Below are positions 1 to 64,000 of a DNA stretch of 64,000 nt, piece by piece. Both the position numbers and the translations under genes were made by a program. The DNA comes from Lacrimispora amygdalina (GTDB taxonomy: Bacteria; Bacillota; Clostridia; Lachnospirales; Lachnospiraceae). Position 1 is the stretch's first letter. Every line of letters starts with the position of its first letter. The stretch is from the NCBI RefSeq assembly GCF_003432035.1, contig NZ_QOHO01000032.1, forward strand, positions 1 through 64,000. The letters are read 5' to 3'. The notes under the pieces are model-generated. The model saw nothing but the letters and a program-made list of their open reading frames with translations. It ran no database searches and was not told the DNA's origin.

Positions 1-10
1 GGTCAATAGC

Positions 11-110
11 ATTTCGAGTTTCCCGTTTTGTAAACGAGTTTCACATTTTGAAATCGACCTTCAATTTTTGAACTCGAAATTCCACAATTGTTATGACTTT
101 CCCGTTTTTC
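11..110. repeat. Five-unit 20-bp degenerate tandem array
   Basis: Five consecutive 20-bp blocks (11-30, 31-50, 51-70, 71-90, 91-110) share a pattern close to AAANCGAGTT TCCCGTTTTG. The first three match best and units 4 and 5 have drifted. The array overlaps the left inverted repeat of the adjacent IS30-like element. It could be a transposase-binding or end array, or a host repeat into which the element inserted. No spacers separate the units, so it is not CRISPR. Confidence 0.6.
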
Positions 111-268
111 ACTTGCTTTCTATGGTATAATCTCTGGTAACAAGATGATTTTGGCGCACAAAAACCGGACGTCACTTTTGGCTTACAAATTTTGTACTCC
201 GAAATTCACGTCTGCTGGTATCTGTTTCTTTTCATTCCAGCCGGTGGTTTCATGTTCCGATTATCTTG

Positions 269-1573
269 CTACTTTTTCAATAGACCTGGTGTTAGATTGA
301 TGCTTTTGGCGCCAACCTCGTGGCATCCTAGTTTATCTGCCAGGTCTTTTCCATAATAAAAACAGAATGCTTCATACGGGCTTTTCCCATTTAGTTTTTT
401 TCTTCTATAGGAATTGATATGATCCATCATCAGATTGATATCCTCCTGTATCAGTTCGTCAAAGCTTTTCCCCTTTGGTAATACCCTTCTTATGAATTCA
501 TGACCTACCTCTATTTCTGCTTTTTGATAGGGTGCACTTGGATTGCAATAATAGATTCTGGTTCTTCGAATTCCGTTTCCATCTGCACCATACTCGATAC
601 TCTTCGGATTAGAAAATTCACTTCCGTTATCTGTTAAAATGATTGGAAACAACTTTCGAAAGTCTTGTCCCCCCAGCCTATGATATAGTTCTTCATAAAC
701 ATCGATTACTGACTTAGAGGTATTGGCATCTCTTAGGAATGCAAGCATCAAGGACGTTTCTACAAAAAATACTGTGAGCAGAACTTTTCCACCTTTGCTC
801 CCGATCACAGAATCCATCTGGGTCACCGCTGTATCAGGATGCTTCTCTAAATACACCTCGTAATCATGATAGTTTCTTCCTACACGGCAGCCTCTGTCTA
901 CCTTCAGTTCTGGTTTTTTATAACGCGGACGATACTTTACTTTCCGTGGGAGATCAATGTTTCTCACATCAAACAGACTTCCATCTATGTAATTGTATAA
1001 AGTCTTCTCGCTGCACATTAGCTCGTCCTTATTATTTAAATAAATCTGATGGATAGACTGTCCTTGTTTAATCAGCGGAACCAGGATCTCATTGAGTCTG
1101 GTAATTTCTCCTTCTGTAGAAAGAATCCCACTTCTTGATTGTGCAATCTTTTCAGATGCCTGGCGGTGGGCTTCCAATGCGTCGTAGATTGTCTTCGTCA
1201 GTGTACACTTTTTCACTTCACTGCAGCCATTACATACATAGGGAGCTTTAAATCTGCTGGTACAAACTTCTTCTTCAAACTGTTCGCAATACCTGTTACA
1301 AAGACTTTCACACTGTTTGCATACGGTTACCATTGGATGCTTACATTCATTTGTTCCGCACACTTTTTTTCTCTTGCATCCTTTTCGATACTTGCATACA
1401 TTATGAGGATAGGCTGAATATCCTGTGCACTGCTCAACTGCATAGTTACGGATTTCTTTTGTAATAGTAGTTCTGTCCCTTCCCAGTTTCTTACCCATCT
1501 CTGTAAAAGTCAGATCCTCTTTCAGTGCACTTTCAATCTCCAATCGATCCTCATAAGATAAAAACTTTGCCAT
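269..1573 (-). CDS. IS30-family transposase
   Basis: DDE transposase of 434 aa that would catalyse cut or copy-out transposition of its element. The N-terminal 40 residues form the helix-turn-helix typical of the family (LSYEDRLEIE, then GRDRTTITKEI). Residues about 50-125 form an unusually Cys-rich segment with 13 cysteines that may bind zinc. The DDE core is visible as QMDSVIG (D about 254), LTDNGSEF (D about 315) and a Glu about 40 residues later in KAEIEVGHE. The start is the ATG at 1573, preceded by AGGAGA; an in-frame GTG at 1591 lacks a ribosome binding site. The frame is intact, so the element may be active. Confidence 0.92.
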   Translation of the reverse strand: MAKFLSYEDRLEIESALKEDLTFTEMGKKLGRDRTTITKEIRNYAVEQCTGYSAYPHNVCKYRKGCKRKKVCGTNECKHPMVTVCKQCESLCNRYCEQFEEEVCTSRFKAPYVCNGCSEVKKCTLTKTIYDALEAHRQASEKIAQSRSGILSTEGEITRLNEILVPLIKQGQSIHQIYLNNKDELMCSEKTLYNYIDGSLFDVRNIDLPRKVKYRPRYKKPELKVDRGCRVGRNYHDYEVYLEKHPDTAVTQMDSVIGSKGGKVLLTVFFVETSLMLAFLRDANTSKSVIDVYEELYHRLGGQDFRKLFPIILTDNGSEFSNPKSIEYGADGNGIRRTRIYYCNPSAPYQKAEIEVGHEFIRRVLPKGKSFDELIQEDINLMMDHINSYRRKKLNGKSPYEAFCFYYGKDLADKLGCHEVGAKSINLTPGLLKK

Positions 1574-1613
1574 AGTGTCTCCTTTCTGCACCGGCTAAGT
1601 TCAATATATCATG

Positions 1614-1642
1614 AAAGGCAGGGACTTCGCCCTGCCTTTTTT
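1614..1642 (+). terminator. Hairpin upstream of the transposase gene
   Basis: Perfect stem AAAGGCAGGG / CCCTGCCTTT with a 6-nt loop, followed on the plus strand by a T run. It faces against the transposase and could limit antisense or read-through transcription into the element. The role is inferred. Confidence 0.5.
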
Positions 1643-1757
1643 GTAACACGAATTTCTCTATACTATTTTAAAATATTTGTACCTAACTTTCCCGCTCAAA
1701 AGGGAAAGTCATTTTACAATTGAGCTTTGCCTCTTTTATGGCAAAAAAATTATGCGC

Positions 1758-1795
1758 AAAAAAAGATCAGGCAGTTTAGGCTCCTGATCTTTTTC
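1758..1795 (-). terminator. Intrinsic terminator after the HAD/MATE operon
   Basis: On the minus strand AAAAAGATCAGG pairs with CCTGATCTTTTT and is followed by more T residues. It lies 16 nt beyond the stop codon of the HAD gene and would end the MATE-HAD transcript. Confidence 0.8.
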
Positions 1796-1810
1796 GCGTT
1801 TAATCTGCGC

Positions 1811-2419
1811 TTATTTTAATTTTCTCAGACACTCCTTAAGACCTTCTAAATCCCGGTCAGCAAAGCAGTATCCTTCCATACCGCATTCCCTTGCCCCTTC
1901 CACATTCATCAGCAGGTCATCAATAAAAAAGCATTCCTCCGGTTTTAGGTGGAACCGTTCAAAGAGATGACCGTACATCTCCTTTTGAGGCTTCATGCAC
2001 TTCACTTCTGCAGAAAAGAGAACTCCGTCAAAATATTCAATTCCCGGAATGACAGACGTATAGGTCAGCAGGCGGAGGGAGGCGTTGGAACACAGATAAA
2101 TTCCATAGCCCTGTTCTTTTAACTCTCTCACAAGTTCACCCATTTCTTTTACCGGCTGCATATTATATTCATGCCAGTGCTTCAGACAAAGCTCTGCCAT
2201 TTCCTTTGCGTGATCTGTGGACAGACGGGACTGCATTCTCTTTAATGCATCCTCCTCTGAAATCAGCCCCATATCAAGCAGCAGCCATTCCTGGGAATCA
2301 AAGACCGATGTACAGACTTCTTTTCGTTCCGCTTCATCTTCCATAAAAACAGTTCCCACCTTGTGTCCTTCGTAATCAACCAGTACTTTTCCCATATCAA
2401 ATACAATATTTTTTATCAT
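1811..2419 (-). CDS. HAD-superfamily phosphatase (subfamily IA, YihX-like)
   Basis: Cytosolic phosphatase of 202 aa, probably acting on a small phosphorylated metabolite; the substrate is not predictable. HAD motif I is near the N terminus (VFDMGKVLVDY), the motif III lysine is in MKPQKEMY, and motif IV is FIDDLLMNVEGA. The second acidic residue of the usual DxD is replaced by Gly (DMG), as is common in YihX-type members. The ATG overlaps the stop codon of the upstream MATE gene in an ATGA arrangement, so translation is probably coupled. A strong terminator follows. No signal peptide is present. Confidence 0.85.
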   Translation of the reverse strand: MIKNIVFDMGKVLVDYEGHKVGTVFMEDEAERKEVCTSVFDSQEWLLLDMGLISEEDALKRMQSRLSTDHAKEMAELCLKHWHEYNMQPVKEMGELVRELKEQGYGIYLCSNASLRLLTYTSVIPGIEYFDGVLFSAEVKCMKPQKEMYGHLFERFHLKPEECFFIDDLLMNVEGARECGMEGYCFADRDLEGLKECLRKLK

Positions 2420-3759
2420 CTGTCTCTCTCCTGTAGTAATTCATTTCTGTTCTTAAACCAAATATAATAAGGTACTTCTGCAAAAAGCATGCAGGCCCAG
2501 CCAATCAGGCTGGCATATGCAACCCCCTTCAGTCCCATTACAGGAACGAAAAGTGATACAAATACCACCCGCACAGAGATCTGGATCAGTGTGGAAATCA
2601 GCGTAATGGACATATTTCCCATTCCCCTGAAGAACCCCTGAATTCCATTGGTAAATGCAGGCATGAGGTAGAAAAAAGCCATCAGCCCCAGATATTTTAC
2701 TCCGATTTCCACCATTCCCGTATCGTTAACAGATACGAACAGCTTCATAACAGGCTCTTTTATAACGAGAATTAAAATGCAGATGAAAACCCAGTATCCT
2801 GCCTCAATCATTAGTCCTGTGTGAAATCCCCTCTTTATGCGGCTGCTGTTTTTAGCTCCCCTGTTCTGGGCCACAAAGGTCATGATCCCGCTGGAAATGC
2901 TCTGCTCCGGCGTAAACGCAAAATCATCAACCCTGTTTACTGCATTAAACGCTGCAATGGTGCTGACACCAAGGGGATTAATCATTCCCTGTATCAGCAG
3001 CTTCCCGATTGGCTGGCAGGACTGCTGCAGCGCTGTAATGGCCCCCTGTCTTAAAGTCAGATTTAAAAGATCCCGGTCCAGCCGAATTTCGTTCCTGCCC
3101 ACCCTGAGAAGGGGGACCCTTTTATATATGTAAAGAATACAAAGCCCGGCAGATACTGCCTCTGCAATATCCGTGGCAAGAGCCGCTCCTATAACATCCA
3201 TTTGAAACCATGCCACAAAAACCACATCAAGCAGTCCATTTAACACAGACGCCACGGCCAGGAACCGTACCGGAGTTTTAGAATCTCCAACACTTCTCAG
3301 TGCAGATGCCACTGCATTATAAAAAAATGTAAAAGGCATTCCCAAAAAAATGATCCGCAGATACATGGCTGCATCCTCTAAAATCTGGTCCGGAACCCGG
3401 AGCAGCCTTAAGATTCCCCTGGAAGAAATAAATCCCAGCGCAGCAATGATAAAGGAAAAGAAGCTTCCAAAGAGAAGTACCGTTGAGACCTCCTCCTTTA
3501 GTCTTTTTTCATCGCCTGCTCCAAAGAATTCGCTCATCAACACCGATGCCCCGATACAGATTCCTGTAATTCCTAAAATTACAATGCTCATAACGGGGTT
3601 TGCAGTCCCCACTGCAGCCAGAGCATCCTCTCCTGCAAAACGCCCCACAATAATGGAGTCCACCGCATTGTAAGTCAGCTGAAATAAATTACCCAGAACC
3701 AGAGGAATGGAAAAACGGATCAGCTGGGAGGAAATATTGCCTTTTGTCATGTCTTTCAT
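2416..3759 (-). CDS. MATE-family multidrug/Na+ antiporter
   Basis: Polytopic inner-membrane exporter of 447 aa with about 12 hydrophobic segments in two related halves. The N terminus (MTKGNISSQLIRFSIPLVLG) and the following LTYNAVDSIIVGRFAG are typical of the DinF/VmrA branch of MATE. It probably exports cationic drugs or metabolites in exchange for Na+ or H+. The start is the ATG at 3759, about 8 nt after AGGAAGGG; a TTG one codon upstream is less likely. It is cotranscribed with the HAD phosphatase, whose start overlaps its stop. The substrate cannot be read from the sequence. Confidence 0.9.
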   Translation of the reverse strand: MKDMTKGNISSQLIRFSIPLVLGNLFQLTYNAVDSIIVGRFAGEDALAAVGTANPVMSIVILGITGICIGASVLMSEFFGAGDEKRLKEEVSTVLLFGSFFSFIIAALGFISSRGILRLLRVPDQILEDAAMYLRIIFLGMPFTFFYNAVASALRSVGDSKTPVRFLAVASVLNGLLDVVFVAWFQMDVIGAALATDIAEAVSAGLCILYIYKRVPLLRVGRNEIRLDRDLLNLTLRQGAITALQQSCQPIGKLLIQGMINPLGVSTIAAFNAVNRVDDFAFTPEQSISSGIMTFVAQNRGAKNSSRIKRGFHTGLMIEAGYWVFICILILVIKEPVMKLFVSVNDTGMVEIGVKYLGLMAFFYLMPAFTNGIQGFFRGMGNMSITLISTLIQISVRVVFVSLFVPVMGLKGVAYASLIGWACMLFAEVPYYIWFKNRNELLQERDR

Positions 3760-3782
3760 CAAATAACCCTTCCTTTGCCGGA

Positions 3783-4286
3783 TCAGTAACTTCTCAGCTG
3801 GTCGCTTCCATCATCCTTTGTATTTTCCAGTCGCTTCACCACTACATAATAACCAGCTTTATCATTCACTTTAACATAGATCCGGTCTCCCACTTTATGC
3901 CCCAGAATGGCACTGCCTAACGGCGATTCGGAGCTTATGAGGCCTTTCATGGAATTTCCACGGACGGTTGTAACAAGTTTATAGGTCTCCACCTCATCGT
4001 CATCCTCAAAATACAAATCCACGGTATTATAAAGCCCTATTTCATCCTCTTTTGAATCGTCAGAAATGATCTGGGCAGTCTTTATCATTTTCTCCAGATA
4101 ACGAATTCTGCTTTCATTCTGGTTCTTATCCTTTTTCGCCGCATGGTATTCGAAGTTTTCACTTAAATCGCCATGAGCTCTCGCTTCCTTAACCGCTTCC
4201 AGGGCTTCCTTTCGCACCACCAGTTTCCGGTATTCGATTTCCTGCTTCATTTTGTCAATATCATTCTCTGTCAATTTGTCAAACAC
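3783..4286 (-). CDS. greA: GreA/GreB-family transcript cleavage factor
   Basis: Elongation factor of 167 aa that inserts into the RNA polymerase secondary channel and stimulates cleavage of backtracked RNA. The N-terminal coiled coil (about 1-75) carries the conserved acidic tip HGDLSENFEYHAAK. The C-terminal FKBP-like domain contains SPLGSAILGHKVGD. The length is close to the usual 158 aa. The start is GTG at 4286, preceded by AAAGAGGA. It is the next gene upstream of the MATE gene on the same strand, but nothing suggests a shared function. The genome may hold another copy, in which case this is the accessory one. Confidence 0.88.
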   Translation of the reverse strand: MFDKLTENDIDKMKQEIEYRKLVVRKEALEAVKEARAHGDLSENFEYHAAKKDKNQNESRIRYLEKMIKTAQIISDDSKEDEIGLYNTVDLYFEDDDEVETYKLVTTVRGNSMKGLISSESPLGSAILGHKVGDRIYVKVNDKAGYYVVVKRLENTKDDGSDQLRSY

Positions 4287-4315
4287 GTTACTGCATCCTC
4301 TTTCTTCGTTTTGGT

Positions 4316-5635
4316 TTAAGAAAGGCTCTCACTTCCCTTTGGACCTGCTTCCACTGGTTTTCTCTTATAAAGAGACAAAAGCCTGTCTAAATATATGGAT
4401 TTCAGCTGCTTACTTGCCAATGCCTGTTTCACCGGAGGAAGCTTTAAAATGGTCTCAAATAATGCTGCCATGGCGCGGTGACTGGCAAATGCCTGATTAT
4501 CAAAAATAAGATTCTGTAAGGTTCCCTTTTCAATGGCCTGCAGTACAAAACGATGGGTGCTGTTCACCGGAGTGATGATCTGCTTTGGCCTCCGTTCCAG
4601 TTTTATCGCTTTCACACTGCAGTTTCTTGCGCATACGCCGCAGCCAAGGCAGATTTCTTCATCCACCACTGCCTTTCTCTTTCCATTTTCATTGTCTTCC
4701 ATGGAGATCGCAAGAATAGGACACACCTTCTCACATTTTCCGCAGCCCACACAAGTCTCTTCTGATATACGGGGAATGTAATTGGTCGTTGCAACCGGCT
4801 GCATGGGGCTGAACTTTCTGGCTGCCTGAAGCGCTTCACAGCAGCATCCGCAGCAGTTGCAGATAAATGCCGGATGCTCCCGCACATTTTCTCCGATCTG
4901 CACCAGATTGCTGGCATAGGACCTCTCCAGCGCATCCATGGCCTCCTCTTTGGAAATCAGCCTTGTATAATCCCCATGCTCTGCCAGGGAACGGGCAACA
5001 TTGTCAAAGGTCAGGCAGACGTCCCAGGGAGCATTGATTTCACAGGGATGGCCGGCATGAGACATCTTATGGCGGCAGTAGCAAAGCCCCAGACCGATGT
5101 AATCTGCTTCCTCCACGATGTGTGAGGCCCGTTCATAATCCAGGATATGGTTTGTTTTATCCGTCATCAGTACAGGTTCCTGAACATAGACTCTTCCCAG
5201 TTTTGTTTCCGTAGCAAAGAATAAATCCTTGATAAAGTCCTCTTCTACGTTCATGTATTGATAGTAAAGCTCACCTAAGTATTTCTGGTCAATGTCACCT
5301 CTTGTCCTCATCAGGGCAAATTCAATAAAACCTGCCATGGGAGGCGGCATAACAAACTTCCGGATTCCGTTATGATAGGAATCCACCAAAAGTGCTTTTT
5401 CACAGAGGTGATTTAAAAGCCTTTCGGCCTTAAACTCCGTAGTCTCCCAGATTTTTGCTGCTTTTTTAACCGTAAACGGCCGTACCGGCAGCAATGCCAC
5501 CCATTTTGCTTCTTTCTCCGAATACAAAACCTGAAGAATTTTATAAAGCGTCTCCGACTCAGGCGCCCCTTGTGTAAACCAGTTAATGCGGTCACTTAAA
5601 TTTAAGTACGCATCACGGGCTGTCAGATGACCCAT
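4316..5635 (-). CDS. 4Fe-4S dicluster protein with N-terminal winged-helix region
   Basis: Uncharacterised cytosolic Fe-S protein of 439 aa. The first 90 residues look like a winged helix (VKKAAKIWETTEFKAERLLNHL). A central segment has extra Cys/His motifs (LCYCRHKMSHAGHPCE and CNCCGCCCEAL). The C-terminal part has a bacterial 2[4Fe-4S] ferredoxin domain with CVGCGKCEKVCP and CLGCGVCARNC. It may pass electrons or sense redox state; no reaction can be assigned. The ATG at 5635 is preferred because the ATG at 5641 directly abuts the AGAAGGA. A methyltransferase-like gene lies 17 bp upstream, so the two are probably cotranscribed. Confidence 0.75.
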   Translation of the reverse strand: MGHLTARDAYLNLSDRINWFTQGAPESETLYKILQVLYSEKEAKWVALLPVRPFTVKKAAKIWETTEFKAERLLNHLCEKALLVDSYHNGIRKFVMPPPMAGFIEFALMRTRGDIDQKYLGELYYQYMNVEEDFIKDLFFATETKLGRVYVQEPVLMTDKTNHILDYERASHIVEEADYIGLGLCYCRHKMSHAGHPCEINAPWDVCLTFDNVARSLAEHGDYTRLISKEEAMDALERSYASNLVQIGENVREHPAFICNCCGCCCEALQAARKFSPMQPVATTNYIPRISEETCVGCGKCEKVCPILAISMEDNENGKRKAVVDEEICLGCGVCARNCSVKAIKLERRPKQIITPVNSTHRFVLQAIEKGTLQNLIFDNQAFASHRAMAALFETILKLPPVKQALASKQLKSIYLDRLLSLYKRKPVEAGPKGSESLS

Positions 5636-5652
5636 TTCCATTCCTTCTTTCT

Positions 5653-6627
5653 TTATGCTTTTTTTGCAATTACCTCAATTCGCCCCCGGGTGGTTCCCAC
5701 TCTCTTTAAGGACTTTACAGTCAGCCCGAACAGCTTTGCCAGATTCTTAGTTCCCTCTCTGGTCAGATAAACCTCCGAAGCAGCTTCCCGCCACAGCACA
5801 CTCCCCTTCTTTTCCAGAAGATCCATTGATTTATCCAGATCCGGTCCGTCGAACCAGAGAATTCCTCCATCTGCCAGACAGTCAGCTGCCTTATCAAGGA
5901 TCGCATTCATATCACGGCTGTCCGTAAGATGTTCAATGATGACCACTCCATAGCTTCCCTTTTTGCCTGAGTTCATTGCCTCGGACTCAATCAGAGAACT
6001 GATCTCATAACCTGCACTGGCCGCCTCTTTATATAATTGACTGTTTTGGCTGCCGATAAACAGCATGGAACCATCAGAAGCCAATCCTTTAATATCAGCA
6101 AGTATTCTGCTACATCTTGCCCGGGAGCGTTCTGCTCTCTTTTTTCTTTTTATAATCCATGGTTCTTCCTTTGCCAGATAATAATTTCCGCACTCCCCGC
6201 ACTTCATAAAAATGCGGACCGGTTTTAGCAGCTCTTTTCCCGCTTCATCCCCCTCCATGTAAAGAGAGGCTCCGTAATGCACCGCACCTTTGCCGGAGCA
6301 GACGGGACAAATTTCAATCTCTGCAAACATTAAATTTCTAAGCTCTTTTAAAGCCGTAAAATACCAGCGGTACAGACGGTCCCGGAATTCCCTGTCATAG
6401 ACAAACAACCAGTTTTTTATGACTTCAGCCATCCATCTTGTTTCATGGATTACGGTCTTGTCCGCCTGGAGTACCTTTAAGTTTTCTTCCAGAGTAAGAA
6501 GTCCGGAAACAGCATCTTCTTTCAGCCGGTCATTTCCCTGAGAAGTAATCAGATGTTCGATCCCTTCCACTACGCTGCTGCACAAATTGACCATCACTAC
6601 CAGCTGATTCATTCTGCCTGTCGCCAT
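5653..6627 (-). CDS. Zinc-ribbon protein with methyltransferase-like C-terminal domain
   Basis: Protein of 324 aa that I do not recognise as a named family. The N-terminal half is helical. The middle has two CxxC pairs (CPVCSGKG and KCGECGNYY), which would form a zinc ribbon. The C-terminal 130 residues resemble a class I SAM-methyltransferase fold (SMLFIGSQNSQLY, then GVVIIEHLTD, then ADGGILWFDGPDL), but the glycine loop is poor, so catalysis is doubtful. The start is ATG 6627 after AAAGGA. It lies just upstream of the Fe-S dicluster gene on the same strand, so the pair may act together on a redox cofactor or RNA. That role is inferred. Confidence 0.6.
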   Translation of the reverse strand: MATGRMNQLVVMVNLCSSVVEGIEHLITSQGNDRLKEDAVSGLLTLEENLKVLQADKTVIHETRWMAEVIKNWLFVYDREFRDRLYRWYFTALKELRNLMFAEIEICPVCSGKGAVHYGASLYMEGDEAGKELLKPVRIFMKCGECGNYYLAKEEPWIIKRKKRAERSRARCSRILADIKGLASDGSMLFIGSQNSQLYKEAASAGYEISSLIESEAMNSGKKGSYGVVIIEHLTDSRDMNAILDKAADCLADGGILWFDGPDLDKSMDLLEKKGSVLWREAASEVYLTREGTKNLAKLFGLTVKSLKRVGTTRGRIEVIAKKA

Positions 6628-6836
6628 ACATCCATCCTTTCCTGTCACTCGTTTCAGTTCTTTCGTACATACTCTGTTATTTTAGCACTGTTAAAAGGAG
6701 AAAGGCAAACACTTTCTTGTAGAGTGACTGTAAACAGTTTATAATAACATTTAAAAGATAATAAAAACATTGCTTTAAAACATTTTCTTAAGCATATCCA
6801 GAATTAGTTTTTTGAATGGCCCATATATTTATCTCA

Positions 6837-6866
6837 TTGGACTTTGTTTAATAATTAACATATCAT
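6837..6866 (+). promoter_or_regulatory. Candidate promoter of the NmrA-type reductase
   Basis: TTGGAC (6837-6842) and TATCAT (6861-6866) are separated by 18 bp, about 35 bp upstream of the start. The surrounding region, 6628-6901, is AT-rich and otherwise empty. Confidence 0.5.
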
Positions 6867-6901
6867 AGGAATACAAACAGTAAGAAGGAGGATTTACAAT
6901 T

Positions 6902-7843
6902 ATGGGTAAATTATTATTAACTGGAGCCGATGGTAATTTAGGGCGGCAAGCAGCAAAATATTTATTGGAAATAGTCGGCAGGGACAGGATTATTCTCTGC
7001 GGTTATAATCAGGAAGCCTTAAAAGAATTTGACAAGCAGGGGATCGAAACTCATGTAACGAATTTCAACAGCAGCGAAGGACTTGCCGAAGCCTTCGCCA
7101 ATGCGGACAAGATTGCTTTGATTTCCATGCCTTTTGTGGGGAAAAAACGTCAGAATGCTCACAAGAATGCAATCGATGCAGCTAAGAAAGCAGGTGTTGA
7201 ACAAATAATCTATACCTCTCTTGTGAATGCAGCAGATGAATCAAATCCCAGTGTTGAAAAAATCGACCATGCCTTCACAGAGGATTACATCAGGCAGACC
7301 GGACTGGATTATATTTTCCTCCGCAATTCCCAGTATGCAGAAGCCATGATCACCAATTATTTTACCTTTGCTAAAATGGATGGCGTATTAAAAAATAGCC
7401 AGGGCAACGGAAAAATGGCTTACATTTCCCGTAAAGACTGCGCCAAAGCAATTGCTTATTCTCTTGTATCCGAGAATTATCACGAAACCATTCTGAATAT
7501 CAATGGACCTCAGTTAATGACCATCTCTGAATTTATAGAATATGGAAATCAGGTTACAGGAAACCATGTAACCTATGAGGAACTGACGGATGAAGAAAAT
7601 TATGCTGTCTTTGATTCTATGGGAGTTCCCAGAACCACTGACGGAAAGTTTAAGGAAGATTCCGAAGCACCGTTTTCTTCAGAGGGAATGGTAACCTTTG
7701 CACAGGCCATACGCCTGGGCAAAATGGATGTGTTTACGGATGATTTTAAAAATCTTACCGGTCAGGAGCCTCTCACAGTTCAATATATGTTTGAACATGC
7801 AGATGACTTCCAGATTGGAGAACGTCATTCAAAGGATAATTAA
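6902..7843 (+). CDS. NmrA/QOR2-type NAD(P)-binding reductase
   Basis: Atypical short-chain dehydrogenase of 313 aa, similar to NAD(P)H:quinone oxidoreductase type 2. It starts with a Rossmann beta strand and dinucleotide loop (LLLTGADGNLGRQAAKYLL). DKIALISMPF and QIIYTSLVNA follow, typical of the NmrA/SDR_a5 group, which lacks the classical YxxxK active site. It probably reduces quinones or senses NADP(H). The ribosome binding site AAGGAGG is well spaced. It stands alone on the plus strand between minus-strand genes and ends in a shared bidirectional terminator. Confidence 0.85.
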   Translation: MGKLLLTGADGNLGRQAAKYLLEIVGRDRIILCGYNQEALKEFDKQGIETHVTNFNSSEGLAEAFANADKIALISMPFVGKKRQNAHKNAIDAAKKAGVEQIIYTSLVNAADESNPSVEKIDHAFTEDYIRQTGLDYIFLRNSQYAEAMITNYFTFAKMDGVLKNSQGNGKMAYISRKDCAKAIAYSLVSENYHETILNINGPQLMTISEFIEYGNQVTGNHVTYEELTDEENYAVFDSMGVPRTTDGKFKEDSEAPFSSEGMVTFAQAIRLGKMDVFTDDFKNLTGQEPLTVQYMFEHADDFQIGERHSKDN

Positions 7844-7852
7844 TTAGTCAAA

Positions 7853-7905
7853 AATCCATGGAATTCTACAGCGTTTTTTACAGGATTCCATGGATTCTTC
7901 TTTTT
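7853..7905. terminator. Bidirectional terminator between convergent genes
   Basis: A long hairpin pairs ATCCATGGAATTCT with AGGATTCCATGGAT, with one mismatch, followed by a T-rich run on the plus strand. It separates the plus-strand reductase from the minus-strand flavin oxidoreductase. Confidence 0.8.
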
Positions 7906-7917
7906 ATAAGCTTTTAA

Positions 7918-9855
7918 TTATATGAAATACCCCGCCTCATGACCAGTATGGACTGCATTATATAACGTACCCTGTTTTGTATTGCAGTCACCAATTGAAA
8001 GAACATCGGCGGCACACTCTGCAAACTGATCTGCAAAAGACGAATCAGCCTGTACTCCCAGGGAAAGTACAACCGTATCACAGGGAATCTCTACACTCTT
8101 ATTGTCTTTATCTTCAAAAACAGCAAAAGCATCACCAATGGATACAAGACGCAAACCCCCCCGGAAAATCACGCCTTCGTCCTTTAGCATATTTATAATG
8201 GCTATCTGATTAAACTTTGCTCCGCCGCTGCCAAAATTTTCTTCCGGCATCATATCAACAAGAGTAACCTTTTTCCCCTTCTTTCGCTGAGCTAATGCCG
8301 CTTCGCAGCCGGTAAGTCCTGCTCCTGCAACAATTATTTCATTTCCAGTCTCTTTTCTGCCTGTTTCCGCATCTCCTACCCAGACAACACGGTTATTTCC
8401 TTCCGCAAAGGATGGAATGATCGGATTTGATCCTACTGCAACAATAATTCCGTCAAAATTTTCTTTTGCCACCATCTCTGGAGTTGCATTTACATTTTTA
8501 CGAATCTCTATGCTGCTTTTGGCTTCTGTTTCACGTACAGCCCAGTCCAGATAAGCCTTAATATCGGCTTTAAAATCAGGAATCGATGCCAGATTTAAAA
8601 CACCGCCCAACCGATCCGACTTCTCAAACAAAACCACCTTATGGCCTCGTTGAGCCGCAGTTCTGGCCGCTTCCATTCCGGCAGGTCCTCCGCCGATCAC
8701 AGCAATTTTTTTCTTTTCTGCCGGCGCCGGAGTATTGAAATAGAGAGATTCCATTCCCATTAACGGATTAACCGTACACCTTATGGGTGCAAGCAGATAG
8801 TGGGTCTTCTGAATACAGTTATTGCACCTGATACATGGTCTGGTCCTGGAAACACAGCCATGCCGGATGTGATTAACCATATCCGGATCTGCCATAAGAC
8901 CGCGTGCCATGGATACCATATCAATCTTACCCTTACGGATGGCCTCATCTGCCTGCTGCAGTGTGACAGAACCAACTACCGTAACCGGCACCTTAACTGC
9001 TGCCTTTATTACCGCTGCATCCTCTATATTGATTCCATGATTAAAATAAACCGGCTGGTTAATAAAGGGCGCAAGGTTCTGTATGGAATGCATCCCTCTT
9101 GATACATGAAGCAGATCTATTTTGTCTTCTATTAATTTTACAAATTCAATGACTTCCTCTATTGTTGGAGAACCAGGTATCATATCATTGGCATTAATCC
9201 GGTATTCGATTGCAACCTTATTCCCCACTTTTGCGCGAACCGCCTCTAACAGCTCGTTGGTAAAACGGGCCCGGTTTTCCATAGAGTCAGTACCATATTC
9301 ATCCGTACGCTCATTAATTACTTTTGAAAGAAAACAGCCGGGAAGCTGACCATGGGCGCCATGGATTACCAGGCTGTCCACACCACTGCGCATGGCCCTG
9401 TCTGCTGCATCTGCAAAGTCTTTAATAAAATCCTGAATCTGCCCTTTTGTAAGAAACGTGGGATCAATTTCCACTGCCGGCTTCCCTGCACTTTTATCTC
9501 TTTCTTCAAAAGAAGCCGGTGAAAGATTAATTGCAAAAAGTTCCATACCGATTTTACATTGATACATATGTACCAGATCACATAGCATCGATAATCCATT
9601 AACAACGGGTTCCTCCCCCATTCGCAAAAGATGAGTGATTTCTTTTGGTAAATTCCGGTTAACTGTGCCGCATCCAATGTTGATACATGCACAGCCTCCT
9701 TTCACGATATCTCTTGTCCATTCCATTAATTCTCTGTTTACAAAACCGTCTGCCGTGGCAAAGCTTGGCCATACCGGAGTGAAAGATATCCTGTTTTTCA
9801 ATTTCATGGGACCGATCTGTATCGGTGTTAAAAGGCTGCCATACTGTTTATCCAT
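7918..9855 (-). CDS. Old-yellow-enzyme NADH:flavin oxidoreductase (2,4-dienoyl-CoA reductase/enoate reductase type)
   Basis: Cytosolic FMN/FAD/4Fe-4S enzyme of 645 aa. Residues about 1-340 form the OYE TIM barrel (TPIQIGPMKLKNRISFTP; VIHGAHGQLPGCFLS). Four cysteines in CIRCNNC and, 11-12 residues later, CTVNP bind the 4Fe-4S cluster. The rest is a FAD/NAD(P)-binding domain (IAVIGGGPAGMEAARTAA and IIVAGAGLTGCEAAL). Members reduce activated C=C bonds in enoates, dienoyl-CoAs or bile-acid intermediates; this substrate is unknown. The start ATG 9855 follows AGAAGGAGA. A LysR gene lies directly upstream on the same strand and probably controls it. Confidence 0.88.
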   Translation of the reverse strand: MDKQYGSLLTPIQIGPMKLKNRISFTPVWPSFATADGFVNRELMEWTRDIVKGGCACINIGCGTVNRNLPKEITHLLRMGEEPVVNGLSMLCDLVHMYQCKIGMELFAINLSPASFEERDKSAGKPAVEIDPTFLTKGQIQDFIKDFADAADRAMRSGVDSLVIHGAHGQLPGCFLSKVINERTDEYGTDSMENRARFTNELLEAVRAKVGNKVAIEYRINANDMIPGSPTIEEVIEFVKLIEDKIDLLHVSRGMHSIQNLAPFINQPVYFNHGINIEDAAVIKAAVKVPVTVVGSVTLQQADEAIRKGKIDMVSMARGLMADPDMVNHIRHGCVSRTRPCIRCNNCIQKTHYLLAPIRCTVNPLMGMESLYFNTPAPAEKKKIAVIGGGPAGMEAARTAAQRGHKVVLFEKSDRLGGVLNLASIPDFKADIKAYLDWAVRETEAKSSIEIRKNVNATPEMVAKENFDGIIVAVGSNPIIPSFAEGNNRVVWVGDAETGRKETGNEIIVAGAGLTGCEAALAQRKKGKKVTLVDMMPEENFGSGGAKFNQIAIINMLKDEGVIFRGGLRLVSIGDAFAVFEDKDNKSVEIPCDTVVLSLGVQADSSFADQFAECAADVLSIGDCNTKQGTLYNAVHTGHEAGYFI

Positions 9856-9974
9856 ATTCGTGTTCTCCTTCTGCCTATCCGAACTTTGTTTACAAATTAA
9901 CAATATCAAAGGTGCCAGCTAAAGTCCAATACAGAAATGCAATCAGGTAATTGTAAAAACTTTTACATATGTAC

Positions 9975-10859
9975 TTAAAAAAGAGAATATTTTTTCTTTA
10001 TTTCGTTTAGAAACCGGTAAAGGACAGGATTCGTATTCTCCTTTGACCAGTATGCATTGACATTAAAAGGAACCTTTTCAACGTCCTGTCTGATAAACAC
10101 AACTTGATCATGATTGATAAAATTCGTTATTTCAGGTAAGAAACTGATCCCGGCATTCATACTGACAAGCATTACAGCGTCATCCATATTTTCCACCAAA
10201 ATAGAATTATCGATTGAAAGTCCCGGATTATCAGTGTTATGGTGTGCCTTATAGTAATCTGACTGCTCCTTATTTTTTATGTAAGAAATCACCTGTTCTG
10301 CCTTTAAATCTTCTGGCTGAATCACTGTTTTCCCTGATAGTCTGTGATTCCGGTTCACACATAATCGGGGATACGTCTGATATACCTTCAGTTCTTCGAT
10401 CTCTTCTGATTCCATTTTAAAATAAAATCCAATATCTATTGTTCCATTGAGTATATTCAATTTCATATCTTCATAATTACACTGGACAATACTTAACTTG
10501 ACTTTTGGGAATCCCTGATGGAAGCTGAATAGAACAGGCGCGATCACATCACGGTCAAACATACTGAAAAATCCGATTTTAATCATTCCCTCCGATCCTG
10601 ATGAAACTTCCCTTGTTTTTATTACTGCATTTTCATATAACTTTAATATGCGTTTTGAGTCCTGCAAAAAAACCTCTCCAGGCAGCGTTAAGCGTACATT
10701 TTTCTTGTCACGGTAAAACAACTCCACGCCTAATTCCGCTTCCATTGCAGCGATCTGCTGACTTACTGCCGTTTGTGAAACATATAATACTTTAGCCGCT
10801 TTTGAAAAGCTTTTTAATCTTGCAACTTCGCTGAAATACCGTAATTTTTTAAAATCCAA
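9975..10859 (-). CDS. LysR-family transcriptional regulator
   Basis: DNA-binding regulator of 294 aa. The N-terminal winged helix-turn-helix is textbook (LRYFSEVARLKSFSKAAKVL, then VSQTAVSQQIAAMEAELG). The remainder is a periplasmic-binding-like effector domain. The start codon is TTG at 10859 after GGAGGG with 7 nt spacing. It lies 119 bp upstream of the flavin oxidoreductase and points the same way. This differs from the usual divergent LysR layout, so it could form part of one transcript or act on a promoter in the gap at 9856-9974. The inducer is unknown. Confidence 0.9.
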   Translation of the reverse strand: MDFKKLRYFSEVARLKSFSKAAKVLYVSQTAVSQQIAAMEAELGVELFYRDKKNVRLTLPGEVFLQDSKRILKLYENAVIKTREVSSGSEGMIKIGFFSMFDRDVIAPVLFSFHQGFPKVKLSIVQCNYEDMKLNILNGTIDIGFYFKMESEEIEELKVYQTYPRLCVNRNHRLSGKTVIQPEDLKAEQVISYIKNKEQSDYYKAHHNTDNPGLSIDNSILVENMDDAVMLVSMNAGISFLPEITNFINHDQVVFIRQDVEKVPFNVNAYWSKENTNPVLYRFLNEIKKKYSLF

Positions 10860-10929
10860 ACTCGCTCCCTCCTTTATCTCACAGGATTTTCGTGTTCATG
10901 ATATGTACGATAATAGTAATAATATTTGA

Positions 10930-11802
10930 TTAATAAACTTGTTTTGCATCCGAAGGCAGCGTTCTGACATGTTCTAAATATTCCATACAGTTAGACGCTT
11001 CCGTCATGTCATATAAAAAACCAAGCTCTTTTGACACAAATCCCGCCGTCTCATGAAACAGGTTACACATTTTTTCAACTGCCTTCCAGATATGTTCTGT
11101 CTCAGCATCCGTATATGTCTTTAAAAACCTCTCCCACTCTCCATGTGACAGCCACCGGTACATATCCTTACCGGCTTTTCCAATACTGCAGGAAAAACCT
11201 GTTGCAATTCCGATTTTCCAGGATAACAGGGTAACCAGCTGGGGCCGTATGTGATAATTGATCATATCCTGCACATATGGGATCTCATTCCTCCACAATC
11301 CCTTGGCTACGTTATCAAGACACCACCAGAATTCATTGCAGGTACATAAAAATTCTGTTTGCGATGGTCTTTTCACCCAATGACTTTGGTCTGATGATTC
11401 AGGGATTACCGGGAGAATGTAATCTTTATCCATCAGGATTCTGCAAAGACGGTCAGCAGAAATATCCTTTAGGGCACAATCCAGAGTCATCACATGAAGG
11501 TCCAGCCTGTTTCCGTCTGAAAACTGCATTAACCATCCATAGCTTTCGTCTTTCTTATGGGGATAAGCCGGATTTTCATCCGGATACTGCATAAAAAGCC
11601 GGTCACCAAAACGGTCGATCCATGAAGTATCATTAATAAAAGACTTCGTCTCTTTTACTATGTAAACTACATCATAATCCTGAAACAGATCCGGTACTGC
11701 GTTTGGATTTGTTCTGGACCCGCCCATGTAAACTCCTCTGATCCTGTCATCAGCCTGAGCTGTACCAAGAATCAGATCATACATCTCTTTTTCTGTTCTC
11801 AT
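10930..11802 (-). CDS. ANT(6)-like aminoglycoside 6-adenylyltransferase family protein
   Basis: Nucleotidyltransferase of 290 aa related to AadE/ANT(6), which adenylylates streptomycin. The start MRTEKEMYDLILGTAQADDR matches the family N terminus, and MGGSRTNPNA, FQDYDVVYIV and RLDLHVMTL hold the GS and catalytic Asp motifs. EFWWCLDNVAKGLWR and LLSWKIGIATGF further downstream are also family hallmarks. ATG 11802 is preferred because the ATG at 11811 abuts the GGAGGA box. Divergence from the mobile alleles suggests a chromosomal intrinsic copy, so the resistance phenotype is uncertain. Confidence 0.85.
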   Translation of the reverse strand: MRTEKEMYDLILGTAQADDRIRGVYMGGSRTNPNAVPDLFQDYDVVYIVKETKSFINDTSWIDRFGDRLFMQYPDENPAYPHKKDESYGWLMQFSDGNRLDLHVMTLDCALKDISADRLCRILMDKDYILPVIPESSDQSHWVKRPSQTEFLCTCNEFWWCLDNVAKGLWRNEIPYVQDMINYHIRPQLVTLLSWKIGIATGFSCSIGKAGKDMYRWLSHGEWERFLKTYTDAETEHIWKAVEKMCNLFHETAGFVSKELGFLYDMTEASNCMEYLEHVRTLPSDAKQVY

Positions 11803-11894
11803 ATTTCCCATTCCTCCTCAAAATATCCCCCATTCTGCTTCCAGACTGTGTTCACTGTACTCTATCCATTTGTCATCTCCGTCCAAAAAAGCGC

Positions 11895-11923
11895 TTGACA
11901 ATAAAATAGTATTACGATATTCT
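11895..11923 (+). promoter_or_regulatory. Promoter of the TetR-GNAT operon
   Basis: TTGACA (11895-11900) and TATTCT (11918-11923) have exact 17-bp spacing. The palindromic operator begins 3 bp downstream, where a bound repressor would block RNA polymerase. Confidence 0.75.
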
Positions 11924-11926
11924 AAT

Positions 11927-11948
11927 TATGATAGTTTAATCTATCATA
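11927..11948. promoter_or_regulatory. Palindromic operator of the adjacent TetR regulator
   Basis: TATGATAG (11927-11934) and CTATCATA (11941-11948) form a perfect inverted repeat around a 6-bp centre. It overlaps the expected transcription start, 33 bp before the tetR-like gene, so autorepression is likely. Confidence 0.65.
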
Positions 11949-11980
11949 TAATATTTAAAAATACCACAGAGGGCTAAGAT

Positions 11981-12553
11981 ATGATAAATCAAAGAAATAA
12001 AAAAAGCAGACATGAAGAAATACTGGAATCTGCAACAGAACTGCTGTCTTTAAGACCAACCGCTACCCTGCAGGAAATTGCAGATTATGCAAATATAGGA
12101 ATTGCAACCCTGCACCGCCATTTTTCATCAAGAGAAGCACTGCTTAACGAACTAGCCATCAATGCAATTCATCTGGTTGAGAACGCCTTACAGGATATGA
12201 GCTTTCAGCCGGAGGAGATGGAAAAAACGCTGGAAGAACTGTTTCTGAGACTCATACCTCTTGGTGACAAAATCTATTTTCTCGCATATGCGGCTTCTGT
12301 TGATGAGAATCCCAGGATTTCAGAGAGTGAGGCACAATTAAAGAAACCCCTTGCAGATGCCATCGAAAACTGGAAGCAGGCTGGCCTGTTAAATCCATCC
12401 ATACCCGTGCAGTGGATGATCACGGTCATCTATAATCTGCTGTTTGGCATCTGGCAGGAAATTCATTCCGGCAATCTGGCAAAAAACGATGCAGTCAGGC
12501 TGTTATTAACCACCGTACTTCAGGGGTTTCAACCTGCGCACTTGCAGCCATGA
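11981..12553 (+). CDS. TetR/AcrR-family repressor
   Basis: Repressor of 190 aa. The N-terminal helix-turn-helix is clear (HEEILESATELLSLRPTATL, then QEIADYANIGIATLHRHFSS). The C-terminal ligand domain has no recognisable signature. The ribosome binding site is AGAGGG, 7 nt before the ATG. A perfect palindrome sits between its promoter and start and fits autoregulation. Its stop overlaps the region that supplies the ribosome binding site of the following acetyltransferase gene, so the two are cotranscribed and perhaps respond to the same compound. Confidence 0.9.
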   Translation: MINQRNKKSRHEEILESATELLSLRPTATLQEIADYANIGIATLHRHFSSREALLNELAINAIHLVENALQDMSFQPEEMEKTLEELFLRLIPLGDKIYFLAYAASVDENPRISESEAQLKKPLADAIENWKQAGLLNPSIPVQWMITVIYNLLFGIWQEIHSGNLAKNDAVRLLLTTVLQGFQPAHLQP

Positions 12554-12564
12554 AAGGAGAGCCT

Positions 12565-13176
12565 ATGGAAAACGACAATATAAAAATTACAAATGTACTC
12601 ACACGCGTTCAGAAAAAGCAGGTGGCCCGTCTGTATTATGAGGCATTCACTAAAAAATTTCACGCATTATGGATCTTTACCAAAGACCGTTCAAAAGCAG
12701 CGGAAGTACTCTTTGAAAGCCTGCGATATAAAAACGGTCTTTATGCAGTAAGGGATGAACGGGTTCTGGGATTTATAGGTCTGGAAAAGGGATCTGATTT
12801 CTTTTCCCCCCTTTACTATTCCTCTTTTTGCAAGGTATTCTCTCCAATTGATGGACTATGGAGATATCTCGCCTATCAGATATACCGGCTCATTCACAGG
12901 CCTGCAGACAAAGACGTTCTGCACATTGATCCCATTGTTGTATCAGAGCAGGCCCGCGGCAAAGGAATCGGCACCAGCCTTCTTTTACGTACCTTTGAGC
13001 TGGCAAAAAAGATTGGGCGCAAACAGGTAGTACTGGAAGTAGTAGATACCAATCCCAAGGCCAAAAGGCTTTATGAAAGACTTGGTTTTCGGGTTGTCAA
13101 AGAAGAAAATACGGGGCTGCTCACGAAAAGAGCCGGTTTTAAGAAGGTGTATTATATGGTAAAAGATATAAGCTGA
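12565..13176 (+). CDS. GNAT-family N-acetyltransferase
   Basis: Acetyl-CoA-dependent acetyltransferase of 203 aa. The GNAT core is in the C-terminal half: HIDPIVVSEQARGKGIGTSL is the acetyl-CoA loop (motif A, R-x-x-G-x-G), followed by VVLEVVDTNPKAKRLYERLGF. The start ATG 12565 follows AAAGGAGAG, which lies across the tetR stop codon, so translation is coupled. The acceptor is unknown; the link with a TetR repressor suggests a role in drug or toxic-amine modification, which is inference. Confidence 0.85.
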   Translation: MENDNIKITNVLTRVQKKQVARLYYEAFTKKFHALWIFTKDRSKAAEVLFESLRYKNGLYAVRDERVLGFIGLEKGSDFFSPLYYSSFCKVFSPIDGLWRYLAYQIYRLIHRPADKDVLHIDPIVVSEQARGKGIGTSLLLRTFELAKKIGRKQVVLEVVDTNPKAKRLYERLGFRVVKEENTGLLTKRAGFKKVYYMVKDIS

Positions 13177-13192
13177 AACAGTTTTTACATTG

Positions 13193-13225
13193 CCAGGAGG
13201 GCAGACCAATGTACTGCCCTCCTGG
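13193..13225. terminator. Perfect 12-bp hairpin between convergent genes
   Basis: CCAGGAGGGCAG and CTGCCCTCCTGG pair perfectly around a 9-nt loop. There is no clear T run on either side, but its place between two stop codons suggests a bidirectional terminator or mRNA 3'-end stabiliser. Confidence 0.65.
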
Positions 13226-13227
13226 AA

Positions 13228-13866
13228 TTACCTGCTATTTCCCTCCAGCAGTTTTCTCACATTCCCGGAAGTAATTGCCTCTAAATTTGCTTTCACTTTC
13301 TCTTCGGGCCAATTCCACCATTTTAAAGAGAGCAGTGCATCAACCACCGGCTGATCAAAACGGGAACGAATTGTTCTTGCCGGAATCCCCCCTACGATGG
13401 AGTAAGGCTCCACATCCTTCGTTACTACAGCTCTGGTCCCAATTACTGCCCCATCTCCGATATGTACCCCCTGCATAATAACTGCTTCATAACCGATCCA
13501 CACATCATTCCCGATCACAATATCCCCTTTATTATCCCACGTATCAGCAATACGTTCCACAGGAAGATCCCACTCATCAAAAAATATCCCGAAAGGATAC
13601 GTAGCCAGAGATCTCTGGGTGTGATTGGCGGAAGTAAATATAAATTTTGCTCCGCATGCAATCGAACAGTACCTGCCAATAACCAGACGTTCTTTATTAA
13701 CCGGATAATGATAAAGTACATTATTTTTTTCAAAATACACAGGATCGTTTACATAATCATTATAAATGGTATAATCCCCGACCTCAATTGCCGGATCTTT
13801 CACCACATTTTTTAAGTATACTGTTTCTTTGTCAAGTTTTCTAGGATAAATCAAATTGCTGTTCAT
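13228..13866 (-). CDS. Vat/CatB-type xenobiotic O-acetyltransferase
   Basis: Left-handed beta-helix acetyltransferase of 212 aa, the usual size for streptogramin (Vat) and chloramphenicol (CatB) acetyltransferases. The hexapeptide repeats are clear (IVIGNDVWIGYEAVIMQGVH, then GDGAVIGTRAVVTKDVEP). The catalytic His is in SANHTQ. YSIVGGIPA and LKWWNWP are family hallmarks. The true start is ATG 13866 with AAGGAGA; the frame upstream of it only shadows the amidohydrolase gene. It overlaps the end of that gene by 26 bp, so it is the last gene of a three-gene operon. Resistance is possible but untested. Confidence 0.85.
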   Translation of the reverse strand: MNSNLIYPRKLDKETVYLKNVVKDPAIEVGDYTIYNDYVNDPVYFEKNNVLYHYPVNKERLVIGRYCSIACGAKFIFTSANHTQRSLATYPFGIFFDEWDLPVERIADTWDNKGDIVIGNDVWIGYEAVIMQGVHIGDGAVIGTRAVVTKDVEPYSIVGGIPARTIRSRFDQPVVDALLSLKWWNWPEEKVKANLEAITSGNVRKLLEGNSR

Positions 13867-14668
13867 ACTTCTCCTTCCAGAATAATTTTCTGGCATTTTT
13901 ATAAAATACCTTCTCCGCCCCGGCCCTGCCGAAGTTTTCAAGAACGGAATCGTAAAAGCCATCATAGCGGTCATAACTGTCCCTGCCAAACGCAAGGGCG
14001 TCTGTTCCAAAAAGTATCTTCTCTGGTCCGCATTTTTCAATGGCTTTTCCCACTTCCTCTTTGGAAACCAGTGTAGTATCCCCGTAAAGGTTCGGACAAC
14101 GAGCGATAAAATCACCGGCTCTTTCCCTGTCTCCTCCTAAATCCATATGGACGGCAACAAACGTGACATCCGGGTTCTTAACCGCAGCTTCATACACATA
14201 TTCCATATTGCAGTAACCATCCCCCTGGGTATGGATACAAAACGGCATTTTCTGTCTTCTGCAGATCTCTATGTAAGGACTGTACTCAGCGGAGGAAAAA
14301 GGAACACCTGCTGTTTTGGGGTGAACCTTTAATCCTCCGATCCGTTCTCTGTTTTCGTAAAGAAAGCGGATCAGCTGTTCCTCATTCCGGTCAAAAAGGG
14401 GGCGGATCCAGAATAATAATAAAAACCTGTCACCGTATTCGCTTATGATCTCAAGAGAACGGCTGTTTAAGGTAATCGTATCTGTATCCGGGAATCTCTC
14501 GCCCCCATGTTCATCAAGAGAATTGAGCCCGATATCAGAAATCACTGCCTGTTCCACACCGGAACGGTCCATCTCTTTTGCCAGATCCTCAATTTTTATT
14601 TCATAAAGGCCATAAGTCCCCATATGCACATGGGAGTCAATGATCTTATTCCCATATTCTGAAATCAT
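13841..14668 (-). CDS. Amidohydrolase-family TIM-barrel protein
   Basis: Metal-dependent hydrolase or decarboxylase of 275 aa in the amidohydrolase_2 (COG2159) group. The N-terminal metal motif is IIDSHVHMG. GLKVHPKTAG, CIHTQGDG and ILFGTDALAFGRD supply further His and Asp ligands expected near the barrel strands. The ATG overlaps the stop of the hydrogenase-like gene (ATGA), and its own 3' end overlaps the acetyltransferase gene. The substrate is unknown; related proteins act on aromatic or heterocyclic acids. Confidence 0.8.
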   Translation of the reverse strand: MISEYGNKIIDSHVHMGTYGLYEIKIEDLAKEMDRSGVEQAVISDIGLNSLDEHGGERFPDTDTITLNSRSLEIISEYGDRFLLLFWIRPLFDRNEEQLIRFLYENRERIGGLKVHPKTAGVPFSSAEYSPYIEICRRQKMPFCIHTQGDGYCNMEYVYEAAVKNPDVTFVAVHMDLGGDRERAGDFIARCPNLYGDTTLVSKEEVGKAIEKCGPEKILFGTDALAFGRDSYDRYDGFYDSVLENFGRAGAEKVFYKNARKLFWKEKYEQQFDLS

Positions 14669-15912
14669 GTAATATCACGGCTGAATAAATCCGTCTCCTC
14701 CAAAAGGCTTTCTATGGTGTCAAGGTTTAAGCGGTGAAGCAGCTCAATTACATAAGGATTTTCAGCCGGATGCTGATATGTGGCCTTTTCCCCATATTCG
14801 TTCACCAGTCCGGTTCCCTCTTCTCTTCCCAGAATGGATCTGGGTCCGCCTACGCAGCCGCCCACACAGCCCATACCTTCATAAAAGTTGGCATCAATAT
14901 TTCCATCCATAATATCCTGAATCATTTTTTTGCATCCGGGAACTCCATCCGCCTGTTTGGTCCTGATCTGGATTTCCTTCTGGGGGCTGATGGCTTTTAA
15001 GGTATTCTCAACTGCTTCACTGACACCGCCCTTTCTTGCATAGATCCGTCCGGCTTTGGAGGAATGATCCTTTTCACTTTCTTCCATTGCTGCAGGGTCA
15101 ATTCCCAGTGCATCAAAAATATTTTTCACTTCCTGAAATGTCAGAACATAATCAACTGCACCGGCTAAATCCTTTTCTCTAGCTTCTGCTTTTTTCGCAA
15201 GACACGGACCAATGAATACGGTTAATGCATCGGGATGGAGTACTTTTATTACTTTAGCGCAGGCAACCATGGGAGACACAGAACCGGGCACATGTGGCAG
15301 GAGCTGATGGTAAACCTTACGGATCATACCGATCCACATGGGGCAGCAGCAGCTGGTCAGCTGATAGTCTCCGCTTCCTTTGATATTTTTATCAAATTCC
15401 AGAGCTTCTTTCAGTGTCAGGATATCGGCAAATAAAGCTACCTCCAGCATACCGTCAAATCCCACTTCTTTTAATGCACTTCTAAGCTTTCCAGGTGTGA
15501 CATCACTGGAGAACTGTCCTAAAAATGCCGGAGCTATCATGGCATAAACAAGCCCCTTGGCGCTTCTTACCGCTTTGAGGGCAGGAATGATATCCGTACT
15601 GGCGGTAAGCTTTTCACTGGCACAGCCGTCAATGCATTTTTCACAGCCCAGACATAAATCAGGATCAACCACTACCCCGTCTTCCTCTGCCTTAAGCGCT
15701 CCAAACGGACACCTCTTAAGACATTCCTTCTGTTCTGCGTCCCCGCAGTCGCAGGTACCCGTACGAATCACAATGGGATGCTTGCTGGGATTTAACAGGC
15801 AGTCGAGATGAAAAGGATCGTAGGAATTTCCATTATCAGATTCTGCCGGATCAAAATCTCCCGCAAGTGCGGCACTTACCGTACTCTCATATAGTTCTTT
15901 AAATGTCTGCAT
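14665..15912 (-). CDS. Atypical [FeFe]-hydrogenase-like protein (H-cluster domain with two N-terminal [4Fe-4S] motifs)
   Basis: Protein of 415 aa. Ferredoxin-like cysteines lie at about 54-68 and in CLGCEKCIDGC (about 87-97), followed by the Fe_hyd_lg_C domain. The three H-cluster motifs are modified. L1 is TSCCCPMW at about 186-193, with an extra Cys relative to TSCCPGW. L2 is IGPCLAKKAEA at about 234, with Gly in place of the Met before Cys. L3 is EGMGCVGGCVGG at about 345-356, which keeps both cysteines. This resembles the divergent group C/D enzymes thought to sense H2 or work slowly; there is no PAS domain. It is first in an operon with an amidohydrolase and an acetyltransferase. Confidence 0.85.
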   Translation of the reverse strand: MQTFKELYESTVSAALAGDFDPAESDNGNSYDPFHLDCLLNPSKHPIVIRTGTCDCGDAEQKECLKRCPFGALKAEEDGVVVDPDLCLGCEKCIDGCASEKLTASTDIIPALKAVRSAKGLVYAMIAPAFLGQFSSDVTPGKLRSALKEVGFDGMLEVALFADILTLKEALEFDKNIKGSGDYQLTSCCCPMWIGMIRKVYHQLLPHVPGSVSPMVACAKVIKVLHPDALTVFIGPCLAKKAEAREKDLAGAVDYVLTFQEVKNIFDALGIDPAAMEESEKDHSSKAGRIYARKGGVSEAVENTLKAISPQKEIQIRTKQADGVPGCKKMIQDIMDGNIDANFYEGMGCVGGCVGGPRSILGREEGTGLVNEYGEKATYQHPAENPYVIELLHRLNLDTIESLLEETDLFSRDIT

Positions 15913-16024
15913 AAATAACCTCCCGCATGTATGCTTTCTGTTTTATATCACATAATTCTCTGTATCGCTTCAGACTTTCATGCAATTACCATTATCATAC
16001 CTTTTTTCTTTCTTACTATTCCGG

Positions 16025-16600
16025 TTAACTCCTTTTAACATATGAACTGCCAGAATATTGGTCTTTTGTAATGGCATATAACGTATAATCACAGATTCCC
16101 CGGTTGTTTTTCCCCGCCTGGCGCATAGTACCCTCATACTGCATTCCGGCCGCTTTCATGACTCTGCCCGAATTGGGATTATTGGTATCATGCCTCGCAC
16201 ATACCCGGTTGAAGCCAGCTTCTTCAAACAAAAACCGGATCACAGCCATTAAGGCTTCCGTCATGATCCCCTTTCTCCAGTATTCTTCGCCGATACAGTA
16301 TCCAATCTCTGCCTCTTCAATCTCTTCCTTCATGTGTACCACCGCTATGCTGCCGATGGCCTGGTGGTTTTCCTTCCACTCAATACACCAGTTATAATTC
16401 TTAGGATCTTCATACTCCTTCACCCATATGTTAAGAATTTCGCCAGAATCCGCCTCCGTCTCATGAACCGGCCAGGTTAAATATCTGGTAACATGACTGT
16501 TGTTTGCCCAGTTATGAAACATATCACGGGCATCCCCAGCGTTAAACGGACGTATTATTAACCTCTCTGTTTCCAGAACAACTGTGCCCAAAAAATTCAT
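16025..16600 (-). CDS. RimJ/RimL-type GNAT acetyltransferase
   Basis: Acetyltransferase of 191 aa of the type that modifies ribosomal protein N termini or small amines. The N terminus VVLETERLIIRPFNAGDARD is diagnostic of the RimJ/L group. IGYCIGEEYWRKGIMTEAL is the acetyl-CoA loop, and ARHDTNNPNSGRVMKAAGMQ is the C-terminal signature. GGAGGA precedes the ATG. It lies 35 bp downstream of the NRAMP gene on the same strand and may be cotranscribed. The substrate is unknown. Confidence 0.87.
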   Translation of the reverse strand: MNFLGTVVLETERLIIRPFNAGDARDMFHNWANNSHVTRYLTWPVHETEADSGEILNIWVKEYEDPKNYNWCIEWKENHQAIGSIAVVHMKEEIEEAEIGYCIGEEYWRKGIMTEALMAVIRFLFEEAGFNRVCARHDTNNPNSGRVMKAAGMQYEGTMRQAGKNNRGICDYTLYAITKDQYSGSSYVKRS

Positions 16601-16635
16601 CTCACATTCCTCCTCGCATGATTGACCCGTTACTG

Positions 16636-17907
16636 TTACACTCCTCCCTTCCCAACAGCAATTAAAAGCATTATATTTAAAACTGTCAGTATCACACCAA
16701 TGGCAATAAGAAAAATCTTATCCCGAAGTCCATTTTTATATTTCCCCATAACCTTCTCTGAAGATGTAAGATAGATCTGTAAAAACACAGTAACCGGAAG
16801 CTGGACACTTAAAAGCATCTGACTATAGACCAGCCCTTTAAAAGGATCACGAATCAAAGATATAACAAATGCAGCAATCACCAATATCCATGTCACGCCA
16901 AACCTGGTATGTGGATCGTCGGGATCATAAGGCTCGCCGAACATTCCTGCAAATATGGAGCCTCCTGCCATACCGGCAGTCGTAGTGGAGGCAATTCCCG
17001 AAAACAGCAGTGCTACGGCAAAAATCAGGCTTGCCCCCTGGCCAACCAGCGGTTTTAACATCTGTTCGGCCTGCCCAAGCTCTGAGACATGCTCTCCTTT
17101 ACTGAAAAATGTAGTGGCTGCCAGTATAATCATGGCGCTGTTGATCGCCCAGCCGATAATCATGGATAATAAGGTGTCAGCAAATTCATATTTTAACTGA
17201 AGCTTCTGAATGGATTCATCCTCTAAATTCCACTGTCTGCTTTGTATTATCTCTGAGTGGAGAAATAGATTATGAGGCATAACCACTGCCCCCAGTACCG
17301 ACATAATGATAAGCATGGAGCCCTTTGGAAACCGTATAGTTGTCCAGCCCGCTACTGCCTGATTCCAATCCACATTGACCATACTCAGTTCATAAATAAA
17401 AGACAGCCCAATGATGGAGACAAAACCGATGATCCATTTTTCCAGCTTCTGGTATGAATTGGTAAACAGCATCCACAGGATCAGGGCCAGTATAAGAACA
17501 GAAGCCAGTTTTACAGGAATCCGAAACAGCAGATTCAAAGCAATCGCCGCTCCCAGGATCTCCGCCATGGCCGTAGATATTGCCGCCAGAACTGCAGTTG
17601 ACAGAACAATTTTTGAAAGCCAGGGTTTTAAATGCCTGTGAGCTGCCTCAGCCAGACAGTCCCCCGTTACAATTCCCAAATGTGCTACATTGTGCTGAAG
17701 TATAATCAGCATAATGGTTGACAGTGTTACCATCCAAAGTAATGTATATCCAAAATCCGATCCTGCTGCAATATTGGAAGCCCAGTTTCCCGGATCTATA
17801 AAACCTACTGTGACCAAAAGCCCTGGTCCCACATAATGAAGCAGTTCCTTTAATCCTAATTTAGGCCTGTGATGTTTTGTTTTTTCCTTTTTAAACAAAT
17901 CGAACAT
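16636..17907 (-). CDS. NRAMP-family divalent metal transporter
   Basis: Inner-membrane proton-coupled metal importer of 423 aa with about 11 membrane segments. The metal-site motif of TM1 is present (GFIDPGNW, residues 36-42). The TM6 motif is VVMPHNLFLHSE (about 208). LGIVTGDCLAEA is also conserved. DPGN with MPH fits manganese or iron rather than the altered magnesium-type members. The ribosome binding site is GGGAGG. No Mn riboswitch or MntR box was recognised upstream; the gap there is only 27 bp after a GGDEF remnant, so the promoter may lie inside that pseudogene. Confidence 0.9.
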   Translation of the reverse strand: MFDLFKKEKTKHHRPKLGLKELLHYVGPGLLVTVGFIDPGNWASNIAAGSDFGYTLLWMVTLSTIMLIILQHNVAHLGIVTGDCLAEAAHRHLKPWLSKIVLSTAVLAAISTAMAEILGAAIALNLLFRIPVKLASVLILALILWMLFTNSYQKLEKWIIGFVSIIGLSFIYELSMVNVDWNQAVAGWTTIRFPKGSMLIIMSVLGAVVMPHNLFLHSEIIQSRQWNLEDESIQKLQLKYEFADTLLSMIIGWAINSAMIILAATTFFSKGEHVSELGQAEQMLKPLVGQGASLIFAVALLFSGIASTTTAGMAGGSIFAGMFGEPYDPDDPHTRFGVTWILVIAAFVISLIRDPFKGLVYSQMLLSVQLPVTVFLQIYLTSSEKVMGKYKNGLRDKIFLIAIGVILTVLNIMLLIAVGKGGV

Positions 17908-17934
17908 CTCATTTAACCTCCCTTCGTATCTTCA

Positions 17935-18290
17935 TTATTTCTCTTCTTCATGTATCCGTATGGCATCTCTCGTAATTTTAGCCTGATATAACGCCTGGTC
18001 TGCATTCAGGAACAGTCTTGCAGCATTCATTCCATTCTGATATTCTGCAAGCCCGAAGCTGGCAGTCAGTTTCAGTCCCGGATAATCTTTCAAATCCACC
18101 TGCTTTAATCCGCTCTGAATTAAAACTGCCGTCTCGTAAGCTTCTTTCATATCAGTATTATAAAATATAAGGCAGAACTCATCTCCTCCATACCGGTAAG
18201 CAAATCCTGCTATTCCTGATCCTTTTATTCTGAAATTGTATCACCAGTCAGTAGAACCGTCAATTTTTTCATGGCAGCCTGTTAAAAATT
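17935..18290 (-). pseudogene. Decayed diguanylate cyclase (GGDEF) fragment
   Basis: The open part after 18150 encodes a GGDEF C terminus (TASFGLAEYQ, NADQALYQAK). Reading further upstream in the same frame gives YRYGGDEFCLIFYN at about 18157-18198, so the true domain extends beyond the ATG. The frame stops at 18241-18243. A neighbouring frame then holds QAAMKKLTVLLT, which fits the helix before the GGDEF loop, with a stop directly before it. This indicates a frameshift plus 5' truncation. No intact start or sensor domain remains. Confidence 0.75.
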
Positions 18291-18316
18291 ATCACTAATC
18301 ATTCCGTATAGTATAG

Positions 18317-19192
18317 TTACGTATGAGCCAGCTCAGGTATCCTTAAACAATCCCGCTCAATCCTATTTAACGCTGAGCCTTTTATATACAGCACGGTATC
18401 ATTTCTCCCGGTCTTTCTGCATGTAAAGCCCTGTTTGTCAATAGGAGTAAAACCCAGAACCAGAGTCTTTACCTCTCTGCCAAAAGCAGCAGCAATCCGG
18501 TTTACATCCACCTGTTCAGGAGCAAAGATCTGGTGGAGATACAATTGTCCTTTCTCGAAGCCGGCAAAAACATATGCATCGTACTCCGGCAGGAAATATA
18601 TTTTTTTTCTCATGTAGTCCAGCGCATAAAACATGGTAAGTTCCTCATGGTTTTCCAGCCACAGGCTGCTTTGTGGGCAACTTTCTCTCATGCTCTGCCG
18701 CAGCCTTAAAAGATTATCTTTTTCTTCTATCTGTACTTTTACCGCAGTTGCATCTGCATCAATGATCACATCTTTTCCATATTCAAATTCATCGGATCTT
18801 CTAAAACCAAACTTCGGATAAAAATCCAGCACACTTTCATTTGCAAATAAAAACCATCCGTCTGTCTTTCCATCATAATCTTTCTGGATTTCCTGAATCA
18901 GCTGTCTGATCAGTCCCTGTTTCCGGCAGGATTTGCAGGTCATAACCGTCCCCAGCTGTATGTAATGCTTCGGCTCCCCATTTTCTAAAAATAACATGGG
19001 GCTTACCGAAACATTTGCAAGTACCTCATCCCCTTCCAGAATCGAATAAGGAATATAATTGCTCTTCCAGAAACCGTTCTGATACCATTTTTCAAAATCC
19101 AGGCCAAATACCTGTCCTGCAAGACGGTTAAAACTTTTCCTTGCCCTTTCATCATCCTGATAACCTTTTCTTATCACATAACTGTCTCTCAT
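18317..19192 (-). CDS. GNAT-family acetyltransferase (two-domain)
   Basis: Protein of 291 aa. The N-terminal half is a GNAT fold with IQLGTVMTCKSCRKQGLIRQ (motif A is K-Q-G-L rather than the usual G-x-G) and WFLFANESVLDFYPKFGFRR. The C-terminal half resembles the second domain of Eis/YkkB-like acetyltransferases. The weak acetyl-CoA loop makes activity less certain. It lies 15 bp after the ABC-2 permease gene on the same strand and may belong to the exporter operon. The substrate is unknown. Confidence 0.78.
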   Translation of the reverse strand: MRDSYVIRKGYQDDERARKSFNRLAGQVFGLDFEKWYQNGFWKSNYIPYSILEGDEVLANVSVSPMLFLENGEPKHYIQLGTVMTCKSCRKQGLIRQLIQEIQKDYDGKTDGWFLFANESVLDFYPKFGFRRSDEFEYGKDVIIDADATAVKVQIEEKDNLLRLRQSMRESCPQSSLWLENHEELTMFYALDYMRKKIYFLPEYDAYVFAGFEKGQLYLHQIFAPEQVDVNRIAAAFGREVKTLVLGFTPIDKQGFTCRKTGRNDTVLYIKGSALNRIERDCLRIPELAHT

Positions 19193-19207
19193 CTTTCATT
19201 TCTCCTT

Positions 19208-20008
19208 TTACGAACTTGCACTGTTATAATGCCGAATTCCCTGCTTCCAGACAAAAGCCGTGAGCAGGGTAAATGCCACTGCAACCACTATTCCCCACAC
19301 AGCACCTCCTGCAGTCAGCTCTGTTATGAGAAACTGAACCGGCAGGGTTGCCATGATGCCGTAAGGAAGAATCATATAAAAAATCACTTTGTAAAACCCG
19401 TAAAACACAATTCCCGGCAGCTGCATACACAGGGTTAATCCTGCCTCTTCCAGTATCACTGCATTTCCACTGGATAAGATAAAAAACGAAAGGGAGCGGA
19501 TCAATACTTCAACCAGATAATATAACACGGTCATAACCGCCACCCAGAACACATATCCCAGTACCAGAAAAGGAGTGACCTTTATTCCACCCTCCTTAAT
19601 CCCATAAGCAATAATTACTCCGCTTAAGAGAAGGAGAGGAACAGACCCGGGATTGATCCGTTCAAAGGTCAGCCGCAGCAAAGGACTTACCGGTTTCGTC
19701 AGATATAAATCCATATCTCCATTCTTAATTTTATCCGGGATATTATTAATCCCGAAAAAATATAGCACCATATTTAAAGCATTGATCATGGAAAATGTCC
19801 CAATATAAAGAATCATCTGGCCCTTTCCCCATGTTCCGATCCGGTCCACATTGGAATAAACTGCCTGAAACACACACAGCTGAATGAGGAACACACAACT
19901 GTCAACAAAAAAAGGTCCGAAAAAACTGAGCCGGAACATCATCAGATTCTGAAGCCGCATATCTATTAATACTCTGACCACCCGTAAATTTCTTTTCATT
20001 CTGTTCAT
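19208..20008 (-). CDS. ABC-2 exporter permease 2
   Basis: Integral membrane protein of 266 aa with about six hydrophobic segments, of the ABC-2 (DUF990/COG3694) permease type. Recognisable stretches are GINNIPDKIKNGDMDLYLTK and PVSPLLRLTFE, a loop conserved in this permease group. The start overlaps the stop of the first permease as TAATG, so the subunits are translated together. It pairs with permease 1 and the ATPase to export an unidentified compound, possibly a peptide or drug, given the attenuator upstream of the operon. Confidence 0.85.
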   Translation of the reverse strand: MNRMKRNLRVVRVLIDMRLQNLMMFRLSFFGPFFVDSCVFLIQLCVFQAVYSNVDRIGTWGKGQMILYIGTFSMINALNMVLYFFGINNIPDKIKNGDMDLYLTKPVSPLLRLTFERINPGSVPLLLLSGVIIAYGIKEGGIKVTPFLVLGYVFWVAVMTVLYYLVEVLIRSLSFFILSSGNAVILEEAGLTLCMQLPGIVFYGFYKVIFYMILPYGIMATLPVQFLITELTAGGAVWGIVVAVAFTLLTAFVWKQGIRHYNSASS

Positions 20009-20808
20009 TATATCCCCACCCCATCATACTTAATCCTGTAATTATGCCATGTAACATGAATGACTGCCTGTAGAATTACGCACCAGCAGGAAAGAACCAG
20101 TAGTCCCATTCCCAGTTCTCCCTTAAGCCTTCCGATGAGCAGCATGGAAGGCAGATATGTCACATAATAAAATGGGAACGCCTTCATAACCGTGACAAAC
20201 CCTTCCGGCAGCAAAGCAAGTGGAATAATGCTACCTGTAACAAAAGCCACCAGATTGTCTTTTATCATCAGAAATGTTCCTATTTCCTCATATTTTAAGG
20301 TGAGCAGACCCAGATAGTAATTTAGCTGAATCATGAAAAAGAGCCCAAGAAGAATCAAAACCGCTGCTCCCAGCAGTGCAGCAGGGTCTGACACAAATAC
20401 TAACCTGATACGGAATACGATAATCCATAAGACTGATGTCATGAAATCCAGAAAGAGATAAAAAAGCACAATTCCCATTTCCATGGCAATAAAATAACCC
20501 TGTATATTTACAGGCAGGACCATATATTTGGAAAAGGTCCCATTCCTGATCCTCTGGCTGATCTCACCGCTCACACGGGAAGACATATCCAGCTGTCTGA
20601 GAAAAGAGCTGATGATATAATAAGACAGCATGCTGTTAATGGTAAACCCGGCAACCTCATCCCGGTCCTTAAATATCGTTCCCCACAGCAGACAGGCAAA
20701 TAAAATCTTTGTCAGAGTAAACAGAGTCTGAATCACCGCATCTCCCCGCCAGGCAAGCTGGGTCTTTATAAAAATTTTGATAATCTCCAGGTATTTACGC
20801 AATTCCAT
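20008..20808 (-). CDS. ABC-2 exporter permease 1
   Basis: Integral membrane protein of 266 aa with about six membrane segments, of the COG4587 permease type. The motif RIRNGTFSKYMVLPVNIQGY lies in the first third and matches the NGD/NGT loop of the partner permease. The start is ATG 20808 after AGGAAGGGGG. It overlaps the ATPase gene by 14 bp and the second permease by 1 nt. All three subunits are therefore translationally coupled. Confidence 0.85.
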   Translation of the reverse strand: MELRKYLEIIKIFIKTQLAWRGDAVIQTLFTLTKILFACLLWGTIFKDRDEVAGFTINSMLSYYIISSFLRQLDMSSRVSGEISQRIRNGTFSKYMVLPVNIQGYFIAMEMGIVLFYLFLDFMTSVLWIIVFRIRLVFVSDPAALLGAAVLILLGLFFMIQLNYYLGLLTLKYEEIGTFLMIKDNLVAFVTGSIIPLALLPEGFVTVMKAFPFYYVTYLPSMLLIGRLKGELGMGLLVLSCWCVILQAVIHVTWHNYRIKYDGVGI

Positions 20809-21781
20809 TTCCCCCTTCCTGATAAATTCTCTCCACCACAGTTCCAATTTCTTCCTCTTCCACTGATATGTCACTGGGTATTAAGCGCATAAGTTCTCCC
20901 AGTAAGCCCGCAGAATTTTCTTTCGGTACCGTAATTACCTTCTTATAAGGTGTCTGTTCCATAATCCGTGCTTCAGACTGAAGCTTTGGAAGTGAAGTTG
21001 GCTCCTGAAATGTAACTGTTATTTTTTTATACTTCTGGTACCGCTCAAAAAGCTTCTCTGTATCACCATCATAGATTTTACATCCATGATTGATAACAAT
21101 TGACCGTTTGCACAATGCCTTGATGTCTTCCATGTAATGGGAGGTAAGTATAATCGTAGTCCCCTTTTTTTCATTGATTTCCGCTAAAAATCCCCGGATC
21201 TGTTTGGATGCCACTGCATCTAACCCAATCGTCGGTTCATCTAAGAAAATAATCTTCGGATTGTGAAGCAGTGCAGCAATCAGCTCCATCTTCATCCGTT
21301 CTCCAAGAGACAGAGTCCTTACCTGTACATGCATCAGCTCCTGTACCTGAAACAGATTTACAAAGTAATCCCTGGAAGCCTGGTATTCCTCTTCCGGCAA
21401 CCCATAAATTTCTTTAAACAGCCGAAGTGTATCTTCCACCGTCAGTTCAAAAAACAGCTGGCTCTTCTGCCCCATAACAACAGCATACTGCTGTTTAAAT
21501 TCATGCTTTAAATCGTTGGGATAGTACCCCAGCACACTTAAAGAACCGCAAGTGGGCGCAATGATTCCCGTAAGCATTTTAACCAGAGTCGTTTTTCCCG
21601 CTCCATTGGGACCAATCAACCCCACAAACTCGCCTTCCCTGATCGTAAGATCCAAATTGCTCACTGCCTGTTTCACTTCGTATTCCCGTCTTATAAGCCC
21701 CTTAATGCTTCCTATAATACCCGCCTGTTTCTTAAATCTCCTGTAATTCTTTGTTAATCCTGCAGTTTTAATGATATCCAT
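20795..21781 (-). CDS. ABC-2 exporter ATP-binding subunit (COG4586 type)
   Basis: ATPase of 328 aa that powers the two following permeases. Walker A is GPNGAGKTT, the signature is LSLGERMKMELIAALL, Walker B is IIFLDEPTIGLD, and the H-loop is LTSHYMED. The N-terminal stretch before Walker A, with polybasic YRRFKKQAG, is typical of COG4586. The start ATG 21781 follows AAAAGGGGA; an in-frame ATG at 21838 lacks a ribosome binding site. A 340-nt leader with a promoter, a short upstream ORF and an intrinsic terminator precedes it. Confidence 0.9.
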   Translation of the reverse strand: MDIIKTAGLTKNYRRFKKQAGIIGSIKGLIRREYEVKQAVSNLDLTIREGEFVGLIGPNGAGKTTLVKMLTGIIAPTCGSLSVLGYYPNDLKHEFKQQYAVVMGQKSQLFFELTVEDTLRLFKEIYGLPEEEYQASRDYFVNLFQVQELMHVQVRTLSLGERMKMELIAALLHNPKIIFLDEPTIGLDAVASKQIRGFLAEINEKKGTTIILTSHYMEDIKALCKRSIVINHGCKIYDGDTEKLFERYQKYKKITVTFQEPTSLPKLQSEARIMEQTPYKKVITVPKENSAGLLGELMRLIPSDISVEEEEIGTVVERIYQEGGNGIA

Positions 21782-21893
21782 GTCTTTTCCCCTTTTAATA
21801 AATAAAAATGACCACCGATTCATCTGCCCCACAGGCATAAGCTTTGCGTTCTCAAATAAGACCTGCTCTCAGACAGCTTTCACAAAAAAGTAC

Positions 21894-21923
21894 AAAAAAA
21901 GCATAACATTACCGTTATGCTTT
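21894..21923 (-). terminator. Intrinsic terminator in the leader of the ABC-2 exporter operon
   Basis: On the minus strand AAAGCATAAC pairs with GTTATGCTTT around a 6-nt loop, followed by a run of seven T. It lies 113 nt before the ATPase start and inside the transcript that begins near 22138, so it can act as an attenuator rather than an operon end. A small hairpin (GTCTGT/ACAGAC) precedes it at about 21931-21945. Confidence 0.75.
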
Positions 21924-22073
21924 CAAAAGTCCGTCTGTTACAGACATATATTTGGAAGGTATGAGCTTTCGCAGTGCAAAAGTCAAGCATTCAGTAAGGC
22001 AGATTATCGGCATAGCAGCCGAAAAAGGGCAGACTAATCACGTAAAGCTTCTTCGTCTTTCCTTTTCAACTAT

Positions 22074-22112
22074 TTAATTAGTTGCGATCTCCAATACTGA
22101 CACACATAACAT
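22074..22112 (-). CDS. Leader peptide (upstream ORF) of the ABC-2 exporter attenuator
   Basis: Short ORF MLCVSVLEIATN (12 codons) with GAGAGG 7 nt before the ATG at 22112; an alternative ATG two codons upstream (22118) abuts the box. It starts about 26 nt after the predicted transcription start and ends 150 nt before the terminator. Ribosome stalling on such a peptide would change folding of the following RNA. It is too short for homology evidence; support comes from its position, its ribosome binding site and the terminator. Confidence 0.55.
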   Translation of the reverse strand: MLCVSVLEIATN

Positions 22113-22144
22113 ACACATACCTCTCTTTTCTTTATAATAATCTG

Positions 22145-22173
22145 ATATTACCCTATATGGAAATATCTGTCAA
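22145..22173 (-). promoter_or_regulatory. Promoter of the ABC-2 exporter operon
   Basis: TTGACA (22168-22173) and TAATAT (22145-22150) are separated by 17 bp on the minus strand, directly after the methyltransferase stop codon. The predicted start site near 22138 gives a leader of about 355 nt. Confidence 0.75.
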
Positions 22174-22200
22174 TCCCTTTTCCTGATTTTGGGCACCCGC

Positions 22201-22845
22201 TTATTTATACGCAGCAAGAATTGTAGTCTGTCCTATGCGGAATACCGATTCTATCCTGTCAAATCCGCCCTGTCTTAGCATTGCAATCTGATTTGCGACA
22301 GTACAGGGTGTATCATAATGATAAAATTCCCTTTCAGGAATATTCAGCTCTTTTCTGATCCTTTTATTTTCGGCAAAGTAAAAGTCCTCCTCATCCTGAT
22401 TCTCAACCATGTAGTCGCATTCAATGTAGAGTCCATGATCTTTCAGGGCGCTAAAAATTTTCCGGTATAAGCCAATCTTTGCTTCATGGCTAAAATGATG
22501 CATTGTCTGAAAAGATATTGCACTGTCATACTCTTCCGTTTTCAAATCAACATCGAAATAACTTCCACATATTAAATTAATTTTCCTGTCCTGAAAATTA
22601 CGTTTTAATTGATCAAGCATTTCCCTGGTTAAATCAATCCCCGTGACAGAAAGATCCGGAAATCTTTTAAAAATCTGTTTCAGTTCCAGACCTGTTCCGC
22701 ACCCCAGATCCAGTAAATTACTGCATGATACAGGGAGAAGAGATGGGACCAGAGCATACGCCTGCTCACATCCTTCTACACCAGAAAGCATGTGTTCCTC
22801 ATATCCGTCAACCCGTGCCGCGAAAAAATCCTCCATCCGTTCCAT
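22201..22845 (-). CDS. Class I SAM-dependent methyltransferase
   Basis: Cytosolic methyltransferase of 214 aa. Motif I is NLLDLGCGTGLELKQIF, motif II includes VTGIDLTREMLDQLKR, and YDSAISFQTMHHFSHEAK follows in the position of motif IV. It belongs to the broad Methyltransf_25/UbiE-like group and its acceptor cannot be assigned. AAAGGTGAT lies upstream of the ATG at 22845. It is downstream of the valS-type gene on the same strand, 90 bp away, and just upstream of the exporter promoter. Confidence 0.85.
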   Translation of the reverse strand: MERMEDFFAARVDGYEEHMLSGVEGCEQAYALVPSLLPVSCSNLLDLGCGTGLELKQIFKRFPDLSVTGIDLTREMLDQLKRNFQDRKINLICGSYFDVDLKTEEYDSAISFQTMHHFSHEAKIGLYRKIFSALKDHGLYIECDYMVENQDEEDFYFAENKRIRKELNIPEREFYHYDTPCTVANQIAMLRQGGFDRIESVFRIGQTTILAAYK

Positions 22846-22935
22846 TTCGGCATCACCTTTCCATTTCTAATACTATACAGATAAGAATACAGCGGATGGA
22901 GAATCCACGCAACCTCAAACTTTTCTCTGAATCGT

Positions 22936-25308
22936 TCAGCTCCTTAAAATAATTTTTTTCGCGCCGGTACAGGCCTGGATATCCAACTGGGTATCTTCAA
23001 AAAACTCCCGAAATCTTTTTGGGCTGGTTATAATTACTTCTGGTATTTCATCTTTCATAGACAGTTGTTTTTCTGTCTTTTCTCTGCGAACCGCCCCAAT
23101 CAGCTCTTTTACCTGATCCCCAAATTCAAGATAATCCTTATTGGCGTCTTTCCTGTCCCACACCATCTGGTGAATCGACAGTTTTTTCTCATGGCTCCGA
23201 TAAAAGTCCTGGTAAATATACTCTGTTATAAAAGGGGTATAAACAGCATACAGTTCTAATATACCAAGCAGGCTGTGATACAGAGCATATTGGCCGGAAT
23301 ATCGTTCCTTTACACCATGCTTTTGCGGCTGATAAAGGCGTTCCTTCACAATTTCAATATAGTAATCACAGAAATCTTTCCAGAACAGTTCATCAATTTC
23401 ATGCCTTGCCTGACCGATCTCAAATTCGTCTAAAAGCGCCTTTACAACACCGGTGGTTTCAATTACACGTTCCAACATCCACCGGTCAATAGGGAGCAGC
23501 ATCTCCTGATTAAACTCTTCCTTCTTTTTATAATCTCCCAGTTGTAAGACTGCAAATTTTGCCGCGTTGTAAAGCTTTGTCAAAAATCTCCTGGATACCT
23601 TCATCTCATCTTCGCTGAAAAATGTATCCGTCCCCAGCTTATTGCTGGCGGCCCAATACCGGATTGCATCAGCCGAATGTATTTCAATAAGGGCCAGAGG
23701 TGATTCTGATCCATTGTTTTTGGATTTACTGATCTTCTCCCCAGGTTTTGCCAGTACAAACCCGCTGATCATAATATCCTTCCAGGGAATTTCTCCAGTA
23801 TGGTAGAGGCTTTTTACAATAGTATAAAACGCCCAGGTACGAATAATCTCATGAGCCTGATTTCTCATTCCCATGGGCAGAATTTCACTGCTTCTGTCAT
23901 AGTCCTCACCATATCCGGCATTGATGAAAGGGGTTACGGATGATGTTGCCCAGGTATCAAAAACTGCTTCTTCCGGCAGGAACTGCCTGCATCCGCAGCT
24001 ACATGACTTCCGGGGCATTTCTTCCATTGGATTTACCGGCAGCTGGTCTTCCTCCGCAAAAACAGGCTCTTTGCAATCCTTACAATACCAGACCGGAAAT
24101 GGAACTCCGAAATACCTCTGCCTGGAAATACACCAGTCCCATTTTAAATTCTCTACCCATATCTGATATCGTTTCTTCATATAAGCCGGATGCCAGCTGA
24201 TCTCATCAACTGCCTTTAAAAATCTGTCCTTCTCAGACAATACATCAATATACCATTGATTGGAAGGAATGATCTCTACTGCGCTGCCGCACCGCTCATG
24301 GACTGCAACACTATGGGAGACAGCCTCCTGTTTTACAAGCAGATCTCTGGTTTTTAATTCTTCCACTATAGTCCGTCTCGCCTGGCTGATTTCCAATCCT
24401 CCTATATAGGGAACTTCGCCGCTTATGGTTCCGTCAGGAAGAATTATTTTTTTATAAGGAAGGTGATGTGTCTGGTACCACGAGACATCTGCCGTGTCTC
24501 CAAAGGTTGCGCACATAACAGCACCTGTTCCTTTTTCCATAGACACCATTTCATCTGCCATAATCGGTATCTCAAAATCGTATAAGGGAACTCTGGCTGT
24601 CTTCCCAATGAATTTACGGTATCTTTCATCCTCCGGATGAACAAATACGCACACACAGCCATATAAAAGTTCCGGTCTGGTGGTTGCAATCAATAAATCT
24701 CCCATAGACGTTTTAAAATTCAGATAGTAAAAGCTGGATTCTAAATCTCTGGTTTCCAGCTCCGCCTGTGCAATGGAGGTCTGGCACTGCGTGCACCATA
24801 AAACTGGCGACTCCTTTCTGTACGCCTTTTTCATTTTTACCAGATTAAGAAATGATCTCTGGGAAATTTTCTGGGACAGAGAAGAAACTGTCTGATAACT
24901 CAACTCCCAGTCTACGCTGAATCCCAGTTTTTTAAAAAGATCTGTGAAATCATTTTCATACTTTTCAATCGTCTCCACACAAACATTCCGAAACTGGCTT
25001 CTGGGCAGCTGTCCGGCTCTGATCTTTCTATCCCGCTCCACCAGCCGTTCTGTGGGGAGACCATTGTCATCAAAGCCCAGCGGATAGAATACATCATATC
25101 CCTGCATACGTTTAAATCTGGCTATTATTTCTGCCTGAGTATAGGAAAATACATGACCGATATGAAGTTTCCCGCTGACAGTTGGCGGCGGCGTATCAAT
25201 AGAATAAACCGGCCGTTCCTTCCCCTGTCTGTACTTGTAAATTTCATTCTCTTCCCAGAACTGTGTAAACTGCTTCTCTGATTTTTGAAAATCATACTTC
25301 TTATCCAT
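22936..25308 (-). CDS. valS: Valyl-tRNA synthetase, short archaeal-type form
   Basis: Class I synthetase of 790 aa that charges tRNA-Val. The HIGH motif is in PPPTVSGKLHIGHVFSYTQ and the KMSKS loop is GEKISKSKNN. FDDNGLPTERLVE, the editing-domain ATTRPELLYG, and Zn-type CTQC and CKDC pairs are also present. Typical bacterial ValS has about 880-950 aa and a C-terminal coiled coil; this one ends earlier and its HIGH and DDNGLPTE regions look like the archaeal/rickettsial type. A T-box with a GUA specifier precedes it. It may be an inducible second ValRS beside a standard one elsewhere, which is inferred. Confidence 0.9.
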   Translation of the reverse strand: MDKKYDFQKSEKQFTQFWEENEIYKYRQGKERPVYSIDTPPPTVSGKLHIGHVFSYTQAEIIARFKRMQGYDVFYPLGFDDNGLPTERLVERDRKIRAGQLPRSQFRNVCVETIEKYENDFTDLFKKLGFSVDWELSYQTVSSLSQKISQRSFLNLVKMKKAYRKESPVLWCTQCQTSIAQAELETRDLESSFYYLNFKTSMGDLLIATTRPELLYGCVCVFVHPEDERYRKFIGKTARVPLYDFEIPIMADEMVSMEKGTGAVMCATFGDTADVSWYQTHHLPYKKIILPDGTISGEVPYIGGLEISQARRTIVEELKTRDLLVKQEAVSHSVAVHERCGSAVEIIPSNQWYIDVLSEKDRFLKAVDEISWHPAYMKKRYQIWVENLKWDWCISRQRYFGVPFPVWYCKDCKEPVFAEEDQLPVNPMEEMPRKSCSCGCRQFLPEEAVFDTWATSSVTPFINAGYGEDYDRSSEILPMGMRNQAHEIIRTWAFYTIVKSLYHTGEIPWKDIMISGFVLAKPGEKISKSKNNGSESPLALIEIHSADAIRYWAASNKLGTDTFFSEDEMKVSRRFLTKLYNAAKFAVLQLGDYKKKEEFNQEMLLPIDRWMLERVIETTGVVKALLDEFEIGQARHEIDELFWKDFCDYYIEIVKERLYQPQKHGVKERYSGQYALYHSLLGILELYAVYTPFITEYIYQDFYRSHEKKLSIHQMVWDRKDANKDYLEFGDQVKELIGAVRREKTEKQLSMKDEIPEVIITSPKRFREFFEDTQLDIQACTGAKKIILRS

Positions 25309-25339
25309 GATGGATACCTCCTGTAATTTTTACTCCAAA

Positions 25340-25644
25340 ACAGACAAAAAAATAAGCCCCAAGCTATGCTTAGGGCGAATTAACGTGTCCGCGGTACCAC
25401 CTAAATTCAGAAATGATTTTCTGCTCTCAATACAATACGGGAAGACGAAAAATCTCTTCCGATATCGCTTCCCCTGATAACGGTGGGAATCTCCGTTGGA
25501 GTCTACTGGGATCATATCCGTTCAATCCAAAGCTCAAAGGCTACTTCCATGCTCCCATCACGAAGATTTTCACCAGCCATCTTCTCTCTGTCCATCCGGA
25601 ATCGCATGTACTCCTCCTCGTCAACGCTTTTGTCTGTGTTTGTT
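25340..25644 (-). promoter_or_regulatory. T-box leader of valS (specifier GUA)
   Basis: tRNA-sensing riboswitch. The T-box core AGGTGGTACCGCGG is at 25389-25402 on the minus strand, followed by a terminator (GCCC-AAGC/GCTT-GGGC stem at about 25355-25376, then a seven-base T run). Stem I begins with GAGGAGTAC, and its 3' side carries GAA-GTA-G with the valine codon GTA at 25542-25544. Uncharged tRNA-Val would stabilise the antiterminator and switch the gene on. The agreement between specifier and gene product supports both calls. Confidence 0.93.
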
Positions 25645-25650
25645 ATCCTT

Positions 25651-25678
25651 ATTTTAGCACATAATTTTTTGGTGTCAA
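25651..25678 (-). promoter_or_regulatory. Promoter of the valS T-box transcript
   Basis: TTGACA (25673-25678) and TAAAAT (25651-25656) have 16-bp spacing and lie just upstream of the T-box stem I. Confidence 0.75.
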
Positions 25679-25751
25679 CATTAAAAAACTGTTTTTTTTA
25701 CATAACACAAAAAAATTTTCTCACAAACGGCGAATATTATAATTAATGGAT

Positions 25752-25780
25752 TTGCTTTTCTCCGGCATATGTGATATACT
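25752..25780 (+). promoter_or_regulatory. Promoter of the bL25 gene
   Basis: TTGCTT (25752-25757) and TATACT (25775-25780), 17 bp apart. The predicted start near 25787 leaves a 130-nt leader that contains the hairpin at 25808-25876. Confidence 0.65.
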
Positions 25781-25807
25781 TATATCACTTGAATAAAAAA
25801 GAACCGT

Positions 25808-25876
25808 CTATTGAAGAAGGGCTTTTGTTGATTTCATTCTATAATGAAACCATGAAAGCCCTTCTTTTTTCAATAG
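25808..25876 (+). ncRNA. Structured leader hairpin of the bL25 gene (candidate attenuator)
   Basis: CTATTGAAGAAGGGCTTT pairs with AAAGCCCTTCTT, then an asymmetric TTTT, then CAATAG. The upper part contains a second stem, TTTCATT/AATGAAA with a 4-nt loop. The lower stem with its U run resembles an intrinsic terminator placed between promoter and gene. Control by bL25 binding or premature termination is inferred; I do not recognise a named leader family. Confidence 0.55.
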
Positions 25877-25919
25877 CAGCCAAATTTATTCAATAAAAAA
25901 ATTCACGAGGAGGATCACA

Positions 25920-26495
25920 ATGGATACTATTACAGTAGAAAAACGTAATGAACAATTAAAGGCAAAACAATTGCGGAGAAAAGGCATTGTGCCTTGCTGC
26001 ATTTTTGGAGGCAGCCTTCCTAATTCCATATCGATTCAAATGGAAGAGAAGTCTGCTGAAAAACTACTTCGTAAACTACGGCTGGGAAGCAAGATTCAGC
26101 TTAAATTAGAGGATCAGACAATCATAACACAAATTAAGGACAGCCGCAGATGTTTCGCAGATAGTAAAATTGAGTATATTGATTTCCAGGCATTGGACCC
26201 AAAGACAAAGGTAAACAGCCTGGCACACGTCATTTTAGAAAATGCCGAATTTGTTACCGGGGTACTGGATAAGATGCTGATGGAAATCCCATATGCTTCT
26301 TTACCGGAAGATATGATTGACACTGTTACTGTAGACTTAGAGGGAAAGCCTGTTGGAACAATCGTAACAGTGGGAGATATTCCAGAATTCTTAAGTGACC
26401 GGATTGATCTGCAGGTAGAGACAGACAGCATTGTTTTAAGAATTACAGAAAAAAGATATGCGGCTGCAACGGATACTGAACAGGCAGCCGAATAA
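25920..26495 (+). CDS. rplY: 50S ribosomal protein bL25/general stress protein Ctc
   Basis: 5S rRNA-binding protein of 191 aa, the long Ctc type with an N-terminal L25 domain and a C-terminal TL5 beta domain. The N terminus is diagnostic (LKAKQLRRKGIVPCCIFGG). IEYIDFQALDPKTKVNSLAH and GKPVGTIVTVGDIPEF mark the domain boundary and C-terminal domain. The ribosome binding site is GAGGAGG. In Bacillus the homologue is a stress gene; here an unusual hairpin leader suggests control at RNA level. A terminator-like hairpin follows at 26525-26566. Confidence 0.9.
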   Translation: MDTITVEKRNEQLKAKQLRRKGIVPCCIFGGSLPNSISIQMEEKSAEKLLRKLRLGSKIQLKLEDQTIITQIKDSRRCFADSKIEYIDFQALDPKTKVNSLAHVILENAEFVTGVLDKMLMEIPYASLPEDMIDTVTVDLEGKPVGTIVTVGDIPEFLSDRIDLQVETDSIVLRITEKRYAAATDTEQAAE

Positions 26496-26524
26496 CGATA
26501 TATAGAATAAGGGTGCTTCCAAAA

Positions 26525-26575
26525 AGAGCCTTGATTGTCAATTTGCGATAAGACATGACAGGCTCTGTGTTTTAT
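26525..26575 (+). terminator. Weak terminator after the bL25 gene
   Basis: AGAGCC (26525-26530) pairs with GGCTCT (26561-26566), followed by GTGTTTTATTT. The long loop contains TGTCA and TGACA segments that can pair. Read-through into the sigma gene is likely. Confidence 0.45.
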
Positions 26576-26637
26576 TTATAAAAAGAGGTACAGGCAGCGA
26601 TTACGGACAGGAACTATCATGAATGCAGGAGGACCAA

Positions 26638-27525
26638 ATGTCGGAAGCGAAACAGCAGGATGTGGATGCATCGGTTTTAGAAAAACAACTTGATTCAAAT
26701 ATAGACGATCCCATAAAAATGTATTTATTACAGGCAGGGGAAGCACCTTTACTAACCCAGGAAGAAGAATACCAGCTTGCACAGCTCTCCGCGCAAGGCA
26801 ACAAGAAAGCAAAAAACAGACTCATTTGTTCGAATCTCAGGCTTGTGGTCAGTATTGCAAAAAAGCATGAATCATATGTTCAGTCGCTAACCCTGCTCGA
26901 CCTCATTCAGGAAGGAAATATTGGCCTCATGAAAGCTGTTGAGCGGTATGATTATACACTGGGGTACCGTTTCTCCACCTACGCTACATGGTGGATTCGC
27001 CAGGCAGTCACCCGGGGAATTGCAGAGCAGGACCGCACAATCCGATTACCGGTTCATTACAGAGAAGATGTAAACATGTTAAACAGTACCCTGCGTCAGC
27101 TGAACCAGGAACAGGACTCCTTTACAACTCAGGACGTATCGGATATCACAGGATTCTCTGTGGAAAGAATAGAACGGATTATGGTAGATTCTGCATCAAC
27201 AATTTCACTGGATACTCCCATAGGTGACGATAATGCAAGCTTTTTGAGTGATTTTATTGAAGACAAAACCATATTGTCCCCCGAAGAAAGTGTGGTCGAT
27301 ACTATGCTCAAAGAAGAAATTAAAAAGCAGTTGTTATCGTTAAAACCGAGAGAGCAGATGGTTGTAAATATGAGATTTGGTCTCAATGGATATATGCCTC
27401 ATACTCTGGAAGAAGTGGGAAATCATATCGGTGTGACCAGAGAACGAATAAGGCAGATTGAAGCACGGGCCTTACGAACGCTGCGCTCACCAAACCGCAG
27501 AAAATTTCTGATTGATTTTATGTAA
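26638..27525 (+). CDS. Primary-like (group 2) sigma-70 factor
   Basis: RNA polymerase sigma factor of 295 aa. It lacks region 1.1 but has region 1.2 (DDPIKMYLLQAGEAPLLTQE), region 2 with the -10 recognition helix (GYRFSTYATWWIRQAVTRGI), region 3, and region 4.2 (TLEEVGNHIGVTRERIRQIE). The high similarity to RpoD/SigA regions implies recognition of vegetative-type promoters, but the short length makes it an alternative rather than the housekeeping factor. ATG 26638 follows AGGAGG. It may be cotranscribed with bL25, which links it to stress or growth control by inference. Confidence 0.9.
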   Translation: MSEAKQQDVDASVLEKQLDSNIDDPIKMYLLQAGEAPLLTQEEEYQLAQLSAQGNKKAKNRLICSNLRLVVSIAKKHESYVQSLTLLDLIQEGNIGLMKAVERYDYTLGYRFSTYATWWIRQAVTRGIAEQDRTIRLPVHYREDVNMLNSTLRQLNQEQDSFTTQDVSDITGFSVERIERIMVDSASTISLDTPIGDDNASFLSDFIEDKTILSPEESVVDTMLKEEIKKQLLSLKPREQMVVNMRFGLNGYMPHTLEEVGNHIGVTRERIRQIEARALRTLRSPNRRKFLIDFM

Positions 27526-27562
27526 ACTACACAAAACTCACACTACTGCAGATGCGAGAAAT

Positions 27563-27599
27563 AGCAGGCAGCAAAATATGCTGTCTGCCTGATTTTTTC
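27563..27599 (+). terminator. Terminator after the sigma-factor gene
   Basis: AGGCAGCA pairs with TGCTGTCT around a 5-nt loop, then GCCTGA and six T on the plus strand. It sits just before the end of the convergent YciI-like gene. Confidence 0.75.
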
Positions 27600-27607
27600 A
27601 TCTCTTT

Positions 27608-27886
27608 TTATACTTCTAAAAGATAATTATTTTCCTCATTTGCATGCTCCAACGTTCTGATCTCGAATGTCTTGCATCCTGATAAAATAAACGGATCTGC
27701 CTTGGCAATATCAGTGGCTTCTTCCAGATTCTCAGCCAGAAAAATAACCATTCCTCCGGGATAGTCGGTGAACGGTCCGCAGAGTACGAGTTTTCCCTGG
27801 CTTTTCAGACTTTTCAAATACTCTACGTGTCTCTTAATAAGTTCTTCATTGAGAGGTTTTTCGTTTTTCATTAAATAAACATACAT
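27608..27886 (-). CDS. YciI-like dimeric alpha-beta barrel protein
   Basis: Small cytosolic protein of 92 aa. HVEYLKSLKSQGKLVLCGPF and GGMVIFLAENLEEA, then DPFILSG, match the YciI family pattern, including the conserved His near the N terminus and Asp-Pro-Phe. The function of the family is unclear; it may be an enzyme acting on small molecules. ATG 27886 follows AAAGGAGAT; the longer frame upstream only overlaps the preceding GNAT gene. It is probably cotranscribed with that gene, which ends 16 bp upstream. Confidence 0.82.
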   Translation of the reverse strand: MYVYLMKNEKPLNEELIKRHVEYLKSLKSQGKLVLCGPFTDYPGGMVIFLAENLEEATDIAKADPFILSGCKTFEIRTLEHANEENNYLLEV

Positions 27887-27902
27887 GGTTCCATCTCCTT
27901 TA

Positions 27903-28361
27903 TTATGTCCGCTCCATAACAAAGTGCGCAAGCCGAACGTTTCCATCAATCTGACTTCCATCAATTTTAAATCCGCATTTTTTTGTATAGAAACTAACAT
28001 TCTCTTCTTTATCTATCGGTGTAATTAAGGTAATCTTATTCCAGTCCGGATGACTGTCCAGCATATAATCAATTGCCTGAGTACCAATCCCCTTTCCCTG
28101 GTATTGAGGCATAATACAAAGACAGCCAAGATAATATTCTCCGTTTCCCTTATCTTCTACAGAAATGACACCAACCGCAGAACCTTCATAACAGATAATA
28201 TCCTTAGGGAATTTTTCCAGAGATTTTTCCATACGTTCTCTGGTTCTTCCGTAAGCTGGACATTCCCCATATCTGATATAATCGTCATAAAATGCCGCAT
28301 TATAAATCTGAACTAACAAATCAGCATCTTCTTTTTGTGCTTTCCTATATGATATATTCAT
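27903..28361 (-). CDS. GNAT-family N-acetyltransferase
   Basis: Single-domain acetyltransferase of 152 aa. The acetyl-CoA loop is LGCLCIMPQYQGKGIGTQAI (motif A, Q-x-x-G-x-G), and NVSFYTKKCGFKIDG is the C-terminal hallmark. The start ATG 28361 follows AAAGGA. It lies between the ATPase gene upstream and the YciI gene downstream on the same strand. The substrate is unknown. Confidence 0.85.
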   Translation of the reverse strand: MNISYRKAQKEDADLLVQIYNAAFYDDYIRYGECPAYGRTRERMEKSLEKFPKDIICYEGSAVGVISVEDKGNGEYYLGCLCIMPQYQGKGIGTQAIDYMLDSHPDWNKITLITPIDKEENVSFYTKKCGFKIDGSQIDGNVRLAHFVMERT

Positions 28362-28403
28362 AACAATCCTTTCAAGCATAATTTTTATGTTATTGACCCT
28401 TTA

Positions 28404-29258
28404 TTAAAACTCTTTTTCATATTTTTTTAAAAATTGATAATAAGCCTGCACATTGGAAAGTTCAGTCCATTTTTTAATATCAACCGGATCCTCATCCATA
28501 TCGTAAATTTTTGCCCCCTTCATAGACAGCAGAAACGGGGAATGAGTTGCTATAACAAACTGGCAATGAAAGAACCGTGCCGAATCTTCTAAAAATTCCA
28601 ATAATTCCTGCTGCCGCCCCGGTGATAAGCTGTTCTCCGGCTCGTCCAGTAAATACAATCCATTTTCCTTAATCTTTTCACAAAAAAACAGATAAGCGCT
28701 CTCCCCATTGGAATGCTCCCTTACGTTTCCCATCAGGTTCTTTCTGATGTATCGGGACTGGGTATTTCTCCGGGACATGTTAACCTTCTTTAGCTGATCA
28801 TAGTCATCCAAAGATCTCATCTGAAAACTGGAATACTTTGAATCTAAGTATTCATCAAACAGTTCTTCCCGCTTTTGATGGATCCCCTCATTCAAAGACC
28901 TGATATTAAGCATGAAATCAAAGACATCGTCACTGGTTATAATCCGGCTGTCTCGTGTAACCGGCTCTTCCACTTCATAAGAACACAGATCCGTGTAGTC
29001 CTTAAAAAAATTGGACCGGTTGTAAAGGGCTTCCCGGGTAAGGCAAAGCTTCTCTGCAATCACGTTTAAAGCGGTTGTCTTCCCCGACCCATTGCCCCCA
29101 TATAAAATCGTAACCGGCTCAAAATCCAGCCTTGTTAAATGATTCTTTGACAGTATCTGAAATGGATAAAAGGTATCATAGCAAGTTCGTTTCTCTCCCA
29201 TTGTGAAGCTATATTCCACTTCTATATCAGGAAAAGAAAATTGTGATAAATAAATCAT
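28404..29258 (-). CDS. AAA/ABC-like ATPase (COG3910 type)
   Basis: Soluble ATPase of 284 aa of the RecF/OLD-like class. Walker A is LYGGNGSGKTTALNVIAEKL, Walker B is LYLLDEPENSLSPGRQQEL, and the switch is FVIATHSPFLLS. A short polar insertion lies between the Walker motifs in place of a long coiled coil. No partner nuclease, toxin or permease is adjacent, so a defence role cannot be supported. It stands in a run of GNAT genes on the same strand. Confidence 0.82.
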   Translation of the reverse strand: MIYLSQFSFPDIEVEYSFTMGEKRTCYDTFYPFQILSKNHLTRLDFEPVTILYGGNGSGKTTALNVIAEKLCLTREALYNRSNFFKDYTDLCSYEVEEPVTRDSRIITSDDVFDFMLNIRSLNEGIHQKREELFDEYLDSKYSSFQMRSLDDYDQLKKVNMSRRNTQSRYIRKNLMGNVREHSNGESAYLFFCEKIKENGLYLLDEPENSLSPGRQQELLEFLEDSARFFHCQFVIATHSPFLLSMKGAKIYDMDEDPVDIKKWTELSNVQAYYQFLKKYEKEF

Positions 29259-29315
29259 TATAAAACTCCCCCTGTTTCTGCTTTATCTGCCTGCTTTATC
29301 CACTATTGTACTATT

Positions 29316-30305
29316 TTAAATATGAGATATCCACTCTTTTTTCAGATATGCTTCATATCCGATGACCCGTTCATCAATCCTCCGGTGATAACTGTAAGTG
29401 TAGTTTTTAAAATATTTCCCCCAAAAGCGGAGTGCAGTAGGATTTAAGGTCTCACAATCCACACCAAGATATTGAAACCCTTCCCTCTTACATACATCGC
29501 AGACATAAGACAGCAGATCATCCGCCACATGCTTACCCCGATATTCTTCTTTCACAAATGCACCGCAGATATTTATCATCGAATTAGTTTCACTGATAAA
29601 ATTCTCTCCTTCATCCTGTATTGCTAAAAAACCAATCACCTTATCCGCCCTTAATGCTGCAAATACGCGCGTTTTTTCTCCGGGAAACCGATTCATATAT
29701 TGGCGGATATCAGTCGGATAAAAAACCGGTGAATCCAGCAAATACTTTACTAATCCATATCTTAAATCAAGAATACGCCTCTTTTCATCATCAATAAGCT
29801 CTGTAAAAGTAAGATCACCGTGAAATGTTTCTCTTATTTTAAACTCATTCAAACTCATAACCGCATCGCTGCACCGGATTCCGAAACCATTTAATACCAG
29901 TGACCGGTCTACGAAAGGATCATTCGCATACCGGCTCAGAGCAAAACTGGTAACCTGGGCTTCTTTCATCAATTGTTCCATTGCTGCTGCCAGCAGTTTT
30001 GAGCATAGTTTTCCCCTGTCATTACCGGAAAAGGCGCTTCCGCCCAACGGAGAACAGGCTCCCGTGCATTTCCCGAAGAATCCCTCGATGGGTCCTGTAA
30101 ATGCAAGATATCCAGCCATTACCCCCTCGATCATTGCAACAACTCCATAGTTATTCCGGAATAAACCGGTAATCAACTCTCTAAGCTGTTTTGTAACATC
30201 AATCTCCGGCAATTGTTTGATCTGCCTGCACTCACTTTTGTATTCATCTGTTGCTAACTTCAGCGCTTCTTCCACATGCACTTCTTCTGCCTTAACAATC
30301 TTCAT
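29316..30305 (-). CDS. Two-domain GNAT-family acetyltransferase
   Basis: Protein of 329 aa. The N-terminal half looks like a degenerate GNAT domain (VVAMIEGVMAGYLAFTGP). The C-terminal half has a better acetyl-CoA loop (ICGAFVKEEYRGKHVADDLL) and LGVDCETLNPTALRFWGKYF. Its start codon abuts the rsgA stop (TAAATG), so it is translated with rsgA and falls under the attenuator upstream of that gene. This makes a role in coping with translation stress or an antibiotic worth testing; the substrate is unknown. Confidence 0.82.
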   Translation of the reverse strand: MKIVKAEEVHVEEALKLATDEYKSECRQIKQLPEIDVTKQLRELITGLFRNNYGVVAMIEGVMAGYLAFTGPIEGFFGKCTGACSPLGGSAFSGNDRGKLCSKLLAAAMEQLMKEAQVTSFALSRYANDPFVDRSLVLNGFGIRCSDAVMSLNEFKIRETFHGDLTFTELIDDEKRRILDLRYGLVKYLLDSPVFYPTDIRQYMNRFPGEKTRVFAALRADKVIGFLAIQDEGENFISETNSMINICGAFVKEEYRGKHVADDLLSYVCDVCKREGFQYLGVDCETLNPTALRFWGKYFKNYTYSYHRRIDERVIGYEAYLKKEWISHI

Positions 30306-31316
30306 TTACCATTCTCCCCCTGTTTCATTCATTTTTGAAAAATGCCCCTGCTTTTTCTTGTTACTCTTCTTTCTTACAACAGCCTGCTGCCTGCTTTCTT
30401 TTGCTGCCTGAAACTTAGACTCCTTTTGGATTTTCCGGTAGTTTTTCCATCTTTTCTCTGTCAATGTACCATCTTCCATTGCCTGAGCTACTGCACACCC
30501 CGGTTCTCCGTTATGGGTACAGTTACTGAATCTGCACTGCATGATTAAATCATTGATGTCAGAAAAGCTGAAATCCATCCCATCGTCCACAATCCACATT
30601 CCCAGTTCCCGCATCCCCGGTGTATCAATAATCCTGGACCCATTATCCAATACAAACAGCTGACGGTGGGTAGTTGTATGATGTCCTTTTGAATCATCTT
30701 CTCTGATTTCTCCAGTTTTCATAAGTTCTCTTCCCAGCAGATAATTGGTGAATGTGGACTTTCCCACTCCAGATGATCCCAGGAACACAGTAGTCTTATC
30801 AGGCTCCAGATAGGGCTTTAGCTGCTCCATGCCTTCACCTGTCACTGCACTGACCATGCAGATATCCGTACCCATTGCAATCTGTTTTACAAGTTCCAGT
30901 TTTTCTTCCGTTTCTTCTGCAATGTCTGCTTTTGTGAGGACAATAACCGGCTGCCCACCGCTTTGCCACGAGGCGGTCAAATATCGCTCCAGCCGTTTTA
31001 AATTAAAATCATAGTTCAGAGACATTAAAATAAACACGTAATCAAAATTTACTGCGATAATCTGCTCCCCCATTCCCACATCCGGATCTTTCCTGGAAAA
31101 TGCAGATTTCCGTTCCAGTGTCTTTATAATCAGACAGTCACCCAGGGGATTATACTCCAATTCCACATTGTCACCAATCGTCGGGAATTCTTCCTCGCAT
31201 TGATCGATAAAATATATTCCCGCTTTTAATCTGGCATACAAATCTTCCCCATTTACTTTTACTTCATAACGTTCCCTGTGAACCGCGGTTATAAAACCTT
31301 TCATTCTTTCTTTCAA
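30306..31316 (-). CDS. rsgA: RsgA-type ribosome small-subunit GTPase
   Basis: Circularly permuted GTPase of 336 aa that checks maturation of the 30S subunit. An OB fold (KAGIYFIDQCEEEFPTIGDN) is followed by the permuted G domain with G4 VLTKAD, G1 GSSGVGKST, G3 DTPGMRELGM, and a C-terminal zinc finger (CRFSNCTHNGEPGC). The tail is basic (RKKSNKKKQG). TTG 31316 is chosen because AGAGAGG lies 7 nt upstream; ATG 31304 is possible. ATG 31349 has no ribosome binding site and lies in a hairpin loop. An attenuator-type leader precedes it and a GNAT gene is fused to it translationally. Confidence 0.92.
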   Translation of the reverse strand: MKERMKGFITAVHRERYEVKVNGEDLYARLKAGIYFIDQCEEEFPTIGDNVELEYNPLGDCLIIKTLERKSAFSRKDPDVGMGEQIIAVNFDYVFILMSLNYDFNLKRLERYLTASWQSGGQPVIVLTKADIAEETEEKLELVKQIAMGTDICMVSAVTGEGMEQLKPYLEPDKTTVFLGSSGVGKSTFTNYLLGRELMKTGEIREDDSKGHHTTTHRQLFVLDNGSRIIDTPGMRELGMWIVDDGMDFSFSDINDLIMQCRFSNCTHNGEPGCAVAQAMEDGTLTEKRWKNYRKIQKESKFQAAKESRQQAVVRKKSNKKKQGHFSKMNETGGEW

Positions 31317-31340
31317 AAAGCAACCTCTCTTCCATTTTTT

Positions 31341-31364
31341 CGTTGGCATATGAAATTGCCAACG
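31341..31364 (-). ncRNA. Hairpin just ahead of the rsgA start
   Basis: CGTTGGCA and TGCCAACG form a perfect 8-bp stem around an 8-nt loop, about 25 nt before the TTG start. It may affect translation initiation or be part of the leader fold. Confidence 0.5.
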
Positions 31365-31370
31365 GTTAAA

Positions 31371-31402
31371 AAGGGCATAAAAATGCCGCGGTAATAGCCC
31401 TT
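31371..31402 (-). terminator. Second terminator-like hairpin in the rsgA leader
   Basis: AAGGGC pairs with GCCCTT followed by TTT on the minus strand; an alternative inner stem GGCAT/ATGCC shares bases with it, so two exclusive folds are possible. Confidence 0.5.
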
Positions 31403-31436
31403 ATGGCTGTCACTGCGGTTTGCTTTCCAAAAAAAG

Positions 31437-31467
31437 GCACAAAAAAAACACATCTTATCGTGTGTTT
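31437..31467 (-). terminator. Intrinsic terminator (attenuator) in the rsgA leader
   Basis: On the minus strand AAACACA pairs with TGTGTTT, followed by an eight-base T run. Just upstream, TATCG and TTAAC can pair with GTTAA and CGATA that overlap the terminator arm, giving a candidate antiterminator. It lies 120 nt before the gene and inside its transcript. Confidence 0.75.
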
Positions 31468-31539
31468 AACAGAGTTAAGCGATATATAAGAGTCTACAGG
31501 CGGCATATTAAACATAATTGTCATATGCCCAATATTCAG

Positions 31540-31581
31540 TTATTCATTCATTACCTCTTTTACAAATAATACATCTGACAT
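31540..31581 (-). CDS. Leader peptide (upstream ORF) of the rsgA attenuator
   Basis: Short ORF MSDVLFVKEVMNE (13 codons, TAA stop) with AAAGGAGA upstream of the ATG. It begins about 57 nt after the predicted transcription start and ends 73 nt before the terminator. A GGCATAT/ATATGCC stem follows immediately after its stop. The layout fits ribosome-position sensing. There is no homology evidence, because of the length. Confidence 0.6.
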   Translation of the reverse strand: MSDVLFVKEVMNE

Positions 31582-31644
31582 ATCACATTCTCCTTTCAGG
31601 TCCGCTAATGGGTTATTTTGGTAATAACACTTCCAATTACAAAT

Positions 31645-31673
31645 AAGATAGCACATTTTTTCAGCAGCGTCAA
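31645..31673 (-). promoter_or_regulatory. Promoter of the rsgA leader transcript
   Basis: TTGACG (31668-31673) and TATCTT (31645-31650), 17 bp apart. The predicted start near 31638 gives a leader of about 320 nt, far longer than needed for translation. Confidence 0.7.
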
Positions 31674-31726
31674 TCTATACTTTCAAACCTCCCGCGAAAA
31701 TTCTGGCGGGAGGTCTGCCCATAAAA

Positions 31727-32938
31727 TTACTTATTAATTTTTACAAATCTTTTTTTGCCAATCTTCATGACATCTCCGTTAAACAGGACATTATTTATTT
31801 CATCTTCATTCATTTTCTCACCATTGATCTGAATTCCACCTTGTCTTATCAGACGGATAAATTCACTTTTGCTTTTAATATATCCCAGTTCAATCAGACC
31901 GGGAATACTGTCATTTACCGTATCTTTCTCCAGATCCAAAAGCAATATGGGGATATCATCTGGAATTGTTTTTTTACTGAACGCCATATCATAGTAAGAA
32001 ATGGCGCTTTGCACCTCTTCCTCCTCGTGATAAAGCCCTGTAATAATTTTTGCTAATTGGAACTTAATGTCCCGCGGATTTGCTCTATTTGATAATTCCG
32101 CTTTTACCCTGTCAATTTCATCCGGATGTTCATCTGTTGCCAGCTCATAATATCTGATTATCAAATCATCCGGTACTTCCATCACCTTCTTAAACATAAC
32201 TTCTGCCGGCTCACTTACCCCGATATAGTTTCCTAAGCTTTTGCTCATTTTCTCCACACCATCGAGTCCTTCCAGAATTGGCATAAATAAAGCAATTTGC
32301 TGGTCGATCCCCATTGATTTCTGTAATGTGCGCCCCATCAAAATGTTAAAGGTCTGATCCGTTCCTCCTAATTCAATATCTGCTTTTATCTCCACTGAAT
32401 CATAAGCCTGCATGAGCGGGTAAAAAAATTCATGGATACCGATAGGAACACCATTCTTATAACGGTTTTGAAAATCATCCCGTTCCATCATTCTTGCAAC
32501 CGTCGACGTTGCAGCCAGCCGAATGACATCTTCAAAATTCAGCTTTGAAAGCCACTCACTGTTGAATCTTACGATTGTCTTCTCTTTGTCCAGTATTTTA
32601 AATATTTGTTCACAATAAGTCAGTGCATTTTCTTTTACCTTTTCATCACTTAATGCCACTCTTCCTTTGGATTTCCCTGTCGGATCCCCTATTTTCCCTG
32701 TAAAGTCCCCAATGATAATAACTGCCTGATGTCCCAGTTCCTGCATCTGCCTGATCTTTCTCAAAACTACAGCATGACCCAGATGAATATCCGGTGCGGA
32801 AGGATCAAGTCCTAACTTAATGATCAATGGTTCTTCCTGGTTATAAGATTTCTCCAGTTTGGCAAGCAGCTCCGCTTCATTGACGCACTGGTGAACCCCT
32901 TTGCAGATGATACGCATTTGTTCTTTCGGTGTTAACAT
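31727..32938 (-). CDS. tyrS: Tyrosyl-tRNA synthetase
   Basis: Class I synthetase of 403 aa that charges tRNA-Tyr. The HIGH-type motif is PDIHLGHAVVL and the KMSKS loop is KMSKSLGNYIG. GGTDQTFNILMGR is the tyrosine-binding region, and a C-terminal S4-like RNA-binding domain (IRQGGIQINGEKMNEDEINN) is present. The length and the GGTDQ spacing fit the TyrZ-like branch of Firmicutes rather than the 420-aa TyrS branch. A T-box leader with a UAC specifier lies upstream, so it is induced when tRNA-Tyr is uncharged. Confidence 0.94.
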   Translation of the reverse strand: MLTPKEQMRIICKGVHQCVNEAELLAKLEKSYNQEEPLIIKLGLDPSAPDIHLGHAVVLRKIRQMQELGHQAVIIIGDFTGKIGDPTGKSKGRVALSDEKVKENALTYCEQIFKILDKEKTIVRFNSEWLSKLNFEDVIRLAATSTVARMMERDDFQNRYKNGVPIGIHEFFYPLMQAYDSVEIKADIELGGTDQTFNILMGRTLQKSMGIDQQIALFMPILEGLDGVEKMSKSLGNYIGVSEPAEVMFKKVMEVPDDLIIRYYELATDEHPDEIDRVKAELSNRANPRDIKFQLAKIITGLYHEEEEVQSAISYYDMAFSKKTIPDDIPILLLDLEKDTVNDSIPGLIELGYIKSKSEFIRLIRQGGIQINGEKMNEDEINNVLFNGDVMKIGKKRFVKINK

Positions 32939-33023
32939 AACTCAATATCTCCTTGTAATATTATTATTAATATTTGCATGCTCTATAAGAAATCCAGAAA
33001 ACAAAGAGCTGAGTTAAAACAAA

Positions 33024-33348
33024 TAAAAAACTCCCGTCCTCCTGTTTCCAAAAGGACGAGAGTTACTCTCGTGTTACCACCTTAAGTTTATAGACAACTC
33101 ACATTGTCTACCTCATCGGGTACGGCCCTGGCGATACCCTTGCACCTGATTACGGTGTGCTCTCCGTCGCAGCCTACTTCTTAAATCGGTTCGGTGCGCA
33201 GCTCCAAGATGTATTCACACTTTCTATCCATGAGCCTCTCATCAACCGGCATCTTTCTGTTTGGAATTGAAAATGCTACTCTTTCTTTTCATAGCCTTTT
33301 CTTATACTCCGAATTATTTTATAATTCTTTGTAATGCAAATATTTAAT
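33024..33348 (-). promoter_or_regulatory. T-box leader of tyrS (specifier UAC)
   Basis: tRNA-sensing riboswitch. The T-box core AAGGTGGTAACACG is at 33070-33083 on the minus strand. The terminator is CTCTCGTCCT / AGGACGGGAG followed by a six-base T run (33024-33062). Stem I carries GAA-TAC-A with the tyrosine codon TAC at 33211-33213, matching the downstream gene. Confidence 0.93.
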
Positions 33349-33355
33349 TGAACAA

Positions 33356-33384
33356 ATATTATCATGCTTTTTTTGATTCGTCAA
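33356..33384 (-). promoter_or_regulatory. Promoter of the tyrS T-box transcript
   Basis: TTGACG (33379-33384) and TAATAT (33356-33361), 17-bp spacing, immediately upstream of the leader and 28 bp before the end of the GH5 gene on the same strand. Confidence 0.75.
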
Positions 33385-33411
33385 GACCAAGATTCAGTAA
33401 TAATTTTGCAG

Positions 33412-34431
33412 TTATTTCGTCCATAAATGAATCAGATCTTTCCTGATCTCCTCATAATGTTTTCCTGTCAGTCCAAAATCCATGTCTTTATAAGTCCATA
33501 TGGAACAGCCAATCTGATATTTTTCAAATATAGCATGTACATCACGAAACCACCGCAGTGTATCCATAACAGGTGCCTGGTCAATTACTCCGAACTCTCC
33601 GCAGTACAGCTGAGTACCTGCCTTCTTTGCTGCAAGAACTGCTTCTTTTACCATCTCCTCTAAGAACTCTTTCCCCATGGTCTCAGCCTTTGAATTCAAG
33701 ACAGCTTCTCCCTGCTCTCCCAGCGCGGCAGACTGGGACCGGTAATAATCCATGCTTTCGGGATAAAAAATATCCTTCTGCGGATCCATCTGTTTGACCC
33801 AGTGCGCCTTTTGATGGGTAAACAAAAGCGGCTCATAAAAGTGAAAGGTAAAGATAATATTTTTATCTTCTGGTATTTTTAGTAATTTTAATGTGCTGGC
33901 ACTATTCCACTGTATTCCCCCATAAATAATGGGTACGAATGAATCAATTTTCCGTATTGCTGATACCGTTTTGTCAATCAGATCATTCCAAAGCAATGCA
34001 TTTTCCTTTTCTACAACCTCATTCAGCAATTCAAAGGCGACATTATCACGATTTTTAAACTCCGTTGCAATGCTGTTCCACAGGCTGACAAAACGTTCCT
34101 GCAAATATGGATTATGAAACAAATCATTCTTCTGCCTGTTTCCAGCATCATTAAAATCGTAGCCATATGCCTTATGCAGATCCAGTATTACATCCAGTCT
34201 GCTTTCCCTGCAGCAGTCACATACACAACGGACAAGTTCATACCCTTCTTCTATGGGATTGCCATCCTTATCTTCCAGAACCTCGTAATCAATTGGTAAC
34301 CGGATATGATCAAATCCCCATGCTGCTATCTGTTCAATATCCGATTTCCCGATAAATGTACTGTAATGATGCATATTATGAGTACACTGAGATAAATATC
34401 CCCCTAAATTAAGCCCTCTTTTCAGTTTCAT
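33412..34431 (-). CDS. Glycoside hydrolase family 5 protein (intracellular endoglucanase-like)
   Basis: Retaining glycosidase of 339 aa with a TIM barrel. It starts MKLKRGLNLGGYLSQ, and WGFDHIRLPIDYEVLE is typical GH5. The acid/base Glu is in AFELLNEVV and the nucleophile Glu in LYCGEFGV. There is no signal peptide or carbohydrate-binding module, so it probably acts on imported oligosaccharides in the cytosol. No transporter gene is adjacent. It is divergent from an AraC gene, with three palindromes in the shared region, and is probably controlled by that regulator. Confidence 0.87.
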   Translation of the reverse strand: MKLKRGLNLGGYLSQCTHNMHHYSTFIGKSDIEQIAAWGFDHIRLPIDYEVLEDKDGNPIEEGYELVRCVCDCCRESRLDVILDLHKAYGYDFNDAGNRQKNDLFHNPYLQERFVSLWNSIATEFKNRDNVAFELLNEVVEKENALLWNDLIDKTVSAIRKIDSFVPIIYGGIQWNSASTLKLLKIPEDKNIIFTFHFYEPLLFTHQKAHWVKQMDPQKDIFYPESMDYYRSQSAALGEQGEAVLNSKAETMGKEFLEEMVKEAVLAAKKAGTQLYCGEFGVIDQAPVMDTLRWFRDVHAIFEKYQIGCSIWTYKDMDFGLTGKHYEEIRKDLIHLWTK

Positions 34432-34452
34432 ACAGCCTCACTGCCTTTCCTT

Positions 34453-34497
34453 TCAGATAGCTTTATACTATCTGATATTACCGGTAAATGATATCAT
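34453..34497. promoter_or_regulatory. Cluster of three palindromes between the GH5 and AraC genes
   Basis: TCAGATAG-N7-CTATCTGA (34453-34475), TTACCGGTAA (34478-34487) and ATGATATCAT (34488-34497) lie head to tail. On the minus strand a TTGAAT/TATAAA pair sits just upstream of them, so they would fall around the GH5 transcription start. Operator function is inferred. Confidence 0.5.
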
Positions 34498-34567
34498 TTT
34501 CTTTTCTTTTATATTGTTTTTATGATATAATTCAATAGAAAATAACCACGTAAAAAGGATCTTAACA

Positions 34568-35320
34568 ATGAATATTAAAAAGGAACTTGCTTTTCAGGAA
34601 TTTGTGAGAAGAGAAAGCAATCTTGTCCGGGCACCTTATACCCCGGAGCAGGAATTCTATTCTGTGATAAAATCGGGCAGCACTGCAAAAGTAAAGGAAC
34701 TCTGCCAGGAGTCTCTTTTATCCAAAAAAGGGCTTGGTACTCTTTCTGTTAATTCCCTTCAAAATATAAAATACCATTTTGCTATTACTGCAGCTATGGT
34801 CGCCAGATATTGTATGGAGGGAGGAATGGAACTTTCAACCGCCTATGGTCTCAGTGACTTCTATATTTTAAAGGCTGACGGCTGCACGAAACCGGAGGAT
34901 GTTGCCGCGCTTCATCCTGTCATGTGCCTGGACTATGCAAAACGTATGAAGAATCTGAGGAAAAACAAAATCACATCCAGGCATATTTCAGCATGCATTG
35001 ACTACATCCTGGACAACCTGCATACCCGGATCACCATAGAGACTCTTGCGTCTCTTGTAGATCTAAATCCCTCCTATTTATCCCGTCTTTTTAAGAAAGA
35101 AGCCGGGATGACAGTCAGCCGTTACATTCAGGATAAGAAAATCGAGACAGCCCAGAATATGCTGATTTATTCTGACTATACCCCTTCAGAAATCTCCTCT
35201 GTTTTAGCTTTTCCAAATCAAAGCTATTTTACAGAGATTTTCCATAAGAAAACAGGTATGACACCTTTGAAATATCGAAATTTCAACTTTCGGAATACAG
35301 AGATGGGGGGAAAGGGCTAA
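34568..35320 (+). CDS. AraC-family transcriptional regulator
   Basis: Regulator of 250 aa. The N-terminal 140 residues have no clear sensor motif. The C terminus holds two helix-turn-helix motifs (ITIETLASLVDLNPSYLSRL, then YTPSEISSVLAFPNQSYFTE) and ends with GMTPLKYRN. It diverges from the GH5 gene and probably activates it in response to a sugar. Its 3' end overlaps the convergent flavoprotein gene by 4 bp. Confidence 0.9.
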   Translation: MNIKKELAFQEFVRRESNLVRAPYTPEQEFYSVIKSGSTAKVKELCQESLLSKKGLGTLSVNSLQNIKYHFAITAAMVARYCMEGGMELSTAYGLSDFYILKADGCTKPEDVAALHPVMCLDYAKRMKNLRKNKITSRHISACIDYILDNLHTRITIETLASLVDLNPSYLSRLFKKEAGMTVSRYIQDKKIETAQNMLIYSDYTPSEISSVLAFPNQSYFTEIFHKKTGMTPLKYRNFNFRNTEMGGKG

Positions 35321-36123
35321 CTTCCGGAAGATAATTTTTTCCCAAGTTTATCAATGAGCCGCTTCATTATCTTTCCAAAAATACGTTTTACTGGATTTAA
35401 ATCCACTTCATAAAAGTAAGGAGCATCAATCCAGCCCTTCTCCTTCCAATAAATACGGTCTGCATCTGATGTATATATTTTACTTCGCAGGCAGTTAAAT
35501 AGAAATATATCATAATATGTAAGTGTTTTTTTGTTACGTTGACTCATTTTCTCATATAATTTTTTTGATAAGGCTTTTATTTTCTTCTGTCCTTTCTCAA
35601 AGGTACGTTTGTTATACTTAAAAACCCCTTTTGGTTCTCTATTTTTAAAATACATTGGTGAAATTATCTGTATATCACCAACCAGGTCCATTGCCCAGCC
35701 GGATACCGTCATTTTAAGATATTTGTAAACCTGTTTACTCCCCCCGCCATCTGTCGTTATTACAAGAAGTACAGGTTTTCCGCATAGTTCCTGTCGATGA
35801 AATAAATAAGACAAACGATCAATGAACTTTTTCATCTGCCCCGTAACCTGATAGGCATAGACAGGGCTGGAAATAATTACTGCATCTGCTTTCTTCATCT
35901 TTTCTTTTATCATTCCAATCTCATCCTCTCTGCAGGGACATAATAATTCACTTTTTTGAAAGCAGATACCGCAGCCCTTACATTCCTCAATATAAGACTC
36001 ACTCAATTGTAAATACTCAAAGTCAATTGCAGAATCGTACTTCTTTAATTCATTTCCGATCTCCATGCATATGAGGTAACTGTCTTTTTTTCTCGGACTT
36101 CCTGAAATAACCAGAACTTTCAT
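35317..36123 (-). CDS. NADPH-dependent FMN reductase/iron-sulfur flavoprotein
   Basis: Flavodoxin-like protein of 268 aa. The N-terminal phosphate loop VISGSPRKKDSYLICMEIG and IISSPVYAYQVTGQMKKFID bind FMN. A compact Cys cluster, CKGCGICFQK, followed by CPCRED, fits the [4Fe-4S] site of Isf-type flavoproteins. A basic C-terminal extension of about 90 residues is unusual. It follows a padR-like gene, and a palindrome like the one ahead of padR lies 15 bp before its start, so it is a likely PadR target. Confidence 0.82.
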   Translation of the reverse strand: MKVLVISGSPRKKDSYLICMEIGNELKKYDSAIDFEYLQLSESYIEECKGCGICFQKSELLCPCREDEIGMIKEKMKKADAVIISSPVYAYQVTGQMKKFIDRLSYLFHRQELCGKPVLLVITTDGGGSKQVYKYLKMTVSGWAMDLVGDIQIISPMYFKNREPKGVFKYNKRTFEKGQKKIKALSKKLYEKMSQRNKKTLTYYDIFLFNCLRSKIYTSDADRIYWKEKGWIDAPYFYEVDLNPVKRIFGKIMKRLIDKLGKKLSSGS

Positions 36124-36137
36124 ATTTCACTCCTTTC

Positions 36138-36153
36138 TATCCAACATTGGATA
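36138..36153. promoter_or_regulatory. PadR-type operator ahead of the flavoprotein gene
   Basis: TATCCAACATTGGATA is palindromic except for the central step. It matches the core of the perfect palindrome at 36835-36852. Confidence 0.7.
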
Positions 36154-36169
36154 TAATGATATTTTTTTA

Positions 36170-36200
36170 CACCAAAATGATCTTATTTCATTTTGGTGCA
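36170..36200. repeat. Inverted repeat between padR and the flavoprotein gene
   Basis: CACCAAAATGA and TCATTTTGGTG form a perfect 11-bp stem around a 7-nt centre. It is followed by A, not T, on the minus strand, so it is not a standard terminator; it may be a second operator. Confidence 0.45.
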
Positions 36201-36214
36201 TGATTAATTACTTA

Positions 36215-36799
36215 TCATTCATATTTCATAAAGTCTGTTTCCTTAATCAGCTTTACAATTTCCTTTGATTCCTGAATTATATTGTCCAGATTTTCTAACA
36301 TCATATTATGCCAGATAATCTGGCTGTCTACAGTTGTTATCATATAATCTAATGTTATAACTTCCATAGAACAGGCTTTTTGTCCCTTCTCTTTTCTCCA
36401 ATCATCTATCCGAATCTTCTGTGCTTTTAAATCAATGATATGTTTTTCGACGCATTGAATTATTTCTTCCTTTTGGAGATTGGCAATAATGGGATATAAA
36501 AGAAATTTTTCTGATGCTGCTCCCTGCAAAGGTTTGCTCATCTCGTTATATGCCAGTTTCTTAAGTACGTCTCTGCCTCTTTGTGTTATTTCATATATCT
36601 GCTTTTTCTTCTCTCCTTCTTCCGGTTTGTCAATCATGCGGATGTATCCATCTTTTTCCAATTTTTTAATTGCATAGTATATCGACCCGGATTTTATATT
36701 ATTCCATTCAGACATACGGTTCAGACTAATAAATCTCTGAATTTCATAGCCATGTGTAGGCTTAATACTAAAAAAGAAAAGGATAAATAATTGTACCAT
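36215..36799 (-). CDS. PadR-family transcriptional regulator
   Basis: Repressor of 194 aa. The winged helix begins THGYEIQRFISLNRMSEW and continues SGSIYYAIKKLEKDGYIRMI, the family hallmark; residues 100-190 form the C-terminal dimerisation helices. The start is ATG 36799, with GAGGTG 7 nt upstream. An 18-bp perfect palindrome lies 36 bp upstream and a near-identical one lies before the flavoprotein gene. Autoregulation and control of that gene are likely. The inducer is probably a small aromatic or redox compound, by family analogy only. Confidence 0.88.
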   Translation of the reverse strand: MVQLFILFFFSIKPTHGYEIQRFISLNRMSEWNNIKSGSIYYAIKKLEKDGYIRMIDKPEEGEKKKQIYEITQRGRDVLKKLAYNEMSKPLQGAASEKFLLYPIIANLQKEEIIQCVEKHIIDLKAQKIRIDDWRKEKGQKACSMEVITLDYMITTVDSQIIWHNMMLENLDNIIQESKEIVKLIKETDFMKYE

Positions 36800-36834
36800 T
36801 AAAAGCACCTCACCCGTAAAGATAAATCAATTAT

Positions 36835-36852
36835 ATATCCAACGTTGGATAT
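36835..36852. promoter_or_regulatory. PadR-type operator ahead of padR
   Basis: ATATCCAACGTTGGATAT is a perfect 18-bp palindrome upstream of the padR start. The same core recurs at 36138-36153. Confidence 0.75.
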
Positions 36853-36874
36853 TATCAAGTTTTTTATTTGCAAA

Positions 36875-37420
36875 TTAAATCACCGCAATCTGAAGTGCCC
36901 CCTCCAGAATTGTCTTTATCTGCTCCGATGACAGTTTCATTCCTTCATCCACCCATCTGATCAGCAATCCATTCAAACCTCCAAGACTATAGGATAACAG
37001 GTAGGAAAGTGTCATGTCATCAAGTTTCATATCTGGTTTCACATCCTGAAAGACAACCGGTGCTATTTCCCCTGATATACGGTAAATTAATTCAAGCATT
37101 TTATTCTTTTTTAGCAGATTCAAAAAAATCTCGTGCTGTTTCCAGAATTCAAAATAAATAACAGCAACTTCAGTATAGTGATGAGGAGCCTTATCAGCCA
37201 CCATACAAAAAAATTCCTCTGCCAACGTACTCATGTATTCATTTAAAATATCCTCCCTGGTATTATATAAGCGATAGAAGGTTCTGCGCGACAGTCCCGC
37301 TTCCTGACAAATCTGAGTCACGGTAATCATAGAGAACTCATATGTCTCCATAAGCTTAATTAAACCATCCATCAACATCTTTCTCGATTGCAGCGCAATT
37401 CTGTAATTCATTTTATTCAT
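36875..37420 (-). CDS. TetR-family regulator
   Basis: Repressor of 181 aa. The helix-turn-helix is FSMITVTQICQEAGLSRRTF followed by YRLYNTREDIL. The C-terminal region matches the TetR_C_8 type (SYSLGGLNGLLIRWVDEGMK). ATG 37420 follows AGGGGAGA; the longer frame is not supported. It is divergent from the alpha/beta hydrolase gene and probably represses it, with CTGTAACACA repeats in the intergenic region as possible sites. Confidence 0.88.
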   Translation of the reverse strand: MNKMNYRIALQSRKMLMDGLIKLMETYEFSMITVTQICQEAGLSRRTFYRLYNTREDILNEYMSTLAEEFFCMVADKAPHHYTEVAVIYFEFWKQHEIFLNLLKKNKMLELIYRISGEIAPVVFQDVKPDMKLDDMTLSYLLSYSLGGLNGLLIRWVDEGMKLSSEQIKTILEGALQIAVI

Positions 37421-37456
37421 ATGATTCTCCCCTAATCTGTCACGGTTCCCATGAAT

Positions 37457-37539
37457 CTGTAACACAATAACCAATACCATTGTAAAGTCCATACCGGATC
37501 ATTATAATAAGTTTCGTAATATGCGTCAACTGTAACACA
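37457..37539. repeat. Direct repeats in the TetR/hydrolase intergenic region
   Basis: CTGTAACACA occurs at 37457-37466 and 37530-37539, 73 bp apart (about seven helical turns), flanking the hydrolase promoter. They could be regulator sites, but they are not palindromic as TetR operators usually are. Confidence 0.4.
37480..37508 (+). promoter_or_regulatory. Promoter of the alpha/beta hydrolase gene
   Basis: TTGTAA (37480-37485) and TATAAT (37503-37508), 17-bp spacing, 52 bp before the start codon. Confidence 0.65.
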
Positions 37540-37560
37540 TTAGAGATGGAGGATTAAAAG

Positions 37561-38697
37561 ATGACTTATATCAAGAATATCACGGGGATCCAGCAGCTTG
37601 ATTTTCAAATTAACCGGATAATCGCCTATGGAGATACAGCTGCCGATGCAGAAAAAATCATTGAAAAAACCCGGGGCATCAAAGACCTGACAACATGGTA
37701 TCATGTGTGGTCGGATCTGGGTGATTATTACAGGAATACTTCCCAGCATTTGCGTACCGCTTATGCCTATAGAATGGCAGAATTTTTTCTTAAGGAAGAT
37801 CATCCTCAGAAAAATAATATGTATGAAATATCCTGTAAATATTTTCATCTGGCATTCAGGCAAATGAATTTAAACTATACGGTACACGAAATACCCTTTA
37901 TGAATTCACATATGCATAGCCTTTATTTTAAAAGTGAAAATGAAAAAAGTATTTTATTAATTTGCGGTGGCTACGATTCCTTTATTGAAGAATTTGTCCC
38001 TGCTATCATTGACTTTACAAACAATGGCTTTACCGTGATACTCTTTGAAGGCGGAGGGCAGGGAAAAACATTAAAAAACGGGCTGAAATTCATGGCGGAC
38101 TGGGAAAAACCGGCTTCCTGTGTGCTGGATTATTATAATGTAACATCCTGTACCATGATTGGCATTTCCTGGGGCGGATATCTGGCGGTCAGAGCCGCTG
38201 CTTTTGAACCTAGAATCAAAGCAGTGGCTGCTTTTGATGTTCTTGAAAATGGTTTTCTCTGCATGACTAACATATTTCCCTCTGTGCTCAAATATATGGT
38301 AAGATACCTTGTATTGCACAGGAAAAAGCGAACAGCAAACCTGATTCTTCGATTTCTCAGGAAAAAAAGCCTGATTGCCGATTGGGCGATGATGCAGGGA
38401 ATGTACATAACAGGAACGAAGACACCTTATGATTTTTACAGAGAATTATTAAAGCACTCCCTGCCCCAGGATGTCTGTGATAAGCTTACCTGTCATGTAC
38501 TGCTGCTTGCCGGTAAAAAGGATCATTATATCCCCAATGACCAGTTTTACCGCCTGTCAGATAAAATCAAACATGCAAAAAGTCTTTCCACAAGGATGTT
38601 TACAAAGGCAGAGGGAGGGGAACAGCACTGCCAGACCGGAAATTATCAGTTAGCGGTTGACGAAATACTGGATTGGATGAATCATATTAAAAACTAA
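37561..38697 (+). CDS. Alpha/beta-fold hydrolase (FrsA/DUF1100-like)
   Basis: Serine hydrolase of 378 aa. A helical N-terminal domain of about 120 residues precedes the alpha/beta core. The nucleophile elbow is MIGISWGGYLA (Ser at about 203). LLLAGKKDHYIPNDQ supplies the Asp, and EGGEQHCQTG near the end supplies the His. The helical lid plus late catalytic acid resemble the DUF1100/2,6-dihydropseudooxynicotine hydrolase group. No signal peptide. It diverges from a TetR gene and overlaps the convergent HAD gene by 4 bp. The substrate is unknown. Confidence 0.83.
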   Translation: MTYIKNITGIQQLDFQINRIIAYGDTAADAEKIIEKTRGIKDLTTWYHVWSDLGDYYRNTSQHLRTAYAYRMAEFFLKEDHPQKNNMYEISCKYFHLAFRQMNLNYTVHEIPFMNSHMHSLYFKSENEKSILLICGGYDSFIEEFVPAIIDFTNNGFTVILFEGGGQGKTLKNGLKFMADWEKPASCVLDYYNVTSCTMIGISWGGYLAVRAAAFEPRIKAVAAFDVLENGFLCMTNIFPSVLKYMVRYLVLHRKKRTANLILRFLRKKSLIADWAMMQGMYITGTKTPYDFYRELLKHSLPQDVCDKLTCHVLLLAGKKDHYIPNDQFYRLSDKIKHAKSLSTRMFTKAEGGEQHCQTGNYQLAVDEILDWMNHIKN

Positions 38698-39365
38698 TAC
38701 ACTGTTTCTGTCACAGCCTTCTTATCTAAATAATTTATCACTTCCAGTAAAGATGGCAGGATTATTTCTGTCATCTTTTGAAATTTTACCGCGGGTTTTT
38801 TCATATCAGGCACGCAGATCACAGGAATACCGGCAGAATAAGAAGCCTGTATTCCAGCCTCGCTATCTTCCAGCACAAGACAGTTTTCAGGATCAATTTT
38901 TACTTTTTCACATGCTTTCAGAAATATATCCGGATTTGGTTTTCCATTTTCTACTTCCGTACCAAATACCATTTCATCAAAATAACGTTCAATTCCATGT
39001 TGTATCAAAGCATACAACGCTCTCTCTCTGGTACTGGAGGAAGCCAAAGCTATCTTATATTTATTTTTCTTTAGATAATCCAACAGCTCTCTGACACCAG
39101 ATTTTAATGAAACTCCTTTTATGAAATACTCTTTCTCCCTTGACAGGGTGTAATCTAATCCTTCCTGTATGGAAACAGGCAGCTGATAATTCCTTACAAT
39201 CGCTTCCATATTCCCTAATTCTGTTTTACCGCTGTAATTTTGTGCATAGTCCTCTATGGTAAAGGAATATCCATATTTATTTAGTAACTCCTGGTACAGT
39301 TGATATGAAATGACTTCACTATCAATGATCAATCCGTCCAAATCAAAAATAACTGCTTTTATCAT
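38694..39365 (-). CDS. HAD phosphatase, beta-phosphoglucomutase-like
   Basis: Phosphatase or mutase of 223 aa. Motif I is VIFDLDGLIIDSE with both catalytic aspartates, motif II is ALASSSTRERA, motif III is GKPNPDIFLKA, and motif IV is CLVLEDSEAGIQAS. This set fits sugar-phosphate HADs with a C1-type helical cap. It lies 51 bp downstream of the MATE gene on the same strand and is probably cotranscribed, which repeats the MATE-HAD pairing seen at 1.8-3.8 kb. Confidence 0.87.
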   Translation of the reverse strand: MIKAVIFDLDGLIIDSEVISYQLYQELLNKYGYSFTIEDYAQNYSGKTELGNMEAIVRNYQLPVSIQEGLDYTLSREKEYFIKGVSLKSGVRELLDYLKKNKYKIALASSSTRERALYALIQHGIERYFDEMVFGTEVENGKPNPDIFLKACEKVKIDPENCLVLEDSEAGIQASYSAGIPVICVPDMKKPAVKFQKMTEIILPSLLEVINYLDKKAVTETVY

Positions 39366-39416
39366 AATCTGTTCCTTTCTCTTTTTAAATAAATGATAAC
39401 CAAAGCGGAGGCTGTC

Positions 39417-40763
39417 TTAAGCAAATTCTCTGCGATAAACAATCGGAGCTGTCAAAATAACCAGAGCACAGATCACCCATAAGACAGGTTCGCAGACACA
39501 TACAGCTATGTACCCCCAGACAGGTACAGCCCAAAGCGAAAACCAGACTTTTCCTATCAGTTCGATAACACTGCATAAAAGCGGCAAAACCGGACGCCCC
39601 ATCCCCTGTAAAGCGCTTCGTATAATTACCAGCAGTGCCATTGGAGGAATCATCGGAATACTGATTTGGAGGTAAAGTACCGCATTGGAAACAACTTCCT
39701 GACTTCCACTTCCTGTGATGAGCTTTACTGCATTTTCAGCAAACAGAAATGTAAATAAAACAGCAAACAGCCACCACACTCCATATAAAAGCAGGGCTGT
39801 CTTAATTCCTTTTGTGATCCGGGAACGGCAGTTGGCCCCATAGTTTTGGCTGGAATAAGTTGCAATACTTGCAGCCAGGGCAAGACCCGGATTATAGAAT
39901 AATTCTGCCAGACGGCGGGCTCCCATCTGAGCGGCAATATAGACACTGCCAAGTGCATTAATACTGCTTTGCAAAACAACACTGCCAATATTATAGATCG
40001 TACTCATAAGTGCCATGCTAAGCCCGGTCCAGAGCATTTTCAAAACAAATTCCGGCTTTACCCGTAAATCCTTTTTATGGAAATGAAGTCCCCGATAATT
40101 CTTAACAATGTAAAAAAAGCACAATACAGCACTGATTCCCTGTGCGAGTACAGTGGCTGTCGCCGCTCCCTGCACTCCCATTGCCAGACTTCCCATAAAC
40201 AAAAAATCAAGTCCCACATTCAGTACGCTGCTAAAGAGCAGAAACAGCAGCGGAGTAAAGCTGTTGCCAACAGCCTGAAGCAGACTGAATTCCAGATTAT
40301 ACGCCATGGTCAAAGGAATGCCGGCTAAAATAATGGTAAAATAGCTCAATGCCCCTGCCAAAGTATCTTCTGGTATCTGCAGGCCCGATAAAAGCGAATA
40401 CTTAAGCAGCAAAAAACCTGCTGTAAGAAATACGGCAAAAATGCAGGAGATACTCACCATCCAGCAGACAGCCTGCTTCATTTCCTTTTGCTCCCCGGCA
40501 CCAAAATATTTGCTTACAGTCAAAGCCAGACCATTGTTTAATCCAAAAGCAAAATTGGTAATAAGACTGTAAAGTGCCGCAGTAGCTCCAATCTGCGCCA
40601 AAGCTCCATCCCCTAAAAGATGGCCTGCGATCGAAGTATCTGCCAGACTATAGAGCTGCTGCAACAGGTTTCCGAAAAAAAGCGGCAGAGAAAAATAGAG
40701 AAGCAGTTGAAACGGACTGCCCTTTGTCATATCAAGAACGCGACTTTTGTAATCCGACTGCAT
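39417..40763 (-). CDS. MATE-family efflux transporter
   Basis: Polytopic exporter of 448 aa with 12 predicted segments. The N terminus (MTKGSPFQLLLYFSLPLFFG, then LLQQLYSLADTSIAGHLLG) is typical of MATE. The ribosome binding site is a G-rich AGGGGGG. It is divergent from an AraC gene with a cupin domain, which probably controls it. The substrate is unknown. Confidence 0.9.
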   Translation of the reverse strand: MQSDYKSRVLDMTKGSPFQLLLYFSLPLFFGNLLQQLYSLADTSIAGHLLGDGALAQIGATAALYSLITNFAFGLNNGLALTVSKYFGAGEQKEMKQAVCWMVSISCIFAVFLTAGFLLLKYSLLSGLQIPEDTLAGALSYFTIILAGIPLTMAYNLEFSLLQAVGNSFTPLLFLLFSSVLNVGLDFLFMGSLAMGVQGAATATVLAQGISAVLCFFYIVKNYRGLHFHKKDLRVKPEFVLKMLWTGLSMALMSTIYNIGSVVLQSSINALGSVYIAAQMGARRLAELFYNPGLALAASIATYSSQNYGANCRSRITKGIKTALLLYGVWWLFAVLFTFLFAENAVKLITGSGSQEVVSNAVLYLQISIPMIPPMALLVIIRSALQGMGRPVLPLLCSVIELIGKVWFSLWAVPVWGYIAVCVCEPVLWVICALVILTAPIVYRREFA

Positions 40764-40915
40764 GAAAATCCCCCCTTTTGATCACTTACAGATGCAGCAC
40801 CCGAAATCCACGATTCTATCTGTATTTTTTATTTTTATTATAAGCGTAAATTCCCATTGCTGCTTTCACAGAAACGTCATATACTATAAAAAAAGCGACA
40901 AAAGAGGGGGATTTT

Positions 40916-41830
40916 ATGATACGGAACAGAACTTTTGTTTCAACAGATTGTTACAGGAAGGAATTGCAGGAACAAGGCTTACAGCTTTTTAATATGTATG
41001 CAAATGAAGGGGATATCCACCAATACATTGCTGATTGTATCCCTTCCCACTGGCACCGGGAATTAGAAGTCTTTCTTTTATTGCAGGGCAGCGTGATAAT
41101 TCAGATCGGAGATAATATATATCACGCGGAAGCGGGGGAAGGGTACTTTATTAACACCGGAGTACTGCATTCTTTTGCCGCAGCTGTACCTTCCCCCTGT
41201 ATCTATCATTCCTTTGTATTTGACTCTGGCATCATAGGCGGTACCCCTGGAAGTGTCTTTGACACAATGTATGTCCGCCCCTTATTGGATGCAGGTCCGG
41301 ATTTTCTGAAATTTCAAAAGGAGGCAGGAGATGAAGCCTTTTTTCAGCAGTTTGATACAGCCTTTACTGCCTGTGAGAAGGAGAAATCCGGATATGAGTT
41401 TGAAGTTCGGGAAGCGCTGTCAAAAATATTGCTATACACAAAGGAAAAGCATCAGACCATGCCCTCCCGCAGAATGCCAACTCTGCAGGAATCCCGTTTG
41501 AAGCAAATGTTAGAATGGATTGACGGAAATTTAAGAAGTGTAATGACGGTAAAAGAAATTGCAGATACGGCAAATATCTGCACCAGAGAATGCCAGCGAA
41601 TATTCAGCCGGTATCTGCATTACAGCCCGATGGAGTATATTCAGCAGAGGCGTCTTTTTAAAGCTGCAGAACAGCTTTCAACCACAGATGCACCCATAAC
41701 CGAAATCGCTTTTGACTGTGGCTTTTCCAGCCACAGCTACTTTACAAAACAGTTCAAGGCATTGGTGGGTGCCACCCCCACGGAATACCGCGCTGCAATA
41801 CAGGAAAACCGGTCTAAAACACCGTTTTAA
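40916..41830 (+). CDS. AraC-family regulator with N-terminal cupin
   Basis: Regulator of 304 aa. Residues about 30-110 form a cupin effector domain (PSHWHRELEVFLLLQGSVII and GEGYFINTGVLHSF). The C terminus has two helix-turn-helix motifs (MTVKEIADTANICTRECQRI, and ITEIAFDCGFSSHSYFTKQF) ending in GATPTEYR. AGAGGGGG precedes the ATG. It diverges from the MATE gene and is the likely regulator of that pump. Confidence 0.9.
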   Translation: MIRNRTFVSTDCYRKELQEQGLQLFNMYANEGDIHQYIADCIPSHWHRELEVFLLLQGSVIIQIGDNIYHAEAGEGYFINTGVLHSFAAAVPSPCIYHSFVFDSGIIGGTPGSVFDTMYVRPLLDAGPDFLKFQKEAGDEAFFQQFDTAFTACEKEKSGYEFEVREALSKILLYTKEKHQTMPSRRMPTLQESRLKQMLEWIDGNLRSVMTVKEIADTANICTRECQRIFSRYLHYSPMEYIQQRRLFKAAEQLSTTDAPITEIAFDCGFSSHSYFTKQFKALVGATPTEYRAAIQENRSKTPF

Positions 41831-42144
41831 ATTAGATAATAACCTGCGGTATTAATCACTGTTCCCAATACAGCTGACATGACGGTCATCGGCACGATTG
41901 ATTTTTTATCGTCCCTGGACGCAAGAATGATAACTGGTAATGCTACACCCAATCCAATCATTCCGCCTTTTAACCACCATGCAATTCCATTGAACTTAAT
42001 ATTAAATATGATAAATGGAAGAATCAGATAAAATACAAATGCAGAAGCGATTGAATATTTATCAAACTTCATTTTTATCATTGGCAGCACATCAACAACA
42101 CCTGCAACTATACCAATTAGTAACGTCAGTAAGAATTCCTTCAT
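41827..42144 (-). CDS. Small membrane protein overlapping an ECF sigma gene
   Basis: Hydrophobic protein of 105 aa with four predicted membrane segments and short polar loops (KMKFDKYS and ASRDDKKS). I do not recognise a family. Its ATG overlaps the sigma-factor stop (ATGA), so it is translated with that factor. The position is where an anti-sigma factor often sits, but it lacks a visible cytosolic anti-sigma domain, so that role is only a suggestion. Its 3' end overlaps the convergent AraC gene by 4 bp. Confidence 0.7.
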   Translation of the reverse strand: MKEFLLTLLIGIVAGVVDVLPMIKMKFDKYSIASAFVFYLILPFIIFNIKFNGIAWWLKGGMIGLGVALPVIILASRDDKKSIVPMTVMSAVLGTVINTAGYYLI

Positions 42145-43001
42145 ACGGTTATTTCCTCCCCGGCATTTCCGGTAATAACTCTCATTGCATAGGTATCCAG
42201 AAGATTTTTAATAAATTTATGAATCACATCTGGTGAACGGTATTTTGGAAGCTGTGCAAAAACAAATGACATCTGATCCATTTCTTCCATTGCCTGAGTG
42301 AAATTTAAAATCGTATTTTCATCAGCTCTGGACATATTACTATACTCTAAATTCTGGGGATCTAACCTTCTCGTATGTATGGCATATCCAACCCGCTTCT
42401 TACAATTACATTTGCCTGTCTGGGATAAACCACAATATTCACTCAAAAATTCTCCAACCTGTTTTCGAATGCGTGACAGGCGCTGACGGTATGCTTCTGG
42501 TGAAATCTCCAGAATTTCACCGCAAATCTTACTATCCACCTTAAACATAACACCAAGAACATAGATCAGACGGCTTTCCGGGTCAAGGCACTGAAGCATA
42601 ACATTGGTACAGGAATGTTTCAATTCTTCAGCCAGAAGATTCTCGTCTACGCTTTGCGTTAATTGATTCGTGTTATCAATGAACCCATTATCAATATCCT
42701 GCCCATAAAACTCAAAACTGAGCTGATGCTGTGCAAACATAGTCTTTTTGTAATTGATTAAATAGTTGGCAGCGATACGATAAACCCACGTAGAAAATGC
42801 ACTTTCCTTACGAAATGCAGAGAGCTGAGTAATAACTTTAATAATAATTTCCTGCGTCGCATCCTCTGCATCACAAGGCATTCCCAGCATTCGAAGAGAC
42901 AGGTTATAAATCATATCCTGTACGCTTAGAATTAGTCCTTCAAGGGCCTCCTTATCCCCTTCCACTGCCCTGTCAAATAAGTGAAATATTTCGCTTTGCA
43001 T
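42141..43001 (-). CDS. ECF-type sigma factor with C-terminal extension
   Basis: Sigma factor of 286 aa. Region 2 is clear (DMIYNLSLRMLGMPCDAEDA, then TQEIIIKVITQL and FSTWVYRIAANYLIN). Region 4 follows (SKICGEILEISPEAYRQRLS). About 100 further residues form an extension with a CNCKK motif and a helical tail. Such extensions are known from ECF groups that lack a classical anti-sigma and self-regulate. The start ATG 43001 follows AAGGAGGAA. The partner gene downstream encodes a small membrane protein. Confidence 0.86.
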   Translation of the reverse strand: MQSEIFHLFDRAVEGDKEALEGLILSVQDMIYNLSLRMLGMPCDAEDATQEIIIKVITQLSAFRKESAFSTWVYRIAANYLINYKKTMFAQHQLSFEFYGQDIDNGFIDNTNQLTQSVDENLLAEELKHSCTNVMLQCLDPESRLIYVLGVMFKVDSKICGEILEISPEAYRQRLSRIRKQVGEFLSEYCGLSQTGKCNCKKRVGYAIHTRRLDPQNLEYSNMSRADENTILNFTQAMEEMDQMSFVFAQLPKYRSPDVIHKFIKNLLDTYAMRVITGNAGEEITV

Positions 43002-43085
43002 GACTTGTTCCTCCTTAATTTTATGTGTCAATAATTAGACAGCCAGAACCTGGCAGTTGTGACAGATTATTTAATTTATACTCTT

Positions 43086-44108
43086 CTACATTTCTGCATC
43101 ATTCTCTTCTTCATAAGCGTCTTCCATCTTAACTGAATCTTCCACCTGCTCCTCAATGAATTTCACACGAATAATTGCCTGAGGCCAGTTTATAGAAATC
43201 TGACTGTGTCTGCCTTTCTCCCTGGCCGCTCCTGCAATAATTTCCAATATTTCCTTCATGACATCTTTGGTGAGATATCCGCCTCTCCAATGAAAGGTTA
43301 AGACCTTTCCTTTTTTGATTGCCTGCTGGCAGCGCTTTGCTATATCTTCCAATTTGGTGAATGAAAGTTTCTTCTCTTTATAAAAGAAATGATCGCCATT
43401 GCCGCACTCCGGAACCTTGTATATCACAGTTTCATGATCCTTAAAAATATTCTTATCATCCAGGTTGAAATAATCATATCTTAATTCTTTTTTTCCTAAC
43501 GTATTATCGAATGTGGCGTCCAAATGATACCATACCCCATTGATTCGAACCACGTTCCAGGCGTGCCGGTATTTGATGTTCTTTTCCGGATTATTTTCCG
43601 AAATGGCAACAATACAGGGAATAGAAAGCTGATCACAAAGGATCTTCACTGATTTTGCAATTCCTTCACAAACGCCTACTCCCTGCCCCAATGGACCCAG
43701 AATTTCATGTGAATATTGTTTCTTCAGCTTATCGTAAGTCACATTTCCACAGATAAAATCATGAATGTATTGTTCCTTTTCCCAGTCACTTTTATCTTTC
43801 ACCACCCTGGCAAGCTTTTCCACCCTGGCAGACATTGCCGCCTGATGCTCCCTGATTTTATTCTTATCAAATAAATAAACCGGCTTCATCTTTACTAACG
43901 TAGAGTTATCGTAGAAGGAATATTGAAATGTCGAAGCATAAAATATCTCCGGACAATCCAATCTCAACTTAAAAAAGATCTCGCTGAGCTCAGCTCCATC
44001 GGTTCTTTGTACATCAAAACTCTGTGAAAGGGACTCCAGGCCACTCTTCATAACCTGATAGATTCTTTGTTGCTGCCTATTCATCTGATTATAGTAATAT
44101 GGTTCCAT
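43086..44108 (-). CDS. Transglutaminase-like domain protein
   Basis: Cytosolic protein of 340 aa. The transglutaminase-like triad is visible: Cys in GQGVGVCEGIAKSV, His in KYRHAWNVVRI and Asp in WYHLDATFDN. An N-terminal helical part (QQQRIYQVMKSGLESLS) and an acidic C terminus flank it. No signal peptide or membrane segment is seen. It may be a protease or crosslinker acting on an unknown partner. ATG 44108 is chosen over longer frames that start with TTG inside the ABC stop region. It lies between the ABC exporter and the sigma gene on one strand. Confidence 0.78.
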   Translation of the reverse strand: MEPYYYNQMNRQQQRIYQVMKSGLESLSQSFDVQRTDGAELSEIFFKLRLDCPEIFYASTFQYSFYDNSTLVKMKPVYLFDKNKIREHQAAMSARVEKLARVVKDKSDWEKEQYIHDFICGNVTYDKLKKQYSHEILGPLGQGVGVCEGIAKSVKILCDQLSIPCIVAISENNPEKNIKYRHAWNVVRINGVWYHLDATFDNTLGKKELRYDYFNLDDKNIFKDHETVIYKVPECGNGDHFFYKEKKLSFTKLEDIAKRCQQAIKKGKVLTFHWRGGYLTKDVMKEILEIIAGAAREKGRHSQISINWPQAIIRVKFIEEQVEDSVKMEDAYEEENDAEM

Positions 44109-44218
44109 TTTATTGTTTCTCCAAAATAGTAGTATTAAGTTTATTATTTCATTGCCTGTAATGTAAGAGATCCCTGAAAGTATATAAATTTCCAGGGATC
44201 GAGTATTATGGAACTTCT

Positions 44219-45907
44219 TCAATTACTGCCGGCTGATTTATATAAATCATAAAAATACAGTCCATTGGATAAAAGTTCATTAAATGTACCTTGTTCAACA
44301 ATGCAGCCATCATTAAATACAATAATCCGGTCAAAATTTATTATGGAAGTTAGTCGATGCGCAATTGCTATGACTGTTTTACCCGACAATAGAATCATAA
44401 TTTCCTTCATAACATCTTCTTCTGTTATATTATCCAAAGCAGAGGTCGCTTCATCCAAAATAACAATATTATTTTTTTGAAACCACAGCCTGGCTAGTGC
44501 CAGCCTCTGCCTCTCACCTCCTGATAATGTCATGCCACGCTCACCAATTAGAGTATCAATTCCTTTCTCCATCTTTAATACCAAATCATTCAATTTCAAT
44601 TTTTTTAATACTTCCCAAATATAATCGCTATATACGTTTTGATTATAAATCATATTTTCTCTGATTGTACCATCAAAGACTGGGGCATCCTGTGAGATAT
44701 AGCTCATATTTTCATATAAACTGTTTAGGCATATTTCTTTTAATTCATGACCATCAATCTTGATACTGCCAGACTCATATTTTAACAGTCCTAATAAAAG
44801 CTTGACTAATGTTGTTTTTCCTGAACCGCTGCTTCCTACTAACGCAATTTTTTCACCCCTATGGATCTGGATGTTTAAATTATTTATAACCATCTTCCTA
44901 TCGTACTGAAAGTATAAATTTTTTATATGAATTTCACCCTGTTCTACCACAATACTTTTTCCAATATCCAGCTGCTCATCATTTTTCATATTGAAAAACT
45001 CTTCAAATTTGCGATATGTTGCCTTATCCAGCTTGTATTGAACAAATAAGACATTGAAAATTGCAATGGGCGTATATGCATTCTCAACTAATGAAAGCAA
45101 AGCCACCGATGTTCCTATGGAAACAGATTGATTCAGCCAGGCAAATACAAGTATTCCTACATTTAAAACTGCCACAAGTAAGGCAAATATGGTGAAAAAA
45201 GCTTCATGAATCATATTCATCTTAACTTTTGATTTCACAATTTCAGTCTTCGAACTTTCTGCTTTTTGAATTTCATAAGGAAAGCGGCGGTTCATACGAA
45301 ACACTACCATTTCCATAAATCCCCGGACCAGATAATGATTCATCATCTCTTCATTACACAGGATATTTTCTTTTATTACATACAAAACCTTCAATAGTAA
45401 ATTTGTAATGATAAATACAATCACGTAACCACACAAGATTAAATAAGTAATAAATTTGTTCATTCTCCATATAATAAGGACACTGAAGATAATTGTAGGA
45501 ATCAACTGTCTAATAACACATAACCAAAATCCAAAGATAATTCCTTTTCCTGCATTTGCTCCATTTTCAATACTTTGTGTAAGTTTCCCCGTTCCCAATG
45601 ACTGATAATCTATATATTGAATTCTGCTAACCTTCTTTAAAGCCTGCATTTTAAAATCCAAATAAATTGCATTACCAAGTTTCTGTTTCGGATACTCGTC
45701 CAAATAATTCAACATATAAAAACTAATTAATACGAGCCCATAGGCAGCAATGATATCTATGTTTATTGAATGACTGTTGAAACCATCTATAATTTGCTGA
45801 AAAAACTTAATTTTATAGTTTGTTAAAAATGCGATCAATAAACCGGTTGTAATGTACAAAGCAACAGCTTTTCTATTTTCTTTTAAGATTTCCTTCATTT
45901 GGCTCAT
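44219..45907 (-). CDS. ABC exporter (fused permease and ATPase)
   Basis: Half-transporter of 562 aa. Six membrane segments occupy residues 1-300. The ATPase half has Walker A LVGSSGSGKTTLVKLL, the Q-loop SYISQDAP, the signature MTLSGGERQRLALARL, Walker B NIVILDEATSAL and the H-loop AIAHRL. It would work as a homodimer and export a peptide, lipid or drug. No peptidase C39 domain is present. The gene is more AT-rich than its neighbours. A promoter and a long inverted-repeat leader lie upstream. Confidence 0.88.
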   Translation of the reverse strand: MSQMKEILKENRKAVALYITTGLLIAFLTNYKIKFFQQIIDGFNSHSINIDIIAAYGLVLISFYMLNYLDEYPKQKLGNAIYLDFKMQALKKVSRIQYIDYQSLGTGKLTQSIENGANAGKGIIFGFWLCVIRQLIPTIIFSVLIIWRMNKFITYLILCGYVIVFIITNLLLKVLYVIKENILCNEEMMNHYLVRGFMEMVVFRMNRRFPYEIQKAESSKTEIVKSKVKMNMIHEAFFTIFALLVAVLNVGILVFAWLNQSVSIGTSVALLSLVENAYTPIAIFNVLFVQYKLDKATYRKFEEFFNMKNDEQLDIGKSIVVEQGEIHIKNLYFQYDRKMVINNLNIQIHRGEKIALVGSSGSGKTTLVKLLLGLLKYESGSIKIDGHELKEICLNSLYENMSYISQDAPVFDGTIRENMIYNQNVYSDYIWEVLKKLKLNDLVLKMEKGIDTLIGERGMTLSGGERQRLALARLWFQKNNIVILDEATSALDNITEEDVMKEIMILLSGKTVIAIAHRLTSIINFDRIIVFNDGCIVEQGTFNELLSNGLYFYDLYKSAGSN

Positions 45908-45947
45908 TTCTGTACTCCTTCTTATTTTCTTACTCTAAAAAGTGAAG

Positions 45948-46024
45948 CAGTACAGTTGAGACTGTTAACATGTTATAACATTAACCTCAGCACAATCTGC
46001 TAACAGTTTATATCAACTGTACTG
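45948..46024. repeat. Nested long inverted repeat in the ABC exporter leader
   Basis: CAGTACAGTTGA (45948-45959) and TCAACTGTACTG (46013-46024) are perfect 12-bp arms. Inside them ACTGTTA (45961-45967) pairs with TAACAGT (46001-46007). The whole lies inside the predicted transcript, 41 nt before the gene, followed by CTTCACTTTTT on the minus strand. It may be a regulator-binding site or a weak attenuator. Confidence 0.65.
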
Positions 46025-46090
46025 AGAAATTACCTCGAATATATTTCAAAATATTTCACCGCCGATCTATTAATTATATCTGCTGATACC

Positions 46091-46119
46091 ATTATACTGC
46101 TCTAAATATACCATGTAAA
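46091..46119 (-). promoter_or_regulatory. Promoter of the ABC exporter gene
   Basis: TTTACA (46114-46119) and TATAAT (46091-46096), 17-bp spacing. The predicted transcript has a 180-nt leader with the long inverted repeat. Confidence 0.7.
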
Positions 46120-46152
46120 CACCACTATTTTACTATTTTTTGTGATTGAATC

Positions 46153-46239
46153 CTAATCCCAATCCTTTTTCCAGCGTTTTAGTGAGGGCACGTAGTTAAG
46201 TAATATTTCTCTGGCAGCATTTTCATTCGTGCAATTCAT
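46153..46239 (-). CDS. Small 28-aa ORF of unknown function
   Basis: Short ORF beginning MNCTNENAAREILLNYVPSL and ending KRWKKDWD, with a TAG stop. There is no good ribosome binding site, so it may be a fragment of a longer lost gene. The amphipathic basic C-terminal part could also fit a small peptide. It lies 34 bp upstream of the ABC exporter promoter. Confidence 0.35.
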   Translation of the reverse strand: MNCTNENAAREILLNYVPSLKRWKKDWD

Positions 46240-46263
46240 TTGTTACCAAATAATTAGGGTAAA

Positions 46264-46298
46264 GAAAAACCCTTGCAAATGAGTATTTACAAGGGTTT
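46264..46298 (-). terminator. Terminator of the rplM-rpsI operon
   Basis: On the minus strand AAACCCTTG pairs with CAAGGGTTT, followed by TTC and more T residues. It lies 16 bp after the rpsI stop. Confidence 0.8.
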
Positions 46299-46313
46299 GT
46301 ATAAATCTGCTTA

Positions 46314-46706
46314 TTATCTCTTTGAGAACTGCGGCGCACGACGAGCTGCCTTTAAGCCGTATTTCTTTCTTTCTTTCATTCTTGGATCTCTTGTTAAGAA
46401 TCCTGCTTTCTTAAGAACTGGACGGAATTCAATGTCTGCCTTAAGTAAAGCTCTGGCGATTCCGTGTCTTACTGCACCAGCCTGTCCGGTGAAACCACCG
46501 CCGTGTACGTTTACTAAAACGTCAAACTTATCTACTGTCTCTGTTGCTGTTAATGGCTGACGAACAACAACCTTTAATGTCTCAAGACCGAAGTACTGAT
46601 CGATGTCTCTCTTATTGATGGTGATCTTACCTGTACCTGGTACTAAATATACTCTAGCGATAGATTTTTTTCTTCTACCTGTTCCGTAAAATTTTGCATT
46701 AGCCAT
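46314..46706 (-). CDS. rpsI: 30S ribosomal protein uS9
   Basis: Protein of 130 aa, full length. The start [20 protein letters not shown] and the basic C terminus [14 protein letters not shown], which reaches the P-site tRNA, identify it. GGAGGAAG precedes the ATG. It is the last gene of the rplM-rpsI operon. Confidence 0.97.
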
Positions 46707-46734
46707 GATAACTTCCTCCTTTCAGCACCTCTGA

Positions 46735-47169
46735 TTAAAATTTGAATTCTAAAACTTCTGGTTTCTGAGCAGCGTTATCATGTTCTGCGCCAGCGTATAC
46801 GTGAAGTTTTGTTATCATGCTTCTTCCTAAAGGTCCCTTTGGAAGCATTCCCTTAACTGCTAATTCAATAACTCTTTCAGGCTTTTTAGCCATCATTTCT
46901 CTTAAAGTTGTTTCTTTCATACCGCCAACATAATCAGAATGGCTGTAGTAAATCTTCTGATCTAACTTCTTACCGGTAACTTCAATCTTATTTGCGTTCA
47001 CTACGATTACATAATCACCGCAATCCATATGTGGTGTGTAAATCGGTTTGTTCTTTCCTCTTAATACTTTAGCTACTTCTGAAGCCAAGCGTCCTAATGT
47101 ATATCCTGTAGCGTCAACTACGTACCATTTTCTTTCAATTGTTGCTGGACTAGCCATAAAAGTCTTCAT
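46735..47169 (-). CDS. rplM: 50S ribosomal protein uL13
   Basis: Protein of 144 aa, full length. [20 protein letters not shown] and [18 protein letters not shown] are diagnostic, and MLPKGPLGR follows. The ribosome binding site is AGGAGG. It is first in the rplM-rpsI operon and has its own promoter and a 190-nt leader. Confidence 0.97.
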
Positions 47170-47355
47170 TGGACAACCTCCTGTAAATTATGGTGTTTTT
47201 AAGCATTTCCATATTACGAAAACATGTTTTCATAACCGGATAGACGGTGCAAAAAGCGGCACCTTTTCTCGAAAAGCTGAAAACAACTTTCCAAAAGTTA
47301 TATTACAAAATGCTCATTCCGGGGCTTGGCTTGAACATTTTCGTCTAACGTCACA
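47170..47355 (-). ncRNA. Leader region of rplM (candidate L13-type leader)
   Basis: The transcript from the promoter at 47362-47390 has about 185 nt before the start. It contains GGTGC-N-GCACC and AAAACATGTTTT hairpins. Autoregulatory L13 leaders are known in Firmicutes; whether this fits that family cannot be decided without a covariance search. Confidence 0.45.
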
Positions 47356-47361
47356 GTTATA

Positions 47362-47390
47362 CATTATATTACATTTCTAGCTGTGTGTCA
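47362..47390 (-). promoter_or_regulatory. Promoter of rplM-rpsI
   Basis: TTGACA (47385-47390) and TATAAT (47362-47367), exact consensus with 17-bp spacing. One of the strongest promoters in the window. Confidence 0.9.
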
Positions 47391-47430
47391 ACCTTTTTTC
47401 CTGTAAAAGCAGGGGTTTTTTCCTTTAAAA

Positions 47431-48471
47431 TCAAGGCTTTGCAGGCTGGCTTCCAGTTACCATCCATCCATTTCCTGATTCGTCAGGTGAAAAGCTGTAA
47501 AATCCATATGCCCTGCCTGTAATAATCCGGCCTTCCTGTTCTTCGTCCTTTACCAAAACAGTATGAGCTCCGTTTCTTACTGCCTGATGCACGACACGGA
47601 TCAGAAGCCGTTCAAAATCCTCTTCCCTGCATCTGCGGATCACCAGACTAGCTTCCTTATGAGAAGCAATCCGATCCTGATAAAGAGTATAACTCCACTC
47701 CTTATTTTCACCCTTAATTTCTTTCTCAAGTTCTTTTTCATACTCAAGGCTCACCAGAGTAAGACCTTTCGCCGCAGCTTTCGGTCCTGCTGCATTCCGG
47801 TCCCTGGCGTCTAAAATCTCTTCCACATGCCCGGGAGGATAAACTCCCATGCCCACTTTCATCAGTGTTCCTGCAATGATTCTTACCATATTATATAAAA
47901 ATCCATTGCCCTTAATCCGGATTGTAATAAGATCATCAGACTTTAAAACCTCCAGACTGTAAATGGTCCGTACCGTTTCCTCTGCCTGCCCTCTTGCGGT
48001 GCAGAAGCTTTTAAAATCATGTTCGCCGATCAGACAGGCAGCACCCTCCCGCATCTTTTCCACATCAAGGGGGAAGTAACAGAAATAGCTGTACAGCCGC
48101 ATGGTTGGAACTTCGATCTTCCGGTTCATAATCTTATACTCGTAAGTTTTAATACAGTTTTGCTTCCTGGGGTGGTAACTGCCCGGAACTTCCTCCGAGT
48201 GAAGCACCCGGATATCTTCCGGCAGCCTCTGGTTTAAGGCAAAACAGATCTTGTCTGCAGGCATTCGGTTTTCTGTATCAAAAACTGCCACATTTCCCTC
48301 CGAATGCACCCCGGAATCTGTCCTGCTGGCACCGGTTACAGTGACCGGCTCCTTTAATAAGTCGGTCAGAGTGCGGTTTAAAACCTCCTCAATGGTGATT
48401 CCATTGTTCTGGATCTGCCAGCCACAGTAATTGGTTCCATCGTAGGCAACGATCATCTTAACCCGTTTCAT
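47431..48471 (-). CDS. truA: tRNA pseudouridine(38-40) synthase TruA with C-terminal extension
   Basis: Pseudouridine synthase of 346 aa acting on the tRNA anticodon arm. KMIVAYDGTNYCGWQIQNNG, the catalytic Asp motif GASRTDSGVHSEGNVAVF and GNGFLYNMVRIIAGTLM identify TruA. Usual TruA proteins have about 245-260 aa. The last 95 residues, after the TruA core ends near LVSLEYE, form an extra domain with ASLVIRRCREEDFERLLIRV and a YGFYSFSPDESGNG segment that I do not recognise. There is no sign of a frameshift. The gene follows ecfT in the same operon. Confidence 0.93.
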   Translation of the reverse strand: MKRVKMIVAYDGTNYCGWQIQNNGITIEEVLNRTLTDLLKEPVTVTGASRTDSGVHSEGNVAVFDTENRMPADKICFALNQRLPEDIRVLHSEEVPGSYHPRKQNCIKTYEYKIMNRKIEVPTMRLYSYFCYFPLDVEKMREGAACLIGEHDFKSFCTARGQAEETVRTIYSLEVLKSDDLITIRIKGNGFLYNMVRIIAGTLMKVGMGVYPPGHVEEILDARDRNAAGPKAAAKGLTLVSLEYEKELEKEIKGENKEWSYTLYQDRIASHKEASLVIRRCREEDFERLLIRVVHQAVRNGAHTVLVKDEEQEGRIITGRAYGFYSFSPDESGNGWMVTGSQPAKP

Positions 48472-48487
48472 AAATCCTCCTTTGTTC

Positions 48488-49300
48488 TTAAAAGCTCTTC
48501 ACTCTCAGGATCCGGAGACCTATAATGACGGCAAGATAAAGAACATACACCAGATATGTGATTCTGTCCTGGTTTCCATACTTAAGCGGCTTCATTTTCG
48601 TCCGGCCTTCTCCGCCCCGGTAGCATCTGGCTTCCATCGCCATGGCAAGATCTGTGGCACGGCGGAACGCAGAGATAAAAAGAGGCACCAGAAGAGGAAT
48701 CATATTTTTCGCCTTCTGGATCAGATTCCCGGTCTCAAAGTCCGCACCTCTTGCCATCTGCGCCTTCATGATCTTATCCGTTTCTTCCACCAGAATCGGT
48801 ATAAAGCGCAGCGCAATGGACATCATCATGGATACCTCATGCACCGGTACACGGAAACGGTTTAAGAATCCAAGGCTCTTCTCCAGACCGTCAGTCAGCT
48901 GGTTAGGAGTGGTCGTCAGCGTCATGATGGAAGATCCAACCACCAGATAAATCAGCCGGATTCCCATAAAACCAGCCACCATAAATCCTTCCTTTGTGAT
49001 CTTTAAAAATCCTAAAGTCAGAACTGCCTTGCCGGGTGTCAGAAACAGATTGAAGCTGACGCTGATCAGAAGCAGAAATACAATCGCCTTCAGGCCCCTG
49101 ACCATAAACTTAAAAGGAACATTACTGAGCTTTATGGCCGCTGCAAGAAACACAGTAGCTATCATATAGGCCCAGATATCATTTGCAATAAATAGGGATA
49201 TGATAAAAACCATGGTCCCAAACAGCTTTGTCCGGGGATCCAGTTTATGAAGAATGGATTCCACCGGATAATACTGCCCTAATGTAATATCTTTCAGCAT
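48488..49300 (-). CDS. ecfT: ECF transporter transmembrane component EcfT
   Basis: Membrane scaffold of 270 aa shared by energy-coupling-factor vitamin transporters. YYPVESILHKLDPRTKLFGT starts it, and MARGADFETGN plus MEARCYRGGEGRTK are the two Ala-Arg-Gly type coupling motifs that contact the ATPases. About five membrane segments are visible. It lies between ecfA2 and truA. Confidence 0.94.
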   Translation of the reverse strand: MLKDITLGQYYPVESILHKLDPRTKLFGTMVFIISLFIANDIWAYMIATVFLAAAIKLSNVPFKFMVRGLKAIVFLLLISVSFNLFLTPGKAVLTLGFLKITKEGFMVAGFMGIRLIYLVVGSSIMTLTTTPNQLTDGLEKSLGFLNRFRVPVHEVSMMMSIALRFIPILVEETDKIMKAQMARGADFETGNLIQKAKNMIPLLVPLFISAFRRATDLAMAMEARCYRGGEGRTKMKPLKYGNQDRITYLVYVLYLAVIIGLRILRVKSF

Positions 49301-49313
49301 AATATCTCCCTGT

Positions 49314-50162
49314 CTATTTTCCCAGAAGCTTTAAAATCTCGTCTCTGGCTTCTTCTATTGTTGTAATGCTGGTATCAATGGGAACACCGTGGGATTTCAG
49401 CGTCTGAACCACATAGGTGATCGCAGGAGCTGCCAGGCCCATTGCTTCCAGTTCCTTATAATGCTGAAACACTTCCTTTGGTGTATCGTCAAACACCTTT
49501 TCTCCATGATTCATGACCAGAATCCGGTCTACATACCGGGCCACATCTTCCATGCTGTGGGAGACTAGAATAATCGTCATGTTCCGTTCCTCATGAAGCC
49601 GCTTGATCTGATCCAGAATCTCATCTCTTCCTTTTGGGTCCAGCCCCGCTGTGGGCTCATCAAGAATCAGAACATCCGGATTCATGGCGAGAACGCCAGC
49701 AATTGCAACACGCCTTTTCTGACCTCCGGAAAGTTCAAAAGGAGACCGTTTATAGTAACTTTCATCAAGACCTACCATGGTAAGCGCTTCTCTCGCCCGC
49801 TTGGCCGTTTCTTCCTTGTTCAGTCCCTGATTTTTAGGCCCAAAACAGACATCGGTAAATACATCGATTTCAAAAAGCTGATGCTCAGGATACTGAAATA
49901 CAAGTCCTACATGACTTCTCAAAGCCCTGAGGTCATAACCGTCATTATAAATATTACTTCCATTATAATATAGCTTTCCGTCTGTTGCACGGAGCAGTCC
50001 GTTTAAATGCTGGATTAAGGTAGACTTACCGGAACCGGTATGACCGATCAGCCCCACGAATTCTCCATCCTGTATCTCCAGGTTCACATCCTTTAATGCA
50101 TGCTGCTCAAAGGCTGTCCCTTTTCCATAGATATAATTGATATGCTCTGCTTTAATTGCCAT
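49314..50162 (-). CDS. ecfA2: ECF transporter ATPase EcfA2
   Basis: ATPase of 282 aa. Walker A is [20 protein letters not shown], the Q-loop [10 protein letters not shown], the signature [16 protein letters not shown] and Walker [16 protein letters not shown]. It forms a heterodimer with EcfA1 to drive vitamin uptake through EcfT and exchangeable S components. It overlaps ecfA1 by 11 bp, so translation is coupled. Confidence 0.95.
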
Positions 50163-51057
50163 GGCTTCCTCCGTTCTCCAGAATTACTTCTCCGGGAAAA
50201 CGTTCTGCAAACCGTGGAAGAAGGTTCTCCATCAGCTCATCCAGTGTCAATATCCCATCAGGCAGATCAAGACCTTTTTGTTTTAACTCATAAGCAAGCT
50301 CTGTGACCTGGGGAACATCCAGCCGGTAGGATTTAAGCTTCTCAACCTGAGAAAATATCTCACGTGGCGTGCCATCCATGACTACCCTGCCTTCATCCAT
50401 TACGATCACTCTGTCAGAACCTGTTACCTCTTCCATGTAGTGGGTGATAAGCAGAACCGTGATTCCCTCTTTCCGGTTCAGTTCATGAACCGTTTTAACC
50501 ACTTCTTTGCGCCCATTGGGATCTAACATGGCGGTAGGTTCATCTAACACGATGCACTGGGGTCTCATGGCCATTACACCTGCTATGGCAACCCGCTGCT
50601 TTTGCCCTCCAGACAGCCTGTTAGGGGACTTTAAGCGGTATGCAGCCATTCCAACGCTTTTTAAACTCTCGTCCACCCGTTTCCAGATTTCCTCTGTAGG
50701 CACACCTAGATTCTCAGGTCCGAAACCCACATCCTCTTCTACAATATTTCCAATGATCTGATTATCCGGATTCTGGAAAACCATTCCTGTCTTCTTGCGG
50801 ACCTCCCAGAGATTCTCTTCCCTGGAAGTATCTAAATCCTGAATCCATACCGTACCTTCCGTAGGCAGCAATATGGCATTGAGCTGTTTTGCAAAGGTTG
50901 ATTTACCAGATCCATTATGGCCAAGTACTGCAATGAACTGTCCCTTTTCCAGATCCAGGCTCACACCGTCAATGGCACGTTTAATTTCTTCAATATTTTC
51001 TTCTTCATCTTTTCTGATATAATCAAATATCAGTTTCGACGTTTTAATTATTCCCAT
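50152..51057 (-). CDS. ecfA1: ECF transporter ATPase EcfA1
   Basis: ATPase of 301 aa. Walker A is [20 protein letters not shown], the Q-loop [11 protein letters not shown], the signature [16 protein letters not shown] and Walker [19 protein letters not shown] 51057 follows AAAGG; the longer frame has no ribosome binding site. In most Firmicutes this gene follows rplQ; here two cell-wall-binding protein genes separate them. Confidence 0.95.
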
Positions 51058-51200
51058 AGTAAACCTTTCTTTAAAAGTGATACATCCGTATGCCACATAA
51101 TTTTAGTTGAATATTGCATAACAGTCAAGCATCGGCATGTATCTTTTGCAAAAACGAAGGATTAAAAGCAAAAATTGGTGAAAATATAGTTTTTCCTTAC

Positions 51201-51247
51201 AAAAACAGATAGATGGTACAGACGTTTCCATCCATACCATCTATCTG
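51201..51247 (-). terminator. Terminator after the cell-wall-binding protein genes
   Basis: CAGATAGATGGTA pairs perfectly with TACCATCTATCTG on the minus strand, followed by TTTTTG. It separates the two secreted-protein genes from the ecf operon. Confidence 0.85.
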
Positions 51248-51249
51248 CT

Positions 51250-52272
51250 TTATTGTATCCATAAGCCTGATTCATTAACCTTATAATTTCCATCTACCGT
51301 TGTATTCGTAGCCAGGCTTCCATCTCCGTTGAGATAATACCATTTGCCCGGTGTCGGCTGAATCCATCCGATCGCCATATCTCCGTCGGTATTAAAGTAG
51401 TACCATATTCCATTGAGTTCCTGCCAGCCGGTCTTCATTATAGCTTCTGCGTCCATATAGTACCATTTCTCATCAACCTTCTGCCAGCCGGTTACAGCAT
51501 AGCCATCCTGCTTAAAATAATACCATTTACCGCTGATCATCTTCCAGCCGCCAGTCACATAGTTGCCGTCTTCTCCGCGGTACTTCTTACCTTCCTGGTA
51601 AGTTGCCCATACACCTAACGTCTCGCCCAGTTCCTGAACTACAGAATCATCAGAAGTAGTGATATCTCCTTCTTTTAAATAATCCTCTTCCGATGAATCC
51701 TTTAAGATGGCTTTCACTGTGTAGAAGTATTTATAACCACTGCTCATATAAGGAAGAAGATCTACTGATGTGGAAGATGTGGTCAGGCTTTTAATCCAGA
51801 TACCGCCTTCCTGATACAGGACTACCTGATATCTGGAAGCGAACGGCACCTTCTTCCAGGAGGCTTTGGTTTTTGCAGCATCGCTCCAGCCTGCCTTTTC
51901 CGGGCATTCCAGTTTTGCAACCGGAACATAAGAGAAGGTGATGACAGTCTCCCCGTCTTCACTGTTTACAGAAAGCAGATTTGCACCTTTCACGGTGCAA
52001 TCCGATCTCTCATAAGAACCGGATACCCGAATGGTCCCCTTTACCTTCTTTCCAGGCTCCCATTGATCCTCTTTCTTGCTCCAGTCGGGGCTTTCTTCCG
52101 AATAATTCACTTTTACAGTGGGAACATTAATTCCCTCCGTCCAGGAACTCTTACTGCCATTCTCCACGTAGATCCTTAAGCTGCCTGACGCTGATGCTGT
52201 TATTCCGGTTCCAAGAATCATGATCATGCATAAAAGCAGAAACCATATTCCTTTCCCTTTTCTCCAATTCAT
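51250..52272 (-). CDS. Secreted protein with cell-wall-binding (CW) repeats, B
   Basis: Exported protein of 340 aa. A signal peptide is visible (FLLLCMIMILGTGITASASG). The first half has a beta-rich domain and a fibronectin-like stretch (WKKVPFASRYQVVLYQEGGI). Residues about 215-340 contain five choline/glucan-binding-type repeats of the pattern GW-x-x-WYY (GGWKMISGKWYYFKQDGYAV, TGWQKVDEKWYYMD). It shares this architecture with the upstream gene and follows it by 22 bp. It probably anchors to teichoic acid or glycan at the surface; no enzymatic domain is seen. Confidence 0.83.
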   Translation of the reverse strand: MNWRKGKGIWFLLLCMIMILGTGITASASGSLRIYVENGSKSSWTEGINVPTVKVNYSEESPDWSKKEDQWEPGKKVKGTIRVSGSYERSDCTVKGANLLSVNSEDGETVITFSYVPVAKLECPEKAGWSDAAKTKASWKKVPFASRYQVVLYQEGGIWIKSLTTSSTSVDLLPYMSSGYKYFYTVKAILKDSSEEDYLKEGDITTSDDSVVQELGETLGVWATYQEGKKYRGEDGNYVTGGWKMISGKWYYFKQDGYAVTGWQKVDEKWYYMDAEAIMKTGWQELNGIWYYFNTDGDMAIGWIQPTPGKWYYLNGDGSLATNTTVDGNYKVNESGLWIQ

Positions 52273-52294
52273 CAATATCTACTTCCTTTCTTCC

Positions 52295-53524
52295 CTACTT
52301 TCTCCAGATTCCCTCTCCATCTATTGCAAAACCGCTGATATTGGTGTTCACAGCCTTTGAGCCCTCACCTGGATAAAAATAGAACCAATTGCCATCGATC
52401 TGCTTCCAGCCTTCCTGCATGACGCCCTTGGAATCAGCATAATACCACTTGTTGTTGTAGGAAATCCAGCCAGTTATCAGTGCACCCTCAACTCCGTTTG
52501 TAGTGGAAGGATTTAAATAGTACCATTTGTTATCAGATTTGTACCATCCCGTAAGCATGGCTCCGTCACTGTTAAAGTAATAAGTTTTGTCACCCTTTTG
52601 CTGCCAGCCGGTCAGCATCACTCCATTACCATCAAAAAGATACCATATGTTATTGATTTTAGACCAGTTATTCTTTAAATAGGTTCCATCTGGATAGCGG
52701 TAACTCCAGGAGTTACCATTCTTGATCCAGCCTACTGCTCCGGTGGATGCCGTCCCGCTGTCCTGTCCGCTGCCGTCTGATACCTTTTCCTGAGGTACAT
52801 ATACCTCACCGGATTCAGTCCAGTCACTGTTCTTTCCGTATTTATCTTCAGTGCTACTATATGGCACTGTGCGTACTTTAAAACTGTAGGTGCCTGCTTT
52901 GGTCATATAGGGATAAAAATTATAAGAAGTTGCTTTCAGTTTCTCTACCTTCTTAATAAGGGAGCTTCCGCGGTATAAATATACATCATAAGCACCGGAG
53001 CCGTTATCTGGTTCACTCCATCTGGCATTGCCAAAACCAGAATCCTTCCAGTCAGCATCTTCCGGAGAATCATAGGTTCCCTTGATCGGTTTAAAGGTAA
53101 ATGTTACATATAATGTATCTGTACCAGAACGGTTTGAGGAAACATAGGTGCCCCCCTTGATCGTAATATTGCTCGACTGATAGCCGCCTTTAAATGCATA
53201 TTCATCAGCATCCGTAGCATGCAGCGTAACCTTCATCTTCGGTTCAGATCCAATTTTCATTTCCTTGCTGTCAGATGTAATCCAGTCCAAGTCTGACACT
53301 TCATATCTGTTATTGTTGGTGTAAACATAATTGCCGCTTTCCGATGTGGTTGAAAAAGAAGTTTCAGAAGGCAGAGTGTCTCCATTGGAAATCTCTTCCA
53401 ACCCTACGTTAATCGTTACAGACGTTATGGTTTTTACGGTAGCTGCCATTGTCGCAAACGGTATGCTTGCCGTCAATACCCCCAATGCAGAGACGAAAGT
53501 CACCAGTCTCTTTAAACGCTTCAT
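52295..53524 (-). CDS. Secreted protein with cell-wall-binding (CW) repeats, A
   Basis: Exported protein of 409 aa. A signal peptide begins MKRLKRLVTFVSALGVLTAS and ends near ATMAA. The first 240 residues carry a beta-rich domain like that of protein B and a stretch WSEPDNGSGAYDVYLYRGSS of fibronectin-like type. A short Gly/Ser linker (SDGSGQDSGTAST) leads to six CW-type repeats (IWYLFDGNGVMLTGWQQKGD, KTYYFNSDGAMLTGW). It is the first gene of the two-gene unit. The function is unknown; adhesion or wall assembly is possible. Confidence 0.83.
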   Translation of the reverse strand: MKRLKRLVTFVSALGVLTASIPFATMAATVKTITSVTINVGLEEISNGDTLPSETSFSTTSESGNYVYTNNNRYEVSDLDWITSDSKEMKIGSEPKMKVTLHATDADEYAFKGGYQSSNITIKGGTYVSSNRSGTDTLYVTFTFKPIKGTYDSPEDADWKDSGFGNARWSEPDNGSGAYDVYLYRGSSLIKKVEKLKATSYNFYPYMTKAGTYSFKVRTVPYSSTEDKYGKNSDWTESGEVYVPQEKVSDGSGQDSGTASTGAVGWIKNGNSWSYRYPDGTYLKNNWSKINNIWYLFDGNGVMLTGWQQKGDKTYYFNSDGAMLTGWYKSDNKWYYLNPSTTNGVEGALITGWISYNNKWYYADSKGVMQEGWKQIDGNWFYFYPGEGSKAVNTNISGFAIDGEGIWRK

Positions 53525-53590
53525 ACTTAATACCTCCCGATTTTATTTTAGCGCATTTTTACAATAGAACCATAATATTCTACAATTTAC

Positions 53591-53620
53591 ATTATAGCCC
53601 TGAAAGTAATTGTCCGTCAA
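53591..53620 (-). promoter_or_regulatory. Promoter of the cell-wall-binding protein operon
   Basis: TTGACG (53615-53620) and TATAAT (53591-53596), 18-bp spacing, about 67 bp before the first gene. Confidence 0.75.
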
Positions 53621-53670
53621 CTTACGATATTCTTTCTTTATTCTTGCGTTTCTTAACTGATGGGAGATAT

Positions 53671-53711
53671 AAAAAACCCGATAAGGAATCGCTTCCATAC
53701 CGGGATTTAAA
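53671..53711 (-). terminator. Terminator after rplQ
   Basis: On the minus strand CCCGGTATGG and CTTATCGGG form a hairpin around a second small stem (GGAAGCGATTCC), followed by six T. It ends the rpmJ-rplQ operon and separates it from the inserted secreted-protein genes. Confidence 0.85.
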
Positions 53712-53717
53712 TATTAA

Positions 53718-54254
53718 TTATACAAGCTCAAGAACTACTTCCATCGCTGCATCACCTTTACGCTGGCCGATCTTAACGATACGTGTGTAACCACCGTTAC
53801 GGGATACATACTTTGGTGCAACCTCATCAAACAGCTTCTTTGGAAGATCAACAGACTTTGTATTCTTCTTTCTTCCTGCAGCTTCAGACGGAACTTCTGT
53901 TACATCGTAAAGGACCTTTAACATCTGTCTTCTTGCATGAAGTCTGGAAGGAAGATCTTTCTTGATCTCTTTTTCCACTTCATCATAAACAGTTACTTTC
54001 TTGCCGTTTACAACATCTTTTACTCTCTTGCCGTCTTTATCTTTACGTGCAACCTTAGCTGTGACTTTAACAGTCTCGAAGTTATCTTTCTCCTTAACTG
54101 CCAGAGCGATCAGACCTTCTGCAACTTTGCGGATTTCTTTTGCTCTTGCTTCTGTTGTCACGATCTTGCCATTATAGATTAATGCAGTTACCTGGCTTCT
54201 GATTAACGCTTTTCTCTGACTGGAAGTTTTTCCCAGTTTTCTATATCCTGCCAT
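53718..54254 (-). CDS. rplQ: 50S ribosomal protein bL17, long form
   Basis: Protein of 178 aa. MAGYRKLGKTSSQRKALIRS, ATEARAKEIRKVAE-type sequence, and the C-terminal NGGYTRIVKIGQRKGDAAME identify it. Usual bL17 has about 115-130 aa; here about 50 extra residues rich in Lys/Asp (KVARKDKDGKRVKDVVNGKK) lie in the middle. GGAGGAA precedes ATG 54254. Last gene of the alpha-type operon. Confidence 0.95.
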   Translation of the reverse strand: MAGYRKLGKTSSQRKALIRSQVTALIYNGKIVTTEARAKEIRKVAEGLIALAVKEKDNFETVKVTAKVARKDKDGKRVKDVVNGKKVTVYDEVEKEIKKDLPSRLHARRQMLKVLYDVTEVPSEAAGRKKNTKSVDLPKKLFDEVAPKYVSRNGGYTRIVKIGQRKGDAAMEVVLELV

Positions 54255-54351
54255 CTCAATATTCCTCCATTTGTGGAACACGGATACATGCTTCTTCGGT
54301 CTTACTGTATCAGTGCTTAATCTCCATAAATCAACTGCTTAAGCGAATCAA

Positions 54352-55320
54352 TTATGCATTGGTATCATCGCTTGGATTCAGCTGTAAGCCTAATTCCTTC
54401 AACTTTGCCAGCACTTCTTCTAAAGACTTGCGGCCTAAGTTTCGAACCTTCATCATATCCTCAGAAGTTCTGTTGCACAGTTCTTCTACCGTATTGATTC
54501 CGGCTCTCTTGAGACAATTATAAGAACGGACAGAAAGCTCCAGTTCATCAATGTTCATCTCCAGAACTTTTTCCTTCTCATTGTCTTCCTTCTCCACCAT
54601 AACTTCTGCAGTCTTGGCGTTCTCAGATAAATCAATGAATAAGTTCAAATGCTCACTCAGTACCTTTGCAGCCAGACTGACTGCTTCATCCGGTGCCAGA
54701 GTTCCATTTGTAAATACATCTAATGTCAGCTTATCATAATCGGTAACCTGACCTACTCGGGTGTTTTCTACCGTCATGTTGACGCGCTCTACTGGTGTAT
54801 AAATAGAATCAACAGCAATCACACCTATCGGTAAATCTTCACTCTTATTCTTGTCTGCACTCACATAACCACGGCCCTTTGTAATAGTAAGTTCCATATA
54901 GAACTTGCTGTCTGTGCCGCCGCTAAGCGTAGCGATAACCTGATCCGGGTTCATGATCTCAATATCGGGATCAGCCTGGATATCAGCAGCAGTTACAACA
55001 CCTTCGCCTTCAAACTCAATGTATGCAACCTTTGCCTCGTTGGTATCGCTGTTGTTTTTAATAGATAAGCTCTTGATGTTCATAATGATCTCAGTCACAT
55101 CTTCCTTAACTCCAGGAATAGAACTGAATTCATGCAAAACGCCGTCGATTTTTACCTGACTGACTGCAGCGCCCGGTAAGGAAGAAAGCATGATTCTTCT
55201 TAAGGAATTACCTAAAGTCGTGCCATAACCTCTTTCAAGCGGTTCAACTACAAACTTGCCATATTTTTTGTCTTCTGAGATTTCAGCAATCTCAATGTTT
55301 GGTTTTTCAAAATCGAACAC
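54352..55320 (-). CDS. rpoA: RNA polymerase alpha subunit
   Basis: Protein of 322 aa. The N-terminal domain dimerises ([40 protein letters not shown]) and the C-terminal domain contacts DNA and activators ([35 protein letters not shown]). The start is GTG 55320, 6 nt after AAAGGAGGGG; an in-frame ATG further upstream lies in the intergenic hairpin region. Part of the rpmJ-rplQ operon. Confidence 0.96.
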
Positions 55321-55428
55321 TAATAGCCCCTCCTTTTGGGTATTTTGTATCGAGGGTCTTATACTCAAACCTTGCCCGGAAGCATAACGCCCCCGGGCGA
55401 AAGCCAGCTTCTATCAACAGACTTTCAA

Positions 55429-56022
55429 TTATTTGGAGTACAACTCGACGATAAGCATTTCATTCACTGGAACATCAATCTCATCTCTTGTTGGTAACTC
55501 TTTAACAGTACCACGTAAATTCTCATGGTCAACATCAAGCCATGCCGGAACCATACGGCCAGCCGTTGTTTCCTGAACACTTTTGAATCTTGCATTGGTT
55601 TTGCATTTTTCTTTTACTTCGATCACATCTCCAACCTTTACGATGAAGGAAGGAATGTTTACGCATTTGCCATTAACAAGAATGCTCTTGTGGTCAACCA
55701 TCTGTCTGGTCTCTCTTCTTGTTCTTCCGAATCCCATACGGAATACTACGTTGTCAAGTCTTCTCTCAAGAAGAATCATAAGGTTTTCACCAACCATACC
55801 ATTCATTCTTTCAGCCTTGGCATAATAGTTACGGAAAGGTTTCTCAAGCACACCGTAGATGAATTTAGCTTTCTGCTTTTCTCTCAGCTGAATGCCGTAC
55901 TCACTCATCTTTCTGTTTGCTCTTTTTAATTCTCTCTTTGATTTTTTATCTATTCCTAAATAGATTGGATCAAGACCAAGGGATCTACATCTTTTAAGAA
56001 CAGGAACTCTATCAACTGCCAC
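55429..56022 (-). CDS. rpsD: 30S ribosomal protein uS4
   Basis: Protein of 197 aa that nucleates 30S assembly. MAVDRVPVLKRCRSLGLDPI and an S4 RNA-binding domain (RLDNVVFRMGFGRTRRETRQ, MVDHKSILVNGKCVNIPSF) identify it. The N terminus lacks the four-Cys zinc site of some S4 proteins. It ends with NEMLIVELYSK. A GC-rich hairpin lies between it and rpoA. Confidence 0.97.
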   Translation of the reverse strand: MAVDRVPVLKRCRSLGLDPIYLGIDKKSKRELKRANRKMSEYGIQLREKQKAKFIYGVLEKPFRNYYAKAERMNGMVGENLMILLERRLDNVVFRMGFGRTRRETRQMVDHKSILVNGKCVNIPSFIVKVGDVIEVKEKCKTNARFKSVQETTAGRMVPAWLDVDHENLRGTVKELPTRDEIDVPVNEMLIVELYSK

Positions 56023-56038
56023 TGTAATTACCTCCTAA

Positions 56039-56440
56039 TTAGACTCTTCTACGTTTTGGTGGACGACATCCGTTATGTGGTACAGGAGTTACATCCTTGA
56101 TGCTGGTTACTTCTAAACCGCATGCCTGAAGTGCACGAATAGCTGCTTCACGGCCTGAACCAGGACCTTTAACCATAACGTCTACTGATTTTAAACCATG
56201 TACAAGAGCTGCTTTAGTAGCAGTTTCTGCCGCCATCTGAGCTGCATATGGAGTAGATTTCCTTGAACCTCTAAATCCCAGACCACCAGCACTTGCCCAG
56301 GATAATGCATTACCCTGTGTATCTGTTAATGTCACAATTGTGTTATTAAAAGATGACTGGATATGTGCTTGTCCGCGTTCAACGTTTTTCTTTACGCGCT
56401 TTTTTGTCACTTTTTTAGTAGTGGACACTTTTTTAGCCAT
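56039..56440 (-). CDS. rpsK: 30S ribosomal protein uS11
   Basis: Protein of 133 aa. [20 protein letters not shown] and [20 protein letters not shown], then [18 protein letters not shown], are diagnostic. The N terminus is Lys-rich. A 130-bp gap with a CCCTGC/GCAGGG hairpin separates it from rpsM. Confidence 0.97.
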
Positions 56441-56570
56441 TTTAAACTAACCTACTTTCTTTATAGTTGCTCCGCCCTGCCCGCAGCCGCGTAACGCAGG
56501 GTACGAAATCTGAATCCTGTTATTCCTGTTTTTAAAACATGTAACGTGATTCGCTGTTAAATTTAGTATC

Positions 56571-56939
56571 TTACTTTTTCTTGTTTGCTACAGTCTTTCT
56601 TGGACCCTTACGAGTTCTTGCGTTAGTCTTAGTTTTCTGACCACGAACCGGAAGACTCTTTCTATGACGGATTCCGCGATAGCAGCCGATTTCCTGAAGT
56701 CTCTTGATGTTCATAGCGATTTCTCTACGTAAATCACCTTCTACAGTCTGAGATTCCGTAATCACTTCTGCAATTCTCTTTACTTCGTCATCGGTTAAGT
56801 CCTTAACACGAGTGTCAGGATTAACGCCAGCAGTTGTAAGAATGCGGTTTGAACTGGTTCTACCAATACCGTAGATGTAAGTTAAACCGATCTCAACACG
56901 TTTTTCTCTTGGTAAATCAACACCTGAAATACGAGCCAT
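56571..56939 (-). CDS. rpsM: 30S ribosomal protein uS13
   Basis: Protein of 122 aa. [20 protein letters not shown] and [13 protein letters not shown] are followed by the C-terminal [17 protein letters not shown] tail that reaches the P site. GGAGG precedes the ATG. Confidence 0.97.
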
Positions 56940-56966
56940 GTGTGTAGTACACCTCCATTAATTATT

Positions 56967-57080
56967 TTAACCTTGTCTCTGCTTATGCTTAGGATTTTCA
57001 CAGATTACTCTGATACTGCCTTTTCTTTTGATGATTTTGCATTTTTCGCAAATCGGCTTGACTGATGATCTAACCTTCAC
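56967..57080 (-). CDS. rpmJ: 50S ribosomal protein bL36
   Basis: Protein of 37 aa with a GTG start after AAGGAGA. It reads [20 protein letters not shown] and then [17 protein letters not shown]. The CxxC, a later Cys and a His form the zinc site of the C+ form. First gene of the rpmJ-rpsM-rpsK-rpsD-rpoA-rplQ operon. Confidence 0.97.
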
Positions 57081-57118
57081 AGCAATTCTCCTTTCCGTTA
57101 TGCGCCCTTTCGCATGAA

Positions 57119-57151
57119 ACACTTCGCGTCCGTCATAAGACGCTTATGTGC
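57119..57151 (-). ncRNA. Recurrent hairpin in the rpmJ leader
   Basis: On the minus strand GCACATAAGCGTC, a loop, then GACGCGAAGTG. GCGTC/GACGC is the upper stem and CAC/GTG the lower stem, with a purine-rich internal loop between. The same arrangement occurs at 62947-62980. Probably a ribosomal-protein-binding site, by inference. Confidence 0.55.
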
Positions 57152-57316
57152 AAAGATAATCCCTCCGCACCTGATTTCTTCTTATATAAATCCGGCGGCA
57201 AAGGAGTCTCCTTCCAAAAGAGCTTTCTGAGTATACCCGCAGTGTGTTTTTATCTTAAAACCAGTGCTGCCCTCATGGGCATAATACACCCAGTATTTCA
57301 ACAAAGTCGCTATAGC

Positions 57317-57345
57317 ATTATAACACTGTTTGTTTTAAAATGCAA
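57317..57345 (-). promoter_or_regulatory. Promoter of the rpmJ-rplQ operon
   Basis: TTGCAT (57340-57345) and TATAAT (57317-57322), 17-bp spacing, with TGT just before the -10 (extended type). The leader to rpmJ is about 230 nt. The rest of 57081-57425 holds a CGCGTTCC/GGAACGCG hairpin near 57390-57412 and no supported gene. Confidence 0.85.
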
Positions 57346-57425
57346 GCGCTTTTTCCTATATATTTATTAACCCTTTGCCCTGGTGTGTCGCGTTCCTGAT
57401 GTGGAACGCGCCGGACCCGGACGCT

Positions 57426-57644
57426 TTATTTATCTCGCCAGATGATTCTTCCCTTGCTTAAATCATAAGGGGACATCTCAATGGTCACCTTATCACCTGG
57501 TAAAATACGAATGTAGTTCATGCGAAGTTTTCCGCTTATGTGAGCTAATACCTGATGCCCGTTTTCCAGTTCAACCTGGAACATGGCATTGGGAAGCTTC
57601 TCCACAACGGTGCCTTCAATTTCAATAACATCTGCTTTTGACAT
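57426..57644 (-). CDS. infA: Translation initiation factor IF-1
   Basis: OB-fold protein of 72 aa that blocks the A site during initiation. [40 protein letters not shown] and [14 protein letters not shown] cover the whole family pattern. It follows the KOW-domain gene by 5 bp. Confidence 0.97.
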
Positions 57645-57649
57645 AAAGC

Positions 57650-57931
57650 TTACCTCCTAACAACCTGATCTTCTCTTTTGAAACATCGGATGAAATGTTT
57701 GATCTCTTCATCAGTGACATTTTTATTTTCCCGGATTTTATTTCCCGGTGACTGTTTCTCCCACAACAGGGGGATTACATGCTTTTTCTTTTTTTTCTTG
57801 GGGCAGTCAAGACGTCTTATTTTTCCGTCCACCAGATATATATATTCGCCTTCCTCACGCAATATGAAGAAATATTCTCCCTTGTCGTGTCCTGCCGTGG
57901 ATTTTACGAATAAACCGGCGTATTCATTCAT
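57650..57931 (-). CDS. KOW-domain RNA-binding protein (L14e-like)
   Basis: Protein of 93 aa. The N terminus [20 protein letters not shown] carries a KOW-type loop as in L14e/L24, and [15 protein letters not shown] is strongly basic. Genes like this are common between map and infA in clostridia and are thought to bind rRNA or assist the ribosome; no function is proven. It begins 4 bp after the map stop. Confidence 0.82.
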
Positions 57932-57935
57932 CGGC

Positions 57936-58706
57936 CTATTCCCCGCAGACAGCGGAAACCAGACTTAATATCTCCGGCTCACCTTCTGTGATCAGAACCG
58001 TATTCTCATAATGAGCGGAAAGTTTTCCGTCCTCTGTTACAACGGTCCAGTCATCATCAAGCCAGACCACTTCCAGTGTCCCCTGGTTTATCATGGGTTC
58101 GATGGCCAGTGTCATGCCAGGTCTTAACTTAATTCCCCGTCTTCTTGTGGAAAAATTCGGTATTTCAGGATCTTCATGCAGATGAGTACCGATTCCGTGG
58201 CCTACTAAATCCCGGACAACTCCATACCCGAACTTTTCTGCATATTTCTGGATTGCCGCAGATATTTCACCTAAATGATTGCCAGATTTTGCATATTTAA
58301 TCCCTTCGAAGAAACATTGTTTTGTCACTTCCATGAGTTGTCCCGCTTCAGGAGTGATCTCTCCGATCCCGTAAGTTCTTGCTGCGTCAGAATGATAGCC
58401 TTTATAAATCACTCCTGCATCAAGGCTCACAATATCTCCTTCTCTCAGTACGCGCTTCTTATCCGGAATACCGTGAACCACCTCATCATTGACTGATACG
58501 CAGATGGAAGCAGGATATCCGTTATAATTTAAGAAAGAAGGCGTACAGCCATAGCTTCTTATGATCTCTTCACCCAGATGGTCAATATCCCAGGTTGTCA
58601 TTCCTGGCTTCAAGGCCTTCTTCAGTTCTTCATGAGTGATGCAAAGAATTCTTCCAGCCTCTCTCATAAGTTCTATTTCTCTTGCAGATTTAATCGTAAC
58701 TGACAT
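57936..58706 (-). CDS. map: Methionine aminopeptidase, type I
   Basis: Two-metal peptidase of 256 aa that removes the initiator Met. Metal ligands are in VSLDAGVIYKGYHSDAARTY (two Asp), GHGIGTHLHEDPEIPNF (His), MTLAIEPMINQG (Glu) and the final Glu in AHYENTVLIT. No N-terminal zinc finger or SEC-C tail. Overlap-free, 3 bp after adk. Confidence 0.96.
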   Translation of the reverse strand: MSVTIKSAREIELMREAGRILCITHEELKKALKPGMTTWDIDHLGEEIIRSYGCTPSFLNYNGYPASICVSVNDEVVHGIPDKKRVLREGDIVSLDAGVIYKGYHSDAARTYGIGEITPEAGQLMEVTKQCFFEGIKYAKSGNHLGEISAAIQKYAEKFGYGVVRDLVGHGIGTHLHEDPEIPNFSTRRRGIKLRPGMTLAIEPMINQGTLEVVWLDDDWTVVTEDGKLSAHYENTVLITEGEPEILSLVSAVCGE

Positions 58707-58709
58707 AAA

Positions 58710-59354
58710 CTATGCTCCTAGGATGTCAGTGATATCGGAGAACACTTTGTTTAATTCCTGTGTCCCGTCAACATTCACCAGCACGCCGGCTTCTTTATAA
58801 TAATCAATCAATGGTCTGGTCTGATCATGGTAAACCGCCAGACGTTTTTTTACAGTCTCCGGCTTATCATCATCTCTTAAGACAAGTTCTGAACCACAGA
58901 CATCGCACATTCCGGAAATCTTGCTTGGATTATATACAATGTGATATGTAGCTCCGCAGGATATACAGGCACGTCTTCCTGACATTCTGTTGATAATATT
59001 CTCGTCAGGAACGTCAACGTTTATCGCAAAGTCTATCTTCTGTCCCATTTCAGTAATGGCTTTCTGAAGGCTTTCTGCCTGGGGAATGGTTCTTGGAAAT
59101 CCGTCCAGTACGTAACCGTTTTTGCAGTCTTCCTGCTGTATACGGTCCATCAGCATACCGATGGTAAGTTCATCTGGTACAAGAGCTCCCTGATCCATAT
59201 ATTCCTTTGCTTTTCTTCCCAGCTGCGTTCCTTCTTTTATGTTGGAACGGAATATATCTCCGGTTGAAACATGAGGAATCTGATATTTCTCAGCAATTTT
59301 TTTAGCCTGGGTACCTTTGCCGGCACCAGGGGCACCTAACATGATGATTTTCAT
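58710..59354 (-). CDS. adk: Adenylate kinase, zinc-binding type
   Basis: Enzyme of 214 aa that interconverts ATP+AMP and 2 ADP. The P loop is [23 protein letters not shown]-site [11 protein letters not shown] follows. The LID domain carries a four-Cys zinc site (CISCGATYH and CDVCGSEL). ATG 59354 follows GGAGGG. The gene lies between secY and map as in most Firmicutes. Confidence 0.97.
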
Positions 59355-59438
59355 CAACAGTCCCTCCATTAATGTAAGGTTAAATAGCACAAATCCCAAG
59401 GAAAAACACGCCGCGGCGTGCCTCCCTTGGTCTGCTTT

Positions 59439-60761
59439 CTAATCGTTTAAAAATCCTTTATAGTAACGCACAAGCATCTGGGACTCAATCGTCTTTAATG
59501 TCTCCAGCACAACGCTGACAATAATAATCAGGGATGTACCGCCGAAGGAAAGACGGCTTACACTGAATAAACCGGAAACCATAATCGGAATGATACAGAC
59601 GATAGTCAGACCGCATGCTCCTATAAATACGATATAGTTTAAAATTGAATTAAGGTAATCACTGGTTGGCTTACCTGGGCGGATACCCGGGATAAAACCA
59701 CCGGACTTCTTCATATTATTTGCTACTTCAAGGGGATTAAATGTAATTGAAGTATAGAAATATGCAAATACGATGATAAGCGCGATATAAACCACAAGAC
59801 CAATGGAATCCAACGGTCTTTCCGGCTTAAACCAGTTGGAAGAACTGAGTGCGTTTAAAATATGTCCTGCAATGCCATCACGGTTGATCCTGGTTCCTAA
59901 AAACTGGGATATCACTACCGGGAACGACATGATGGAAGAAGCGAAAATAACCGGGATAACACCGGCGGTATTTACCTTCAGCGGAATGTTGGTAGCTTGT
60001 CCGCCTACCATCTTGCGTCCCTGCATTTTTTTGGAGTACTGCACGGGAATTCTTCTTTCACCATCCTGAAGGATGATAACAAATACAACGATTGCGATAA
60101 TCACTGCAATGATAATGATCGCTGCAACAGCAGCTACTGCAACAGATTTACCAGACATAAATCTGGTATAAAGTGTAGATGCATCGGAAGGGAAGCTGGA
60201 AATGATGTTAAACAAAAGGACAATGGAAATACCATTACCCACACCGTTTTCCGTAATCCGCTCGCCGATCCACATAAGGAGCGCACTACCTGCCGTCATG
60301 GTAACTACTGCAATGATAACGCTTAATACATTATATTCTTTTAACAGACCCTGGCCTCCGAATCCAATCGCCATAGCGACGGACTCGATTAAAGCCAGAG
60401 CTACTGTTACGTAGCGGGTGTATTCTGCAATCTTCTTTCTTCCATCTTCACCGTCCTGCTGCATTTCCTCAAGTTTGGGAATTGCAATGGTAAGGAGCTG
60501 CATGATAATGGAAGATGTGATGTAGGGGGTAATGCTCAGTGCAAATACGGACATGTTGGTAAAGGAACTTCCTGTCACTGCGTTAAAAAATCCGAACGCA
60601 TCGTTATTATTCTGAGCAAAAAAATCTTTGAAAAAGCTTGTTTCAACTCCTGGAATCGGCAGCTGTGAGCCAATTCTGGTAACCACCAGCATCAGGAACG
60701 TATAGATGAGTTTCTTTCTTACGTCCTTGATCTTGAATGCATTACGGAGTGTTTTTAACAT
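59439..60761 (-). CDS. secY: Preprotein translocase subunit SecY
   Basis: Ten-segment channel protein of 440 aa. TRIGSQLPIPGVETSFFKDF and ISPYITSS-type sequence (SITPYITSSIIMQLLTIAIP) are present, and the long loop EEMQQDGEDGRKKIAEYTRY plus IPGIRPGKPTSDYL are diagnostic. It forms the SecYEG channel. It follows rplO by 1 bp. Confidence 0.97.
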   Translation of the reverse strand: MLKTLRNAFKIKDVRKKLIYTFLMLVVTRIGSQLPIPGVETSFFKDFFAQNNNDAFGFFNAVTGSSFTNMSVFALSITPYITSSIIMQLLTIAIPKLEEMQQDGEDGRKKIAEYTRYVTVALALIESVAMAIGFGGQGLLKEYNVLSVIIAVVTMTAGSALLMWIGERITENGVGNGISIVLLFNIISSFPSDASTLYTRFMSGKSVAVAAVAAIIIIAVIIAIVVFVIILQDGERRIPVQYSKKMQGRKMVGGQATNIPLKVNTAGVIPVIFASSIMSFPVVISQFLGTRINRDGIAGHILNALSSSNWFKPERPLDSIGLVVYIALIIVFAYFYTSITFNPLEVANNMKKSGGFIPGIRPGKPTSDYLNSILNYIVFIGACGLTIVCIIPIMVSGLFSVSRLSFGGTSLIIIVSVVLETLKTIESQMLVRYYKGFLND

Positions 60762-60762
60762 A

Positions 60763-61203
60763 TTAGATCACCTCGCAGGTTCCACCTAAAGCCTCGATTT
60801 TGGTTTTTGCGCCTTCGCTGAAAGCACCTACCTTTACTGTAAGCTTTTTGGTTAATTCTCCATTTCCAAGGATCTTAACTCCATCACGCGGATTCTTAAC
60901 AATACCGCTCTCTAATAAAGTCTCAACAGTCACTACTGTACCGTTGTCGAATGCTTCTAAAGCGCCTACATTAATGCCAATGATTTCTTTTGTATTTCTA
61001 TTTTTAAAGCCTCTCTTCGGAATACGTCTGTATAAAGGCATCTGACCACCTTCGAAACCTGGTCTGGTAGCTCCGGAACGAGCCTTCTGTCCTTTATGAC
61101 CTTTACCTGCTGTCTTACCGTTACCTGAACCGTGACCGCGGCCTCTTCTGAAGTTATCGCTGTGTTTGGAACCTAACGCAGGCTGTAAATTTGATAAATC
61201 CAT
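60763..61203 (-). CDS. rplO: 50S ribosomal protein uL15
   Basis: Protein of 146 aa. The Gly/Arg-rich N-terminal arm [20 protein letters not shown] and [18 protein letters not shown] are diagnostic. ATG 61203 follows AAGGAGG; the ATG three codons upstream is too close. Confidence 0.97.
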
Positions 61204-61229
61204 CGCTTGCACCTCCTTACTGTTTTCTC

Positions 61230-61412
61230 TTAAATCTCTTCAACTTTTACTAAATGACGCACGTTGGCGATCATACCTCTGACTGCACCATTGTCCGGCA
61301 TCTCAACTGTTTTGTGAAGCTTCTTTAAGCCTAATGCTAAAACGGTTGCTTTCTGCTTCGGTATAGCGCCGATCGGGGATTTCACCAATGTGATTTTTAA
61401 TTTATCTGCCAT
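61230..61412 (-). CDS. rpmD: 50S ribosomal protein uL30
   Basis: Protein of 60 aa. [20 protein letters not shown] and [20 protein letters not shown] are the L30 signature. Lies between rpsE and rplO with standard spacing. Confidence 0.96.
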
Positions 61413-61425
61413 CTTCTTATCCTCC

Positions 61426-61935
61426 TTAGCCTAAAATCTCTTCAACAGATTTGCCGCGAAGTCTTGCAACTTCCTCAGGAGTCTTTAACTGAGTTAATCC
61501 TTCGATTGTAGCTAATACTACATTCGTTTTATTATTGGAACCTAAGGATTTTGTACGGATATTCTTAATACCTGCAAGCTCTACAACTGCACGGGCAGGA
61601 CCTCCCGCGATAACTCCTGTACCTTCGGTAGCTCTCTTAAGAAGTACGGAAGCACTTCCAAAGTTTCCAACCAGATCATGAGGGATACTGTTGTTCTCAT
61701 CGATCGGAACAGTAACCATATTCTTAACAGCAGCCTCTTTTCCTTTACGGATTGCTTCTGGAACTTCTCCGGCTTTGCCAAGACCAGCACCAACATGGCC
61801 GTTGCCATCGCCTACGACTACTAAAGCAGAGAATCTCATGGTACGTCCACCCTTAACGGTTTTAGATACACGTTTGATAGCAACCACCTTGTCGTTTAAT
61901 TCTAACTGATTTGCATCAATAATTGTATGTTTCAC
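61426..61935 (-). CDS. rpsE: 30S ribosomal protein uS5
   Basis: Protein of 169 aa. [40 protein letters not shown] and a C-terminal [15 protein letters not shown] segment identify it. The loop GRTMRF is the region where spectinomycin-resistance changes occur; no unusual residue stands out. Confidence 0.97.
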
Positions 61936-61953
61936 GCTGTGTTCTCCTCTCTA

Positions 61954-62322
61954 CTAGAATTCCAGACCAGCTTCTCTGGCTGCGTCTGCTAATGCCTGAA
62001 TCTTACCCTGATATATAAATCCGCCTCTGTCAAAGACAACTTCTTTAATACCTTTTTCCATTGCTCTCTTGGCAACTACGGTACCTACATATGCTGCAGC
62101 ATCAACGTTGTTAGTTTTCTCTAATTCTGCCTTTACTTCTTTTTCTACTGAAGAAGCGGCAACTAAAGTCTTACCAACTGTATCGTCAATAATTTGAGCA
62201 TACATATGATTATTACTTCTAAACACAGCTAAACGTGGTCTCTCTGCAGTACCTGCAAGACGATTACGTAATCTGTTGTGCTTCTTAACGCGGATTTCGC
62301 TTTTTGACTGTTTGCTAACCAT
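61954..62322 (-). CDS. rplR: 50S ribosomal protein uL18
   Basis: 5S rRNA-binding protein of 122 aa. [35 protein letters not shown] and the C-terminal [20 protein letters not shown] are diagnostic. Confidence 0.97.
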
Positions 62323-62339
62323 CTTTACACTCTCCTTAA

Positions 62340-62882
62340 TTATTTCTTACCAGTCTTACCAACTTTACGTCTGATCACTTCATCAGCATACTTGATACCT
62401 TTGCCCTTATACGGCTCAGGTCTTCTCTTATCTCTGATTTCAGCAGCGTACTGGCCAACTTTTTCTTTATCAATACCTTTTACGAAGATGATGTTCTGAC
62501 CTTCCATGGTAGACTCAATACCTTCCGGATCTTCCATTTCTACCGGATGAGAATAGCCAAGGGAAAGAACAAGCTTCTTGCCCTGCTTCTGAGCTCTGTA
62601 ACCAACACCGTTAATCTCAAGCTTTTTCTCATATCCTGCAGTAACACCAACGATCATGTTGTTGATTAAGGTTCTTGTAAGACCGTGTAAAGATTTCATC
62701 TTCTTTAAATCGTTTGGTCTTGTTACAACGATATGACCATCTTCTTCTTTGATTGTCATCTCTGTGGGTAATACTCTCTCAAGAGTTCCCTTAGGACCTT
62801 TTACAGTCACTTTATTATTTTCTGCAATTTCAACAGTTACGCCTGCTGGAATCGCGATAGGCATTCTTCCTATACGTGACAT
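62340..62882 (-). CDS. rplF: 50S ribosomal protein uL6
   Basis: Protein of 180 aa. [20 protein letters not shown] starts it, and the C-terminal [20 protein letters not shown] is diagnostic. TAAGGAGG precedes the ATG. A 167-bp structured gap, unusual for this operon, separates it from rpsH. Confidence 0.97.
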
Positions 62883-62946
62883 GCCGTTTACCTCCTTAAA
62901 TTTTCGGAGGGAATCTGTGCGTTCCCTCTGTTTTCAGATGCATTGA

Positions 62947-62980
62947 GCACTTAGCGTCTGTTCTTTAGACGCTTACGTGC
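62947..62980 (-). ncRNA. Recurrent hairpin between rpsH and rplF
   Basis: On the minus strand GCACGTAAGCGTCT, a 7-nt loop, then AGACGCTAAGTGC. The upper stem is GCGTCT/AGACGC and the lower stem GCAC/GTGC, with a GTAA/TAA internal loop. It is a close structural match to the element at 57119-57151. Further hairpins flank it: GAGGGAA/TTCCCTC near 62909-62931 and CCTCG/CGAGG near 62990-63007. Confidence 0.6.
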
Positions 62981-63049
62981 GAAAGCACTCCTCGACACTC
63001 AGCGAGGTTTTCCACGAGCTTAGTGACGATGGAGTTTCCTCTTTGTTAG

Positions 63050-63451
63050 TTACCAAACGAACGCAAGTACTTCTCCGCCAACGCCCTGAGTGCGTGCTTC
63101 CTTATCGGTAATTACGCCCTGGTTTGTGGAAATGATTGCAGTTCCAAGACCGCCCAGTACTCTTGGCATTTCTTCCTTGCTTGCATATACACGTAAGCCA
63201 GGTTTGGAAATTCTCTTGATACCTGTGATGATTTTTTCGTTTTTATCTTTACCGTATTTTAATGTGATCCGGATTGTCTGGAACGCACCGTCTTCTACGA
63301 TATCATATTTCTTAATGTATCCCTCTTTCACAAGGATATCAGCAATAGCTAATTTCATCTTGGATGAAGGTACATCTACTGTATCATGTTTTGCAGTATT
63401 TGCATTACGGATTCTTGTAAGCATATCTGCGATTGGATCGCTCATTGTCAT
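63050..63451 (-). CDS. rpsH: 30S ribosomal protein uS8
   Basis: Protein of 133 aa. [20 protein letters not shown] and the C terminus [22 protein letters not shown] are diagnostic. In E. coli S8 represses this operon by binding its mRNA; the structured gap downstream is a place to look for a similar site here. Confidence 0.97.
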
Positions 63452-63475
63452 TTTGAAATTGCCTCCTTCCTTATT

Positions 63476-63661
63476 TTACCAGCTTGCTTTTTTAACGCCT
63501 GGGATCTGACCCTTATATGCTAATTCACGGAAGCAGATTCTGCAGATTCCGTATTTTCTTAAATAAGCATGCGGACGACCGCAGATTCTGCAACGATTGT
63601 ATTCTCTTGTGGAGAATTTAGCAGGTCTCTGCTGTTTGATCTTCATTGAAGTCTTAGCCAT
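63476..63661 (-). CDS. rpsN: 30S ribosomal protein uS14, zinc type
   Basis: Protein of 61 aa, the short type Z form. The zinc site is CRICGRPH, then [28 protein letters not shown] starts it. It lies between rplE and rpsH, the normal position. Confidence 0.97.
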
Positions 63662-63677
63662 GGATTAATTCCTCCTA

Positions 63678-64000
63678 CTATTTTGCAAATGGCATGTTGA
63701 ATAATGTCAAAAGTTCACGGGCTTCTTCGTCTGTCTTAGCGGTAGTAACAAATATAATGTCCATACCTCTTACCTTGTCAACTTTATCGTATTCAATTTC
63801 AGGGAAAATAAGCTGCTCTTTGATACCAAGTGCATAGTTTCCTCTGCCATCAAATGCGTTAGGATTTACACCTCTAAAGTCACGTACACGTGGAAGTGCA
63901 AGGTTGATCAGACGATCAGCAAACTCATACATTCTCTGTCCGCGTAAGGTAACTTTACATCCGATTGGCATACCTTCTCTAAGTTTAAAGTTAGCAACTG
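63678..64000 (-). CDS. rplE: 50S ribosomal protein uL5 (partial, runs off the window)
   Basis: The C-terminal 106 codons are present. [20 protein letters not shown] continues in frame to the window edge, so the ATG inside it is not the true start. [20 protein letters not shown] and [17 protein letters not shown] identify uL5, which binds 5S rRNA. The remaining N-terminal part, about 70 residues, lies beyond position 64000. Confidence 0.96.

Follow-up and report, generated by a model that had tools for sequence, protein, structure and literature searches.

The window, a 64,000-nucleotide stretch from Lacrimispora amygdalina (positions 1 to 64,000 of contig NZ_QOHO01000032.1), contains on its minus strand a gene for an RsgA-family GTPase, here called rsgA2, which is preceded by a promoter and a long leader with a short upstream open reading frame (uORF) and followed by genes for a GNAT acetyltransferase and an AAA-type ATPase (Table 1). 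Membership of the rsgA2 product in the RsgA family is indicated by matches to PF03193 (9.1e-53) and TIGR00157 (above its cut-off) and by alignment to the solved RsgA 6h4d over the GTPase and Cys/His regions, including CRFSNCTHNGEPGC; the roles of its GTP-binding motifs and C-terminal Cys/His cluster are presumably those generally ascribed to RsgA. The start codon of rsgA2 is most likely TTG at 31316, with the Shine-Dalgarno (SD) sequence AGAGAGG, because the ATG at 31349 lies in a hairpin and the extension that it would give is unmatched in most relatives and has a stop in one.

RsgA is a 30S assembly factor, a housekeeping copy of which would be expected throughout the genus. Among 25 genus genomes, rsgA2 types were found in 11 and the other, housekeeping, RsgA type in 23, and the genome of the window encodes elsewhere a separate RsgA copy that is 32% identical to rsgA2. 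By these sequence comparisons the window gene is a second paralog distinct from the housekeeping rsgA, so that a role in stress becomes likelier than one in controlling ribosome assembly. The GNAT gene is joined to rsgA2 by TAAATG, as a sequence-only reading of this DNA had noted, and the AAA-type ATPase gene possibly belongs to the same operon. Downstream of the latter lie two overlapping minus-strand open reading frames (27608-28000 and 27903-28379), one of them encoding a GNAT, which are possibly a further part of the operon. The same strand also carries two T-box leaders that pass the Rfam gathering score (33049-33301 and 25368-25633), the former preceding the tyrS gene (31727-32938).

Table 1. 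Features of the rsgA2 locus in the window
Feature	Position	Strand	Basis or remark
Promoter TTGACG-17-TATCTT, TG before -10	31645..31673	-	motif scan; same hexamers in relatives by eye
Leader RNA, ~320 nt	31317..31640	-	transcription start inferred from -10
SD sequence AAAGGAG of uORF	31590..31596	-	sequence
uORF MSDVLFVKEVMNE*, 13 codons	31540..31581	-	intact in 9/9 genus relatives; Kineothrix (L051) counterpart MAKLIVNEVVAD
Internal SD-like sequence GAGGTAATG, just 5' of uORF stop codon	31549..31557	-	anti-SD matching
Hairpin P1, directly 3' of uORF	31502..31530	-	folding; hairpin here in class I relatives, with changes on both sides
Shared arm CTCTTATATATCGC	31479..31492	-	candidate pairing with uORF start region (31580-31586) or T1 loop (31453-31458)
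Hairpin P2, TTAAC/GTTAA	31466..31478	-	paired in 8/8 sequences, invariant; pair probability <=0.03
Terminator T1, AAACACA/TGTGTTT then T8	31441..31467	-	paired in 8/8 sequences, invariant
Second terminator-like hairpin T2, interrupted T tract	31379..31418	-	folding, relatives
Hairpin just 5' of rsgA2 ribosome-binding site	31341..31364	-	folding of window alone
rsgA2, second RsgA-family GTPase	30306..31316	-	TTG start preferred; ORF list gives ATG 31349
GNAT acetyltransferase, 329 aa	29316..30305	-	Pfam match in C-terminal part; ATG directly after rsgA2 stop
AAA-type ATPase	28404..29258	-	57-nt gap

The sequence-only reading had described the region upstream of rsgA2 as a promoter, a 320-nt leader, a 13-codon ORF with its own SD sequence, a stem right after its stop, an intrinsic terminator with eight U and a second terminator-like hairpin, and every one of these elements was found in place. 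A promoter of its own and an SD-led uORF, as in uORF-dependent transcription attenuators of the hflXr/vmlR kind, are both predicted here, and so are intrinsic terminators between the uORF and the gene, T1 and T2, which are conserved in relatives. T1 is weak, with two G-C pairs and -4.9 kcal/mol, and is absent from the output of the terminator scan, which demands three G-C pairs; the T2 hairpin (31418-31386, -15.7 kcal/mol) is followed by a broken T tract and is reported by the scan just in part (31387-31374). The RLR motif that is tied to macrolide leaders in the hflXr report (PMC6310831) was seen by eye neither in MSDVLFVKEVMNE nor in 39 peptides of the leader class to which the window belongs (class I, below). 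The Rfam 15 scan of the window leader gave sub-threshold matches and nothing above the gathering score, and that of six related loci gave one tRNA alone above it; in the loci tried, the conserved class I leader has no matching Rfam 15 family.

A DNA search of the 25 genus genomes found the leader in 10, including the window's own, with 88-90% identity in the nine others, and a protein search found rsgA2 at >=82% identity in exactly the same 10. Because the leader and its 13-codon SD-led ORF, unbroken in the nine relatives, are conserved, and because SD-led ORFs are rare before control genes (below), the leader elements are unlikely to have arisen by chance. An eleventh genome (G010), whose region was read only after these counts, encodes an rsgA2 of 52% identity behind what is by eye a class I leader, with the SD-led uORF MIKMVEVTVS, the motif AAGTAACCTTTTGTGGATTCT and two hairpins. 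Those close relatives that are named isolates belong to Lacrimispora and Kineothrix.

The antiterminator that had been proposed fared less well than the other elements. Its TATCG/CGATA half was rejected, the C-G pair being kept in just 4 of 8 sequences, and its TTAAC/GTTAA half, although present and paired throughout, is invariant and scarcely formed in equilibrium folding (P2 in Table 1). Equilibrium folding of the window leader predicts no switch: at every ribosome position tried, T1 stays formed (mean pair probability 0.76-0.88) and the antiterminator has a probability <0.01. For eight chosen leaders of the window group, RNAalifold predicted instead a TCTTAT/ATAAGA pairing, which is broken in none of the eight; a G-U change occurs once, and in one sequence two of the pairs fall in a gap. 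The helix at the uORF ribosome-binding site (RBS) breaks at four of seven pairs in one sequence of the Lacrimispora-Kineothrix group. Covariation, by which the leader was to be checked, was seen in part: the helices of the Lacrimispora-Kineothrix group, which is too similar, are without changes on both sides, whereas RNAalifold applied to 11 chosen class I leaders found the RBS-motif helix, P1 and T1, with both-side changes in 3 of 22 pairs.

Beyond the genus, a cut of E <= 1e-60, which may let in other RsgA types, gave relatives of rsgA2 in 44 of 299 genomes of the family and, at the level of the class, in 75 of 391 genomes, representing 51 of 222 genera. When a uORF was defined by an ATG, 8-24 codons and an SD energy of -10 kcal/mol or better, it was present in 61 of 106 rsgA2 upstream regions of >=100 nt versus 7 of 202 control genes located in the window or in 20 stretches of relatives; the former count excludes the window's own, duplicate and motif-search loci and retains near-duplicates such as L052/L069. 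After removal of nine Lacrimispora near-duplicates the uORF was present in 52 of 97 regions, and by the same fixed criterion 45 of the 106 lacked one. Grouped by eye, the rsgA2 leaders follow three designs, each with a uORF. Class I, of which the window leader is a derived form, begins with a uORF that is mostly 9-13 codons long; in many cases GAATA stands shortly past the uORF stop, and P1, the motif AACCTTTCGTGAATACT, T1 and, in many leaders, T2 come next. Class II has a uORF of ~21 codons ending like MMTSVxAF, followed by a terminator of the form ACCGTGGC/GCCACGGT, and class III has a uORF of 17-20 codons that ends ~50 nt upstream of the gene, membership of both being assigned by eye among the leaders listed. 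The uORF and the terminator, on whose conservation the sequence-only reading had made its proposal depend, are both kept in relatives, T1 being paired in all eight sequences aligned. Sequence comparison gives good support to a predicted uORF attenuator that precedes the gene of an RsgA-family GTPase and the GNAT gene abutting it. What did not stand of the earlier proposal is the antiterminator in the form given.

In the window, the shared arm CTCTTATATATCGC occupies the position, placed by eye, at which class I relatives carry AACCTTTCGTGAATACT. In 22 of 32 class I leaders (36 minus four without the motif), the motif scores with the top pairing partners of the uORF SD region. This test is partly circular, as the search pattern contains CCTTTC or CTTCTTTCG, complementary to the SD, and it scored another site in L021 and L079; in the window itself the strongest partner of the uORF start is 6 nt off the scored place (rank 0.14). 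Complementarity of the motif extends to the T1 loop, with -6.19 kcal/mol versus -5.47 for swapped partners (p 0.0055, n=26 of 37 leaders, doubtful T1 hairpins being taken for L016 and L077) and -3.97 for shuffled loops. As the motif can pair with the uORF SD region and, above swaps, with the T1 loop, and as TCTTAT/ATAAGA is the predicted pairing in the window group, the data suggest an arm with two alternative partners, the uORF start and the T1 loop, of which it would close one at a time. In equilibrium folding that includes the same doubtful T1 hairpins, a ribosome at the uORF start lowered T1 by >0.1 in 7 of 25 class I leaders and raised it as much in two. A long-range GGGCAT/ATGCCC stem closing the terminator, attractive in some leaders, was dropped as a general feature after a swap test on the 25 leaders with a usable segment (p 0.10).

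The class I motif with <=1 mismatch occurs at 10 sites in 381 Clostridia genomes, versus four for the reversed control pattern, and nine of the 10 are at rsgA2 hits, the remaining one being by eye inside a reading frame. In an earlier search of 299 genomes, a slightly mis-specified pattern with 1 mismatch matched at 11 sites and its reversed control at 24; five of the 11 are at rsgA2 and the other six are by eye without such a leader, so that use of the motif by other genes was rejected. A mobile or phage origin of the leader was likewise rejected, as its DNA matched nothing in plasmids or phages and viral contigs lacked an exact copy of the 17-base motif. Protein relatives of rsgA2, with RsgA types pooled, occur in 129 plasmid records at 1e-40, all below 60% identity, and in 25 phage records.

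Class III is mechanistically the clearest of the three leader classes. The 3' end of its uORF pairs with a CCTCC segment at -20.1 kcal/mol versus -14.7 for swapped partners, and none of 20,000 permutations was as good (n=16 of the 17 leaders tried; L135 was lost, its SD not being located), while pairing of the CCTCC segment with the SD of the gene did not differ significantly from swaps (-10.8 versus -10.1, p 0.06). This layout looks like a translation attenuator, as far as base pairing can tell. In a Listeria monocytogenes record (L155:2340-2432), the class III uORF MAIVKMENLIINTGVFYL precedes the rsgA gene adjoining pnp, and GCTCC/GGAGC can cover the SD of that rsgA gene.

The neighbourhood of rsgA2 varies among lineages. 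Tight coupling, defined as an ORF of >=80 aa that starts <=10 nt from the rsgA2 stop or overlaps it, was seen at 18 of the 67 rsgA2 loci listed, in 11 lineages, or 12 with G010 (locus L212); the other 49 loci listed lack such a neighbour, some for want of DNA. GNAT neighbours occur in eight lineages (the window, L025, L028, L075, L076, L079 and L090 by Pfam and L051 by eye), that of L025 being 48% identical to the window GNAT. The remainder include APH-type kinases (L026 and L212, the latter gene beginning 2 nt after the rsgA2 stop), a methyltransferase (L021) and, by eye, a HAD-phosphatase-like protein (L038). Because GNATs are common and the count stands without a control rate, the coupling of GNAT and rsgA2 genes is suggestive only. 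At L051 (Kineothrix alysoides), the GNAT after rsgA2 is split into two frames (from 4027) and a second GNAT follows that is by eye of the fusion type. GNAT-RsgA fusions of ~530 aa are found behind class II-like uORF leaders: one, in Roseburia sp. 831b (L156:1886-3466), is confirmed by Pfam and lies on a 243-kb plasmid, and similar ones were seen by eye at L034 and L040. At L025, a gene with an EF-Tu-type GTP-binding domain, by eye ribosome-protection-like, begins at 3655, ~200 nt past rsgA2-GNAT.

Comparison of sequences supports the promoter, the SD-led uORF and the terminators, as well as the conservation of these elements and their association with rsgA2; an attenuator is likely, whereas its antiterminator is unproven. 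We consider it probable that the leader is a uORF-based transcription attenuator of the accessory operon rsgA2-GNAT, which would be off under normal uORF translation and read through by RNA polymerase when the loading of ribosomes onto the uORF, their movement along it or their departure from it fails. The segment after P1 would normally pair with the uORF ribosome-binding site, so that few ribosomes translate each transcript, while a ribosome held on the uORF would free this segment to pair with the T1 loop and delay the terminator. In trpL of Escherichia coli, a downstream segment closes the ribosome-binding site of the leader ORF in the same manner and keeps ribosomes per transcript few, although trpL senses tryptophan and is unrelated in sequence. 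The inducer would be impaired translation, most plausibly ribosome-acting drugs or stresses, and rsgA2 is probably switched on just when protein synthesis is disturbed; the operon products may serve to protect the 30S subunit, to repair it or to inactivate a drug.

The uORF could instead act as a sensor of termination or recycling, in which the SD-like sequence holds a ribosome or post-termination 30S subunit whose departure time sets read-through, giving feedback for a 30S-acting GTPase. An SD-like match ending 6-8 nt 5' of the stop was found in 34 of 36 class I uORFs, chosen partly by eye (L083, L012 and L020 being dropped from 39), versus 14-15% of 368 control ORF ends. With automatic choice of uORFs it was found in 40 of 52 rsgA2 uORFs, a set without the nine Lacrimispora near-duplicates that keeps L052/L069, versus 10 of 47 null uORFs, among which the window uORF is itself counted (Fisher p 3e-8). 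By the SD-to-A-site spacing rule, a match so placed would hold the ribosome with its A site approximately on the stop codon. However, the GGAGG of class III is required for anti-SD pairing, so that SD likeness may be a by-product, and a ribosome at the uORF stop lowered T1 in just one of 25 class I leaders in equilibrium folding. What the SD-like sequence senses may be termination or recycling, and in class III it may instead just reflect RNA pairing; we regard the sensor as rather unlikely. A broader and still more speculative version, which we also hold to be unlikely, is that rsgA2 represents a ribosome-stress operon widespread in Clostridia and some Bacilli, in which at least two leader designs would grip the ribosome by an SD-like sequence with the stop codon in the A site, sense stalled termination or an unrecycled 30S subunit and turn on a GTPase acting on the 30S subunit, in many cases along with an enzyme that modifies drugs or ribosomes.

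Folding without a clear switch and the weakness of T1 would also be compatible with a constitutive leader, in which the translated uORF sets a low, unregulated level and the hairpins are ordinary terminators or stabilisers. We find this quite improbable, as the recurrence on one gene family of three designs, each with a uORF, is a convergence that such a leader would not lead one to expect, and as the class I motif so nearly always precedes rsgA2. The T-box before the neighbouring tyrS attests to amino-acid control in the region, yet an attenuator in which uORF codons sense charged tRNA is highly improbable, since the uORF peptides vary widely, have no common single-residue run by eye and share a string of nucleotides, the SD-like sequence.

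No leader or uORF control of an RsgA gene was found among the open-access (PMC) papers listed, in agreement with the sequence-only reading, which knew of none for an RsgA-family GTPase; neither direct leader-attenuator control of an RsgA paralog nor the leader family itself was met with in that literature. RsgA is absent from the main text of PMC7927858, and the name lmo1332 from all the papers covered. That an RsgA paralog responds to a drug is already reported for Streptomyces coelicolor, where one member of the RsgA/EngC paralog pair SCO6149/SCO5211 is WblC- and tetracycline-dependent and the WblC regulon also contains GNATs, HflX and TetM (PMC7157823). The likeness is at the level of the RsgA/EngC family, the phylum is another, and control is by a transcription factor, with no leader attenuator described in the available part of that report (PMC7157823). 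The vmlR leader of Bacillus subtilis, like that of rsgA2, belongs to a chromosomal, ribosome-targeted factor of the Bacillota, in this case a resistance factor under transcription and translation attenuation, although its target is an ABC-F ATPase and the likeness is one of the described mode of control (PMC9226507). A further parallel, together with the WblC regulon among the nearest, is hflXr (lmo0762)/rli80 of Listeria monocytogenes, in which a homolog of a ribosome-acting GTPase, a further homolog of which is encoded in the genome (lmo1296), is preceded by an attenuator with a 14-codon ORF and alternative folds (PMC6310831). In contrast to rsgA2, hflXr is of the ribosome-splitting HflX type and its ORF has RLR, and antibiotic induction and resistance were demonstrated there (PMC6310831), whereas for rsgA2 such a response is predicted from sequence. 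The many similar loci in Clostridia suggest an unrecognised ribosome-stress response, and an accessory paralog, its coupling to GNAT or APH genes in several lineages and its unlike uORF leaders together point to a role in stress or resistance that is inducible, aimed at the 30S subunit and comparable to that of HflXr.
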